Source: Allomyces arbusculus (taxonomy: Eukaryota; Blastocladiomycota; Blastocladiomycetes; Blastocladiales; Blastocladiaceae). From it: DNA of 64,000 bases. The stretch covers positions 62,001-126,000 of the forward strand of contig JADHYV010000038.1 of assembly GCA_027604705.1 (NCBI GenBank), read 5' to 3'. Each line of letters starts with the position of its first letter. Within the stretch, counting starts at the first letter, position 1. The notes under the pieces were generated by a model, which was not told the origin of the DNA, searched no databases, and saw only the letters and a program-made list of their open reading frames with translations. A program made the translations under genes and the position numbers. Positions 1 to 64,000 of the stretch are shown piece by piece.

Positions 1-1067
1 TCACCGAGCCGGACCCGGCAGGACCGCCCGTCATCGACTCGACCGTTGGGTACCGGTCGTGCACGCCCGCGGTGTCGTCTTCTGGTAGTGGTGGAGGGGC
101 GAGTGCTGCTGCCGCGCCGGCGGCGGCACGGCCTTTCGCAGCGACCGTTGTCGCGCACTTGACTGCCGCGGCCGTCGCCGCGACCGACGGTTCCGTCGAC
201 GACGCCGCGAGTGCTGCTGCTGCCGCCGCTGCGGCCCCACCGCCCTGCTGCTTCGCCATCATATCCAACGATTTCGCCCTCCGCCGCGCAAGCGACCCCG
301 CGACCAACCCGCCATTCTGGTCGCGCGCGCGAAACACGGTACACGAGAACCGCATCCTGAGATTCACGCGCACCCCATGCGTAAACACTTGCCGTAGCAG
401 CGCCTTGTACTTGGCGAAATCAAATACCGTCAAGAACCCGAGCGACCCGAGATGGAAAGGGATCACGGGCGGGACCACGTGCTGGAACAGCCACGACGTG
501 TACAAGACGGTCCCGTCGCCGCCGAGCGTGATCACCAGGTCGATCATGTCCGGATCGGATGCGCAGAGCGCCGGAGTCCAGAATTCGATCGGGTACCCGG
601 CGAGACTCGGGTAGTCGAATTTCGGGTGCGTGCGGACTTGCTCGTCGACGTAGACGGTCAGTGGGGTGCCGTCGGCCGTGCGCACGTGGTCGATAAGCCA
701 AACGGTGATTTCGCGGGTTAAGGCGACCAAGCGCGCGTCTTGGATTTTGGCGACGATCATGACGGTTTTAGGCACGTCGCAGCGCACGCGGGCACGGCCT
801 ACAAGGTACGTGGAGTCACGGGTGAGCGTGGAAATCGCGGGTTTTGGCAGAGGATATGGACCAGTGCGTGTGCGTACCGAGGTTGCGCGCGACTTCGCGC
901 ACGCCGACCGCCGTCTCGGCCAACTTATACGTGGGCGTTGGCGGGCGCGAACTGTCGCTCGCGTTGGATGCGCGGCGTGGTGGCGCATAGGGCGCCGTTG
1001 AGACGTTGAGCGGATCAGGTCCTATTGTTGGCCCGTTGGCCGTTGCGGGCTCGGTGCGGCCCATCAT
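1..1067 (-). CDS. NADK: NAD kinase, 3' end beyond left edge
   Basis: ATP-dependent NAD kinase, which makes NADP. Two exons are visible: 878-1067 (start ATG at 1067, directly followed by a second ATG) and 1-798, which stays open to the window edge. The intron 799-877 is GT-AG (GTACGC...TTGTAG) and joins a split Gly codon. Exon 1 ends with the family motif KLAETAVGVREVARNLG; exon 2 begins RARVRCDVPKTVMIVAK. The diagnostic nucleotide-binding motif LGGDGTVLYTSWLFQ and the following HLGSLGFLTVF are present. After about residue 230 an Ala-rich low-complexity insert begins, and the rest of the catalytic domain lies outside the window. The first ~50 residues are Pro/Ser-rich and not conserved. Sure of the family; the exact start is slightly less certain because no upstream in-frame ATG exists in this exon. 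Confidence 0.93.
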
Positions 1068-1658
1068 GGGTCGATTGTCGGGTCGTAGTCGGGTGGAGAG
1101 CGTGCGCGACAAGGTCGACTGGCCGAAAGGTATGGTGTTGGTTGAATGTCAAGCAGCAAGTACGGCCGGTACTTCCGGTTGGTGCGGTGCTTGTGATGGC
1201 TGCTGCTGCAGATCGCGACGGGGAGCTGGGATCGCTTTCGCCGAGGCGAACACTGGTGCAGGGGCGGGCGTGCTCGCGCTCGTGCGCGGGTACTCGTGGT
1301 TCTTGAGCGTTTGCGGCACGTTGGAGAAAGTGTTTGAGCCGTCGGCAGCGTTCACGGCGAGGAAAGGACGGCGAGCACGGCGACCACGACGGTCGTCGCT
1401 TTGGCAGGGCGACTTTTCCACATGGACCATGACCAAGCCATGGCGACACGTGGCGCTCTGGCATCCTGCCCATGTTCAGATGCTTCTGCAGTCGCGCTGC
1501 CTGCCTTGTCCCGCAGCGCGAAACCTGCTGAAAAAATCCATTGACGCCCACCATGATCATATTCATGGCCATGATGATCTGAGCAAGGAAAAAAATATAG
1601 TAGGCTCTTGATCCCATCCCATCCTCCACCTCCACCCGGGCCCGCACCGGACCCGCTT
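1068..1658. other. Intergenic, NADK promoter / PGM 3' flank
   Basis: No convincing coding exon. It contains a run of CATGATCAT/CCATGATGATC-type palindromic words at about 1551-1580 and a short A-rich stretch near 1588-1600 that could serve PGM 3'-end formation. Confidence 0.5.
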
Positions 1659-3705
1659 CTACACGACGAGCCACTGCTCCTTGGTCAACTTGACCAGCTC
1701 GGCTAACGCCGCCTCGGCCGCCGCCTGCATCGCCTTGATCTTATCCACGTTCGGCACGTCCGCGGGCCCCGTCCACCGCGCCGCCAGCTCCGTGTAATAC
1801 TTGACTTTCGGCTCGGTCCCCGAGGTCCGCAACGTCATCGAGCACGGCATCAGCGCGACGTGCGGGTGCGCCGCCTCCTTCCATGCATCCGCCGGCACAT
1901 CAAACGTGAACGTGAGCATGTGCGCGCCTGGCATCGTCGGCAGCACGGGCCTGCGCGTCGGGGTCGTCGAGTCGTAACCCACCGTCACGTCACGGACCGT
2001 GCGCACGGCAAAGTCGCCCAAGTGCGTCGGGTACTCTGGCTCCGGTGCGCTGCCCGCCGCAATCGCGTCCAAGTCGGCCGAGTAGACGCTCTGCGGGCGA
2101 ATCTTGACAAACATTGCGTCGACGCGCTTCGGGTCCGGCTCAATCACGTACCCGTCATTCGACGCAAAGAACCCGTACTTGACATACAAGCTCTGCAAGA
2201 ACTCGACCAGCGTATGCGGGTGCGCCTCGTCCGGGTGGCCCGCGAGCCAGTGCGCGAGTTCAGCGACACACACGCCCGCCGAGACGCCGTCCTTGTCACG
2301 CACGGCGTCGCCGCACATGAACCCAATCGCCTGCTCAAACGCGAAAAATACCTTGTCCGCGCGGCCCTCTTGTTCCATGGCAATCGCGCGGTTCCCGAGC
2401 CACTTGAAGCCCGTGAGGGTCTCTTCAAACTCGAGCCCCTCATCGTGCGCCATTTGCTTGATCATCATCGACGAGACAGTCGTCGTCAAACACCCGAGCT
2501 TGGTCGACGCGCCGTATTTGCGCCGGTACCCGTCCATGACGTAGGCGGCGAGCATGATCCCGATCTGGTTGCCCGAAAAGATGTGCCAGTACGGCGCCGA
2601 CCCGTCGTGCGGAATCTGCTTTTCGGCGACAGCCAGACGGTCCGCGTCCGGGTCATTGGCCAAGATCACGCGGCATTGGTGCAGGTCGGCCGCGCGACAG
2701 GCCAACTCGAGCGCGCCTTTCCCCTCCTCGGGGTTCGGGAACGCAACCGTCGGGAAGTCTGGGTCCGGATGCACTTGTTCCGGGGTCAGGAAAAACGGCG
2801 GGAGGCCCGCGACATCAAACGCGCGGCGAATAAACGGCAACCCAACACCGTGCATCGCCGTGTAACAGATCCGGAGCGCGGGAACGTGCCGGTTGCGGTC
2901 GCGGAGGGAGACGAGCGCGTCCAAGTCGCGCACCGTCGCCATGTACGCCTGCACCATCCGTGCCGTCGGGTCCTCGACCTTGTGCTCGTTGCCCGGGGTC
3001 GCGAGCAACGACTCGACAAGCGTGTCGTCCCAGACCCACGGTTCCAAGTTCTCGAGAATGGCCGCGGCGATCCCGGCATCGACGGGCGGAATAATCTGGC
3101 ACCCGTTGTTCCAGTACAGCTTGTAACCGTTATCGGCCTTGGGGTTATGCGACGCCGTCATCATGATCCCGCAGGTCGCGCCCAACGCCTTGACGCCGAA
3201 TGGGACCATGGGCGTGTGCACGAGGTGGCGGTAGTAGTAGACCTTGATCCCCTTGTGCAAGAACACGGCGGCCGTCAGGCGCGTGAACCGCGCGGACGAG
3301 AGGGAGCCGAACGCGCGGTGGTCGTGGCCAAGAACGACCGAGAGGCCCGTCGGGTCGCCGCCGTGCTGCGCGAGCAAGTACGCGACCAACCCTTGGGTCG
3401 CTTGGATGACGGTCAAGTCGTTCATGCGCGAGAAACCGGCTTCCATGTGCGCGCGCAGGCCGGCGGTGCCGAACTCGATGCGCGAGCCAAGGCGCTTGCG
3501 CAGGTCGGCCTCGTCTCCTGAAGCGAGCAGGTCGGTGATTTCTTGCCGCGTGGCCGGGTTCTAGTCGACCATGGGAGGGGACGGGGTGAGTCGGGGGCGC
3601 GTCGATCGTGGCTGGAATCGCGCGCGTGCAAGAGAACTCGACACGTACGCGGTCGAGCCGCAACCACTCCTTGGCGAGCTGCTGGATCTCGTCGCTGACG
3701 GCCAT
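1659..3705 (-). CDS. PGM2: Phosphoglucomutase-2 / phosphopentomutase
   Basis: Alpha-D-phosphohexomutase of the PGM2 (phosphoglucomutase/phosphopentomutase) branch; cytosolic, interconverts hexose or pentose 1- and 6(5)-phosphates. Two exons: 3649-3705 (MAVSDEIQQLAKEWLRLDR) and 1659-3560, with a GTACGT...TAG intron 3561-3648, phase 0; 652 aa, close to the ~610 aa of animal PGM2. Seen in order: N-terminal EFGTAGLRAHMEAGFSRMND, catalytic phosphoserine loop TASHNPKADNGYK, Mg-binding DPDADRLAVAEK, sugar-binding loops GFKWLGNR and FEQAIGFMCG, and C-terminal phosphate-binding RTSGTEPKVKYY. A TATAAAG box lies about 76 bp upstream of the ATG. The next gene upstream on the same strand is twinfilin. Confidence 0.96.
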
Positions 3706-4299
3706 GGTTGGTTGGTTGTTGATTGGTGTTGTTGAAGAGAGAGAGAATCGATCACGTCCAGCTCGGGGGGCGCGTGTCGACTTTATACTCGCAGAGAGCG
3801 GCGCGATCTTCTCAACTAAGCGCGCGGGGAGGCGTCGTGCAGCGTGCGGAAGCAGGCAGGAATTAAAGTGCAGCAAGATGCTGATGATGGTGTCGGACTG
3901 CGTCCTTTCGAGAGATTGTGATTCGAGCGGCGTCTTCGTGCAAAAGTGCAAAGGTGAAGTCGGCGTCGGAGCTGACGTTGGCGTTTCGGCCGGCCAGCTG
4001 ACGTGGGTTTTCTGTCTTTATCAAACGAACAACGTGCCGAATGGCGCTTGGCTTGGCGAGCAAACAAAATGGCTTGCCCCTGGACCCACTCGTCGCCTTG
4101 GTCCGATGTTATCTTCCTCTCGCGCGTTCCGGCCGGCGTTGCGCTAAGGTGAGGGGTTTGCTGGAAGATGGCACGGCGCACGAAGCTGCAGCCGACCGAG
4201 CTGCTCAAACAAGTACTGTACATTGCTCGCCCGCAGGGCAGCCTTCGTGCAAAAAACAAACCGCACGGCCGCTCTCCACCCTCTCTACCTCATCACCCT
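3706..4299. other. Intergenic, PGM2 promoter / twinfilin 3' flank
   Basis: Apart from the TATA box listed separately I see no gene here; open frames are short and lack family resemblance. Confidence 0.5.
3781..3787 (-). promoter_or_regulatory. TATA box of PGM2
   Basis: TATAAAG on the minus strand, about 76 bp upstream of the PGM2 start codon. The spacing matches TATA boxes of several secreted-protein genes in this window. Confidence 0.45.
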
Positions 4300-5666
4300 C
4301 TACTCCGGGTGCGGCAACACGCGCGTAGCCCCCGGCCGTCCCGGGCGGCGCGGCTTCTTGAACGTATTCGCCGCATGCGACGACCCGGCCGCCGCCAACT
4401 GCGCGTCCGCTTCCCCCTCCGCGGGCGCCGGCTCCGCCTCGGCCGCATGCGCCCAGTCGGCTTCCAGGTCGGCAAAGTCATCGAGGTCCGAAATCTCGTG
4501 CGCGTGGACGACATCGAGATGCACTTCGTTTTTCAGATAGTGCACGAGCGCGCGCTTCATCATGGACGTGACCATGCGGTCCTTGACGCGCGATCCGTCG
4601 GGACAGCAGTAGACGAATTCGTACTTGGGGGCCGAGGCGAGCAAATAGCGCGTGATCGTGTAGCTCGGCGTCGACCCGGGCACGAGTTCCGCAAGTTTGG
4701 TCGTGTCGTCGGCGGCAACGGTCGCAACGTGCGAGACGAGTTCGTTGTTCGTGCTCTGCGTTCGTGTCGTCCAGTGCAGGTGAGCATCGCATCAGAACTG
4801 GGGCTCGCCGCCAGGCCCAACATACCAAAATCACATGCCGCGCCTCGCCCGCCGCCAACCTATCAATCGCCGGCCGGACATCCTCCTCCATCGGCACCAA
4901 CGACGCGACCGACCCCGTAAACTTCCGGTCCGGCGCGGCCATCCCCGGCAACGCGCGCGGCATTTCCGCGGCCACCGCGCGATCCAGTTCCTGCAGCCGT
5001 AATTCGTCGGCCGACATGGCATTCGCCGACTTGCTGCGCACGTGCGCCTCGTACCCCGCATAGCTGAGTTCCTCGCGCGTCGTGATATGCAGCGCGTCAA
5101 TCACGGAAAAGCGCGCGAGCAGGTGCTTGACGGTGGGTTGCGCGAGCGCGGCCTGCATTTTGAGCGAGACGGGCGACGCATCGGGCACGTAGTTGAGCAG
5201 GATGAACTCGTTGCGCGTGTCGGTTTGGATCAGGAAGAAGGCAGGGTGGTCGTCGGGGACGGTCACGGCAGAAAGGGCCGTGTCGAAATCGGCGGCAAAG
5301 TCGGCGCCGTCGGTCTTGAAAACGGTTTGCGTGAGCGCCAGCGTTTCTGGGATTTTGAGAGGGCAAAGTAAGGACGCGCAAGGCATGCGAAGTATGAAGC
5401 ACACAGGTGGACGACGGAACTTACCCTTGTCGAGATCGATGCGGTAGAGCCGCACGGCGTCGGCGTCGCCAAAGTCGCCGTCAATGGCTAGAATGCATGA
5501 TGAGGTCGTCGTGAGCCGAGAAAGTACGCGACGGCGTGCAAAATGCCAAGTCCATGACGCGGGATCGGCTTGGAGATGCTCCTTGAGACGCTTCCTGCCG
5601 CTCCACGACGCGGCGGACGGGGTGGACGGGCTCGGTAATACCGGTAATGTTGAAGCGCTGGACCAT
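4300..5666 (-). CDS. TWF1: Twinfilin (two ADF-H domains)
   Basis: Actin monomer-sequestering and capping regulator of the cortical cytoskeleton. Resolved exons: ~5425-5487 (IDGDFGDADAVRLYRIDLDK), 4826-5346 and 4300-4755. Introns 5347-5424 (GTAAGT...CAG) and 4756-4825 (GTATGT...CAG) preserve frame. First ADF-H core: FLIQTDTRNEFILLNYVPD; linker with SADELRLQELDRAV; second ADF-H starts near GMAAPDRKFTGSVASL, with KDRMVTSMMKRALVHYLK and LDVVHAHEISDLDDF as in other twinfilins; the C-terminal tail FKKPRRPGRPGATR matches the basic KPKGP tail. The 5' end is not resolved: an ATG at 5666 is the likely start, but joining it to 5487 needs an unusually short (~40 bp) intron or a frame error, and the N-terminal ADF-H helix is not recognisable. 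Confidence 0.8.
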
Positions 5667-6159
5667 GGTGTTGTTTCTGGCGTTGCAAGTGCAAAGAGAC
5701 GGGGAATAATCGAGAGAATGCGCAAGGAAGCCCGCGCGACAGAGCAAACGTTGGCGTCGCCGTTGGCCAAGGACGGTGGCGCAGACTTCAGTGGTTGGCT
5801 TCGCGCCCACGTGTTCAGACCCGTGATTTACACGTTGTCCAGCGCGAGACGTCCCGCGCCTCGCGAAAGCGCATCTCCACCGTCACGCCAGCTGCCAAGG
5901 CGCGCGCGCCAAGTCATGATCGCGTCCCCCCGCTCATGAGCATGCGAGCACCGACCATGATCGCGACTGATGGTATCCAAGCACCATCGTCATGGCCCTG
6001 GCCATGAGCGCAAACGCCCCGGTCAATCCTAGCTCTGCTTCACCGAACCCAATCGATCCATGACACCGTCGACGAATATATAAACCAACGCCGCCGCCTC
6101 CCCACCCGTCAACCAACCACGACCTACTCGACACCAACACTCTCCACCACCTCAAGATC
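5667..6159. other. Divergent promoter, twinfilin / secreted acidic protein
   Basis: Head-to-head promoter region. Several CATGATCGCG words occur near 5916 and 5957, and a TATA box (6077-6084) serves the plus-strand gene. No coding exon is seen. Confidence 0.5.
6077..6084 (+). promoter_or_regulatory. TATA box of secreted acidic protein gene
   Basis: TATATAA-type element 76-83 bp upstream of the ATG at 6160. Confidence 0.55.
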
Positions 6160-6708
6160 ATGTCGTGCCGCCCCGCCACCCTCACCCGCACGCTCCTCCT
6201 CGCCGTCCTGGCGCTCCTCCTCGCGACCACGCTCCTCGCGCGCGCCCTGCCGACCCCACAAGACGCGCAAATCGAAGCTCTCCCGGCATGCACGCTCAAT
6301 GACGATCCCGAGGCCGGCACCTGCACGACCACGACCGACGGCGAGTTTACCACGCCGGTCGTTGATAACACGGCTGCGCAAGACGGAGATAGCACCGCCA
6401 ACGGTGAAGAAGACCCGGTTGATGGCGTGGCCAACTTGTTCCGCCGGCACTTGGACGAGGACAGCGAAGTGCTCGAAGTCGCTGCGGGGGACGCAGACGA
6501 GGCCGATGAGTTGTTCCGCCGCGATGCGGTGGTCGAGGACAGCGGCGAAGACGCGGCCGAGGAAGTCGTGCCGGCTGACGAAGACGGCGATAACGAGAAC
6601 GACGCGGCGGATGTGGACGATTCGGACGAGCCGGTGCCCGTCGAGGCGGGAGACGAGCCCAACATTGTGCTCATGGACACGGCCGACGCGGATGGCGACG
6701 ACGAGTAG
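6160..6708 (+). CDS. Secreted acidic protein with Kex2-like sites, unknown
   Basis: No family recognised. 182 aa, single exon. A clear signal peptide at residues 1-30 (LLLAVLALLLATTLLARALP) is followed by a very Asp/Glu-rich mature chain with four Cys at most. Two related dibasic segments, ANLFRRHLDED and DELFRRDAVVED (around residues 93 and 118), look like Kex2-type processing sites that would cut the chain into acidic peptides. The chain ends DADGDDE with no membrane anchor. It sits beside other predicted secreted proteins (DOMON, lysozyme-like, PI-PLC-like) and has a good TATA box, which suggests regulated expression. Alternatives: a cell-wall or ion-binding acidic protein, or a peptide precursor. 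Coding status is supported by the signal peptide, the TATA spacing and the absence of a competing frame. Confidence 0.65.
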   Translation: MSCRPATLTRTLLLAVLALLLATTLLARALPTPQDAQIEALPACTLNDDPEAGTCTTTTDGEFTTPVVDNTAAQDGDSTANGEEDPVDGVANLFRRHLDEDSEVLEVAAGDADEADELFRRDAVVEDSGEDAAEEVVPADEDGDNENDAADVDDSDEPVPVEAGDEPNIVLMDTADADGDDE

Positions 6709-7540
6709 TTTGGGTGGAGAGTATGGAGAAGGGCCGGGCGCAGGCGCCTCGCCTGCTAGTTTTGTGTGGTGTAAATATGATTTTAGTCGTCGTTTGCACC
6801 GTGATTCTCATTTTGATCCTGTCACAGCTGCGCCGGAATGCTGGTGCGCGTCACCGATAGGGAAATATTCAGGATCGCAACCGCGCCAAAACAAGAAGGA
6901 TGTGATAGATAAAAACGGCGAGATGTGTTGCTAATGAATTTTTCATGATCATGGTTTGCCACCCCGCATCGCCCACGCTTCAGGCTTCAGAGCAGCGAGC
7001 TGTCATGATCCGACCACCATTCCAGAACACCAACCACCAACTATCTGCAAACGACGCCCAGCAACCATGAAATGCTCAAAAGCCTGAGCGCGACAGGATC
7101 CAACAAGATGGCAAGTCGGTGGGTCGCACGCTCCTTGCGCGTCAAGCATCCACCAAAGCCGCTTGGGCCGCTGCCGATGCGGGAACGGGCATCCTGCGAC
7201 ACACCTTCATGATCATGAACCTCCACGATCTTGCTGCGCCAGCATCCCACTCGTGGTTTCCATGGTGCTTGCGCAGGGAAGGGCACGCCGTTTGCCCTCA
7301 CGCTCATGGATGGCGCTCATGGCCGGCGGTCGCACGCTTCCCCGCTCATGGATGACGCCGCGATACTTCCGCTCCATGACGCTTGAGCAGCAAGAGCACG
7401 CCGTAACACACGCGGACCGGATCACATCCGCGCATGCACGCTCGTTGCTGCATTTATAAATATCGGCCACGGACCCACTGGACGCTCAACATCAACCTGC
7501 TGTTCTCCAATTCTCGTGCCCTTGCTCGACGTTCGACGCC
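6709..7540. other. Intergenic with repeated CATGATCATG-like words
   Basis: No gene recognised in 830 bp. The stretch is notable for perfect or near-perfect CATGATCATG palindromes (about 6945-6955 and 7206-7217), plus CATGATCC near 7005 and several CTCATGGATG words near 7301-7355. A TATA box of the DOMON gene is at its right end. Confidence 0.5.
7455..7462 (+). promoter_or_regulatory. TATA box of DOMON gene
   Basis: TATAAATA, 79-86 bp upstream of the ATG at 7541. Confidence 0.55.
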
Positions 7541-8602
7541 ATGGTTTCTTCACCATCATTCGGCGCGCTTGCCTGCCTGCTCTCGTTGCTGCTCGCCGGT
7601 CCGTCCTGCTCCCACTAGCCGTCCGGCTCACCTCTTGATTCGCCCCGCTCACCCATCCCGACGCACTCTCCAGTCCCATCGGCGCTCGCGATTCCGCAAA
7701 ACAACCCAGCCCCCGCGCCCTCTGCGACCGCCAAATCCGGCACCGTCTCCGCGACCAACCTGCCACTCCCCGGGGGGACCGTCTCTGCGAACGGCACGAT
7801 CGCGGTTGGCGGCAAGAACACGACCACCCCCGCGGGCAACTCGACCTCCCCCGTGGCCCCCATCACCGCGCTCCCGACCTTCTCGCCGGTCCCCGACACC
7901 CCCGACGCGAAACGCGCGCGCGCCTGTACCGCCGACTCGACATTCTGCGTGACGCTCACCGACCATGGCACGGCCGTCACCTTCGCGATCGACGCGCCCG
8001 GCGAGGCCAAGTGGCTCGCATGTGGCCTCGGCACTAAAATGGACGGCGCGGATATTGTCGCCGGGTACATGTACGACGGCAAATTCGTCGTTTCGGACCG
8101 CAAGGGCGTGCCGGACCATAAGCCGCCCCTCGTCGATGCGAAACAGGACGCATTGCCGATCAAGGGCGGGATGGACGCGAGTTCGGGCCGGTGGGTGTCG
8201 GTGTACCAGCGGATGAAGAGCACGGGGGACAAGGACGGGGATCTCGAGCTGGATACGTCCAAGCCGGTCAGTTTGATTGTGGCGTATGGCGCGGGGGACG
8301 CGGCGATCGATGTCGCGGCCAACAAGGGCCTCGACCATCCGGAATACCGCGCTAAATTTACCAAGCATAAGGCGTACGGGAAACTCGCCGTGGATTTGAA
8401 TGACCCGAAACAGGTCGCAGCAGCAGTGGCGGCGGCAAGTGCGTCCGCGACGAGTGCGGCGATGCCGACCCCGACGGCGGGGGTCGCGACGGGGGACGCG
8501 GCGGCGAAAGGGTCTGGCGCAGTGAGCGCGTGGAGGACGGATGCGATGGGGTTGGCCATGACAGTGGGGGGTGTGGTGGGGGCGATGGCGCTGGTGCTGT
8601 GA
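7541..8602 (+). CDS. Secreted DOMON-domain protein, probably GPI-anchored
   Basis: Predicted extracellular DOMON (dopamine beta-monooxygenase N-terminal / cellobiose dehydrogenase cytochrome-like) protein, a fold that binds haem or sugar. Exons 7541-7598 and 7674-8602; intron 7599-7673 is GTCCGT...CAG with phase 1; 328 aa. The signal peptide spans the intron (LLSLLLA then VPSALA). A Ser/Thr/Pro linker precedes the domain, which starts near CTADSTFCVTLTDHG and contains AKWLACGLGTKMDGADIV, the VSDRKG region and RWVSVYQRMKS. A Ser/Thr/Ala tail ends in a hydrophobic stretch (LAMTVGGVVGAMALVL), typical of a GPI-attachment signal. The family call rests on the W-L/A-x-G-xG...M-x-x-A-D pattern; haem ligands cannot be assigned by eye. 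Confidence 0.75.
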
Positions 8603-9012
8603 TTGTGAGATTGTAGATATTTACATAACGCTGATCAGTTTGGATCCGAGTCGCGTTCGAATTGGTGTCGGTTTGGATGAACGGGGACGGCGACGGGTCG
8701 TGGCACGCGTCGTCGACGAGAGAGCCGCGACGCGAATTGAGCCGACTACGCACCGGATCACGAATTGCGACGAAAACGGCCAAGACAAGGATCAGACGAA
8801 GAGAAATGTAATGTAGTAATTACAGAAATGATGACGATGTTCACCTCCTCCACAATCACTCTCGCGCACTCACCAAACCGGCGTGCGCGCGCGCATCGAC
8901 GGCCAACGGTCCGGCATCTTGACGTGACGTGACGTGACTTGACCTTGCCGTCGCGTCGCGTCACGGTCCCATCGCGATTCCGCGGCTCGGCGTCGTCGAC
9001 CTTGCTCGATCC
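8603..9012. other. Intergenic between convergent genes
   Basis: No gene seen. Contains a short tandem of GTGACGTGACGTGAC near 8920-8940 (cAMP-response-element-like TGACGT words). Confidence 0.4.
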
Positions 9013-9423
9013 TTAGTTGCGCGAAATCGGCTTCCCCGCGGCCGCATCCCGCTCAAAGCGCGCCGTCGTGACGCGCGCCTGGCCTTCCTCCTTCCACTTC
9101 GCATTCCCCATCACACTGCCAGCCAATTTCTCGGCCGTGCCCGCAACCGACTCCCAGGCTGCGTGCGCCGTCGACGCGAGGTTTGGGTCGTCCTTGAAAC
9201 TGCGCGGCTCGTCGTGCGAGAGTTCGACGTTCGTCGGGGCCGAGAACGACGACGCGGGCTTCTGCGCGTCAAAAAGCGTGTCGCGCGGGTCGCGCACGGC
9301 GGTCGCGGAGGCGTCGGCGAGCAGCGGGTCGGGGACCGCGCCGGTGCGTGCGGCCGAGGTGTCGGGCGCGAGCGCGTCGCCGGACATCGGGAAGTTGGAG
9401 AACATGTCGTTGCGCGGGTCCAT
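9013..9423 (-). CDS. Small CsbD-like (stress-type) protein
   Basis: 136 aa, single exon, start ATG at 9423, about 125 bp downstream of a TATA box. The N-terminal two thirds are polar and probably disordered (repeats of DPRDTLFDAQ type). The C-terminal part, AWESVAGTAEKLAGSVMGNA followed by KWKEEGQARV, resembles the CsbD-like motif (xGxxKExxGxxxGNxxxxxEGK) of small stress-induced proteins in bacteria and fungi. No signal peptide. Function is inferred only from this weak motif; hypothetical protein is the safe name. Confidence 0.6.
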   Translation of the reverse strand: MDPRNDMFSNFPMSGDALAPDTSAARTGAVPDPLLADASATAVRDPRDTLFDAQKPASSFSAPTNVELSHDEPRSFKDDPNLASTAHAAWESVAGTAEKLAGSVMGNAKWKEEGQARVTTARFERDAAAGKPISRN

Positions 9424-9547
9424 GGTGGCGAGTGGTGGGTCGGGTGCGGAATGCGTCGTCGACGAGGGCGGTGCGGGGTGGCGGGCGGAGAGAAGAGATC
9501 GGTCACGGTGCGGTTGGGAGAGAGAGCGCGGGGGGGTTGCGCGCGCG

Positions 9548-9554
9548 TTTTATA
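9548..9554 (-). promoter_or_regulatory. TATA box of CsbD-like gene
   Basis: TATAAAA on the minus strand, about 125 bp upstream of the ATG at 9423. Confidence 0.5.
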
Positions 9555-9895
9555 GGTCGCGGCCGATGCGATCGCGCTGTTTGCGGACAAGCGCCTTGCG
9601 CTGACCCACGCGCGACGCGCGCTTTGCTCTGGCGGCGGCAGACCATCCATCACCCGCGGGATCACGCCCGCTGTTGCGGCGCGCCGATGTGCGGCGGAGG
9701 ATCGCGACTACGACGACGCGCACCGGCACGCTCGGTCGCGGCGCAAACCGCAGCGCGGAAATGACACGATGGTTGCGATGGGTGAAATGATGGATTGCCA
9801 TTAATGAACGCGTCGTCATTCCCGCTCAGTCGTCATCGTCAAGCCAGTCCTCGACCTCGGTCTGCGGCGACCCTCGCGTCGCCCTCGTCAGTCTT

Positions 9896-9912
9896 CCCCC
9901 CCCCCCCCCCCC
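9896..9912. repeat. C17 homopolymer
   Basis: Seventeen consecutive C. A G/C homopolymer this long is a sequencing and assembly risk point; a second G17/C14 hairpin lies at 21035-21074. Confidence 0.9.
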
Positions 9913-9959
9913 TTCTCCGTGCCCACACGCGCGACCTCCTTCTCGGCGCACACCTCGAC

Positions 9960-10805
9960 CTACTTGCCCTGAATTGCGCGCATCGCCTTGTCCGTCAACG
10001 CAACGCGCTGCGTGAACCCCGGGTCGGCGTCCCCTGTCCCGGCAACACACTCGTTGATCGTCGCCAAAACACTATGCGCCTTGCCCTCGTTGGAACCAAA
10101 GTCGGTCGGCAATGCGTCGGCGACCGCGGCCAAATCCGAGCACGCGTCGGCGTCCGACTTGGCCTTCATCCCAACCGTTGCGGCCCCACCGCGGAACCAC
10201 CAGGCGGCGACGCGGAACATGACGGTCGGATCCATCATCACGTCGGCGGCCACTTGGTCGGTGCGCTCGAGGTCGCCGTCGAGCCGCGCGGCGATCGTGG
10301 AGTCGCCGAGGCCGACAAACGCGTAGTGCCAATTGGCGGGGACCTAAATCGGTGCTCGTCGTGTCAGGTGCGATCACAGAGCACATCACGATCCCGCGCC
10401 TTGACAGGTACATGCCATCATGATCGCGCCGCGTCCGCCCGTCTTGGGCTGGTAGAGCACGGTCAACCCGGCCGTCTCGTGGCTCATAGTCGCGAGATAG
10501 ACGGCGAGCCGCGCCGGCGTGCACAGGCCGTATTGCACGGCGGCCTTGCGCAGGTGCGGCCAGGTGTCGCGCGACGACGCGTCGAGCACCGACGAAAGCG
10601 CGGCGTCGGACGCGGCCGTGCACTCGGGCGGCGGCGCCACATCGCTGACGGTTGGCCAGTTAAAGGGCGCGGCGTGCGCGCGGCCGTGGCGGGTACCGGC
10701 GAGGGTCGCGAGGAAGAGGAAGATCAGGAGAAGGAGGAAGAGGGTGAACGGCGCCGAGAGGCGCGGGCCGGCGGTGGCGGTGGCGGTGCGCGTCGCGCGG
10801 GCCAT
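9960..10805 (-). CDS. Secreted lysozyme-like protein A (GC-AG intron)
   Basis: 257 aa, paralogue of the gene at 11710-12729. Exons 10416-10805 and 9960-10343. A hydrophobic signal/anchor (LFLLLLIFLFLATLAG) is followed by the conserved CTPARLAVYLATMSHETAG, then GGRGAIMM. After the intron come VPANWHYAF, DPTVMFRVAAWWFRGGA and INECVAGTGDADPGF. The layout (HET glutamate, GxG-x-MM, late WWF and ECV/CV segments) resembles the lysozyme-like superfamily (GH19-like) proteins secreted by many fungi, so cell-wall or bacterial-wall hydrolysis is a reasonable inference. The paralogue fixes the splice point exactly after ATGATG; here this gives a GC donor (GCATGT) and a TTTAG acceptor (intron 10344-10415). 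It lacks the Ser/Thr-rich anchor tail of copy B. Confidence 0.72.
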
Positions 10806-11141
10806 GGTGGTGTTGACGGCAAGGTGGAGGTGTTTGTGGAGATGATGGTCAAGATGAGCGGTCGCGGCGGATGTGCGGAGAGAGAGAGAGCACGGCGGAT
10901 CGGCCGCCTGGCCCAGATCCAGAGCGGCCCAGCGGACGCGACGTGGGATCGATTCTCTTGCATCACGTGGGGAACATGACATGCACGCCCTGTGCGGTGG
11001 AAAATCATCCCAAGGCTGCTGATGCACCAACCCGCTCCCGCTGCCGTGCCCAACTCGTGCCCGGGCCAATCCCACACGCACCACCGCCCTTGCGAGCACA
11101 CGACCCGCTGCACTCGACCCGCCAACCTGCGCCCGATCACC
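10806..11141. other. Divergent promoter, lysozyme-like A / bL34m
   Basis: Head-to-head spacing of 336 bp; no coding exon seen. A GA dinucleotide run occurs near 10879-10889. Confidence 0.45.
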
Positions 11142-11468
11142 ATGTCCCTGTTCATGTCGGCCCTGCGCACGACCTCCGCCGTCCGCGCCGGCTCCCTCGT
11201 TGCCGCCTCTGCGCTCACGCGGCTCGCACCACCAGCGGTGACCCCCGCCGCCGTGGCCATGCGCACGCCGCTCTCCGCCACCTTCGCGCCATCGCCGGCG
11301 TTCACGGGCGTGCTCGGCGCGCGCGGTGTCAAGTTTGGTACCGAGTACCAGCCGTCGATCATTCGCCGCAAGCGCAAGTGGGGGTTCCTCGCGCGCGCCA
11401 ACAGCAAGGCCGGACGCAAGATCTTGCATCGCCGCATGCTCAAGGGGCGCAAGTACCTGAGCCACTAG
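11142..11468 (+). CDS. MRPL34: Mitochondrial ribosomal protein bL34m
   Basis: Large-subunit mitochondrial ribosomal protein. 108 aa, single exon. The N-terminal ~65 residues are rich in Ala/Ser/Arg without acidic residues ([19 protein letters not shown]), as in a mitochondrial presequence. The C-terminus is a canonical bL34: [20 protein letters not shown], then [19 protein letters not shown]. The chosen ATG (11142) is the one that gives the presequence; upstream in-frame codons continue but have no supporting signal. It sits between the two lysozyme-like paralogues, so their duplication either spanned or inserted around it. Confidence 0.95.
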
Positions 11469-11709
11469 ACGTGGAGGGGTGCGTGCGGGTTCTCTCCCGA
11501 CTTTGTGTGCCGGCGATTTGATTGCTGACGGCTGGCCGGCGTGCAGTGCAGTGCAGCGCGTTGTGGATTTAATTAGTCTCGATCAATTGCCAATGCTGTT
11601 CTTGGGTGCCGTGTCGTTTGTCATCCGCTCGCCAGTCGATGGGTTTGCGTGCGCATCTGCTCCCGTCTGTTCTACGATCTTATCACGTTGATTTGCAAGC
11701 CGTATTTAT

Positions 11710-12729
11710 TTACAACCACGCCCCACCCATCACCATCACCACGGCACCGACCATTGCGCGCGCCCACGCTCCACCATTTGCACCCGCGGCACCCGACTGC
11801 TCGCCCAACCCCGACGCTGCCGATTTCGCCGTTGCCGTCGACGAGGTCGCCACCGCTGTTGTCGTGCTCAAACTCGTCGCCGTGCTCGTTACCACCGTCA
11901 TTGTCGCATTCCCCACCCCCTCCCCGATCGCCCGCAACACCTTCCCCGTCAACGCGACCCGCTGGTCAAACCCGGGATCCCGATCGCCATTGCCAGCCAC
12001 ACACTCGTTGATCGTCGCCAACACTTTCCGATCCACGTCCTTCCTACCCATCGCATCGGCCACCACGCCCAAATCAGTACACGCCGTCGCGTTCGACGCC
12101 GACTTCATCCCGGCAGTCGCGGCCCCACCGCGGAACCACCACGCGGCCACGCGGAACGTGACATTAGGGTCCATCATCAGGTCTTGCGCGACAGAGTCGG
12201 TCCGGTTCGGGTCGTTACCGAGACGGGCGAGGATCGACGGGTCACGGAGGGAGGTGAAGGCGAAATGCCAGTTGGGCGGAATCTACACCCCGCATTCGAG
12301 TCAGTTCATGGGCGCGGGAAGCGGAGAGAGGGAGAGTGAGTGTACCATCATAATCGCGCCGCGCCCGCCCGTTTTCGGCTGGTATAGGACGGTCAGCCCG
12401 GCGGTTTCGTGGGACATGGTCGCGAGGTAGACGGCGAGCCGCGACGGCGTGCAGAGCGAGTATTGCGCCGCCGCGGTGCGGATGTACGGCCAGTATGTCC
12501 GCGAGCCGGGGTCGGCGAAGACGGAAGCGAGGACAGTGTCGGTCGCAAGCGAGCAGGTCGCATTGGAAGAAAGAGCTGGTGTTGGTGCTGGCGCAGACGG
12601 GGTCGTGGATGTCGGACTTGGGGTGGTCGCGGCCGCGGCGGCGCTGCTCGCGAGCAGGACGGTGAGGACCGCTGCGAGCAGGGCGAGGAAGGGTCGGGTA
12701 CTTGGTGTCATCGTGGTCGGGGCGGCCAT
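11710..12729 (-). CDS. Secreted lysozyme-like protein B, GPI-type tail
   Basis: 318 aa paralogue of 9960-10805. Exons 12346-12729 and 11710-12282; intron 12283-12345 is GTACAC...TGTAG, phase 0. Signal peptide LALLAAVLTVLLASSAAAAA, then a Thr/Ser/Pro linker, the conserved CTPSRLAVYLATMSHETAG and GGRGAIMM. After the intron: IPPNWHFAF, DPNVTFRVAAWWFRGGA and INECVAGNGDRDPGF. Unlike copy A it continues into a Ser/Thr/Ala tail ending in a hydrophobic stretch (ARAMVGAVVMVMGGAWL), which predicts a GPI anchor. A TATA box lies about 75 bp upstream. Lysozyme-like function is inferred from motif layout; the HET glutamate is the probable catalytic residue. Confidence 0.75.
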
Positions 12730-13803
12730 GATGGAGAACGGTCGTGAGAGCGGCAGCCGGCAGGGATTTTCTCAGCGAGCAAGAGGCGGGCATGGCACCA
12801 GTTTATAGCGGGACTTCCACACCCGTCCACCGCTGTCGACACGCGCGTAACTGGTGTACCATTTGTTTCTCGATCAAACAGGCCCAGTCCGCGCGGGCGG
12901 GGGGGGGTCATGGCCGGGCAACAGTCATGACCTGAACCACATCAACCGTCCGGTCGACCTTCACCTGGGCCGGACTGCTGCGGACGGACGACAAGCCGCC
13001 GGCCCGGGGTCATCACGACCTCTTCACTCACCAGTGATTGACCAGTTCGTCGGCAGCCGACGCATCGACTGAGAGTGCTGAGAAACATGACCGCGACATG
13101 GTTGGTGGCCGGCGACGCGCGCACGCGTCATTATCATTTCGCGAACTGGGTGAAGTTGACGCGCAAAAGATGCAGCACCTCACCTGCAGACGGCCAGTTC
13201 AGCACCATGGACCAAACGTCACGACCTCGAGCCAACTTGCTGCAAGACGGTGCTGGACGATCATGCTTGTGCGCGCTTTGGCCGAGCGTTCCACGCGAGG
13301 CGAGATCACGACGGGATCATTTGAACGACTGGACGATTTGCAAGTCGGAACAATGCAGGCAAGATGGCCTGCGAGCATGTCGAGTTCATCGTTTTCAACG
13401 CTAACATGGACTGCGGTAAACGCGCGCGTCGGTCCATCTGCTGGTGTTTGCTGGTGCTTGTGTGTCGAGGACGACGGGTGGCAACGGTGGCGAACACACG
13501 TGTGGTTGAAGCCGACCGACCCTGTTCAGCAGGTCGACTCGACGCTGACCTGGGTTTAGTGGTGGCCAGCTTGGTCGGGACAGAAGCGCGTTCTCTCCCA
13601 AATTCTCGCCGCCGTCGCGTTCCTTGATTGCGACGTCCCAAGGGCCATCGCGCACGTCGTGGCTCCATATCGTGCGCGCTGATCACGGTCATTGTACCAA
13701 CAACCACGACGGCGCATGCTCGGATTGCCCTCGCTTGCCCTCGCTTGCCCTCCACTGTGCCAATCTCGCCCTCCTACGCGCAATTTCAGCATCCTCAGCG
13801 ACC
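12730..13803. other. Intergenic ~1.07 kb, divergent promoters
   Basis: Between lysozyme-like B (minus) and the PI-PLC-like gene (plus). Open frames of up to ~170 codons exist on both strands, but none has recognisable domains, splice logic or a plausible start, so I treat them as chance frames in GC-rich DNA. Confidence 0.45.
12802..12807 (-). promoter_or_regulatory. TATA box of lysozyme-like B
   Basis: TATAAA on the minus strand, 73-78 bp upstream of the ATG at 12729. Confidence 0.5.
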
Positions 13804-15235
13804 ATGGTCCGTTCTCCACCCGGCGCCGTGGGGCCAGCGCGATCAGACACTGATTTCAAGCGCATTTCGGACGCAACCTTGACCAGTCTCGCCGCGACCA
13901 CACTACGCCGCGTCTTGCGCCCCTCATCGCCCTTCTGGCCCTTTGCCTTCTCACGGACCCGATTCGCGCGGCGGCCGTCGACGTGCGCAAATGTAACGGG
14001 CTCGCGTCCATCTGCACGCGCCCTTTTTTCCGCACGACCTTCCCAGGCGCGCACAATGTCGGCACCGACGCGCTCACATGCACGTACCAAATCGACACGT
14101 GCAAGAAATCCCTGACCGCGCCGAAAACCATCAGCGACATGTCTTTCCCCGACGGGCCACGGGTCACGGCCGAGTTTGCCGCGCGCGCGGCCAACGCGAC
14201 CGCCAAAGCCGGCACCCAGGAGGGGCTGTTTGGATGCAAGCAGACCAAGAACACGTGCACGTTGCCCGGGCTCGCGATCCCGTGCGGGTTCAAATGCCAG
14301 GATCGCAGCGTGACGGGGTTGCTGGATGTGGGGATCCGGTGGCTCGATATGGATTTCTGCGGGTTCTTTCCGGGGGCGCTGGCGAGGGAGCCGTTTTCGT
14401 GCCATGCGGGGCCGAAATTGATTGGGACGGCGTATGGGCGGCCGGCGGCGCAGGCGTTTGCGGATGTACGTAGCTCGCGGTGTTTTTTTTTGGTCTTTCT
14501 CGATGCCGCTGACCACGCGCGATGGTGCTGTACGTAGATTGGCGCGTGGGTGAGCGCGCACCCAAATGACCTCGTCGTGATTTACTTGTCGGACCAAAAG
14601 GACTTTGACGCGGCCGCCTACGCGCAGCTGAGCAAGTCGATGACCGACGCGTTTGGCGCGTACCTGTACAGCGGCACGCCCGCGCAGCTCAAGGCCGCGC
14701 ACGTCGGCGACTTGCTTGCGCAGAACGTGCGCGTTGTGGTCACGGGCAAAGACGCGTGGGTGAGCGACTTGCCGCAGATGCCGGTGCAGCTGGTTCGTTG
14801 CTCCCGTTGTCCCAGCAGTCCGATCCGTGTGGTCACTAATTGGAAAATGGTCACCTTTGTGTCGCATTTATAGCTCGACATCATCGACTCGTACTCGCAT
14901 GATCTCTCGCCCGTCGACCCGACCGAAGCGGTCCGTGCAGCGTGTGCGAAGGCCGATGTCGACCATCCAGTCCTGGTGCAGGCGATTGGCCGCGCCGAGC
15001 TCGGGCTGCACGCGATTTGCATCAACGATATTGAGCGCGGGGTGCGTCTCTCGAATGCTCTTTCCCTGAACGAACAGGGAGTGCTGATAGAAAAATTGAT
15101 GGGTAGATTGACGTGGGCAAGTTGCTCGACATGGTCCCAAACTGCCCGGTGCTCGGCGTGATCAAGGACTACGCGGCCACGTCGCGTGGGATGGTGGAGA
15201 AGGTAGCCACGCGGAACCAGGCCGTGATTGCGTAG
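13804..15235 (+). CDS. Secreted PI-PLC X-domain-like phosphodiesterase
   Basis: Predicted secreted protein with a PLC-like phosphodiesterase TIM barrel, which acts on (glyco)phosphatidylinositol in related proteins. Five exons: 13804-13806 (ATG only), 13887-14465, 14538-14792, 14874-15041 and 15107-15235, all in phase 0; 377 aa. Signal peptide LAPLIALLALCLLTDPIRAAA. The catalytic-type His is in FPGAHNVGTD, the LLDVGIRWLDMDFC strand carries the acidic residues, followed by SAHPNDLVVIYLSD and the C-terminal VGKLLDMVPNCPV. Cys-rich N-terminal part, consistent with secretion. The first intron, splitting directly after the ATG (GTCCGT...CAG), is an inference: the signal-peptide frame has no ATG of its own, and the same ATG-then-intron layout is clear in KSH1. 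Exons 2-5 are firm. Confidence 0.82.
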
Positions 15236-15773
15236 ATTGGGACGCTCCATGATGGTCAGAGCAAGATCTGGAGCGAGATGTGGACCAGCAGGATCACCGT
15301 GGTCAAGAGAAGAGCCTGTGCCGCGCCGCCAGCTCCGCGGCGCGTGGAGCAGTGTCGAGCTTGGGGACGTAGATTATGTCCCGTAGAATAGATTGAGACC
15401 GATTGAGACATGTTGGCAAGTCATCGGTGTTTTCTGCAGGCTTCGACGAGAAATGCTGTCAGACCAAGATGGCCGCGACCTTTGCGACCAGCATGACAGC
15501 ACTTGGTTTGAGTCACGCCGTCGTCGTGCGTCTTGACGACGAGACGACGTCGCGGGCGCCGATGCCTGTTGCCGGCAGCAGCACCGACCGCGATCCACTG
15601 CACCTCGTCCTTTCGCACTCGCCGCATTGCGATCAGCGACGTCAGACCACGACTGCGCTGCTCAGCGTGGGCGTGCCGCGCGCAGGTCCGGGCGCGCCCT
15701 TGACCGACCAACACCATCGACCATCAACCACGATCAACGCTGATTGATTGATCACGCACCAACCGCCATCACC
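15236..15773. other. Intergenic, promoter of 53BP1-like gene
   Basis: No gene recognised. Confidence 0.45.
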
Positions 15774-18700
15774 ATGGCCTCGCGCCGCACCCTTGTCCCG
15801 CGGACCCTCCGCCCACCAAACCGCGCCGAGGCGCAAGCGAGCGCCTCCGTTGCCGTCGCCGCGCACCCAGACCTCGCCGTCTACGTCGCCAACAGCGACT
15901 CGCAGCCCGCACACGAGCTCCCAACTCTTAACGACTTTGTCGCCCAACTGCTCGCCGGCGAGGAGCCCGCGCACATTGACCCGTCACCATCACTCGATAT
16001 GCCGGGATTCGACACGACCCCGGTCCCGTCCGGCGCACCCCCACCGCCACCGCTCGTCCCGCTCTCGCTCGGCCCAACCCCCTGCTCGCCAGCGCTCAGT
16101 ATCACATTCGACGTGGCCGTCGTGCCGACACAGAACTTGCCGCCGCCTACCACGTCGGCGCTCGGTGCGCTGGCGTGGGGCGACTTGCCCACGCAGCGCT
16201 TACCCGAATCGAACCCCGCCATCGCGTTTGGGGATTTGCCGACTCAGCAATTACCACGATCAAGTCCCGCCGTCGCGGGCGATAACTTTGGCGACGCCCC
16301 GACCCAGGTCTTGCCAGACTCGATGGCCGTGCCCGCGACGCCAGTTCCCGCAGGGGATTCGCTCACCCAGGTCATTCACGATTCTGCGGGGAGCGGTGGA
16401 TGCAGTGCCCCTGCTGCTGCGGGAGCCGCCGCGAGTCTCGCGTTTGGCGAGATGGCGACGCAGGTCCTACAGGACTCGACAACGACGTCGCACTCGGCCG
16501 GGACCCGGCATACCCAGTTTGGCGAGATGGCGACGCAAGTGCTCGAGAGCTCGACGCCGCGCTCGGGCACGAGTCCACCGGGGTTTGGCGACTTGGCGAC
16601 GCAGATTCTCCCGCCGACACAGGTGCTCCCGCCGACGCAGGTCGTCGCGTCGTCGCAACCGGCTACGCAAGTCGTTCCGCCGACGCAAACGGAGCCGACC
16701 CAGCCGCCTGCGTCGTTCCCGCCCGAAAGCCCGATCCTCGTCGCGCCGTCGCAGCTCTTTGCGGCGCCCGCCGCACCGGTATCCACCTTCGCGGCACCTC
16801 CACCACCCGCCGCGCCGCGCCGCGTCGGCGCGCTGCTCGACATCACCGACAGTCAAGCGTCGCAGCCGCGTGTGATTCGCGCGGGCGCACCGCCACGTGC
16901 ACCCGCCCAGCTTGCGCCACCCTCAGTCGCTGTTCCGGCGCCCGCCAACGACTCGGTCCTCGGCGCACTGCTCGATGACAATACGCTCGAGTCGGACCAG
17001 TCGACACAGCTCCTGCCCGGCTCGACGCCCGCCGACGACCTGGCACCTACCGCAACCGGCGCGGCGGCGGCCAAGTCGAGTACTGGTAGTGCCACGAGCG
17101 GCGGGCAAAACCTGCACCATGTGGCACTGCACAATGCGGCGATTGCGCAACAGTCCGCGGCGCGGTTCCCGAATGCGGATCCGGCGCGCGGGTGGATTCC
17201 GCCGCAGGCGCCGCCGCCGGTACCGGCTGCTCCGGCATCAGTACCGGCTCAAGGCCAAGCGCATCCAGCCCCGTCCCGCAGACGGCGTGGTGGGTCTGCG
17301 GCCGCCGACCCGTTACCCGGCACGAGTGCCACTGCGTCACGTCGAGCCGCACCACCGGCCGTATCGGTCCCACCGCGCCCCGGGTCGGCGCCGTCGCGTT
17401 CCGGGTCCGCGCCATCGGGTAGCGGCAGCGGCGCGTCGCGATCGGTCACGTCGCCGTCGTTCGAGTTTTACTTGCACGGGTCGGACTTCCCATCGGTGTC
17501 GATCTCGCCAATTGAAAAAGTCGGTGACGGTGGTGTGTTTAGTATGGGTACGTTTGTTTCGTCTCGAGGCGCGACTTGGACACACGTACCTTGCTGACCG
17601 TAACCTCAACGAATTTTCTAGACAGCATGTCGTCGCACCGAAGTTCTGGGCAAGGGTCGACCGACGGCCCCATCCCCCCACCCCTCCCGCGCGCACCGCG
17701 GTCGCAAATGCCCGAGGCCCCCTCCCCCACCCCCGCTCCACCCGCGGCCGCGCACGACGACGATGCCGACGACGACGACGACGAAAGCCTCGACCTGGCC
17801 GCCTCGCAACCCGTTTCGACCGGCGCCCCCCGCAACCGCCGCTTCACCGCTCCCCTCCTCAACACGCCCGACGACGCGCTTGCCATCGCTGGTGCGACGC
17901 AGGGGCCCGATATGGACGCGACGACCGTCGCAATCCCGCCCGAGTCCCAATTTGATCGGGAATTGATGGACGCCATGGCCGAGTCGCAGCCGGGGATTGT
18001 CCTGACGCTGTCGCCGATTCGCGCGCCGCCGCAGGGGGCCGGTGGAGCGGAACCACCCACACCGATGGGGGTCGTGAATGAGACTCCCGCACGGCCGAGA
18101 CAACCGTCGTTTGCGCGCCCGGCGGCGGCGCGGGGGACGCAACCGCCGCCACCGCCGCCAGCGGGAAATACCGCCGAGTCGCTCACGCAAGATACGTTAC
18201 CGCCGCCATCAGCAGCGGCAATGGGTCTCACATTCGCGGCCCCGGCACCGCCGCGGTTCCGCGCGCCACCGCCTGCGAAACGCGCCGCGTCGGGCCCCGC
18301 GCCTCCGCCTCCACGCACCGCCGCCAACAACGATGACGACAGCGAAGAGGAAAGAGTGCTCGCGACCGCCGCGCCGCAGCCGTCACGGCGCCGTCGGATC
18401 ATGAGCGACTCGCAATCGCAACCCGCGGCCGTCGCACCTACATCATTGGCAGCACCCGTCGGCGCGCGCGCTTCCGCGACCGCGTTTGGCCGTCGGGTCG
18501 AGTGGGATATGGGCACGTCGTTGCAGGAACATTCGCTGGAACCACCGGTCGACTCTGCGGGGCCCGTTTCGGTCAACCGGCCCGCGCCGCCGCCGGCAGC
18601 GCGTGCGAGGACGGCGGCGGCGGGAAATCAGAAACGTGCTACCGCCGCGCGGACCGCGCCTCCACCCGCACCTCCTGCCCCCGCGGCCGTCGATCAAGCG

Positions 18701-21126
18701 AGTTCTGGCGGTGAAGGGGACCATTCGTCGTTGTCGGACTTGACTGACGACGAGGCGGTCGCGCCGAAACGCCCACGGCGAGCAACGACGGCGGCGCGGC
18801 AAAAGGCGACACGGACAAGAGGAACGACGGCGGTCGAGGCGAAGCGGAAACGGAAACGGTCGCCGTCGCCGGAACTCGCGCCGATTCCGGTACCCGCGAC
18901 TGCACCTGTGCCGGCGCCCGCGCGGAAGGCTAAGCGGCAACGCGTTGCGTCAGCGCCCGCGCCATCAACAACAAAGGGCAAGGGTAAGCGCGGGACGACC
19001 CGTGCAACCGCAGCGTTCACGACCGCCGCAACCGCGAGCCGGCCCGTGCGCAGTACGCGCCCGACGACCTTCCGCACGCACGACGGCGACTCGGGCAGCA
19101 GCAGCTCCAGTGACGCCGACGACTCGCAGGATCTCGACTACATGACGCAATCGATGCCCGACCCGGTCGCTCCCGAGGATGACGACGAGGACGACGGCGA
19201 GGTCGCGTCGCCCACGTCCCCACCGCCGACTCCGCCACCACCGCCAGTGTCGCCGACCAAGCGGTGTCATAATTGCCGGACGACCGTGACGACGTCCTGG
19301 CGCGACGGGCCCGTGGGACCAGCGACGTTGTGTACCAAGTGCGCGCGGAAGTTGAAAGTCGGTGGGAGTAAAGGGCCAGCGCCGGGAAGGAGGGGTGGGC
19401 GGTCGGCCGCGGCGACGCCGACATCGGATCCGCCTGTGGTTGTGGCACCGCCGGCCCCAGAGCGGGTGGTCCCACCGCCACCCGCGCCCATGGCGGGGAG
19501 AAAGGGTGGGAAGAAGGCGCAGTCGGTGCCCGTCGTTCCAACTGTGGCCGCCGCAGCACCGCCCGCGGCCGTGAACCCACTCGAATCGACCCGTCGCGTG
19601 ACGCGTCGACAGGCGCGCGCTGTCGCGACCGCGACGACCACCCCCGCGCGCTCCCGTCGCCCAACGGGCGCGCCCGACGCGATCCCGGCCGTCTACGCGC
19701 CCGGCGCGCTCGTCTGGGCGCGGTGGCCCGACAGCAAGTACTTTTACGCAGCGAAAATCCGGCACCAGCAGCCGAGCACGCTCGCGCACGACCAAGTCTA
19801 CAATGTGCGATTCCTCGACTCGGACAAGATGCAGATTGCGGCCATTGATTTGCGCCCCTACGGGACACTGGTCAAGGGCCAGGCGGTGTATGCGCGGTTC
19901 AATGCCAAGGACATGTATGCGGCGATGATTTTGGCGGTGGCCGACGACGAGGACGACGAGTACCAGGTCGAGTTTTGTCGCGACAAGGCGCGCAAGTTTG
20001 TGCAGTTTGATTCGGTCATGCTCTCGGTCGACCAGATGCGGCATGTGGATGCGCGGCGGCCGAATTGGAGCGAGGTGAGCGCGCGGCATGGCGACGACGT
20101 GGATGGGAGGAGTGACCAGGACGACAAGGAGGCTCAGGACGAGGACCACGACGAAGAGGAGGAAGAAGAGGAGGAACCGGCCGGTCGCGAACCGATGACC
20201 GTTGACCTGGGCGAAAGCGTCACGCAAGACTTGTCCGACATGGACGTGGATTCGCCGCCGCTCTCGCCACCTCCACCCCCACCACCTCCACCCCCACCGC
20301 CAGCACGCGGCAAGGCGGGGCGAAAGGCGGGTCCGGCCAGGTCTCGTGCTGCGGCGTCTGGCCGGAAGCAGCACGTCGAAGCCGTGATCGAGATCACGCC
20401 CCGAGATGTCCCTGTCCCGACGCGAACCATGTCGACGCGCGCGGCCGATGCCGTCTCGGCGACGAAGACGACGACAAGCGAGTCGACCGACCACGGCCGT
20501 TTCTTCTCCGGTTTGGTGTTTGTCATGACCGTGATCAGACCCGACGAGGAAATGGACGAGACACAGTCGCATGAGGCCGACGAGTTTGAAGTGCCGCGCA
20601 CTGGTATGGAAAGACTCGACTTTGAATCGGCTCGACTGGCTCTGGCTTCCTCTGCGACTCACTCTGGGTGGACGATGTGGTTTGCGTTCCGTTGCAATAG
20701 ACAAGAAGTTCGACTTTGATCGCGTGCGGGTTGCGACGCTCATCACGAAAGCGGGCGGTGCGCATCGTCTCCTCGCCACTTTACCTTGGCGACAAACCGA
20801 TGCTCATTTTTACATAACGCGCACGGATAGGAACGCTGCTCCCAGACTTCAACCCCTCAACGGGCACAGGGCCACCAGCCAACACGTACTGCATTGCATC
20901 GGCGCCCAAGCGTAGCATGAAGTACCTCAAGGCGCTTGCGCTCGGCGTGCCGTGCGTATCGTGCCAGTGGGTGCTGGACTGTTCCGAAGAAGTGCGTTTT
21001 TCGAAGGTATCCATCGCGCGCTCCGTCGGCCGGAGGGGGGGGGGGGGGGGGCGCCGCCCCCCCCCCCCCCGGGGATCTATGAAGGGCCGCCAACGGGCCC
21101 AGCGAGGGAAACCAGCCGCGCGCTAA
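15774..21126 (+). CDS. 53BP1/Crb2/Rad9-like DNA-damage mediator, 3' end suspect
   Basis: Checkpoint adaptor that would bind damaged chromatin. Exons 15774-17547, 17622-20603, 20701-20757 and 20831-20991 join in frame (1658 codons). Order: residues ~115-310 hold about ten TQ motifs in a degenerate repeat (FGD-L/M-P/A-TQ-x-L-P), matching ATM/ATR-type targets; a long Pro/Ala/Ser/Arg-rich region; at ~1138-1170 a GATA-type zinc finger (CHNC...WRDGPVGPATLCTKC); at ~1280-1410 a Tudor region (VYAPGALVWARWPDSKYFYA, LVKGQAVYARFNAKDMYAA); an acidic and poly-Pro stretch; then from ~1550 the first BRCT (FFSGLVFVMT, ITKAGGTLLPDFN, KYLKALALGVPCVSCQWVLD). A GTGCGT donor follows the last Glu, but the second BRCT never appears: the DNA runs into a G17/C14 hairpin, and the frame read straight through stops at 21126. 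The C-terminus is therefore probably missing from this assembly. Confidence 0.85.
21035..21074. repeat. G17-CGCCG-C14-GGGG hairpin
   Basis: Seventeen G, five bases, fourteen C, then four G: a near-perfect inverted repeat. It interrupts the 53BP1-like gene just where its second BRCT domain should start. Probable assembly join or collapsed sequence; alternatively a real G4/hairpin-forming element. Confidence 0.9.
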
Positions 21127-21135
21127 CGAATCCGC

Positions 21136-22475
21136 TTACGCCTTGCTCGATGACGACGCGAGCCCAATGCGGCGACGGAACCAGCGGCCAAACAGCGACC
21201 ACCACGTCGACTTGGACGTGGACTTGACAACGACGGCCGTGCTCGAGGCCTTGTCGGATTGTGTTGTGGCGGGAGCAGGAGCTGTGACCGTGCCGACAGA
21301 GCCGCACGTCTTGGCCGTCGCGGGTGTGGTGGCCGTGGAGATGGTCGTTGTCGTTGCGGGCGTGGCCGAATCGGCGCCCTCCAAGCGTGTCTTGTCGTTG
21401 TTGTTAGGCCCATCGGATTTCTGCTTGTCCTCGTCCGTTTCGTGAGCGGTCGCCACCACCGCCACCGGTCTCTTGCCCACTGTCGAATGATCCTCGCCTC
21501 CCTCGGCCGCCACCGCCAGCCGCGCGTCCTTATCGACATGATCTTCCGTGTCCACCTTGCCCGCTGCCGCGGCCACTGCCGCTGGCGCCGTCGCAGCCGC
21601 CGCGTTCCGCCATGCCGAAGTCTCGGTCATGCCGACGACGACGGCAGACTCGTCGGGGACTTTTTTTTTGCCCCAGCGGCAGCACCCTGGAACGCGGCGG
21701 GAATGGCGGGCATGGCCGGCGGTTCGTGATCCGAATCGTTTTCCGCATCAGAATCGTCGCGGTGCGCGTCATCGTCGTCGTTGGCCTCGGCATCCTCGTG
21801 CTCGGCGAGCCAGCGTGCGCGCGCAAGGGCTTCTTTCATGTTGTAGTGCTGAGCGCGCATTTGCTCGAACCGGCGATGCCGTTCAGCGCCTAGTTTGTTC
21901 GGGTCCAAACGCGTGAGCTATTCCATACGACACGGCAACTCAGTTAGAGAGAGTGAGGCACATACGCTCTTCGGGCGTCTCGTCCTCATCGCCACTGGCG
22001 GCCGCATGGTCCTCGTCGTGCTCCGAGTCGGTCGTCCAGTGGTCGGACGAGGCCGACGACGGCCGCCGATGCTGCGGCGACTGCGGCGGGCTGGCCGCGA
22101 CCACGTCCATGGCCGCCGAGAGCTCGAGCGGCGGGACTCCTCCGTCGAGGTCTTCCATGGACGCGTCGTACTTCATGAAGGGCGTCTTGGGCTCGTCGAT
22201 TTTCATGCGCGTGCCGCGCTCTGCGTCGTGCATGCGGATCGTGTCCTCGTCCCAGCGCAGGCTAGTCGTTTGGACCGTGGGGGTGAGTGTCGTCGGGTGC
22301 AAGGTAGGGCAACAACGTGAATGGCAGTGGTAATGGTCATGGCGATGGCGTACTGCGCGTTGGACCGGTCAAAGGAGCGGCCAGCCTTGAGGATCGGGCG
22401 CAGCGGGCCGTGCTCGTGGTCGTGCGCGTCGTGGTCGTGCTGGTGCATGTCGTGGTCGAGGTCGTGGTCGCTCAT
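21136..22475 (-). CDS. GLC8: Protein phosphatase 1 inhibitor-2 homologue
   Basis: Regulator of protein phosphatase 1 (IPP-2/Glc8/PPP1R2). Exons 22354-22475, 21966-22261 and 21889 downward; introns 22262-22353 and 21890-21965 keep frame. Motifs in order: His/Asp-rich start (HDHDAHDHEHG), the PP1-docking SILK-type PILK in RPILKAGRSFD, LRWDEDTI, the conserved MKIDEPKTPFMKYD, and TPEE-R then AERHRRFEQMRAQHYNM, equivalent to the KLHYNEG segment. Downstream, an Ala/Asp-rich tail reaches a run of nine A at 21661-21669. Frame 0 stops 11 codons later at 21627, but the -1 frame stays open to 21136 and ends WWSLFGRWFRRRIGLASSS. Either a homopolymer error, an unseen intron or -1 slippage (A-AAA-AAG) joins them. 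The core call is firm; the C-terminus is open. Confidence 0.85.
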
Positions 22476-22947
22476 GGTGGAGTGGATGGCGTTGGTTCGC
22501 TTGCAGCTGGTGGAGAGCGAGAGGGAAGTCAGATCGTTGGTAGGGCGGGGGCACGTCGCACGCTGCAGGTGCTGGCAGGCAGAACGTGAACTGCAGCGTT
22601 GCACGTTTGCAACAAGCTTGGGCAACAAGCTTCGGCTCAAAGGGGCACTTCAGGGGCGACGCGGTCACGTTGCGCACGGCACGCCGGTTCGCTCCTCGGT
22701 GTGTCCCGGAACGACGGGGCCGGCAGGCGCGTCAGGTGAGCGCACCTGGGCCATGCAGGCCGTCCCGCCCCAACGCGCTTCCGATCAGACCCACCCCCCA
22801 CGCGAAGTGCGACGGCCAACCAGCAACCACCTCCACCCAGACCGCCGACCCGCCGCGACCTCGACGACGACGACGACGCCAAAGCACGCCCTGCTCGCGC
22901 GCCAGCTTGGACCTCACTTGCCGCACTCGATCCGCACCTGCACTGCC
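22476..22947. other. Divergent promoter, IPP-2 / succinyl-CoA ligase alpha
   Basis: 472 bp head-to-head spacing; no gene seen. Contains GCAACAAGCTT(G/C)G repeated at about 22610-22635. Confidence 0.5.
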
Positions 22948-23644
22948 ATGTTCGCCCGCTCGTCCGCGTCCGCCGTCCGCTCGGCCGGTGCGTCTCTGGC
23001 CCCGCTCACCGTCACCAGCCACGACCTCGACCCGTTTGCTGGCGACCACGACGACCGTGACAGCCGCAACAACCGTGACGACCGCGTAAGCCCCGCCCCA
23101 CCGCCTTGATCATGACCCTGACCACGTCCCCCCACCCTCCCGTGTTCTAGTGCGCCGCTTCTCGTCGGCCACCGGCTACGAGTCGACCTACAAGAACCTG
23201 CGCCTCTCCAAGGACACCAAGGTCATCTGCCAGGGGTTCACGGGCAAGCAGGGCACCTTCCACTCGGAACAGGCCATTGCCTACGGCACCAACATGGTCG
23301 GTGGTGTCTCGCCCAAGAAGGCTGGCCAGGAGCACCTTGGCCTGCCCGTCTTTGCCTCGGTCCGTGACGCGCGCGACGCCACCAACGCCGACGCGACCGT
23401 CATTTACGTGCCGCCGCCGGGCGCTGCCGCTGCTGTGCTCGAGGCTATTGAGGCCGAGGTCCCGCTGATCGTGGCCATCACCGAGGGGATCCCGCAGCAG
23501 GACATGGTCAAGGTCAAGCAGGCGCTGCTCTCGCAGGACAAGTCGCGTCTCGTCGGCCCCAACTGCCCCGGCATCATCAAGCCCGATGCCTGCAAGATCG
23601 GTATCATGCCGGGTCACATCCACATGCCGGGCCGCATCGGCATC

Positions 23645-23675
<31 letters not shown>

Positions 23676-24091
23676 CTGTGCACCAGACTACGCAGACGGG
23701 TCTTGGCCAGTCGCTCTGCGTTGGTATTGGTGGTGACCCCTTCAACGGCACCAACTTCATCGACTGCCTCAAGGTCTTCCTCGAGGACCCGGAGACCGAC
23801 GGTATCATTCTGATTGGTGAGATTGGTGGCACCGCCGAGGAGGAGGCTGCCGAGTTCCTCAAGCAGTACAACCTGACGCGCGACGTGCCCAAGCCCGTCG
23901 TCTCGTTCATTGCCGGCCGCACGGCCCCGCCCGGCCGCCGTATGGGCCACGCTGGTGCCATCATCTCGGGTGGCAAGGGTACCGCCCCCGCCAAGGTCGC
24001 CGCGCTCGAGGCCGCTGGTGTCTCGGTCTGCGCTTCGCCCGCGACGCTCGGCGTGACCATGAAGGACGCGCTCGCCAAGGCCGGCCTGTAA
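22948..24091 (+). CDS. LSC1: Succinyl-CoA ligase alpha subunit, mitochondrial
   Basis: Alpha subunit of the TCA-cycle enzyme that converts succinyl-CoA to succinate with NTP synthesis. Exons 22948-22987 and 23151-24091; intron 22988-23150 (GTGCGT...CTAG) is 163 bp, longer than most here; 326 aa, the usual length. The N-terminus [20 protein letters not shown] is a mitochondrial presequence ending in an RRFSSA processing-type motif. Then CoA-binding [53 protein letters not shown], and the phosphohistidine loop [18 protein letters not shown]. The coding sequence shows the strong C-ending and TCGTCG-style codon bias expected of an abundant protein. Very secure. Confidence 0.98.
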
Positions 24092-25509
24092 GTAAGCTAG
24101 GCAGCGCTCCCTTTTTATTGCGTTTGGTTTGTCGTCGTCGCATTTTTTCCATAGTCAAACAGACAGACCCTCTGTTCTTTCCCTCCTTCTTGCTTGCTTG
24201 CGCCGCGCTCCAACACCCTTACCGGACAACGCCTTTCGTCGTCGTCGTCGTCATCGTCGTCGTCAATCTGAAGCACTTGCTTGCCGGATTCCCCCACCAT
24301 TACTCTTTCCCTGTCCCCACTATCAACTGTCTCCAGTCCGCTCGAAACGTTTGCGCGCTCCTCAACTCTGTCCCTCGACCTCGCTTCTTCGCGCACGCAC
24401 AACTGTGCCCTTTTCTTATTGGATAATGAAATAGCAAAGAAATTGGAATCAAATACTTTTCTTCTCGGCTTTATATCAAATATCACAAACCGTACCGTCA
24501 CCGGGTGGAATGGGTCCTGTTTGCTGCACGGTTGCTGTAAGCGCATCTCGCGTCGCTTCGCGCGTCGCGTCGCGCACCACTTCCCGCAGCTCGTCCCGCA
24601 GCGGCTGGTCAACCGCGTGTTGATCAAGTTCTGATCAGTTTTCTTGCCCATCCTCGTTCTCTTCTTCTCTTTCGCAACAGCTTCAACCAACCAACCGATC
24701 GAACGCCAAACGCAATACAAAGGCAATGAAACGACCTCCATGTCCCGCCTGAAAATGCCCACCTTGGGGGGCGAAGTCTACGCCAGGCAATCGTGGCGTA
24801 CCGTGATGTCAAAGAGACTGGGGCCATCCTCCCCGCGTCCGGATCGACCCATCATCCAACGACCTCTGATCCTTCTTCCTGAACCAAAACATCCCAACGT
24901 ACCTGCGGACACCAACTCGCGCGCGTGCGCACCGACCCAACACAACACGAGCGCGCGCGTTTGTTGTACTCGGGCTCGTTGAAGCTGCCGCCGCGACAGT
25001 TCAAGTTTTCGGCCGACTGGCGTGGCCGTGAGCCGTTTCCTCTCTTTCTCTCGCGCTTCTCTTCTCGCTCAAACTTCAACATCGGCTTCGCCGGCAACAC
25101 GGATCGGCCAGGCCTGCTATTCAATCGACTTGTTTCTGGTACAGTTTGATCGACTCTTTTCAGCCGGGGCGGCGCTGTCATGAGGGGAGGAGGCAGGGAC
25201 CCCCTGCTCGCCGCGGTGGTCGACGGCGAGCCGCTGCACTCGCGCCTTTGTGTTAGATCACAGCGGCCACCTCTGCCAACGTTGATATCAGTGGTTCCGC
25301 GGTTGCGTGCGGGCACGGCACGGCGTCATGGACACGCGCACACCCCCCGCCCGCCCGCCCGCGCTCGCCGCTGGGTGCCGCGACGTACTATAAAGACAGG
25401 CACCGACGCGCGCGCCGCAAGGTGCTCTGACCCCATCGCGCACCTCGACTAACCGAGTCCTTCGCGTACTTGCGCTTCGTCCTCCCCGCTTTCATCGCCA
25501 ATCGATACC
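24092..25509. other. Intergenic 1.4 kb
   Basis: Less GC-rich than the genes. The first part is the 3' flank of LSC1 with a (TCG)n microsatellite near 24237-24266. Minus-strand open frames (for example 24115-24762) encode no recognisable protein and read the microsatellite as poly-Asp; I do not call them. A TATA box (25389-25394) marks the promoter of the next gene. Confidence 0.45.
25389..25394 (+). promoter_or_regulatory. TATA box of Ala-rich protein gene
   Basis: TATAAA about 116-121 bp upstream of the ATG at 25510. Confidence 0.5.
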
Positions 25510-26135
25510 ATGGCCGCCGCAGCTGTCCCCACAACCCAAGCCATGGTACATACCAGCCTGCCAAATGCGACCTGCTCTGGCTCAACAGTGCAACTGACGC
25601 GCTCGATCCGCATCTTCTCCACCCACTCCAGCTCGCGTTCGCCCGCAACCTCCTCGCCGACATGCACGACATGACGCGCTCCTTGACGGGCTCCCCTACT
25701 GCGACCTCGCCCTGCGCGTCTCCCACTCTCCGTGCCGCATCCACCATGTCCCCCGCGTCGCTCGACGCGTCGCGCGCAGCCCTCGAGGCTCTTCACGGCG
25801 CGATCGCCGACACTGTCGACTCGGCCGCCCTGCGCGTCGCGAGCGTCTACCTCGCAGCCGCCGCCGAGGCCGCTGCCGCGGAAGTGGGCGGGACGGCGAT
25901 GCGCGTGCGCGAGTGCATGCTCGCTGCGCACGAGCAGGTGCAGGTTCTCGGTGAGGCCGAGGGCGGGGCACAGCCGATGCAGGTGCGTGCGGTCATGGAA
26001 AACTTGTTGCGCGGTCTGGGGGCCGACGCGGTGTCGGCGATCTTGGCGATGCGCGCGCCCGTCGAGGACGACTGCAAGGCCAATGTGGCGGCGGCGGTGG
26101 TGACGGCGCCGGTGGTCGCGGTCATGGCCGAGTAA
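25510..26135 (+). CDS. Hypothetical Ala-rich helical protein
   Basis: Not recognised. Probable exons 25510-25545 (MAAAAVPTTQAM) and 25632-26135, joined by a GTACAT...CAG intron (25546-25631) with a good branch-like CAACTGAC and pyrimidine tract; 179 aa. The product is strongly helical and Ala-rich: LAFARNLLADMHDMTRS, a short Ser/Pro/Thr loop, then segments such as RAALEALHGAIADTVDSAAL, RVRECMLAAHEQVQVL and RAVMENLLRGLGADAVSAIL. No signal peptide, Cys motif or membrane segment. The TATA box and the matching splice phase support a real gene; without the intron the ATG frame stops early. Could be a small coiled-coil subunit of a larger complex. Confidence 0.55.
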
Positions 26136-26890
26136 GCCGGGGGGCCGAGCACGCAGGGCAAGGACGCGTCGCCGTGCCCAGGCAAGACGCAACAGTTCGC
26201 ACAAGTGGGAACAAGAGTACCCGGCGGCGGTTCAGCATTTTTTTTCCTTGGCTCCTGCCGTCATCGTTCTCGTTTTTTTGTGTCGTTTGGTCCGGCGCGG
26301 GCGCGGGCACGGGCCTCTGCGAACGCTGGTGGCGACGGCCGCGACCTGTTTCTGGATGCGTTTCAGCCAACGATGTACACATGTATCAATATACACAGCC
26401 CCGATACCAAGTGATGGATGTATGGACGTGGCCGTGAGCGTGGTGCGCGATCACAGCAGGGTGGAGAGTGTTCGGGCGGATGGCCGTAGCCCTGGTGGCA
26501 CATACGCGACGGCGACGGGCGGGGCAACCTGTGGTCGCAAGTGATTGAGCACGCCGGTAGCACCGGTTAGCTGGGGAGGGCTGCAAGACGAGGGCACGTG
26601 GAAACAGAAAGGAGAACCAAAAGGAAAGCCATTGAAACCAGCTGGGAAACCAGCTGCGGATCAGCTGCCGGACAGCCTGAAAAACACTTGGAAAAACAGG
26701 TTGTTTTCCTGCTTGGCCTCTCAAATCACACTTTCCGGCTCGGGTTCGACCCCCACCGCCACCGCGTCCGCAACCAACCTCCCACATCGCCTTCCTCCCC
26801 GCAGCCGCCGCCAGCGACCACCACGACGCCGACCCGATTCCCGACCTAACGATCACCTGCAATCGCGCGCTCTTGCTTTCCCTGCCCGTC
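26136..26890. other. Intergenic, promoter of CPAP/SAS-4 gene
   Basis: No gene recognised. Contains a local repeat of GGAAACCAGCTG near 26636-26660. A GGGTTCGACCCC word at 26750 resembles a tRNA B box but no tRNA fold surrounds it. Confidence 0.45.
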
Positions 26891-29739
26891 ATGGACCTAC
26901 TGTCGCTGTCGCGCGACGAGATCGAACTCGTCACGCAGTCGGCGCGCAAGCGGCACGCGACCGTTGCCGCCAACGCCGTCGCTTTACTCGAGCAGGACCT
27001 GCGCGATTACGAGCAGCTTGAGCACGAAATCTTGGCCTTTGGCGACGCCCACGGCAACGGCACGCCCGACCACGCCGACCACACCATGTTCGACTTTGAC
27101 GTGACCAAGCACGACGACCACTGGGCCGACGAGCCCTTCAACGTCGACGAGCCCTCGTTTCTCGTGCAGAATAATACCACGTTCAACCTCGACTTGTCGG
27201 CTGACCACGGTACTTCTACCGCGGACGCTGCGAATGCCGCCAATGGTTCTACCGCCACCGCAGGGGCCGGTGCTGACGCCACCGACACCGATGGGCTCGC
27301 GCACGACGTTGCGCACCTCTCGCTCGGCCACGATGCGGATCTGTCCATGGACCTCTCGGCGCTCTCGGCGACGCAGACCGACGCAGACGCGACTGCACCG
27401 CCCGCGGGACCGACCCGGTTGCTTGCGCAGTACTTTCCGGCACTGCGCACGCAGTCGCAGCCGCCCGCTCCGGCACAAGTCGCGCTCCCGCCAACTCCAC
27501 CGTCGGGCTCGCGCGTGCTCGATCCAGCCGACAGTGCTGCACAGGACGAGCTTGCCGCCGCCCGCGCGCAACTGGCCCGCGAGCGGCAGCAACTTGAACG
27601 CGAGAAAATTGCGCTTGACCGCGAAAAGCTCGATTTCCGCAAGCAAAAGCGCGACTATGACGACCAGCGCCGCTCAGAGCTGGCCGCACTCGACGAGGAA
27701 AAGAAGAAACTCAAGCGCGATAAGCTGTTTCTTGAAAAAACGCGCAAGTTGGCCGAGACCGTGCCGAACCGCAAGGACCGGCAGGAGATTGACGAGCTGA
27801 AGCGGCAAGTCGCCGACTTGCAGAACCAGATCAAGGCCAAGGATTCCAAGGCCAAGCTCGAGCAAGACCGGCTCAAGAAGCGCGTGGATGAGCTGATGGC
27901 CAAAAACAAGGAATTGGCCGACGAGTTGCACGTGCTCGAGACGGAGCGCGTCAATGGGGCCGTGTCTACGGCGGCACCGGCGGCGACCACGGCGGCGTCA
28001 GCGCTTGGTACGCCGTCGGGGATTCCGTCGGGCCCGACGTCGATGCTTGGCCGCCCGCTGTCCCCGCCCATGTCCAGCGGCGGAAGTGTGCTCGGGTCGG
28101 CGATTGGCACGCCCACGACCAGTCTCGGGTCACTCGCCAAGCGCCCGGGCACCGGATCGTCCTCGGCGCTGCCCATGTCGCCGCGTATGCGGCACCTCCA
28201 GGGCGCCTCGCCTCCGCCCAGTGCGTCACCGTACGGGAATGGATCGTCGGCCATGTCGACCATCTCGGGCAAGTCCGGGTCATCGGGCGGGTCCATGCAC
28301 AAGCCGCGCAATACCGCCGGCGGGTCAGCTTCGTCGGCGCTTGCCGTGCCGAGCGGTGGCGGCGGTGGCAGTGGCGGCAGTGCGATTGGCGTGCCGAGAC
28401 GCCCGCCGACGGCGGCGCCGCGCGACACGGATGCAGGTGGCATGTCGTCGGGCCGGTCGGTTTTGTCGTCGATGACGTTTGCGCCGACGCTCACGGGCGA
28501 GCCGGCCGCGCACTGGCGGCACTACTTTGAGACGGTCGAACGCATCTCGCAGCTGGGTCATTTCGTGACCGAGAAGACGCACCGCGACGGGATTCGCGAG
28601 CGGCGGTACGCCGACGGCACGCGCGTTGTGCTCTACAAGAATGGCACGACCAAGGAGTACAAGATGTCGGGCCACGAGATTACGCGTTACACGAACAACG
28701 ACGTCAAGGAAGTGTTCCCGGACGGGAAATATGTGTATTTCTTCTCCGACAAGGACGTGACGCAGTCGACGTTCCCGGATGGAATGACTTTGACCGAGTT
28801 TGCGAATGGGCAAACGGAGAAGAAGTTCCCCGATGGGATGACCGAGATTGTGTTTCCAAACCAGTCGATTCGGTACATTTACCCGACGGGCGAGAAGGAG
28901 GACATTTTCGTAAGTGCACTGCTTTCTCTCGGAGACGGTTCTCCGCAAATGCTGTGACTGATTTGATCTTTCGCGCGTCCTGTTTAGCCCGACGGCACGA
29001 TGGAAAAAACTGACGCGCGCGGCAACAAGACGGTTATTCACTCGGACGGATCCAAGGTACAGCGGTCGCGCGGCTACCCTTCTGCTTCCTCCTTGCCTTC
29101 CTCCTCTTCCCGTGCTCTCCAAACCTCCTCGTCGTCTGCGCTCGGGTACCCATCACCCCCGTCGTCGCGGTTCGCTTCTCCGCGGCGCAGTGGGTCTCCC
29201 GCGCTGCCGCGGCGCACCGGGTCACCCGCCCTGACAACGTTGAGTGGTGTGCAGTACGGGTCGTCGGCGGCCGATGCTGGCGCTTACCGGCACCGCACGT
29301 CGTACGACTACGGGGTTCCAGACGCGTCGCACCACCATTACCAGGGCGGGTACCGGTCGGGTCGTGCCGTGTACGCGCCGCGCGTTTGAGTCAGCGCGTT
29401 GCTTTCCTTATTTGCAGTGTTTCCAGTTCTATGATTGCAGTACCCCTTTCTGATGTCCCAAGCCGTCTCGACCGCAGTCACTGACGTGCTCACCACACTT
29501 TTGATGCCCACCCACCTTATGATCAACACGTTCGCTGTCGCCGTGCCCTATCTCTGCGTGTCGCTGCCTATATGTAGGAAATCTGGACCAAGGAGAAAAA
29601 GAAGCGCGTCATGCCCAATGGCGAGATCAAGATTGTGTTTGCCGACGGCACGCGGCAAAAGATCTTGCCCGATGGCCGCATGCGCGTTGTCGACCCGCAC
29701 GGGCGCATTCTCAAGGACGAGATCGGCGACGACGGTTGA
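26891..29739 (+). CDS. SAS4: CPAP / SAS-4 centriole assembly protein (TCP10_C)
   Basis: Centriole/basal-body elongation factor that binds tubulin and, through its C-terminal G-box (TCP10_C), STIL/Ana2-type partners. Exons 26891-28909, 28988-29056 and 29578-29739; introns GTAAGT...TTTAG (78 bp) and GTACAG...TGTAG (521 bp); 749 aa. N-terminus MDLLSLSRDEIELVTQSARK with acidic low-complexity DFD segments; coiled coil ~217-355 (REKIALDREKLDFRKQ, DELKRQVADLQNQIKAKD); Ser/Gly-rich linker; G-box from ~573: repeated DG-containing beta strands such as GTRVVLYKNGTTKEYK, EVFPDGKYVYFF and KKFPDGMTEIVFPN. The last exon supplies TKEKKKRVMPNGEIKIVFAD and LPDGRMRVVDPHGRI, matching the end of animal CPAP. Presence implies centrioles and so a flagellated life stage. 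The 521-bp intron is itself open and may be an alternative end. Confidence 0.92.
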
Positions 29740-30162
29740 TTCGTGGGTGGAGAGAGAGGGAGCGGGCGTCGTGCGTGATATTCCGACGAGGCGGGCCATG
29801 AATCAGATTTTGGGTGTCTTGTTTACCTCATGTCTTGAAGCTGTCTTGTCTCCACCATCCCCACCGTACATCGTTTGCGAGGCTCTCAAGAATGAGGTCC
29901 CGTCTGGTTCATGTTGTGGTCAGTGGGGATGGCTGCTCAAGGTCGGTGCCGAATCACTTCGATTTGCATCGGTCAACCAAGAACGTGACCGCGCAGCGAT
30001 CATCACGCTTCATGAACCGAGAACCATAACGAACCTGCGCTCACCCACTCTCAACGTCGCGCCTCCGCTCTCCCAGCAGCGATTGACGCATGGGCACCCG
30101 CTGCATTACCACGGACACAACAAGCCTCAACCAGCACTCGCACTCTCACGACGTTCGGCACG
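29740..30162. other. Intergenic, promoter of MAPR gene
   Basis: No gene seen. Confidence 0.45.
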
Positions 30163-30995
30163 ATGAGCACGCGTTACGACCCGAAAGCTAAGCCCGGCGC
30201 TGGCCGGCGCGTACGACCCGCGGAGCCGCCGGTGCCGCTGTTGGCCAAGATTATGCAGACACTGCAAGTCCTGACGCTCATGATTGCAGCCGCCGGAGCT
30301 CTGTCGTATATGGTCGGGTCAAAAACAACCGTGATGGCGATCACAGTAGAGTACTGACCGAGTGAGGACTTGAACGCGCAGATCAACGGCAACTTCACCT
30401 GGAATTACAAGCTGCCGTCGTGGCGGAGGATCCAGAACACGTGGATGGTTTGTTGTGGTTGCGGTGTGGCCGTTGCGGTGGTTGTGACAGCAAGCTGACG
30501 AATGGAGTTCTATTTTCCAGGCATCCGAACGCATCTTCACGCCCGAGGAGCTCAAGCAGTACGACGGCACTGACCCGAGCAAGCCCATCTACCTAGCCAT
30601 CATGTACGCGTACCGTCCGTCCTTCTATTCGCCACGTTTCTCTCCACTCACCCACACTCCACAGGGGCGACGTCTTCGACGTGACCGAAGGCCGGTCCTA
30701 CTACGGCCCTGGCGGCGGGTACCACTTTTTCGCGGGCCGTGACGCAGCACGCGCCTACATCACGGGCTGTTTCCAGACGCACTTAACGCACGACATTCGT
30801 GGCCTGACGCCCGACCAAATCAAGGGGATCGACGACTGGCGCCAGTTTTACACGTCTGGGTCGGAAAAGTACTTCAAGGTCGGACGCGTCGTGCACGAGC
30901 CGATTGATCCGAAGACGCCGATCCCGCCGCCGTGCGATGATGGCGCGTCGGCCGAGCAGGGGCAGGCGGCAGCGGGGACGTCGTCGTCGTCGTGA
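30163..30995 (+). CDS. Membrane-associated cytochrome b5-like (MAPR) protein
   Basis: Haem-binding MAPR family member (PGRMC/neudesin/neuferricin type), single-pass ER-type membrane protein; relatives support P450s and sterol metabolism. Four exons: 30163-~30312, 30382-30447, 30521-30603 and 30665-30995; about 209 aa. A TM segment near residues 30-50 (LQVLTLMIAAAGALSYM) precedes NGNFTWNYKLPSWRR. The cytochrome b5-like core follows: RIFTPEELKQYDGTDPSKPI, GDVFDVTEGRSYYGPGGGYH and FAGRDAARAYITGCF, then SGSEKYFKVGRVVHEP, as in the neuferricin/neudesin subgroup. Exons 2-4 are firm (GT-AG, phases match). The donor of intron 1 is uncertain: GTCGGG after 30312 gives a normal 69-bp intron, but sites further right are possible. 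Confidence 0.88.
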
Positions 30996-31257
30996 GGTAT
31001 CGATAGGATGGGGTGATAGGGTTGAGGGTGGAATTATGGCCCATTTTTGCTTGGTATGGGGTGGATAAATCGCAGTCAGAGCAAACAAATTCATTCAATC
31101 CGACAAGCACCGTACGTCTGGCGGACGAGGAGGAGGGAACCACGCCGGCGCTCCCCATGTCCACATCCACATACCCAGCACCAACCCACAAACTCTGGAG
31201 CACGAGCAATCGTTTATGGAATCCAAAGCTGCAGCACCAGATCAACCTCAAAAATCC

Positions 31258-32954
31258 TTACTCATCGACGCCCATGTCGTCGTCGTCCTCGCCCAACTCG
31301 GCGCGCGGCGCCTCGAACCCGTCATCGGCCATGTCGTACCCACTGCCGAGATCCAAATCATCCACATCGGCATCATCAAACTCATCGACCATCGTCAATG
31401 CATCAATCGCCTTGTGCACGCGCACGAGCCCGGCCTTCCACGCATGCAAGTCGGCCAGCAGCCGCTCCCAGTCGGCAACCGTGAAGTGCGGTTTGAACGC
31501 GGACGTGAGCGTAAGCGTCTTCTGAATCCCGTCGAGCTTGCCCTCAATCACGCCGTTCGCGACCGCCGAAATCGCGACCGCCTCGACATCGCGCGCGTCC
31601 TGCACCCCCATGTCCTTGGCGATCGTGGCCAGCGGGACGGGCGTGCCGAGCGGCAACGTCGTCAAGTAGAGCTGCCGGACCTTGCCGAGCGCCGCGGCCT
31701 GCAGCGCCGCCGGTGCCGGGAGTGCCTTGACGTTGGCTTTACTCGCGAGCGTGGCCAGATCCTTCTCAACCGCCTTGTACCCGAGCAAATCGCCGTGAAC
31801 GTACGCGGCCAGGAGCTTGTATGCGGCCGACCCGGAGACCGCGGCGGCAGCGGGGGACACGAACGCCGGCGACAGGTCGAGGACCTTGGTGGGCGGCGCG
31901 AGCCCGGCCAGGACGGCACGCGTCAGGATGGGCTCGACGGCGGCCTTGTCGGCCTTACCGGCGTCAGCGAGGTAGTTGAGGTGCGCGACGAGCGCGGTGA
32001 ACGCGTCCTCGAAGAGACCAGCGGCTAGGTACTTTTCGTCGATGAGGGAGAGGAGCGTCGTCACGTCGGCGGTGGAGACGGCCCACTGCGCGGCCCAGGT
32101 CGGGACATGCGCGACCGATGCGGCCAGCGCCTTGAGCTCGCCGTGCTTGGCGGCGCTCTTGACGATGGCCGTGTAGAGCGTCAGGCGCACGGGCGAGGTC
32201 GCGGCGGCAGCGTTGAAGGCGTGCGTGAGGCTACAATGCGGAGCAGAATAGTGAATTCACGGCATGGTCGGTCGGTTCCACGCTAGTGGGGCCAACATAC
32301 AGCTTGAGCTTCGCGACACCCTTGTCGACATTCGCGTCCTCGATGCTCTTGGCGATCCGGCCCAGCAGATCAGCCTCGAGCTTGTCGTCGCCTGCAGCCG
32401 TCACGTTCACAAGCGCCAGGAGTAGTGCGAAAAAGCCCTCGACTTGTGTCTCCGGCACGTTCAGGATCAGACCAGCCTCGGAGCAGTAACCCCGGACCAG
32501 GTCGGTCGTCGACCCGGACTCGACGGCAGCGCGGGCCTCGGCCACGTAAGTGTCCTCGCTGCCGTCGTCGCGCGACGAATCCCCATGCAGCTTCGAGACG
32601 ACGGCCGAGTAGGACAGCACCTAAGATGGGCGCGAGGGTGGGTGATCAGGGCGCGTGGTTGCGGCGGCGGCGGGTGGGCGCAAGAGCGTGCGCGCGGCAT
32701 GGGGTGGTGGTAAGGGCAATCCGGCGCGTCATGGAAGGCCTCGTGGTTGTGGCGACGCGTCTTGTCGGTCCGTGGCACAACGAGCGGCATTTGGCCATGC
32801 CCCGGGATGTGGCAGATCCATATCGGTATCGCAGCGGTCCATGACGCGTCGTTATTCCCCACCCACCCATACGCCGTGGCCGCGCCTTACAAAGGTGGCC
32901 ACGCACCAAGTCGGCATCCGAGGCGTTCACAAAGGTCGCCTTGAGGACGGTCAT
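31258..32954 (-). CDS. EIF3M: Translation initiation factor eIF3 subunit m
   Basis: PCI-domain subunit of eIF3. Exons 32907-32954, 32301-32620 and 31258-32230; introns 32621-32906 (GTGCGT...TTAG, 286 bp) and 32231-32300 (GTATGT...TGTAG); total 446 aa with all phases consistent. Landmarks: KLKLLTHAFNAAAATSPVRL, equal to the LQLLSNLFHGMDKNTPVR region of animal eIF3m; LPAPAALQAAALGKVRQLYL; PLATIAKDMGVQDARDVEAV, the winged helix of the PCI domain; the C-terminal WERLLADLHAWKAGLVRVHK; and an acidic fungal tail (DDADVDDLDLG). Exon 1 codes for only 16 residues. The gene is convergent with the MAPR gene and divergent from the EF-hand/CAP-Gly gene. Confidence 0.93.
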
Positions 32955-33206
32955 GGTGGCGAGCTGGAGAAAAAGGTGGTGTAGCTTGCGTTTCGCAGGC
33001 GCTCTTGCAGGCAGTCGTGTTGTGTCAGCTGGCCGCCGTCGTCGTGGGCGTCGTCGTGAACGTCGTCGTCGCCAACGAGTCGGAGCGTCGCGCTCGATCA
33101 CTGTTTCGCACCGCGGCTATCTCACGCGTTTGCACGTGATGCATTGCCATGCGAATTTGTCGGCCAGATCGTGCTCTCTCGCTGCGATTTTGAACAGCAA
33201 TCCACT

Positions 33207-34589
33207 ATGGGCAACACTGAGTCGGCCAGCACGCCCGTCGACAATGGCAGTAGCGCGCAACTGCCCGCATTGGAACCAGCTGTCGTTGCCAAGCACTGCT
33301 CCGAATATGACCGTGAGTTGGGCCAGATTCCGACCAGCACCATGCTCCAAACCATCGCGACCACTCCTTCGATCGAAACCCCGCTGATCGCGCCAGTCGT
33401 TTCGATCCCCAGTTACGCCGGCCGAAATCCTCTTTGCCTACCAAGCTCACGCAGCGCTCGTACAGGCCGCGCTCGCAGATCAGGACGGCCTCCTTGCCAG
33501 GGTACTTGCCGACCCGACCGTTTGCACGCCGTTTGGCCAAGTTGCACGTTGTTGATTGACAGATGATGATGATGCTGGCGCGCTGCCGCAGGCGTGCGAG
33601 CTCTTGTTCAACGTCGAGCACATTTCGTTTGTGCAGTACCTGAAAATGATCCAGTGGTGGCACACGAGCCCGCAAATGTCGAAGCTGCAATGTGCGCAGA
33701 TTGTCGATGCAATGCTTGCGCTCGCGGCTGCGTCTCCTAATTGGCTCTCATGTAGACGTGTTCAATTTCCTCGACTGGGATAACGACGACTTTGTCACGC
33801 CTAAGGACCTCATGACCGTGCTGCCCAAGCTGCTCGGTTCGAGATCGGTATTCTTGATTCTTCATCCCTCGAAGGTGACCGTACACCTGACGTTCGGCTC
33901 GCACCGAGTAGTTTCAGGTCGACGCCGATGTGTGCATCACGACCACGGGCCATCGGGGCGTCGTGCGTTACGTCGGGCCCACGTCCAAGGGTGCGGGCGA
34001 CTGGCTTGGGATCGAGCTCCATGCACCAGGTATGCGCTCTTGCGCTTCGTTCGCTTTTTCCGCCATGAACTTTCCTCCTGACTTGGATTTGGATTGTAGT
34101 CGGGAATAGCACCGGTGCGCTCAAGGGAAAGCAGTACTTCTCGTGCCCACCGAAGCACGGCACATTTGTTCAACCTGCAAAGTGCATCGAGGTTCGTCTC
34201 TCTCACTTGACTCGGCTGTTTGCGACTGGACGACTCACGCATCTCGCTTGATCCCACAGTGGTCGACCATCGAGTGGATCGCCGCCATTTTCGAACAGCT
34301 CCAGGGCCAGCCTGACGTGGTCAAGCTCAGCGAGGATGGGTTCACGATCCCGCGCACCGGGTCGGTGCGCATCGGATGGGACCAGTTTGCCCAAGTGACG
34401 TCGGCTGATCCGGCCGTGACCAAGCGGCTCGTACGATGGTTTTTCCCTCTACCGCTCCGCATGGGCGAGCCGTTGCCCGTTGCCATGGCGCGCGCCGCAT
34501 CGCCGGCGGGCACGGTACCGCTCACGGCGGCTGATGTGGATTCGGCTGCGGGAGCAGGAGTAGAACGCGGCCCGGTTGCAACCGGCTAG
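33207..34589 (+). CDS. EF-hand calcium sensor with CAP-Gly insertion
   Basis: Seven exons: 33207-33312, 33413-33540, 33592-33691, 33756-33847, 33918-34029, 34100-34191 and 34260-34589. All junctions are GT-AG and the phases agree; 319 aa. The start MGNTESAS has a myristoylation-type Gly2. Residues ~30-142 follow the calcineurin B/NCS plan: LTPAEILFAYQAHAAL, DPTVCTPFGQ-ACELLFN, HISFVQYLKMI, then KLQYVFNFLDWDNDDFVTPK with a near-canonical EF loop. Residues ~143-211 are a CAP-Gly domain (GHRGVVRYVGPTSKGAGDWL, GALKGKQYFSCPPKHGTFVQ), with GNSTG in place of the usual GKNDG. The C-terminus returns to an EF-hand lobe: IEWIAAIFEQLQG and WDQFAQVTSADPAVTKRLVR, similar to the last lobe of NCS proteins. 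A stop in the CAP-Gly frame just upstream of 33918 argues against a separate CAP-Gly gene. Possible role: calcium-regulated microtubule-end binding. Confidence 0.75.
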
Positions 34590-35012
34590 CAGGTGGGGAC
34601 TGGGTTGCTGTCGCGGACTTGAGCAGGTTTTGATGGACTGGAATTACATTTGATTTGATTAAACGAGCAACATTCTTTCCGCTCCCTTGATAGGCACGCC
34701 AACTGGTCACATTTTTGAACCGCTGACCGCAAATGCTCTTCAGATTGATGTGATCCATGTTTCTTGCATGAAGCACGACTTCGCGGTTGGGGACCATGGC
34801 GAGCTTTGGTTTGCCCTGCCATTTTGCCTGGCTGGCTGTTGCTGGCCCTCCGCGCCAACGATCCGCTCCATTCCCTCTCTCTTGTTGGTATTCGTGCTCG
34901 TCCTCCACCTTTCTGAGAACTCATCAGGATTAGCCGTGAAGCTGCAACACAGCCGTCGACCAAGCACGCTCGACGACAACCACCGGAAAATCAGCACGCC
35001 CGCCCCCGCCCC
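34590..35012. other. Intergenic, promoter of MLYCD
   Basis: No gene seen. Confidence 0.45.
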
Positions 35013-36853
35013 ATGGCCACGAGCGTGATCCGGCCAGTCCTGGCCCCGCGCCTCCACCTGCTCCGCCACCTGACGCACTTGCGCAGCACGCCGCTGCTGC
35101 TCGTCCAATTTCATCGGCACCGGTCAAGCCGGACGTTCACGGCATTGGATCAGACTCGCTGCGCCGTCATGACCATCGACCCGTCGACAAGGTCGCTGCA
35201 CAGCGGAACGCAAGCCGATGCTCCTGCCACGATCAGTTCCTACCAGGTTCACCTCGTCGACGACCTGGTCCGGTCGCTCGAACGGATTGGGTCGTTTGCG
35301 ATGACGTCCATGTCGGACCCGTTGAGCGTCGAGGACGATCTCGCGCAAATCCGCACGCTGTACCGTTCGCTTGACCGGAGTGCAAAACTCGGGCTCTGGG
35401 AGCAAGGTATTGGCCACTTTTGATGGGTGGACAAGATGGAGCGGGAATTGATGAGATAGTACACTGTTTGTAGAGGTGTCGGTGCGCACGCTCGCCAAGG
35501 TCGCAAAGCTGCTCGCGCAGCAGCCGTGGGGGCTCGATTTCTTAATTCAAGTGCGCGGTGACTTGCTGGTACGATAATAGTCCTTTCGGTCACGGCATTG
35601 GAGGAGTGATTAATGCAAACGGATTGTGTAGACGACGATGCGATCGCGCTCCGCCAGCTCGCCGCCGTCACTGCAGACAGCAATCAACGTGCTGAAACGG
35701 CAAATCCAGACGTCGCTTCTTCCCGGACTTCAGTTTGTCCAGTTGTCGCGCAGCTCGAGCGATGAGCTGAAGCGCAAGGTGCGACATCGGCGGTCCCTTT
35801 TGTTCCTACTGCCTACGCGACGCAGTGAGTGCAGTGAGCAATTTCCGAAACTAACGCCGTTTCTCTCCACCAGATCATCCAATATGAGACGGTCCACCTG
35901 ATGAAAACCACCGACGACCTCGACAAGCGGCTGCAACGGTACCGGCTCATCTACGCCTACCTGCACCCGCGGCTCGCCGACCCGATCGCCTTTTTGCAAA
36001 TCGCGCTGACCCCCAACCTCGCGGGCTCGGTGCAATCGATTCTCAACGACGCGACCGCCAACGAGCCCATGGATCCCCCGCCGACGGCCGCCATTTTCTA
36101 CTCGGTCAACTCGACGATGCGCGGGCTCGCGGGTATTGATATGGGCTCCCGCATCATCAAGGCCGCAGTCGCCGACTTGCAAGTCCACCATCCGTCGGTC
36201 ACGGTGTTCTCGACCTTGTCCCCAATCCCGTCGTTGCGTGCGTGGATGCAGTCGACGCCGCCGACGCGCGGAAGCGGGCCGCGGCGAGCGGTGGTCGGCG
36301 CGGTAGCAGAGCCGTACGGGCGGTGGGAGGCCGTCGGCGCGATTTTGCCGGCCTCATTGCGCGAGGCGGTCGTGCGGCATTTCGGGTCGCTGAGCAAATT
36401 TGGGAAAATGGTGAATCAGGGGAAGTGGGTGCATGATCCGGCACAGCGCCGGTTTGTGCGCGCGGTATTGACGCCGATTTGCAAGCAGTACGTTTTCTCA
36501 GCGTGTGAAGTCAAGTGGTGGAGAACGTACGCACAAGCTCACTCTGTTGGGGGTTACTGTAGTTATTTGCTCAAAGTGCGCAACGACCCGGTCGAACGAT
36601 TCCATTTGGGGAACGGAGCGACGCTGTTGCGGTTGAACTGGCTTGGCGATTTATCACGTGCGTGGATGCTGTTTCCGTTTCTTCGCTCTTCGCGGCGCAT
36701 GCTTGACTGACTGACTTTGTGGTGCTCACTTTAGCCAAGGGACTGTCGCAGTCGTACGGATTCATGGTGAACTACTGGTACGACTTGCCGAACCTCGAGG
36801 CCAATGCCCGCGCGTTCAACCGGGGACGAGGCACGGTCGTGTCCAAGCTGTAG
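35013..36853 (+). CDS. MLYCD: Malonyl-CoA decarboxylase
   Basis: Converts malonyl-CoA to acetyl-CoA and CO2. Six exons: 35013-35406, 35474-35568, 35632-35778, 35874-36487, 36563-36657 and 36735-36853; all GT-AG, 487 aa. Landmarks shared with animal MLYCD: KLLAQQPWGLDFLIQVRGDL, the helical MKTTDDLDKRLQRYRLIYAY, LADPIAFLQIALTPNLAGSV, AIFYSVNSTMRGLAGIDMGS, VTVFSTLSPIPSL, ERFHLGNGATLLRLNWLGDL and YGFMVNYWYDL. The N-terminus (VLAPRLHLLRHLTHLRS, Arg/His/Leu-rich) looks mitochondrial, and the last three residues are SKL, a textbook PTS1 peroxisomal signal, so dual localisation is predicted as in mammals. No frame problem. Confidence 0.95.
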
Positions 36854-36987
36854 AGTATATATATCATAGTGTCACTATTTTGGATCTCCACGGTTGAAAC
36901 AGATCTTATGCCAATGAGGTCTCCAGGTTGGACCATTCCCAGCGGCCGAAGACATCCAAACCGGCTGGCGACGCGGAGCCATTCCAT

Positions 36988-37894
36988 CTATTCCTGTTTC
37001 ACGCGCTGTTCGCTGGGTCGTGGCCTGAATGGCGGGAGCGGGAAGCGCGGGTGGACAATCGCAAACCAGATGCCACCCACAACGGCGCCAATCGCGGTAC
37101 CGGCCAGGACTTGGACGACTGTGTGGTATTGCAGATGGACTCTACAGGACAAATCGTGTAACGTAAGTTATGTCGCAGGCGGCGGTCGAGTCGGTGCGAG
37201 CGTACCGCGAGTAAATGACGAGAGCCGCGATAGCGAGCGCGGCGAGCTGGATCAGGGGCGCGAGCCAGCTTGGAATTCTGTGGTTTCGGGTAGAGAAGGC
37301 GCGGTCAGTGGACCAGACTTCGAGAAACGAGCAGTACGGCGAACGGGAGGAAAACGGAATCGTACCGGCGCCGCTCGGCGTGCGCGAGGAGCACGACAAA
37401 GATGCACCAGTAGGACATGAACTGCGCGTGACTCGACGGCATACCGTAGCCCTTGCCAAGGAAGGCTTTGCGGCCAGCAGACAACGAGGATGAGCGAGGT
37501 GAACTCCACGATCAGCTCTCAGACTCCAGCGCACAGCACGAAAGTGGTGACAATTGAGACGCAATCAATCCATACGCGTCGGCCGGTGCTCGGCAATCCA
37601 CCGCTTCAGCACAAAATTAAGTCCTTCGTTGCCCAGCTGCCCGAGAAACATGGCGAGCCACAGCGGTTCGCGCGGGCGTGCTGCGGCGAGGGTCGCGTAT
37701 GACACGACCATGGCGAGTGGCAGCAGCGTGATGAGTGCAAGAGCCTTGCCAATGAGCGCGTCATCGACGTGGTACATGACATGAGTGAGCGACAGCGACG
37801 TCAGGACAGCTGCCGGGTACGGGTGCGCGGCGCACATGGCCGCTAGCGATCCGCGCGGGGCTTCCTGCGCAACAGCCGCAGCTTGCTGGTCCAT
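36988..37894 (-). CDS. DOLPP1: Dolichyl-diphosphatase (Cwh8/DOLPP1)
   Basis: ER PAP2-family enzyme that recycles dolichyl diphosphate during N-glycosylation. Four exons: 37576-37894, 37366-37465, 37206-37277 and 36988-37141, total 214 aa, phases consistent. Phosphatase motif 1: LNFVLKRWIAEHRPT; motif 2: GKGYGMPSSHAQFMSY; motif 3: YSRVHLQYHTVVQVLAG with the catalytic His. N-terminal SLTHVMYHVDDALIGKALAL matches the family start. Four or five hydrophobic segments fit a multipass protein. The acceptor of intron 1 is AAAG (37466), weaker than the usual YAG. Convergent with MLYCD. Confidence 0.93.
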
Positions 37895-38703
37895 GACGAG
37901 GGCGCCGGTTCACTTGGGGTGCAGCAAGTTGCACACGCGCGCAGGAGTCGAGTCGTGGCCGACAACAAAAGTCGACGACGCGGCGGACCGGGCGGTGTGT
38001 GGTGATCATCGTCTTTGGTTTTGGTGGTCAGCGTAAGACAGAGGGCACGCGACCGCGAGGGACGTTTGTCGGTAGGCACACACGGCTCCAGTCCAAACTG
38101 GCGCGTCGCGGTCGTCGACCATGGCCCCTGGCATGCGAGCACGGCTGCACATACTGATCGCAACGTTCGCCATGTGTGACGATCAAGGACGCCGACGAGC
38201 TGCGCGACGTGGTGGCCGAGCAACAAGAAACAAGCCAGCGGCAGTGCCGGCCTCTCGACTCGCAAGTCTGGCGAGCGAACCCGAGCGACAGATGTGCTTT
38301 GCAGCGCGTGGTCGACGCTGTTCTCGTTTCCCATGACCATGCACCGTGTCGACAATGCCTCCCTTCGCGCTGTGCTGGGCGGTTCCCACCTGCGCGAAGG
38401 CTCGTTTTGCAAGTGCGCTCGTCGTTTGCTCTGCGTCCGAAAGCGTGATCAGCAGCAGACGGGGAACGCACGCGCACGGGCGACGGACACGCTGGCGTTG
38501 CTTGCGGCTCGCGCGCTCTGGTGCTCGCGTTCCCTCTTCTCTCGCCGTGCGCTCCAAGTCTCCGCCGTGGGGCTTGTCGCTCTCTCCTCTACTCCAGTCC
38601 CTCGCCAAGCTCTATCGTCGCGTGCCGAGCTCGCGACCCTGCATCTCGGCCCAGAACTCGGCGCCCGCGCTCCGTCGCCTTTCCACCTGCATCCCGCACG
38701 AAC
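37895..38703. other. Divergent promoter, DOLPP1 / ABCC transporter
   Basis: About 800 bp with no recognised gene. Overlapping frames on both strands exist but encode low-complexity Arg/Ala/Ser sequence. Confidence 0.45.
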
Positions 38704-41700
38704 ATGGCAGGCGCAAGCGGCGGCGGCAAGCACAAACCGCTGCCCGACTCGGGTGCGGCCGCACCGTTGAAACCGAGCGCGCAGCGTCGGCGGCGCCTCG
38801 CCGTCAACATTGGCTCGTCGGTGTTCCTCTCCAACTGGTTCTACCTGTGGACGTTTGCCTTGATCGGCCATGCGCGCGCGACCGCGACCAAGGGCCTGAT
38901 TGTGCTGCGCAAGTTACGGTTCCGGATTGCCGACGACCTGACGGCGCGCGCGAACGGTCGCTCTCTCGACGACGCGTGGAAACACGAGGTTGAGCACAAC
39001 CCGGACCACCCCAAGGTGCTCAATGCGCTCAAAGTCGTCTACCGCACGCATTACTTTTTGATTGGCCTTTGGAAGATTGTGTGGGGCGTGTTTACGTGGC
39101 TGGGTATGTTTTTGATGGTCCCTCATTGCAGGTTGTGGTCGGCGCGTCGCTGACCAGTGCGGGCTCGTGCTATGATCCGACCAAAAAGGCGCGTGGTACT
39201 TCCTCAAGGTCTTCATCCTGTTTCTCCAAAACGACGAGGATGCGTTTGTCGGGCACATGTGGGCGCTGGCGCTCTTTCTCTCGTCGTTCTTGTCGTCAAT
39301 TGCCATTCACCAGCTCTATGGCGAGTGCGCCAAGGAGGGCGTTCGCATCAAATCGGCGCTGACGGTGTTGGTGCGTTACTTCATTCCCACATCCTGCACG
39401 CCTGCACGCATTTCACCACCTCCTTGCCCATTTAGGTCTACCGCAAGGCGCTCGTGCTCGCCCGCGTCCGCGGCGGCGCTGGTGAGGTCATCAACATTGT
39501 CTCGACCGACATTGCGCGCGTGCAAGATGCCGTCCTTAACTTCCACTTCCTGTGGACCTCGGCCCTCGAAACGATTTTGATCCTGATCCTCGCCTTCTAC
39601 GAGATTGGCTACTCGGCGTTCACGTCGCTCGGCATCATTATTTTACTCGCGCCCGTGCAAATCTGGCTCGGCAAGATCACGTCCGAGATCCAGCGGTCGA
39701 ACACGGAGATCACGACGCAGCGCGTGCATGTCATGTCCGAGGTCCTGACGGCCATCAAGCTCATCAAGTTCTACGCGTGGGAAGCGCCTTTCTCGGCCAA
39801 AATCAACGAAATTCGGCACAAGGAGATGGAGCTCATCTACTACGCGTTTCAGATCAAGGCCATCAACTACGCGGTCGTCTTTGCAACGCCCGTAATTGTC
39901 GCCATTGTCGCGCTCGCGACCTACCGGTTCACGGGTCACACGTTGACCTCGTCGCTCTCGTTCACAATCCTGTCGGTTTTCAACACGCTGCGGTACCCGC
40001 TGCTCATGACGCCGCAGGCCGTCAAGTCGTTTTCGGGTGCCTCCGTCTCGCTCGACCGGCTCACGGCCTACATGACGCAGCCAGAGGTGCAGCCGATCGC
40101 GACTTTGCCTATTCAGCAAAATGACCCGACGTCGATTGAGCTCAAGGGCGCGTCGTTTACCTGGGAGGGCGAATCGCGGCCGGCGCTGCAGCATTTGTCG
40201 CTCAAGGTCAATCGCGGCGAGATTTTGGCCGTGATTGGCGATGTTGGGTCGGGTACGTTTGCTCTCGTATTTTTTGTGCCGATCGAACCGTGAATCACAG
40301 TTGACTGACCCCATAAGCGCGCCTTTTATTACGCAGGCAAGTCGTCGCTCGTCGCGGCACTCCTGGGCCAAATGAACCAGACGGCAGGCGACCCTGTCAA
40401 GATTTACGGGTCCATGTCGTATGTGCCGCAAGAGGCCTGGCTGCTCAACTTTTCGCTGCGCGAGAACATTCTGTTTGGCTGCGACTACGAAAAGGCGCGC
40501 TACGACGAAGTCATTCGCGTGTGTGCGTTGCAGCGCGACTTGACGCTCCTGGCGGCCGGCGACCAGACGGAAATTGCCGAGCGCGGCGCCAACTTGTCGG
40601 GCGGGCAGCGGCAGCGCACGTCGCTGGCCCGTGCCGTCTACGCCGACGCTGACGTGGTCTTGCTCGACGACCCGTTGTCGGCTGTCGACCAGGCGGTCGG
40701 GCGGCACATTTTCAATGAGTGCCTCAAGAGCCATTTGCGCGGCAAGACGATTGTGCTCGTCACGCACCAGTTGCAGTACCTGAGCGAGGTCGACAAGGTC
40801 GTGCACTTGAAGGACGGCAAGATTGCGCGGTACGGGACGTTTACGGAGCTCATGCAGGACGAGACGTTTGCCGAGTTGATCAACAGCCACGTGGCCGGGG
40901 GCGAGGAAGGGGACGACGATATTGAGGCGATGCCGCTCGAGCCCACGGTTGGGAACGCAGTGCCAGTGCCAGTGGCCTCGTCGTCGGCGGGTGATGCGCC
41001 GGCCGACGTGGAGCTGAACCAATTGACGGTCAAGTCACTCAAGAACCTACAAATCAACGAGCAGACCATTTCGTCGATGATTGAGCGCAATCAGCTGTCG
41101 GTGATCAAGGGCGTCGGCAAGTCGCACGATGTAGCCGGCGCGATTCAGCGCAACGAGCTCACGATCCACTCGATCAAGGAGCTGCAAATGGCCGGCAGCA
41201 TTGATTTCTCGCACGGCAGTGACGACGAGTACGACTCGGACGTTGACGGTGAGGGTGAGGAACGCCGCGCTGGCCAGCTCGTGACCGAGGACAAGTCCGC
41301 CGAGTCCCTTGGGTGGACCGACTACGTCAACTATGCGCGTTCCGGGCATGGATCAGCGCTCACCGTCTTCACCATGGTATTCTTCTTTGTCGTCCACGGC
41401 GTGCGCATCGGGTCCGACTACTGGCTCAAGTGTTGGATCCCGGACTCGCTCAAGCTCGGCGAGAAAGGTGACGCCGTGTACGTTGGCACCTACGCCGGAT
41501 TCATTGTCCTGTTTGCCACGGGCGTGTTGGCGCGTGGTCTGCTGTTTGCGCGCGAGGCTGCGGCCAAGGCACGGTTCCTGCACGACCGGATCTTCCAGCG
41601 CGTCTTGCGAGCGCCCATGTCCTTCTACGACACGACGCCGCTCGGCCGCATCTTGTCGGCGTTTGCCAAGCACCAGTTTCATGTCGACGAGACGATGCCG

Positions 41701-43369
41701 GACTCAGCGATGCAAGGGCTGCAGTACGTGCCGCTCACGCTCGGCGCGTTCCTGCTCGTAGCGATTATCGTGCCGTGGAACTGGGCGCCGATCATTGGCC
41801 TGCTGATCATTGCCGCGCTCGTAATTTACTGGGTGACCCCCGTCGAGAACGCGCTCAAAGCGCAAGAGGCCGTGTCGCGGTCGCCCATTTTCTCGCACCT
41901 CGGCGCGACGCTCGAGGGCCTGTTTTCGATCCGCGCGTACCGCGCACAGACGCGGTTCGATGCGCTCAACATGTCCAAGCTCGACGATAACCACGAGCTG
42001 TTTTTGGCCTTGTCGCTCGTCAAGTCGTGGACGGCGCTCTACATGGATATCATTACGTCGATTGCGATTTACGTGACGGCACTGCTCATGGTCGTGTGCC
42101 GCAACGATCTCGGGACGACGGCCAAGGAACGCGCGTCGACGGGCGGGCTCGCCATGTCGAATGCGCTCCAGATTCTCGTGTTCTTGCAGTGGTCGATTCG
42201 CATGATTGGCGAAGTGCAGGCGCAAATGTCGTCGGTTGGCGTGCTGACCTACTATGCGACGCAGGTCAAGCAGGAGGCGCCCGCGGAAATCAAGGAGACA
42301 CAGCCGCCGGCCACGTGGCCGACCGACGGGCGCATTAAGTTTGACGATGTGGTGCTCAAATACCACGAGTTTGGTGTGGCCGTGCTCAAGAATGTGTCGC
42401 TGACGATTGAGCCCAAGGAGAAAATTGGGATTGTCGGGCGCACCGGTATGTGGCGCTTGTGTGCTGCGGGCACTCGCTCGTGGATATCTGATAGTTGTGC
42501 TCACACTCTTGATGCTCCACTGCAGGTTCGGGCAAGTCGACGTTGCTCGTGTCGCTGCTGCGCATCGTCGAGGCCTGCAACGGCAAAGTCACGATTGACG
42601 GCGTCGACGTGTCCAAGATCGGTCTCAAGAACTTGCGTGAGGCGATTGCCATCATTCCGCAGGAGCCCGTTCTGTTCAAAGGCGACATTCGGTATAACCT
42701 GGACCCGTTCAACCGGTCGACCGACGAGGAAGTGTGGCGCGCACTAGAGGCCGTGCACCTGGCCGACACGCTGCGCGTCATGCCCCTGCAGCTCGAGTCA
42801 CCCGTGATTGAAAACGGCAAGAACTGGAGTCTTGGCCAGCGGCAACTGTTTTGCATTGCTCGTGCGATTCTGTCGCGCGCCAAGATCTTGGTGCTCGACG
42901 AGGCGTCGGCGTCGATTGATATGCAGACCGACGCGCTAATCCAGGCGTCGATCAAGAAGAATTTTGCCGATTTGACGGTACTCACGATTGCGCACCGGTA
43001 TGTACAACACCCGCTCGTTTCTGCATCTGCGGGCCATTGCTCACCACCACCCCAATCGCGTCGTCTAGTCTGAACACGATCATCGAGTCAGACCGCGTGC
43101 TCGTCATGGAAGCCGGGCAACTCGTCGAGTTTGACGAGCCGCTGGCACTGCTCGACCGGCCCAATGGCCATTTCGCGTCGCTCGTCGCCAATACGGGGGA
43201 GGCGACGGCCGCCAAGTTGCGCGAGATTGCTCAGGTCGCACACAATGAGCGCGTGTCCAAGCGCACGACCAAGCCCGACGCTGCCGAGGATCCGGCACTG
43301 CTCGAGCACGCGGCGTCGCCCACGGCTGGGTCGCCGGCCAAGTCGCCTACGCGGTCAGTGCACTCGTGA
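38704..43369 (+). CDS. ABCC (MRP-type) ABC transporter, full length
   Basis: ATP-driven exporter of conjugates or xenobiotics, vacuolar or plasma membrane. Exons 38704-39103, 39189-39370, 39436-40252, 40337-42445, 42526-42997 and 43069-43369; 1426 aa, frame kept throughout. TMD1 (GLWKIVWGVFTWLG, YRKALVLARVRGGAGEVINI), NBD1 with Walker A GDVGSGKSS (~residue 466), Q-loop YVPQEAWLLN, signature LSGGQRQR and Walker B VVLLDDPLSAVD; an acidic linker with two ISSMIERN/IHSIKE-like repeats; TMD2 (MSFYDTTPLGRILSAFAK); NBD2 with Walker A GRTGSGKST (~1169), signature SLGQRQ and Walker B ILVLDEASASID. No TMD0, so a short MRP4/MRP5-like layout. Intron 1 uses an AAAAAG acceptor. Substrate cannot be told from sequence. 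Confidence 0.95.
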
Positions 43370-43779
43370 GTATGCTCACAGGAGCGTGGATGTCGACTGA
43401 GCGGACTTGAGGGGCAAGGGGTTGAGGGGAGGAAGTGGACGACGACTGTGCTGGTTGTTGAAGTCAAGAAATTAGTCGGGAGCGCTGGATACCGCGCCGA
43501 ATAGGATTTGATTTGGCTTGTTTTCCCTTCTCTGATCTCGATTGCGTACGGCTGCCACTGCACCACTTGCGGGTTGGTTGGCAGCTCAAAAGCATCATGC
43601 TCGCAATCAGCCTGTGCCGGAGGTGGTTGTTGACAACTTCAATTTGTTTGGACAGGCCTCTTGATGCTGGTCCAAGTCATTCGAGTCATGTGACTCTAGC
43701 CAGTTCGACCTTCCTCACCGAAATCCACAGCAACGACCCGCCAACGCAGTAGTTCACCCTCTCCCATTTTCTGGCAAAA
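43370..43779. other. Intergenic, promoter of eL4
   Basis: No gene seen. Confidence 0.45.
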
Positions 43780-45207
43780 ATGTCCGCCGCCGTACGTGGA
43801 CCTGTCACGTCCACTCGCTGCAAAAACCGCTGCAATCGCTCGCTCGCACGCTCGACCATTTGCTGCGAAAATCCAACTCACCGTGTCGACAGCTGTCGCC
43901 ACCGTGACCACCGCCGACGAATTCTCGATTTCGCCGGTAACGGCTTCGTTTTTGCATCGGAAAACGATGTTCTGTGAAAACGGAGCAGAAAACGCCGAGA
44001 ATCGGTCGCCGTGGAGGCGGTGTTCGTCGTTTCGGCAACGGATGGATCGAGCGTGCGACCCCTGCGCACCCCCCGCGAAATCGCCGCGTCAGCTATCATG
44101 AATTGACCAAAACGACGTTTTCCGGTTGCGCAACGATAGGCCCGCCCCGTTGTCAACGTTTACGGCGAGAAGGAGGTCGTTGCCTCGCTGCCGCTTCCGG
44201 CGGTCTTCAAGGCCCCGATCCGCCCGGACATTGTCCGCGCGGTCTACACGAACGTGGCCAAGAACAAGCGCCAGGCCTACGCTGTCTCGGTCAAGGCCGG
44301 TCACCAGACGTCGGCTGAGTCGTGGGGTACTGGTCGCGCCGTGGCGCGTATCCCGCGTGTGGGCGGTGGCGGTACGCACCGCTCGGGCCAGGCCGCGTTC
44401 GGTAACATGTGCCGTGGTGGTCGCATGTTCGCGCCGACCAAGATCTGGCGCCGCTGGCATGTGCGCACGAACGTGAACCAGAAGCGGTTCGCGGTCGCGT
44501 CGGCGCTCGCCGCGTCGGCTGTCCCGTCGCTCGTCCTGGCGCGCGGTCACCGCATTGAGCGCATTGCTGAGGTCCCGCTCGTCATTGCCGACGACGCCGA
44601 GTCGCTCGTCAAGACCAAGGCCGCCGTCCAGCTGCTGCGCGCCATCAAGGCCTACGATGACGTCAAGAAGGTCGTTGCCTCGAAGAAGCTGCGCGCCGGT
44701 AAGGGCAAGCTCCGCAACCGCCGCCACACGCAGCGCCGCGGTCCTCTTGTCGTCTACGGCAACGACAACGGCATCGTTCGCGCGTTCCGCAACATCCCCG
44801 GTGTGGAGCTCGCCAACGTGCGCCACCTGAACCTGCTCCAGCTCGCGCCGGGCGGTCACCTCGGCCGCTTCTGCATCTGGACGCAGTCGGCGTTCGCCGC
44901 TCTCGACTCGGTCTACGCCGACAAGTCGAACTACGAGCTGCCGCAGCACATTGTCAACGTTGCCGACCTGCACCGTCTCATCAACTCGGACGAGATCCAG
45001 TCGGTCCTCAAGGCCGCTGGCCAGGCCAAGACCAAGCGCCCGTTCACGCAGAAGAAGAACCCGCTCAAGAACGCGGCCATCATGAAGCGCCTGAACCCGT
45101 ACGCCAAGGTCACCAAGGCCCAGGGCGTCAAGGCTGGCAAGAAGGCCGCGCCCAAGAAGCACGTTGGTGCCTCGGCCGCCTTTGTTGCTGAGCTCAAGTC
45201 GCTGTAA
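43780..45207 (+). CDS. RPL4: 60S ribosomal protein eL4
   Basis: Large-subunit ribosomal protein (uL4 family). Exon 1 is only ATG plus three codons (43780-43791, MSAA); a 348-bp intron (GTACGT...ATAG) leads to exon 2 (44140-45207); 359 aa. Hallmarks: [51 protein letters not shown], the [20 protein letters not shown] loop that lines the exit tunnel, [16 protein letters not shown] and LKLAPGG-type [20 protein letters not shown]. The short Lys-rich C-terminus is typical of fungi. C-rich biased codons fit high expression. I searched the long intron for C/D snoRNA boxes and found none. Confidence 0.98.
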
Positions 45208-45731
45208 AGTGTCGCTTCCTGCGCACGTATGATGTGACGACGGTGCGACACCAGAGGGAGTGCGATAACCAATACATGTTCCCTCGGCGTTGTGCTGATT
45301 TTATAATCATTTTCCTTTTTATCTCAGCTCTTTCCTTGCTCCCCAGTTGTCACTGCGCCGGCTGGTTCCTTCGCGCTCCATGCTGCACATGCATTCTTCT
45401 GGAACCAATCCAGCGCGACGACGGCACCGCCCTTGTCTTGGCAGATCCGGCTTGAGGAGCGCGTGATGACCATGATGTGAGGCGTTATTATTCGAGCCGC
45501 TGGTCGGACCGCAAGCGATTGGTCGCGACACGACACGGCCACCGCGCTCTCGCTGCTCAGTTCGACCCCAAATTTTGCAAACTGATCGCCGCTGATCTCT
45601 GACCTCCAGTCCTCGACGACTCTCGCGGACGTGTTAGCAAGAGCACCGTATCAACTCATCGCTCCGACAAGCAGCTGCATTGCACATTTCGCGTCTCGTC
45701 TGGCCCGCGTCACGATTCCAGCACGCCGACG
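45208..45731. other. Intergenic, eL4 3' flank / CLC promoter
   Basis: No gene seen; AT-richer stretch at 45290-45330 likely belongs to eL4 3'-end formation. Confidence 0.45.
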
Positions 45732-48700
45732 ATGGTTGACGGCTCTGGCGAAAATTCACCAATTCGACCCGCCCATTCGGCGGGCGCTCAACAAGATGCC
45801 GCGCTGCTCGAACCGGTCGTCGCGGTCACGACCTCGTCCATTTCCAACCTCGCTGGTCCGAGCGCGAGCACGTTGGCCGCCGGACCCGTCGAAAGTGCTC
45901 CAGGAACCGACGCTTCCTGTACTCGCCCCCTTCTCAACGATGCGGCGCGCAGCGATATCGCACCTGACCTGCCCGGTATGCCGCAGGACCGCGACCCGGC
46001 CACGGCCAAGCCGACGCTCGCGCCGACGCCGACACCATCTACACCCGCGACGCCGCAGCTGCTCGGCGCCCGACTGTTGCGCGGCCGCGGTCTGCACATT
46101 CGCCAAGGGTCCCTTGCAAGTATCATGACTGAGCGGCTCCCGACGGCCTTGGCCACAGCGTGGTCGTCGATTGGAGAGTCGTGGGCGCACCATTCAACGT
46201 CGAGTGGGGTGCCGGGCACGCCGGGCTTGCTCAATCCGGACCAATACCGCGGCTCGCTCACGGGCGACAGCAACTGGCTGCGCCTGCAACGGCGCAAATT
46301 GCCACGCACGTCGGTCGACGCGGTGCAAAATCTCGATCTACAGCGCGAGAACACGCTGGGCCACATGTACGAGGAGCGCGTGGAGCGGGCGGGTCACACG
46401 CGTGCGACGGACCTCGAGGAGATTGATAACATGCCGCTGCGCCAGTATCATCAGCGCGTGAAGCCGCACCGGCAAGTGTTTATTCGGTTTGCCATGTGCT
46501 GCTTGCTCGGGTTGGTGACCGTGTCGCTATATTATGCGCTGCACGCGACGACCGAGTTATTCCAGCACTGGCGCGTCCATGTCGCGCAGGGATTGCTTGC
46601 TTCGCATTCGTATCTCGGGCTGTGGGGGTTCCTCCTTGGCGTAGCCCTGGTTTTGGCGGCCGTCGCTATGATCATTGTCCTTGTCGAGCCGAGGTTCGCA
46701 GCTTTCCAAGCGTTTCTTCGCAATTATTCTCTCTGACGCTCTTTGCGTGCGGCGTCCTCCCGTCATCTTCCTTGAACAGCGCTGCCGGGTCCGGCATGCC
46801 GGAAGTGATCGCGTTCTTGAACGGTCTCGAACGGCCGTATTACCTCTCGTCGCGCATGCTCATCGCGAAACTGGTCGGCATGTTTTGCGTCGTGAACAGC
46901 GGCCTCTTTTCTGGGTACGACGGCCCTCTCATCCACTGTTCGTACGCTTATCACACGTTTCGGTCCCTTTTCTGGCGCAAGTTGACGTCCATGCTCTCTC
47001 CAGCGTGTGCGATTGCCGGCATCATCTTGGTGCGCAATCTCAAGCGCAGCAAGTTCCTGTCCAAGGCCTACTTTGGTGTGCAGTCGTGGAAGGAGCAGGA
47101 CCCGTCAATTCTTCGCAACGCCCGATCGCACGAACTGCAAACGTTTGCGACTTTGGGTGCGGCGTGCGGCGTGTCAAGCGCGTTCCAAGGTATCACACCT
47201 GTCCATTCGCACTCCACTCTACCCGACATGCAAACTAACTCCGGCTTCTCGATCCATAGCCCCCATGGCCGGCGTCATGTTTGCGATCGAGGAGGCGATT
47301 TCATTCTATGATGGGACGCTTATTGTCAAGGCGTTTTTGGCGTGCTCCATGACGATTCTCTTCAAGGCGCTGTTGCTGCAGAACTGGACGGTTACGGCGA
47401 CGAGTTTCTCCATCTTTGCCGTCAATGTATGTTTATTCTTCTCCACCGTTTCCCGCTTGGCGAGTCAGCGACTGACCAGAGTCGTCGCGACCATGGAAAT
47501 CAGGCCCATTGCGACGCGCAACTGTCCGTCATCGATTACATTGCCTACGTCGTTCTCGGCCTTCTCGGCGGTACTTCCCATCATGTCCACCGCGGACGCA
47601 TCTCATGGTCTGCTTCTGACAATAGCGCGGATGCGATTTTGTCGTAGGATTTTTCGGCCACTGGTACAACCGGCTCGTCGCCAAGATTCGTGAATGGCGC
47701 GAGTGGCACATCGAGTGGGCCCTTTGGCGCCGCATTCTCGACGTGTTCGTCGTCGTCGTGCTCACCATTTCCGTGTGCACCGGCGTCGTATATCTGCGCA
47801 GCGAGCTGCACGTATGTAGTGATCATCGTCGACTTGCCGTGGCTTTGCGTGTTTTTGTTTTGTAACCTGAACCCCGATTTGACCGTTTCAGGGTACCTGC
47901 ACCACCATGGAGGCGACGCTCAACCAACTGGCACCCGTGGCGGCTGCGCACCGGTGCACAAGGACGTGCTCCGAGTGGCTCCAGTTGCGGAACGCGACCT
48001 CGTCGCTATCCAAGCGCCAGGCCGACCGATTGCAGGTCATGAGCGCCGCATCAACGACGACAGCCGGCTCCGGTAACCCGCTGCAGCAGTGCGTCAAAGA
48101 TTTTACGACCGCGGTCTGCGTCGACTCGAGTGTCCGCGAGCTGATCATGGAGGTGCGCGTGCACGCACTATGCATTGCTGATCTTACCGCCAACGCTCAC
48201 ACTTCGGCTCCTCCATTTCTTGTTTCCTAGGAAATGTCGCAACAATGGCTTCAATTGGACGTGTATTGCGCATTGAACTCGCCAATGAGCACATTCTCGC
48301 TCCTGCCTTCCTCGCAAGCAGACGTGCGGCACCTGCTCGTTCAGTCAACGGACCTGGACACGACCAAGCTGTACCCGACGGGCCTGTTCACAGGCCTGCA
48401 TGCGCCCGAGTCAACCAAAGCCACGTCGGTGAGCACGTCGAGCACCGAGTTTTGCTACGACCCGCTCGCGTCGCTCTTCTTTAACCAGCCCGAGCGCGTG
48501 CTCAACATTTTGTTCTTCCGCGGCTACTATGGCTTTCTGGACTGGGCCGTGCTGCTCACGTTTGGTGTGACGTATTGCGTCTTGACGCTGGCGACACACA
48601 ACATTGCGGCGCCGACCGATCTGGTCATGCCGTGTCTCGTACTGGGCGCAACGTTTGGGCGTTTGTTTGGGCTCGGTACGATTTACCACACGCGCGATGC

Positions 48701-50108
48701 GCTTACCCTTACCTCTGGTCACTCACCATCCCATAATCGCTGTCTTGCAGGTCTCAACGTCATCCAACGCGCGGCGGGGGTCCCGCAAATGGACCCAGGC
48801 GTCGCCGCGGTTCTTGGGCTGGCCGCGTTTTGGGCGGGCACGTCGCGCATGATGATGACCGTTGTGATTATTGCCCTCCAGTCGACCAACGAGCAGGTGC
48901 GGTTCCTGCGTGTTTTGCCGCTCCTTGCCTCGGCTGTCCTCCTCATCCGAGCACCGTTATGCACGACTAGACGTACCTTGCTGGCACCATGATTGTCGTG
49001 ATCATTGCCACCGTCACGGGCAACTACCAAGGCCCGTCGCAGTATCACCTCGGTCTGTCCACTTTTGAACCATAGTCTCCACCCTGAATGCTCGCGCTGA
49101 CCGTCTGTTTCATTGCATCGTGTAGAAATGGAGACCATGGGCATGGCGTACCTGCCGCAATTCCCACCGCACTCGCTCAAGCTCGAAACGGTCGAGGACG
49201 TGCTGCTGCGCGAAGACGGTGAAGTGAGCCCGCGCGTGCTCGATAAGATCCGACTCAACAGCGACTTTACCGTCGCGAAGGCGCTCGACCTGCTCAAGGC
49301 ATCGACGTTTTCCGGGTGGCCCGTCGTCGACGCCGGCAACCACCTGCTCGGCTTCCTGTTGCGTGTGCAACTCGAGGAGCTGATTCTCGAAAAGGCGCCC
49401 GACGCGAACACGCGCGCCCCGTCGCTCACGTACGATGCCGACGGCTCGTCGCCGCTCGACACGGCTGGTGCTCTGGACGACCACGTTGTCGACCTGGATG
49501 TGCGGCACGTGTCGCTCGTCGACGACGTGGCCGTTGCCATGAATTTGTCGCCGCACGTCGTGTTCCCGGACACGCTCGCCGCGAAAGCCTACAAGCAGTT
49601 CCGCAATCTTGGGTTGCGGCACCTGCTCGTCGTGTCGCGCGAAAACGTAGTCGTTGGAATCCTGACGCGCTCCGATTTCCACCGACTGGTCGAGCGCGGG
49701 CTGCATTTGCAGCACCATCATCACCACCACAAGCACAAGCACGCGCATGCAAATGAAGACGACGATTCGGGAGCGCACCGGCGCGCTAGTTCGTCGGCGA
49801 CGCTGCACGACGGTGCGACCACGCCGAGTCACGATAAGGACGACGACGGCAGCGGCACAACAACACCGCCACGTGCAGGTTCCGGCCCACGCGCTCACTT
49901 CTTCCTTTCTCAGTCGCAGCGAGCATCGCCGCGCGCGAGCCCAGCCAGTACGCCGTTGACCGGGTCGCTTGCGTCAATTGGACAGACGCCAGCTCCGCCG
50001 TCGGCATTGCGAAATGAGGTGACGCCGTCGGCCGACATAAGCGAGCCGAGTGGGGCGGGGACGGCAGTGCCGAGTCGCGCGAGCGCGAGCTCGTCACGGA
50101 AGTCGTGA
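45732..50108 (+). CDS. CLC-family chloride channel / Cl-H exchanger
   Basis: Eleven exons: 45732-46693, 46780-46937, 47004-47189, 47260-47426, 47480-47570, 47648-47811, 47892-48152, 48231-48675, 48751-48896, 48971-49052 and 49126-50108. Every junction is GT-AG and the frame closes at 1214 aa. A long polar N-terminus (~250 residues) leads to the first helices, then the selectivity motif GSGMPEV (~323), LIAKLVGMFCVVNSGLFSGY, the gating-loop position as GYDGP (~366; most CLCs have E where D stands), APMAGVMFAIEEAISFYDG, LVMPCLVLGATFGRLFG and MDPGVAAVLGLAAFWAG. The C-terminus has two CBS segments (TFSGWPVVDAGNHLLGF and LRHLLVVSRENVVVGILTRS), then a His/Lys-rich run (HHHHHHKHKHAHA) and a Ser/Thr/Pro tail. 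Likely an endomembrane or vacuolar CLC. Confidence 0.93.
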
Positions 50109-50309
50109 AGTTGGACAATCGGACTTTCTTTTGAATCATTTTGCTTCTGTTCCTTGTTTGTGAAACATAGCTGGCCAAATGTGATACACATGCCTTTCTT
50201 CTCATCCTTTTGTGTAGCCACGGCCAAGGGACGTGATGTCGCAACTTTTCATATTTGACACGAACAAAAAAGACACAACTATGCTGGTGATAGAACAACA
50301 AGCAGGCCA

Positions 50310-52042
50310 TCACGACGAATCGCGGTCCACGAGCCACTTGGACATGTAGGGCCCGTCGAGCTCGTACCCAAGCTTGCGGTAGTAATCGCGCGTGCCGATG
50401 CCTGAAGAGAAGAGCGCGATGTCAGTCCCCGCGCCCGTGCATCGCATGGAATACAACACTAACATACCAGCAATGACGGCGAGCTTGACCGACCCATGCT
50501 CGTCGCGCGCAATCCGCTCGGCCTCCTCCATCAACAGCGTGCCAAACCCTTGGTGCTGGAACCGCGTCGGGTCGCGCGAATGCATGGGCACGACCGACCC
50601 GTAAACGTGCAACTCGCGCACAATCGACTGCGGCACGCCGTCCACCCTGAGTTCCGGCCGGAACGTGCCCTCTTCGGAACACTTGCGCAGCCGCAGCAGC
50701 CCGACCAAGATATCTTGTGCCGGATCCTCGTACGCCAAAAACGTTTCCCATCCACCATTGGCCGCATAGTCGCGGCGTACGAGTTCCACGTCCTGCGGCC
50801 GGATCTTGTGATGAATATCCTGGATCCCGACTTCGCGCGTGCGCACGTCACGGCACGGCGTGCCCAAGTCACGCATGCGCGCAAGCGCATGCTCACGCAA
50901 GTTGCCGTGCTCGACGCCCGACGTGACAAGCGGCATCGGAATATCGCGCTGCACGCGGTAGACGCGCGTCCACGGCGGGACGAGCGCGAGAATGCGTGCG
51001 ACTAAGTCGACGAGTTCCGACGGCGAGTAGTTGCGGTACCGCTTGGTGCGCCACAGCTCGTAGAGCCCCGTCCCACGAATCACGAGCGTCGGGTAGATTT
51101 TCAGCCCATCGGACCGGAACGCCGGGTTTTCAAAGTACTCCTTGAATTGCTCGAGATCGCGCTGCATGCCGACATTGGGCAGGTCCGGCATCATGTGCGC
51201 GACAATTTTGTACCCTGCATCCTTCCCAAGATGAAACGACTCGCAGACGGCCTTGACCGTATGCCCGCGGTTCGTGTCGCGCGCCACGTCCTCGTAGACG
51301 GACTGCACGCCAATCTCGAGCCGCGTGCACCCGTACCGCAGCATCTGCGACAAGTGTGGCTTCAGGCAGTAATCGGGCCTGGTCTCGATCGTGATCCCCA
51401 CACACTTCATCGGCGACTGCTCGGACATGCGCACGGCCTCGTCGACATCGGCCGAATGGTGGCCCGACAACGCGTCGTGCAACTGCGAAATAAACTTATT
51501 GCGGTACTCTTCTTGCAAGGCCATGAACGTGCCGCCCATGACAATATACTCGACCTTATCGCAGTCGTGCCCAAGCGCCTGCAGTTGCGCAACCCGGCCG
51601 CGCGCCTGCTCGTAAGGGTCGTACCGCGCCCGAATCGCGCGCATCGACGTGGGCTCGTAACCCGTATAAGACTGTGTCGAGTACTCGAAATCCGAGTCGG
51701 GCCCACCGGGACAGTAGACGCAGATATTGCCCGTCATGGCCAAGTGCGGGCACCGATGCGGCTTGCACATGACGGCGACGACGGCGACACCCGAGGCCGT
51801 GCGCACGGGTTTCGCGCGCAGCCGCGGGACGAGCTCGCGCTTGTGCTCGGGCGGGATCGCAGCGATAATGTCGGTCAGCCGCGGCTGCGAGGCAAGCTTG
51901 TACTTCTTGGCCCATTTCGACCGCAGGCCGTTCAGGTTCACGTCCTTGTTCTCGCGCAGCGACTGGAGCAGCTCGTTGATGATGCCGGCACAGCACAGAA
52001 CCATGCGCTCCTCCTCGGACTGGCGCGCCGCATTGGGGATGG
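50310..52042 (-). CDS. ELP3: Elongator catalytic subunit Elp3
   Basis: Radical-SAM plus GNAT acetyltransferase of the Elongator complex, which makes the cm5 group on wobble uridine of tRNA. Exons 50468-52042 and 50310-50401, joined by a 66-bp intron (GTATGT...TTCAG) that has no stop and a length divisible by three; the Elp3 alignment ([18 protein letters not shown]) shows it must be removed. Motifs: [18 protein letters not shown], the Fe-S cluster region CKPHRCPH...[50 protein letters not shown] acetyl-CoA site [20 protein letters not shown]. From the in-frame Met at 52004 it is 542 aa, but the exon opens earlier with AARQSEEER, matching yeast Elp3, so a small 5' exon (not located, between 52043 and 52304) supplies the true start. 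Confidence 0.96.
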
Positions 52043-52304
52043 CTGCGTAGGATAGTGGTCAACGGGCCCAATGGTCAGTGACCAGTTCGTTGTCAACACC
52101 ATCCAGACCTGACCAGATCGTGGGTTTTCGCAGGCATCGCTCGATATATCGAAATCATGACATGCCTTGCACGCCCTGTGGGCCCATGGTTGCGTTGCAG
52201 GAAGTGTCGGCACGACGTAGTAAAGCGAGCGATTTGCAGTTGTCGACGACTTTTGATCGCTCAAGACATGATTGACGAACCACTCCATCCATTTTCATTT
52301 CCCT

Positions 52305-52591
52305 TCATTCCAACAGCAGCGACACGGCCATGGCGACACAGCTCAGCGCTACGTACGGCGACAAGCGCTCGCCAATCCGTGCGGCCTTCCAGAATACTCC
52401 GACGACGCCGTGCTGGCTGCTGAGCAACGACGGGACTTGTGCCTTGACGTAGGTGCACGTGCAGATGATGAGCAACACGACGAGCAGCAGCGACTGGAAA
52501 TTAAAGAGCGCCGACTATCGTTGAATAGGATGGTGTATCAGCGCGGATGCTTTGGGAGTACGGACAGGTCGGTGACGATGGAGCTCACCAT
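52305..52591 (-). CDS. KSH1: Kish / Ksh1 secretory-pathway protein
   Basis: Essential small Golgi membrane protein of the early secretory pathway (TMEM167/Kish). Exon 1 is just the ATG (52589-52591); intron 52515-52588 is GTGAGC...GATAG; exon 2 is 52305-52514; 70 aa in total, against 72 in animals. The product starts M-SALFNFQSLLLVVLLIICT and carries the invariant VFWKAARIGERLSPYVALSC before a second hydrophobic segment (VAMAVSLLLE). Two membrane spans are evident. Easy to miss because no ATG-initiated frame covers it. It precedes ELP3 on the same strand with about 260 bp between. Confidence 0.93.
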
Positions 52592-53025
52592 GGTGGAGCA
52601 CGGCACGGCGAGAAGCGTGGAGTGACCAAGAGTGCGGATAGATAATGGCGGTGGGCACGGCTGGAAAGACGCGTCCGTGCTCGTCGTGACGGAGTGCTGG
52701 ATGTCGTGTCTGTGGCTGAGGCACGCGAACTACAACGGTGTTAGGAGAGCAGAAATGGAGCGATCTCTCTCATTCAACTTGCCGTGTTGGAGCTTTGCCA
52801 CCGTGGCGACGGGGACAAGACAGGATGACGAGTGCGCTCTGCCGGTATAAACGCTGACGACACAAAGGTTGACATCCGAATAATGACAGGACCAAAATCG
52901 ATTAATTTCACAAAGTACAGCTCGTGACACGTCACGGACCGTTCAAGATGCAACCGATCCACAGCCCATCGCGACTCGGAGCACAAAAGAGCGCGCGCAA
53001 TCGGCATGCTTATTCCCCACTCACT
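52592..53025. other. Intergenic, KSH1 promoter / BAP31 3' flank
   Basis: No gene seen. Confidence 0.45.
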
Positions 53026-54150
53026 CTACTCGTCCTGCACGACGACGCCAGCGCGCTTCTCGCGCAACCGGTCAAACTTGCCCTCGAGCTCGTTGTACCG
53101 GTCGGACAGCTCGAGGTACTGTGCGTAGTTGGCGTCGGCCTGCTCCTTGACCTTCTTGGTCTCCTCAGCGACACGCTTGCGCACGATTTCCTCGACGTCG
53201 TCGGACACGGCGGTGGCCGGCGCCGCGGCCGGAGCTGCGCCCGCACCCGCATCACGCTCGTCGAGCAGCGTGCGCAATTGCCGCTTGTGACTCGCGTACT
53301 GCACGGTCAATTCGGCGACTTGTTCCTCGGACCGGACGAGCTCAAGAAGGACGGCGCGGTACCGGTCGAGCACAACCATCTGAGAGAAAGTGAGGCATGG
53401 TGATTCAACAGCAGAATGAGAAATGGAAAAGAGTGCGCGGGGAGGACAATGCATGCGTACCATAAACAGAGAGAAGCCCACCATGTACATGCTAGAATAA
53501 CGGCAAAGACACAGGTGAGTTTCTCTAGCTGGAGGCGGGAATAGAAAGAGGGAAACGCACTTGCGCTGCGCATAGTATAGCTTGGCGCGCGGGTCGAGGT
53601 CGCCCGTGATGATGCCAAGGTTGCCGTGCTGGTGATGGTAGTGGCCCTCCTCGATTGCCTCGGCACGCTCCTGCGTCATCCTGTATTGGCGCGTAAACGA
53701 GTCTGCGAAAAGCGAGCGAACAGGTGTCGTGATAAGCGTCCAGATCGGCAGTACGGAAAAGCGTGCACGTTTGAGACGCGCGTACCGATGAAGAGCAGCG
53801 TCAAGAAACTGAAAATGGCGATCAAAACGACACGGCGGTGAGCGACAGGCGGCGGGACACGGACTCTTCTCCACCCACTGGCAATCCCAAGAGCAAACAA
53901 ACGTACATGAACGTCCAGCGGAACGCCGTGACTAGCTTGGTGACGATCCATGACTGCGTAATGAACTTGGTAATAGTCTTCCGCACGGCGCGCGGCATCG
54001 GCAGCTGAAACAACGATTGCCGGGATGTGAGTATCGTGCGCACATGTTCATCCACCGCAGCAGAGGCAGGCCAACGCATACCGCCAGGATCAAGAACACG
54101 ATGATCTCGGCAATCAAGAGCACGAGCGCGAGACGGTTCGGAATGGACAT
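53026..54150 (-). CDS. YET3: BAP31 / Yet-type ER membrane chaperone
   Basis: ER multipass protein with cytosolic coiled coil; relatives sort membrane proteins out of the ER. Six exons: 54082-54150, 53907-54004, 53786-53808 (a 23-bp microexon), 53561-53702, 53461-53491 and 53026-53379; 238 aa, phases consistent. The N-terminal hydrophobic segment LALVLLIAEIIVFLILA is followed by the family LPMPRAVRKTITKFIT, TM2 across the microexon (TFIFLTLLFIDSFTRQYRM), and YYAQRNMYMVGFSLFM, equal to RAQRNLYIAGFSLLL in BAP31. The C-terminal coiled coil runs from LLELVRSEEQVAEL to DRYNELEGKFDRLREKRAG. It ends VVVQDE, so no KKxx retrieval signal. The microexon's acceptor (TTTTCAG) is good but it leaves TM2 a few residues shorter than usual. 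Confidence 0.9.
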
Positions 54151-54835
54151 GATTGAATGCTTGGTTTTCGGTTTTTAACTTTTCCACGTTGGATCAAGTG
54201 CGTGTCGGACGACAGACGGTCGTGGACAGGCAAAGTTGTTCGGGTTCCCGTTATTAAAGAGTTGACAGGCCAGATGGGCTCGGTTGGTTGGTTGTGTGCT
54301 TCACAGGCGAGGAAGTGTTTGCAGCAAGTTGGGCTCGGCGGCAGGAGGTGTGTCGGGGGTATCTCGGTGTCGACGACGTTGCAGGTCGTTGGAGAATGGC
54401 GTCTGCGTGTCGTGGGACGTGGGTCGAGCGCCTTTTCTACGTTCAATGGGTGGAGCTGCGACGCCGGCGCACCACGTCAAAGTCCCAAGAAGTCGCGCGG
54501 GCTCGCGGCCGGCTCGCAGCTCCAAAAGACTCCCTCGCAGCGTCTCACAGCAGCGGTGAAAACGCGGACGTGCTCCATCTCATTTGCGGGTGGTCCGACC
54601 ACCGCACGTCACCCGCTGCGACGTGATCCTGATCCTATCAGTGGTCGTTCAAATTTCTGCCCAAACAGCTTGGACCTGTAAAGTCGACCTGGCGCACATT
54701 TCTATTCCCTTGTCCACTGGACATCCGCCCAGGTCACCGCTCTCGAAGAGCCACCAACAGCCTTGCATGCACCCACCGGCCACCCGCCGCCCATCGCCGC
54801 CGTCATCACCAACCAAGAGTCTTGCCCACAACATC
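54151..54835. other. Intergenic, divergent region
   Basis: No gene recognised between BAP31 (minus) and the broken paralogue (plus). Confidence 0.45.
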
Positions 54836-55400
54836 ATGAAAGCTCGGCCGTTCCAGCCCCCTTCTCGACCGACATTTCGATTCGCTGGGCTACCTGTTAT
54901 TGCAAGGCGCACTACATCAATCACACCAAGCGCGTGCAGGAGACCATGGCCAAGGGGCGTACTTCGTCTGAGTACAAGGAGCACATGGCGCACCGCGCCT
55001 GGGTCCTGAGCAAGCACAAAGACCATGTGGCCGCGAACCGCGCTTTGCGCCGTACGTCCTGGCTGAATCCGTGGTTCGCCGCTGTGATTCTCTGCGCAGT
55101 AAGCTCATGGCCTGTATTGCCGAGAATGCATTGTACTCGTTGCTCGAGGAGATAGAGACCCGCGACTCTGCCTTGGACAACCACACGGCTGTCAAATCGG
55201 ATGCCGACTATGACGTGCGTCCGTACGTGTGCAAGCGGCAAAGCGAAGCCGTGGTTAAGCTTGATGCAGGCATTTGCCAGTGCGTGCGCATGCACCGTGT
55301 GGTCATGGAAACCCTTTGGGATGAGGAGCGGCAGACGTTTGACCTGGAGCATCGGATACAGGTTCCACTCGGAATAGAATATAGATGGCGGACCACTTGA
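54836..55400 (+). pseudogene. Broken upstream copy of the 55815 gene
   Basis: Resembles the intact gene at 55815-56405 along its length: SSEYKEHMAHRAWVLSKHKD against SPEYTNLIADHDRFLAANDK; VVRRCDSLRSKLMACIAE against MVRECGYVRSPLKSCLAE; and TLWDEERQTFDLEHRIQV against TWDKESETFDLEKMSRVEIQ. The matching stretches lie in different frames: an early shift near 54860 (between an ATG-led PFQPP frame and the following frame) and another near 55046, where ALRR leads into PYVLAESVV one frame over. No GT-AG pair explains them. Probably a decayed tandem duplicate; sequencing errors are the alternative. The more strongly diverged N-terminus favours decay. Confidence 0.6.
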
Positions 55401-55814
55401 CCACCGGGCTTGTTTGGCGCGATGGAGCTATATTTTGTCCACGAAACCTCGACATTGGTAGCCAAAACGTCGTCGTCAACAAGCACCGGGCAAACCATAT
55501 GGTGTCGCGTCTCGTGGATGGAAGAAATGGAAAACAAAATCGCCTGTCACGACCTTCATGTGATAAACACATGAGCGCGTCCACCGCCGATCACCACAAG
55601 CGGGAGCCATCAACTTTTCTTGCGATCGCTTCTCCCTGCATCCCACTCTTGGCCTTCGTGATCAGTCTCCTCGTTCCCTGGAGATCCGTGTGGACACTGC
55701 GCACCAGCAGCGACCGAAATTCGCGTCAACGTGGCCAGACCACACTCGCCAGCGGCCCAGCCAAGTCCTGCACCCCCACCCACCCTGCCCCCAATCCACC
55801 CTCCGCCACCGACC
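55401..55814. other. Intergenic between tandem copies
   Basis: No gene seen. Confidence 0.4.
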
Positions 55815-56405
55815 ATGTCCGGCAGCACCCCCGCGGCTCCCTTCCAGTTCCCGACCAAAGACGACCCGCGCCTTCTCGCGGCCGTCAACACGTGTGCGCC
55901 GCTGTTCATCAAGTACGTCAAGTGCTCGCGGCGGGCGATGACCGCCGCGCAAGCGTCGCCCGAATACACGAACCTGATCGCCGACCACGACCGGTTTCTC
56001 GCGGCCAATGACAAACAATCCGCGTCCCGCGCAAAGCGGCGTGCTGACAATGTCCTGATCATGGCCATGGTGCGTGAGTGCGGGTACGTGCGGTCGCCAC
56101 TCAAGTCGTGCTTGGCCGAAGTGTCCTGCGCGGATGAACGGACCGCACGGGATACGTACCTTGCGTCGAGGCCGGATGTGGTCATGTCGGCAGGGCAGCA
56201 GGCAGCGGCGGGTGGTGGCCCAGTAACGGATCCGCGGCGCGCACGCGAGTTCAAGGCCGTGGCGGAGTTGGAAAAGGGGATCGAGGATTGTATTCGCAAG
56301 TACCAGTTTGCGATGAATGTGACGTGGGACAAGGAGAGCGAGACGTTTGATTTGGAGAAGATGAGCCGCGTCGAGATTCAGGTCGTCAAGCCGGGCCAGC
56401 TGTAA
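55815..56405 (+). CDS. Hypothetical Cys-containing protein, tandem paralogue
   Basis: 196 aa, single exon, not recognised. Start MSGSTPAAPFQFPTKDDPR, then NTCAPLFIKYVKCSRRAM, RECGYVRSPLKSCLAEVSC, a Gly/Ala loop, and ELEKGIEDCIRKYQFAM followed by VTWDKESETFDLEKM and VEIQVVKPGQL. Six or so Cys are spread singly or in CxnC pairs through mostly helical sequence, somewhat like small mitochondrial or adaptor proteins, but no CX9C twin is present. No signal peptide or membrane segment. A degenerate copy lies directly upstream. Conservation between the two copies (Cys positions and the TFDLE block) supports a real protein. Confidence 0.7.
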   Translation: MSGSTPAAPFQFPTKDDPRLLAAVNTCAPLFIKYVKCSRRAMTAAQASPEYTNLIADHDRFLAANDKQSASRAKRRADNVLIMAMVRECGYVRSPLKSCLAEVSCADERTARDTYLASRPDVVMSAGQQAAAGGGPVTDPRRAREFKAVAELEKGIEDCIRKYQFAMNVTWDKESETFDLEKMSRVEIQVVKPGQL

Positions 56406-56633
56406 ATACAAGGTAGTAGTTTTGACTCCTTGCTGACGTCGGTTGCGGGAGGTTGTACCCGCGAGCCGAGGTGGAGAGGATTGGGCTCGTAAACAGCAAC
56501 TCGCCATGTATTCAACACATCCACAACATACAATAATGTTCGAGCAAAACCAAGCAAGCGGTCTTGCGGTTCGCCAATCTCAAAAACCGGCACCGCGTCT
56601 CCAACCACCCCTTGATCCCCCACCCACATCTCC

Positions 56634-57742
56634 TTAGTTGAAAGTGGCCTCGAGCGTCGCCGCGAGACGCACACCCGCGCGGGCAATCTGCATGTCAATC
56701 ACATCGTGCACGGCCTCCCAGTACTTGTCTGAGACGTCGACCAACCCAGCGTCGGTGACCGTCACGTTGCGCTGCACCTCGTCGATCGTCTTGGAGAAAT
56801 CAGCGTCCTTGAAGACATGCTCGCAGTTGATCGCGTCCGACTCGCGCGCCCAAGCAACGGGGCACACGTGCTTCTTGAGCGAGTCGACGCCGCGCACGCA
56901 CTGGTCGGCCTCGGTCGGGCACTTGAGCCACGCCGGCACCTGCTGGCGCCACTGGGTGCCGATGCGGTGGACAATCGAGTCGATCCACTTGTCCGTCGAC
57001 CCGCCGTAGAGCTTGGTCACGGTCTTGTTGGGCAGGTGGAAGTCCCACGAGCTGTGCAGGTTGGTCTTGAGCGGCGCGCCCGTGGTCGCGTTGAGCCCAA
57101 ACGTGATGGGCAGCGTGTTGCCGCCCTTCAAGAAGGACGTGGCGTGCAGCGGCTGGTGCAGGTCGCCGACAAAGTGAATCAAGAACTTGGTCGCCTCCGA
57201 CTTGGCCGTGGCCGAGGCAGTCGTGTTGCGAATCGCCTTGATCTCATTGTTGATGGCCGCGTAGACGCACTTGTCGTTGACGCAGTCCTTGACGACATCG
57301 AAGAAGCACTTGCCCTGGTGCGGTGCGTCGATGCTGGCGTTGTGGGAATGCAGTGGTCAGTTTTCGTCATTCGAATTTGTCGAGATTGGTCGTGGCATGG
57401 CGTGAACGTACTTGGGGATGAAGTGCAGGCCCATCGTATCGGGGTACTTGTCGCGAATCGTGTCGGCCCACGGCGCAACCGACTCGAGCGACGTGTCGTT
57501 GGTCGCCTTGAGCGTCGCCAAGACCTTGTTGAGCGTCGACGGGCGCAGGTACACGCGCGCCACGCTGGCGACCGCCGAGTGGCCTGGTGGGAGACGAACT
57601 GTCAGCACTTGAACAAAACGAAATTCGGCTCAGCCAACAACAACGTACCAAACGCCGACCACGCGAGCGCCGACCCAGCGAGCTGCACGAGCACGCACAC
57701 GGCGAGGAGGACGGCCGACCAATTGAGCGCGATCTTAGCCAT
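56634..57742 (-). CDS. Secreted S1/P1 nuclease
   Basis: Zinc-dependent single-strand-preferring nuclease/3'-nucleotidase of the S1-P1 family, extracellular or vacuolar. Exons 57649-57742, 57412-57583 and 56634-57333; introns both GTACGT; 321 aa. The signal peptide ends GSALA and is followed by the mature N-terminal Trp that ligates zinc in this family (WSAFGHSAVASVARVYL). Other zinc-site motifs: SVAPWADTIRDKYPDTMGLH, the IHFVGDLHQPLHA core, and NLHSSWDFHLP. Cys pairs (KCFFDVVKDC, KCPTEADQC) fit disulphides. The C-terminal region keeps the helical AGVRLAATLEATFN. Convergent with the gene at 55815. Confidence 0.95.
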
Positions 57743-58559
57743 GATGGTGAGAATCGAGTGGATTGGAGCGGAAAGTAACGGCGGGGAAGGGGTCACACGA
57801 GCTGGTGAACAGGCTCGTCGTGTCTATATCGTGGAAGTGCTCGTCGCGACGGGGAGAGAGAGAGAGGAACGAGACGACGGCCGTGGAGACTCGAGATATC
57901 CTCGACGCCCCCCAACACTGGATCTTGCCCGTCCGAGATAAAATCCTCGGTCAAACGAAACGAATCTGGCGCGCGCAGCGCGCGGGGTTCTTCTCGGGCC
58001 GCGGGGCCCTTTGCACGGAAACAATGGGTGGGGCCTGGGCGCCACCGTCAGGAGGGCAGCCAATCTGGGCGGCGGCATGGTGGCATCGGGGCTGTGAACC
58101 GAAATGAAGCCGCCGTTTCGTCGTTCATGGTGGTGTTGGCGGGTTTTGATGGGCTGGGTGACCAGCAGGGCCACCCAGCCGACGGCTTGGGCCATGGCGC
58201 AACCACCGGCAAGATCATGAAAGTCGCGTGATCGCGTCTTGCGGCCTGGCTTCTCCACTTCTTTACACATTCTGATTGCAAGGAGACGCAGATGTGCGCG
58301 TGATGGGTTTCGAAATTCGCCCAGCAAATCCGCCTCACTACCGCCTGCTGCGACGTGCGCACCTCCCGTAGGTTCGCGACCAGACCAAGCGACATAAAGT
58401 CGTTTCCGTTGCAACGATTCAGATCCATATTGATCTCTTTGAGAATGCCTCGGTGGAGCACCCAAAATAACCTCTGCCGCCCGCGCTCTCACCATCATTT
58501 TCGCGGCCCGAGCAGCGCGACGGCTGCGCATCGAACCGAACACCGAGCCAGCACTCAAC
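57743..58559. other. Intergenic, S1/P1 nuclease promoter
   Basis: No gene recognised in ~820 bp; a CATGAAAGTCGCGTGATC imperfect palindrome lies near 58214-58232. Confidence 0.45.
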
Positions 58560-60362
58560 CTACGTCGTCCTCTTGCGCCCGCGCCCGCGACCACGCGCGG
58601 GTTTGGCCGGTGGCGCTGCCGTCGTCGCTCGCGGCCGCCGCCCCACCACCTTCGTGCGCAGCGCCGGCAGCTCCTCCTCATCGCTCAAATCAAACACGTC
58701 CCTCTCCACCTCTGCCGCCTTCGGAGGTGGTGCAGCACGCGGAGCCCTCGCGCGCGGCACTTTCCTTGCCATGGAATCTGCACCCACACCTGTGCCCGTC
58801 TCCTCCTCCTCGGCACCAATTAGTTCGCACATGAAATGTGTGACCGTCGGCGCCGCTGCGGCCGCTTTCGCGGTCCGCTTGCGTCGAGTCGACGATTTGG
58901 CCGTGGCAGCAGTTGCGATCCCGGCACGCTGCTGCGTGGCCACGTCGCGCGCGACCGCAGCTTGCGCGCGCGCGGCTTTACCGGTCGGGCGGTACGTGAA
59001 GAAGTCGGTGTCGTCGTCTTCATCGTCGTCGTCAGACGCAGGTTGCGACACCGGTGGGGGTGGGGGTGCGGCGGCGAGGTCGAGGGTAGATGAGTCGGGG
59101 GAGGGGGAGCGGCGGGGTCGTTTGACTGGACTCGGGAGTGGCGAGGACGCGAGGTCGGTGGGATCGGCGGCAGAGCGCTTGGCGGGGGTGTGCGGCGAGG
59201 AATGCGCCGGTGACGCGGCAGCTGCTGCGGGAGAAAAGGTCGGTGGACGCGCAGGCGAGTTGAGGTGGTGTCGCGGCACTGTAGGACTTTCATGGATCGT
59301 GGCAAGCGGGTCATGAGCTAGAGCGAGGTGCTGTTTAGATTCACAAGATGGTTGCCACGGAGCGCAGATCACCGAAACAAACGCACCGGCAGCACTCATT
59401 GCAGGCGGCGCACGCGCGGGTGTACTCGGCAGACTGGCCGACGGTGTCGGGTTCGCCATGGTTGTGCCCGCGCGAAGCAGGTGTGGGTATTGGAGCCGCG
59501 CACGGTGCACGCGGCGGTCGGAGCGCAGGAACCCAAACTCATCCTCGTCCTCGTCATTGTCTGGCAGCGGCGGTGGCGGCGCCGGGACGGCTCGAGGTTC
59601 GGCCGACCGGGCGGTTGCGGCTGGTGCGGGTGGCACGGCATCGAACGCGTCTTCGACCGTGTCGTCGAGCTGCATCTCGTCGTCGTCGACGTCGCCGTGG
59701 CCAGGATTAGGAATCTCAGGCTGGCCCAGCGGCATTGGGAGCGAAGGTGACCGGGTCGGTGACGACACAAGGGGCGAAATGGCGGCAGGCGGGGAAGGTG
59801 GAGCCAACGGCGCCGCTGGTTGCGCGCGAGGCGGCGAGGCTGCTGGCGCGACCACGCTCTGTGCGGTCGGTCCATGGCGCTGATCCACTCCGTCTTCGTC
59901 GAACTCGTCGGCCAGCTCAGCAGCGTGCACTTCGTGCTCCTCGTCAACCGGCGGCGCGTGCTCTTCGACACGAGCGGCCAGCGGCGAGGACGGCGTGGCC
60001 GGAATCACGTCGAGGTCATGGTTCTCGTCAGCGACAAAGTCGAGCGCGGGACGGAGGACGCGCGGCGCGAGCGTGTACCGGCGCGCAAACGCGGTGGGCG
60101 TGCCAGGCCGATCGTCAAGCAGGTCCAAAAGGTCGCCGCCGAGGTCGGGCAGGGCCGGCAAGGCGGCTGGCGGCGCAGTGATTGCAGCAAAGTCCGGCAG
60201 TTCCGGCAGGTCGAGAATGTCGGGGAGCGCGGGCAGATCGGGGCTGCCGGCTTGCGTGACTCGCGGCTGCGAGGCGAAGTCGGCGATGTTGGGCCAGGAC
60301 GAGCCTGAAAACAGGTCGGCGGCGGGTGCGGTTGGGTGCGGGCGGCGGTCGCGCGACGCCAT
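58560..60362 (-). CDS. Disordered Pro/Ala/Ser-rich protein, nuclear-type
   Basis: Not recognised. Exons 59387-60362 and 58560-59317; the 69-bp stretch 59318-59386 (GTGCGT...CTCTAG) is stop-free and divisible by three but has clear intron ends and a Cys/Gln composition unlike the rest, so I remove it, giving 577 aa. N-terminus with repeated LPDxLDLPELPDF segments (DLPALPDILDLPELPDF), long acidic and Pro-rich stretches (DVDDDEMQLDDTVEDAFD), Ser-Pro sites (SSPLPSPVKRPRRSPSPD), basic clusters (STRRKRTAK), a short conserved-looking block (VTHFMCELIGAEEEE), DVFDLSDEEELPAL and an RGRGRGRKR tail resembling an AT-hook/RGG end. Suggests a chromatin or nuclear scaffold protein; no catalytic domain. Confidence 0.7.
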   Translation of the reverse strand: MASRDRRPHPTAPAADLFSGSSWPNIADFASQPRVTQAGSPDLPALPDILDLPELPDFAAITAPPAALPALPDLGGDLLDLLDDRPGTPTAFARRYTLAPRVLRPALDFVADENHDLDVIPATPSSPLAARVEEHAPPVDEEHEVHAAELADEFDEDGVDQRHGPTAQSVVAPAASPPRAQPAAPLAPPSPPAAISPLVSSPTRSPSLPMPLGQPEIPNPGHGDVDDDEMQLDDTVEDAFDAVPPAPAATARSAEPRAVPAPPPPLPDNDEDEDEFGFLRSDRRVHRARLQYPHLLRAGTTMANPTPSASLPSTPARAPPAMSAAGAFVSVICAPWQPSCESKQHLALAHDPLATIHESPTVPRHHLNSPARPPTFSPAAAAASPAHSSPHTPAKRSAADPTDLASSPLPSPVKRPRRSPSPDSSTLDLAAAPPPPPVSQPASDDDDEDDDTDFFTYRPTGKAARAQAAVARDVATQQRAGIATAATAKSSTRRKRTAKAAAAAPTVTHFMCELIGAEEEETGTGVGADSMARKVPRARAPRAAPPPKAAEVERDVFDLSDEEELPALRTKVVGRRPRATTAAPPAKPARGRGRGRKRTT

Positions 60363-60926
60363 GGCAAACAGAATGCAGGCAGTAGTGATCGCGGTGGGTT
60401 TGCTGGTGGATCAGGAGCGTCGTGCGCGCGACGACGGCGGTTTGTTGGTGAGTTGAAGCCGGGGGTGGTCGTGGCGGCCGCGCGCGCGGTGGGATTTGAA
60501 CGGCGGGACGGCGCGACACAACGCGACGCCGCTGCAGTGAGTCAGGCCAGCCAGCGAAGCAGTCCCTGGGGGTGTGGCACAGTCAATTGACGCACGTTTC
60601 GGTGACGTGTCTGGCACGTTTCGCCTTCACCGCACGCCTGCGCAGTGGTGGGCTGCGTGCGTCAACGTTGCCCCACCACCGCCGGCCACCTCCGCCGACG
60701 ACCACCAGCCGGCCACAGGCCACTGCCGGCCGAACCGCGACCACCACCACCACCATGCCCGCACCCGTTCCTGCTCCCGCAACAGTCGCTTGCGACCTGT
60801 TTTCCCAACGCCCAAGCGCCCACTCTCCACCCTAGACTAGACAGATCCAACTGCCCGTGCGCGCTCAACCCGTGCCCGGTCGTGATTATTCCTACAGCAC
60901 CCCAACCGAATCGATTCGACAAGCTC
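60363..60926. other. Divergent promoter, disordered protein / EBP1
   Basis: Head-to-head spacing; no gene seen. The EBP1 leader may extend into the Pro-rich frame just upstream, but no ATG supports it. Confidence 0.45.
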
Positions 60927-62390
60927 ATGGCCGTGATGACGAAGATGCCCGCCAACCATGCACCCTCCAGCCCGACGCTGCTCGCCGAGCAGCTCTCGGC
61001 CATGACGCTGCAAAACAACTTGTCCGACCCAACCGTCATGGGCAAGTACCGCCTCGCGGCAGACATTTGCAACGGTGCGTAATGCCTGCCCTCGTTCGTC
61101 CTTCCAGGCGTCTATGCCCCTCATCAAGAATTTTTGAATTTCTTGCTCACTCGACGACCTTCTCCACCCGGTCATCTAGCCGTCATGCGTGAGCTGCTCG
61201 AGCTCGTTGTGCCAGGTGCCTCGACCGCCGACCTGTGCCAGCACGGTGACGACTTAATCGTGCAAAAGTGTGCCGCCGCCGGGTTCAAGTCGGTGCGCAA
61301 GGGAGTCGCTCTCCCGACGTCTGTAAATGTCAACAACACGGTGCAGCACTACGCACCCGTTGCGGACGACGACGAGAACCACCCGGCCTATGTGCTGCAA
61401 GAAAACGACCTCGTCAAGGTCGAGCTCGGCGTGCACATTGACGGCTACGCGTGCACCGCTGGTCACACGACTATTTTGAACCCGAACACCGACTTCCCGA
61501 CGACCGGTGCCGTCGCTGACGCGGTCACGGCCGCGCACTTTGCTGCCGAAATGGCTTGGCGCATGATCAAGCCGGGCCGCGCGGCCTCCGAGATCCACGA
61601 GGCCATGACGCGCATTGCCGATGCCTACAAGTGCGTGCCGGTGCGCGGCACTTACTCGACGCGCATTCAGCGGTACACGCTCGATGCCGGCAACCACCTC
61701 TACAACGCGATCGACCCGGAGGCGACCGACGCCGATGGCCACAAGATCAAGCAGGAAGATTTTCAATTCTCGGTCAACGAGGCCTACGACGTGCAAATCT
61801 ACCTGGCGTCGACGACGCACACGACCACGGGCGACGCCGTCATCACCGACACCGACTCGGCCCCAACCCGCGTCGTCGGCCACCCGACGCTCTACCACCG
61901 CGACCCGAACGCGCGGCATACGCTGCGCGTCGCCGCGGCGCGCAAGCTCATCTCGCACATTACTCAAATCGCCGAGACCTACCCCGTCTCAACGGCCTCG
62001 CTCGACACGTCGCTGCGGTTCGGGCTCAAGGAGTGTACGACGCACGGCCTGCTCGTGCCGCGCAACGTGACGCGCACGGCTGACGGCACCGCCGTGGCCG
62101 CGTTCCGGTTCACAGTGCTGCTGCTTCCGTCGGGCCAGGTGCTGCGTCTGACGCTGCCGCACCAGCAGTTGCCTTATGTGTGCAGTGACCACGAAATGCC
62201 CGTCGAGCTGGCAACGTTGCTGTTCCTCGATCAGCCCAATGCGCTGCGTGTGCCACCGGTGCCCGCTGCGCAGCCGGGTGGTGTCACGCCGGCCGCTGAA
62301 GGCAGCTCGGGCGGGTCGCGCCGCCGGTCGCGGTCGCGTAAGCGGAGCAAGTCGCGCGGGTCGTCGGTTGACGCGCGCGAGCCGCTGTAA
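60927..62390 (+). CDS. PA2G4: EBP1 / PA2G4 homologue (M24 fold, non-catalytic)
   Basis: Ribosome-associated member of the methionine aminopeptidase-2 fold that coats the tunnel exit. Exons 60927-61074 and 61180-62390 (intron GTGCGT...CTAG); 452 aa. Landmarks: SDPTVMGKYRLAADICNAVM, VRKGVALPTSVNVNNTVQHY, LQENDLVKVELGVHIDGYAC, HTTILNPNTDF, then MIKPGRAASEIHEAM and YDVQIYLASTTHTTTGD. The metal ligands of active MetAP2 are absent (VELGVHIDG where DIDVHxxG would be), as in EBP1. Longer than animal PA2G4 (394 aa) because of a C-terminal Gly/Ser/Arg tail with SRRRSRSRKRSKSRG. Met at 60927 is the first of three close ATGs. Confidence 0.92.
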
Positions 62391-63806
62391 TGATGTCGAT
62401 GTTGGCATACTTTTTCGACTGCTTGGACCGTTGTCTTGAAGTGGTTTCCCTTCTCTCACTTGCTCTCTTCTTCACAAATCATTGACGTTGGTTTGGTACG
62501 CGGCTTGCTTCGCTCGCATTCTCTCCAACTCGCGCTGACGCACCTTCTCTACCCGTAGGCGTTTTCTCGTTTTCATTTGCCGTCATTGCTGTACCCCCCC
62601 TCGCGTCGTCGTCTCTGCTGTAACGATGAAACCCCACCCATCCCACCCACCCTCCTCTTTCCTCCTCTACCGTGGATCTCTGTCTGTGCGCTTGGCCCCG
62701 AATGTGCCAAACGGGAATCTTGCCTCGCCGTGCTGGTCCGTCTTTGCCGCGCGCGCGATTGGCCGTCTGTATTATGGACGATTGTTTGGGAAACCGCCAC
62801 CGTGTTTGCTTCCGTTTGCTTCTCTTGATTGATAAACGAGCCGATTCACATAAATAAGACGCTTGGGTTTTGATGTTATTTCTTTCCCTGTTGCCCAACG
62901 CGATGAAGCTGCTAGCTCCTCTGGCCTCACAGTGTTCATCTGCCCTTTTTCAAACGCTTTATCGAGCGTATTGGGGAGAGGCTGGTGCGTGCTTGCCCTG
63001 TGGACGAGGGGAGAGCGGATCATTTGAATGGACCACTCTCTGTCAGCACATCTCACTTGAGGTCGCCACACGTCGCTGCTTGTGCTCGTCAAGATGTGCT
63101 CGGGAAATCACGGCTTTGATCAAAGATCCCGTCGCGCTTCAGCCTCGAATCCGGCATCTGGATGGACACCAAGGTCAACTCAGGCAAAGGGGCATGTTCC
63201 GCTTGGATTGCAGACTCCAGACCAAGGCTCGGTTGAGCTCTGTTGCCAGGCAGCGAAGACTTGCAACTGGTGCATTGCAACAACGATAAGAATTACAGCA
63301 AAACAAACGCCAAACTGACAACACTGGTAGCGAACCGCGTGGAATCCACGAATAAAAAAGTAAACGGAGCAGGGCAAACGGTCGCCGCCAAACTAAGTAT
63401 GGTGGGTGGGTGCAGACGTCTCGAGCAAAATGGTGAGCAACGAGGAGGGAGGAGGGTGAGAGAGAGGAGTGAAATTACAGGGAGTGCAGCAGACAGCCCA
63501 GCCAGTGGCGCGGGACCAACCAACCGAGTGACCGTGCGATGAAGGGAAGGCCCCGTCGACACGCGACGGGAAAGGGGGTGGGTGGAAAACCAACACGCGA
63601 CCAAGAAAAGCAACAGCATCAAAACGGCCGAAGAGTTGGGACGAAACGAACGACTAGGCACAAAGGGACGCGCGCACCGGCCCGGCACGAGAGCCCGAGC
63701 CGATGGTGCGTGAGAACACGACAACACGATACGGCGAGCCGTGGAACGCGCATCGACCGACTGACCGACGCACGCACACACGAGACGACGACAACAACGA
63801 CGGCAC
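62391..63806. other. Intergenic 1.4 kb
   Basis: Between EBP1 (plus) and the partial gene at the right edge (minus), so mostly two 3' flanks. AT-rich patches near 62840-62880 and 63290-63365. Open frames on both strands have no recognisable product. Confidence 0.45.
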
Positions 63807-64000
63807 TTAGCGCTTGCCCGCCATGAACCCGAGCCACGACGACCGCTTGGCCGCATTCGAGTCGGACCGGCGCGGGCGAATATCGTCGTCAAAGTCGATC
63901 CCACCGCCAATGGCGTCGTCCACGACCGAAATGTTGCCGGCACCGCCGCCACGCAGCGGCTTGGCAATGCGGCCCCACGTGAACGCCTGGTGCACGGGCT
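63807..64000 (-). CDS. C-terminus of unknown gene, cut by right edge
   Basis: Minus-strand frame open from the window edge to a TAA at 63807-63809. The visible ~64 residues contain GGGAGNISVVDDAIGGGIDF, DDDIRPRRSDSNAAKRSSW and end GFMAGKR. Codon use matches neighbouring genes and the terminus is preceded by no in-frame ATG, so it is the last exon of a gene that lies mostly outside the window. Family not recognised. Confidence 0.55.
   Translation of the reverse strand, partial: PVHQAFTWGRIAKPLRGGGAGNISVVDDAIGGGIDFDDDIRPRRSDSNAAKRSSWLGFMAGKR

Follow-up and report, generated by a model that had tools for sequence, protein, structure and literature searches.

The window, by which we mean the whole 64,000-nucleotide stretch analysed here, comes from a eukaryotic genome of 25.9 Mb that comprises 197 contigs. 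At 33207–34589 on its forward strand lies a predicted gene that encodes both an EF-hand and a CAP-Gly domain (Table 1). Its neighbours are ordinary: on one side is a gene on the opposite strand that we take to be eIF3m-like, with a PCI score below the cut-off, and on the other is the gene for malonyl-CoA decarboxylase. The original prediction had described seven exons of agreeing phase and a product of 319 residues, and both were rebuilt exactly from the exon coordinates. The 319-residue chain runs from an MGNxxS start through one EF-hand and a full CAP-Gly domain to a last exon of 109 residues. In all seven exons the frame of the model has the top coding score of the six frames, a result that is partly circular, bearing in mind that the exons were chosen as open in that frame.

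Table 1. Exons and introns of the EF-hand/CAP-Gly gene, its neighbours, and two related genes elsewhere in the genome (window positions, unless a contig, C, is named)
Feature	Position	Strand	Evidence or remark
eIF3m-like PCI protein (presumed)	31258–32790	-	PCI 19.5 bits, below cut-off 22
Exon 1: MGNTESAS...	33207..33312	+	spliced model; start 33207 in 17/24 bootstrap gene models
Exon 2: LTPAEILFAYQ..., CTPFGQ	33413..33540 (end uncertain: 33540, 33501 or 33519)	+	in 6/24 bootstrap models
Exon 3: ACELLFNVEHISFVQYLKMIQWWHTSPQMSKLQ, EF2-like, without metal loop	33592..33691	+	8.4 nats, highest of the six frames; residues 87–140 matched by the CIB profile
Exon 4: EF3, with Asp12 in its loop DWDNDDFVTPKD, followed by LPKLLGSRS	33756..33847	+	EF-hand_6 17.6 bits; CIB profile
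Intron 4, phase 0, EF-hand part to CAP-Gly part	33848..33917	+	acceptor 33917, or 33911 adding FQ
Exon 5: CAP-Gly domain, first half	33918..34029	+	Pfam CAP_GLY
Exon 6: CAP-Gly domain, second half, GNSTG for GKNDG	34100..34191	+	Pfam CAP_GLY; alignment with six domains of the same genome
Intron 6, phase 0, CAP-Gly part to exon 7	34192..34259	+	donor 99th, acceptor 95th percentile
Exon 7, 109 aa	34260..34589	+	best of six frames, 11.6 nats; fold models low-confidence
Malonyl-CoA decarboxylase	35169–36853	+	213 bits
TMC-channel gene	C5: about 258120–262200	-	1261 aa predicted, long low-complexity N-terminus
Ordinary CIB (calmyrin) gene	C13:447857–448563	-	176 aa predicted; EF3 and EF4 recognisable

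The locus was modelled with our own gene finder, which combines a three-periodic coding model with learned splice matrices and intron lengths. Its training drew on the remainder of the window plus loci of the same genome, with 32601–35000 and loci overlapping the gene held out; the training set comprised 81 genes and 194 introns, with a median intron of 78 bases. The finder also yields recognisable genes for what we take to be calmodulin, calcineurin B, centrin, TBCB and TBCE, loci that belong to the training set; for the predicted TBCB gene, the Ubiquitin_2 and CAP_GLY domains were checked. We also observed that the predicted introns carry the donor consensus GT[AG]CG and not the usual GTAAG, with C at +4 in 75% and G at +5 in 81% of the 194.

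Exon 2 has an ambiguous donor: the site at 33541 ranks at the 30th percentile and that at 33502 at the 99th, yet it is the former that preserves a CIB-like TPF..LLF stretch. This exon possibly represents a degenerate EF1 region; many gene models do without it and take exon 3 as 33563–33691. At intron 4, the donor lies at the 86th percentile, the acceptor at 33917 at the 72nd and its alternative at 33911 at the 95th, and these splice signals are weaker than those of introns 5 and 6.

The EF-hand part and the last exon

One EF-hand is recognisable in the 319-residue chain, at the loop DWDNDDFVTPKD, with an EF-hand_6 score that lies below the Pfam cut-off of 25. At position 12 (-Z) of this EF3 loop there is an Asp, which is also the residue found in all five CIB proteins that we compared (CIB1, CIB2, CIB3, CALM-1 and the ordinary CIB of this genome), whereas the calcineurin B of the same genome has Glu at that position, a clear EF4 and no CAP-Gly domain. 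Where calcineurin B would combine Glu12 with four EF-hands, the chain examined here has Asp12 and a single recognisable EF-hand. Passages of PMC6107761 attribute an Asp at EF3 position 12 to all four CIBs and link it to Mg2+ binding. Further evidence was derived from a profile of four CIB members, which scores 21.1 bits on the part of the chain that precedes the CAP-Gly domain, a value that none of 2000 shuffles equalled.

Other comparisons leave room for a different origin, namely that the EF-hand part comes from the calmodulin, calcineurin B, NCS or calaxin branch and not from the CIB family, a reading to which we give a substantial chance, short of even. Smith-Waterman scores do not separate CIB from calcineurin B, which, like the NCS proteins, is a member of the same EF-hand superfamily: the EF part reaches 67 against the calcineurin B of the same genome and 62–65 against the four CIBs. 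When the EF part was compared with solved structures by phmmer, no match was significant; the list is headed by calmodulin (E 0.061) and a calcium-dependent kinase (0.073), ahead of CIB3 (0.087) and CALM-1 (0.12), with calcineurin B (0.74), CIB2 (0.77) and CIB1 (0.99) lower. On the other hand, the CIB matches span long stretches of the EF part (75–155 for CIB3, 35–141 for CIB1) and so cover more of the query, and the Asp at EF3 position 12 argues against a calcineurin B origin. It is because of this Asp that we lean slightly towards CIB (calmyrin) descent. Besides the EF2–EF3 profile match and Asp12, the chain shares with the CIB family (CIB1–4 and C. elegans CALM-1) an MGNxxS-type start, and TMC, the animal partner family of CIB, is present in this genome. 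It departs from that family in the CAP-Gly domain that follows EF3, in having no recognisable EF4 metal loop, and in an added C-terminal tail; in a hand alignment, the intron positions near EF3 are not identical in the ordinary CIB gene and the EF-hand/CAP-Gly gene.

The original prediction had read this region as a calcineurin B/NCS-like N-lobe with an EF loop. The EF-hand and its loop stand, while the family may be CIB instead. Similarly, its wording 'calcium-regulated' is too narrow: since PMC6107761 connects the Asp12 of CIB proteins with the binding of Mg2+, the putative regulation is better phrased as calcium- or magnesium-dependent.

A 'Gly2/Ser6' arrangement is a myristoylation motif. 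The predicted N-terminus, MGNTESAS, fits it, as had been claimed; nonetheless, of the 24 bootstrap gene models 6 include exon 2 and 17 begin at 33207, so that an N-terminus of the myristoylation type is probable and not certain. According to the part of PMC11900603 drawn on here, CIB1 and CIB2 are both myristoylated, and a calcium-myristoyl switch operates in CIB1 but not in CIB2; such a switch therefore cannot be assumed for the EF-hand/CAP-Gly chain.

The last exon was said to encode an NCS-like lobe, an assignment that receives no backing from its sequence or its predicted fold. Against the CIB profile exon 7 scores -2.4 bits, a value matched by 494 of 2000 shuffles; no EF-hand was detected in it by Pfam, by phmmer, or by profiles of CIB, calcineurin B, calmodulin and centrin (a set without an NCS profile). 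When folded alone, it gives low-confidence models (mean pLDDT 52 and 68) in which a helix, strands and two further helices are followed by a low-confidence tail, and the comparison of these folds with solved structures returned nothing convincing, with no EF-hand among the matches listed. In exon 7 we found no functional EF4 metal loop of the kind that CIB proteins have close to their C terminus. The modelled order of helix, strand, helix and helix would nevertheless suit a degenerate EF4 remnant, which we consider possible. The more ambitious proposal of a CAP-Gly domain nested within a calcineurin B/NCS fold is not supported by these results: only the EF2–EF3 part is recognisable, the Asp12 is typical of CIB proteins, and exon 7 is without a detectable EF-hand.

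The CAP-Gly domain and its cassette

CAP-Gly domains usually bind microtubules. That the window encodes a full domain of this type, as originally described, is borne out by a Pfam CAP_GLY score of 77.2 bits against a cut-off of 26.5. We compared it with six other CAP-Gly domains of the same genome (there were eight matches, two of them being the halves of the window domain). All six carry GK[NH]xG, whereas the GKNDG motif reads GNSTG in the window domain, which alone is without the Lys of that motif. The window domain also has a Lys where five of the six have Phe and the TBCE-like one has Gly. With the domains of CLIP-170, p150Glued, TBCB and TBCE it shares the CAP-Gly core; it differs from these proteins in GNSTG, in Lys for Phe, in its EF-hand partner and in the shortness of the protein. 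According to passages of PMC9062740, the K and N of GKNDG contribute to the binding of EEY/F and to the tracking of microtubules. With GNSTG in place of that motif, the EEY/F-tail binding that had been ascribed to this domain becomes less likely, although it may still take place.

These losses might signal decay, in which case the gene would be an EF-hand paralogue that captured a CAP-Gly domain and from which selection has since been lifted. In keeping with that account, EF1, the EF2 loop and EF4 are unrecognisable, GKNDG is gone, and the coding score is low: among the other 26 predicted genes of the window, 23 outscore this one, which also tells against the explanation preferred below. We nevertheless judge decay unlikely, for 319 codons run without a stop through seven exons whose splice sites are usable, and both the CAP-Gly core and the EF3 loop are retained.

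Another feature of the locus concerns the introns that flank the CAP-Gly domain: the one that precedes exon 5 and the one that follows exon 6 share phase 0, and a module bounded in this symmetrical manner can be inserted or skipped without a break in the frame. The sequence thereby suggests that the CAP-Gly domain was gained as a two-exon cassette. Phase 0 is, however, common here (26 of the 69 introns in window predictions that score >30, both strands), so that we read the symmetry as suggestive only. The point of insertion follows EF3, where CIB1 exceeds CIB2 and CALM-1 by four residues. Alternative splicing that omits the cassette from some transcripts, so as to produce a 251-residue EF-hand protein beside the long form, would join 33847 to 34260 in frame; it would also require a 412-base intron, whereas predicted introns measure 63 to 168 bases (5th–95th percentile; finder maximum 250), and nothing else suggests skipping, which we therefore hold to be improbable, a little more so than decay.

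The genome has a further CAP-Gly fusion: in a gene predicted at C15:399170–402379, a CAP-Gly domain (83 bits, C15:400670–400879) is combined with a domain of the cyclophilin type, which scores 27.8 bits against a cut-off of 21.7, and one long open exon contains all of the former and part of the latter.

Joining of the EF-hand and CAP-Gly parts

The main model of the gene finder is a single gene that extends from 33207 across the EF-hand, the CAP-Gly domain and exon 7; it skips exon 2, uses the acceptor at 33911 and introduces a split into the last exon, after 34514. Forcing exon 2 into the model lowers the score from 21.9 to 21.4 nats, a cost of only 0.5 nats. The EF-hand, the CAP-Gly domain and exon 7 were joined in all 24 bootstrap trainings, and none of 400 dinucleotide shuffles of 32601–35000 yielded any gene. 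When intron 6, which splices the CAP-Gly part to exon 7, was forbidden, the cost was 14.2 nats. Forbidding intron 4, the splice from the EF-hand to the CAP-Gly domain, cost 7.7 nats, and the best parse then still had a remnant of the CAP-Gly domain linked to the EF part through another splice; the exact position of the junction is for that reason less sure than the fusion itself.

A stop upstream of the CAP-Gly exon had been cited as a sign that this exon cannot begin a gene of its own, and that stop is real: the CAP-Gly frame contains three stops within the 60 bases upstream of the exon, and of the ATGs in 33700–34029 only that at 33750 is in this frame, where it precedes all three. That two neighbouring or overlapping genes, one for an EF-hand and one for a CAP-Gly protein, were wrongly joined by eye is very unlikely: the splice signals of the joining intron 4 are middling, but when the locus was cut into two genes in four ways, the highest score was 2.1 nats against the 21.9 of the fusion, every bootstrap model is fused, and the three stops lie directly upstream of a CAP-Gly exon that has no usable ATG between 33700 and 34029.

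The claim that EF-hand and CAP-Gly occur in one chain is thus well supported by the gene modelling, and the predicted fusion gene with its unusual domain pair is probably real. Computation supports a single chain, its CAP-Gly domain and EF3 loop, and the symmetry of the intron phases; CIB descent, attachment to a membrane, the ligands and a role in the flagellum or the zoospore are inferred.

A candidate adaptor in a TMC-bearing fungus

The explanation that we prefer, and to which we give about an even chance when it is taken as a whole, is that a single gene of a blastocladiomycete-like zoosporic fungus encodes an EF-hand protein, by a slight preference a diverged CIB (calmyrin) paralogue, that would have gained its CAP-Gly domain just behind the third EF-hand, on a cassette of two exons with a phase-0 intron on either side. 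The product would most likely be a small adaptor. Its EF-hand half, perhaps attached to a membrane through an N-terminal myristoyl group, would bind a helix belonging to a membrane partner or to a signalling partner, and would respond to Mg2+/Ca2+ through EF3, and its CAP-Gly half would hold a second ligand, which may be a microtubule-associated protein or some other peptide and, given the loss of GKNDG, perhaps not the EEY/F tail itself. A flagellar role for the protein is possible, the genome having the look of a zoosporic blastocladiomycete.

We found no description of one chain with an EF-hand and a CAP-Gly domain in the literature that was searched, to which most subscription journals did not belong, and no relatives in two collections of prokaryote and virus sequences, an outcome expected either way; unannotated eukaryotic relatives may well exist. 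If the fusion alone is real, the domain combination is still undescribed as far as searched.

The genome has one TMC match (PF07810), besides the ordinary CIB gene. Zoospores are without a cell wall. Fungal TMC genes are reported, in the part of PMC7003098 that we used, from Rozella and Blastocladiomycota alone, in single copy; the TMC match, together with the rhodopsin and guanylyl cyclase domains described below, thus points to Blastocladiomycota. In animals, the mechanosensory TMC channels have CIB proteins as subunits on the cytoplasmic side, and the route by which force reaches the channels is debated (PMC7343241, in part); for C. elegans, passages of the same source describe CIB proteins that link TMC-1 to ankyrin, as a proposed tether, and excerpts of PMC9605866 describe CALM-1 as holding the TMC-1 channel from the cytoplasmic side. 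A CIB-like protein with a CAP-Gly domain in a fungus that bears TMC invites the idea of a tether, in which a CIB-type subunit of the TMC channel would have a CAP-Gly hook of its own and would tie a mechanosensory channel of the zoospore to microtubules. In C. elegans a separate ankyrin is bound to CIB, whereas the fungal tether would reside in one chain. We regard this role as the longest shot of all the readings considered. If a CIB-like protein with a CAP-Gly domain does stand beside TMC and an ordinary CIB, evolution would have joined a sensor directly to a cytoskeletal domain, and a fungus with these three components would offer a simple test system.

Rhodopsin-guanylyl cyclases are reportedly present in Catenaria. 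They also occur in Blastocladiella and Allomyces. This genome has two places, C7:515350–516887 and C15:369892–371433, where a guanylyl cyclase domain comes after a rhodopsin domain, as in rhodopsin-guanylyl-cyclase genes.
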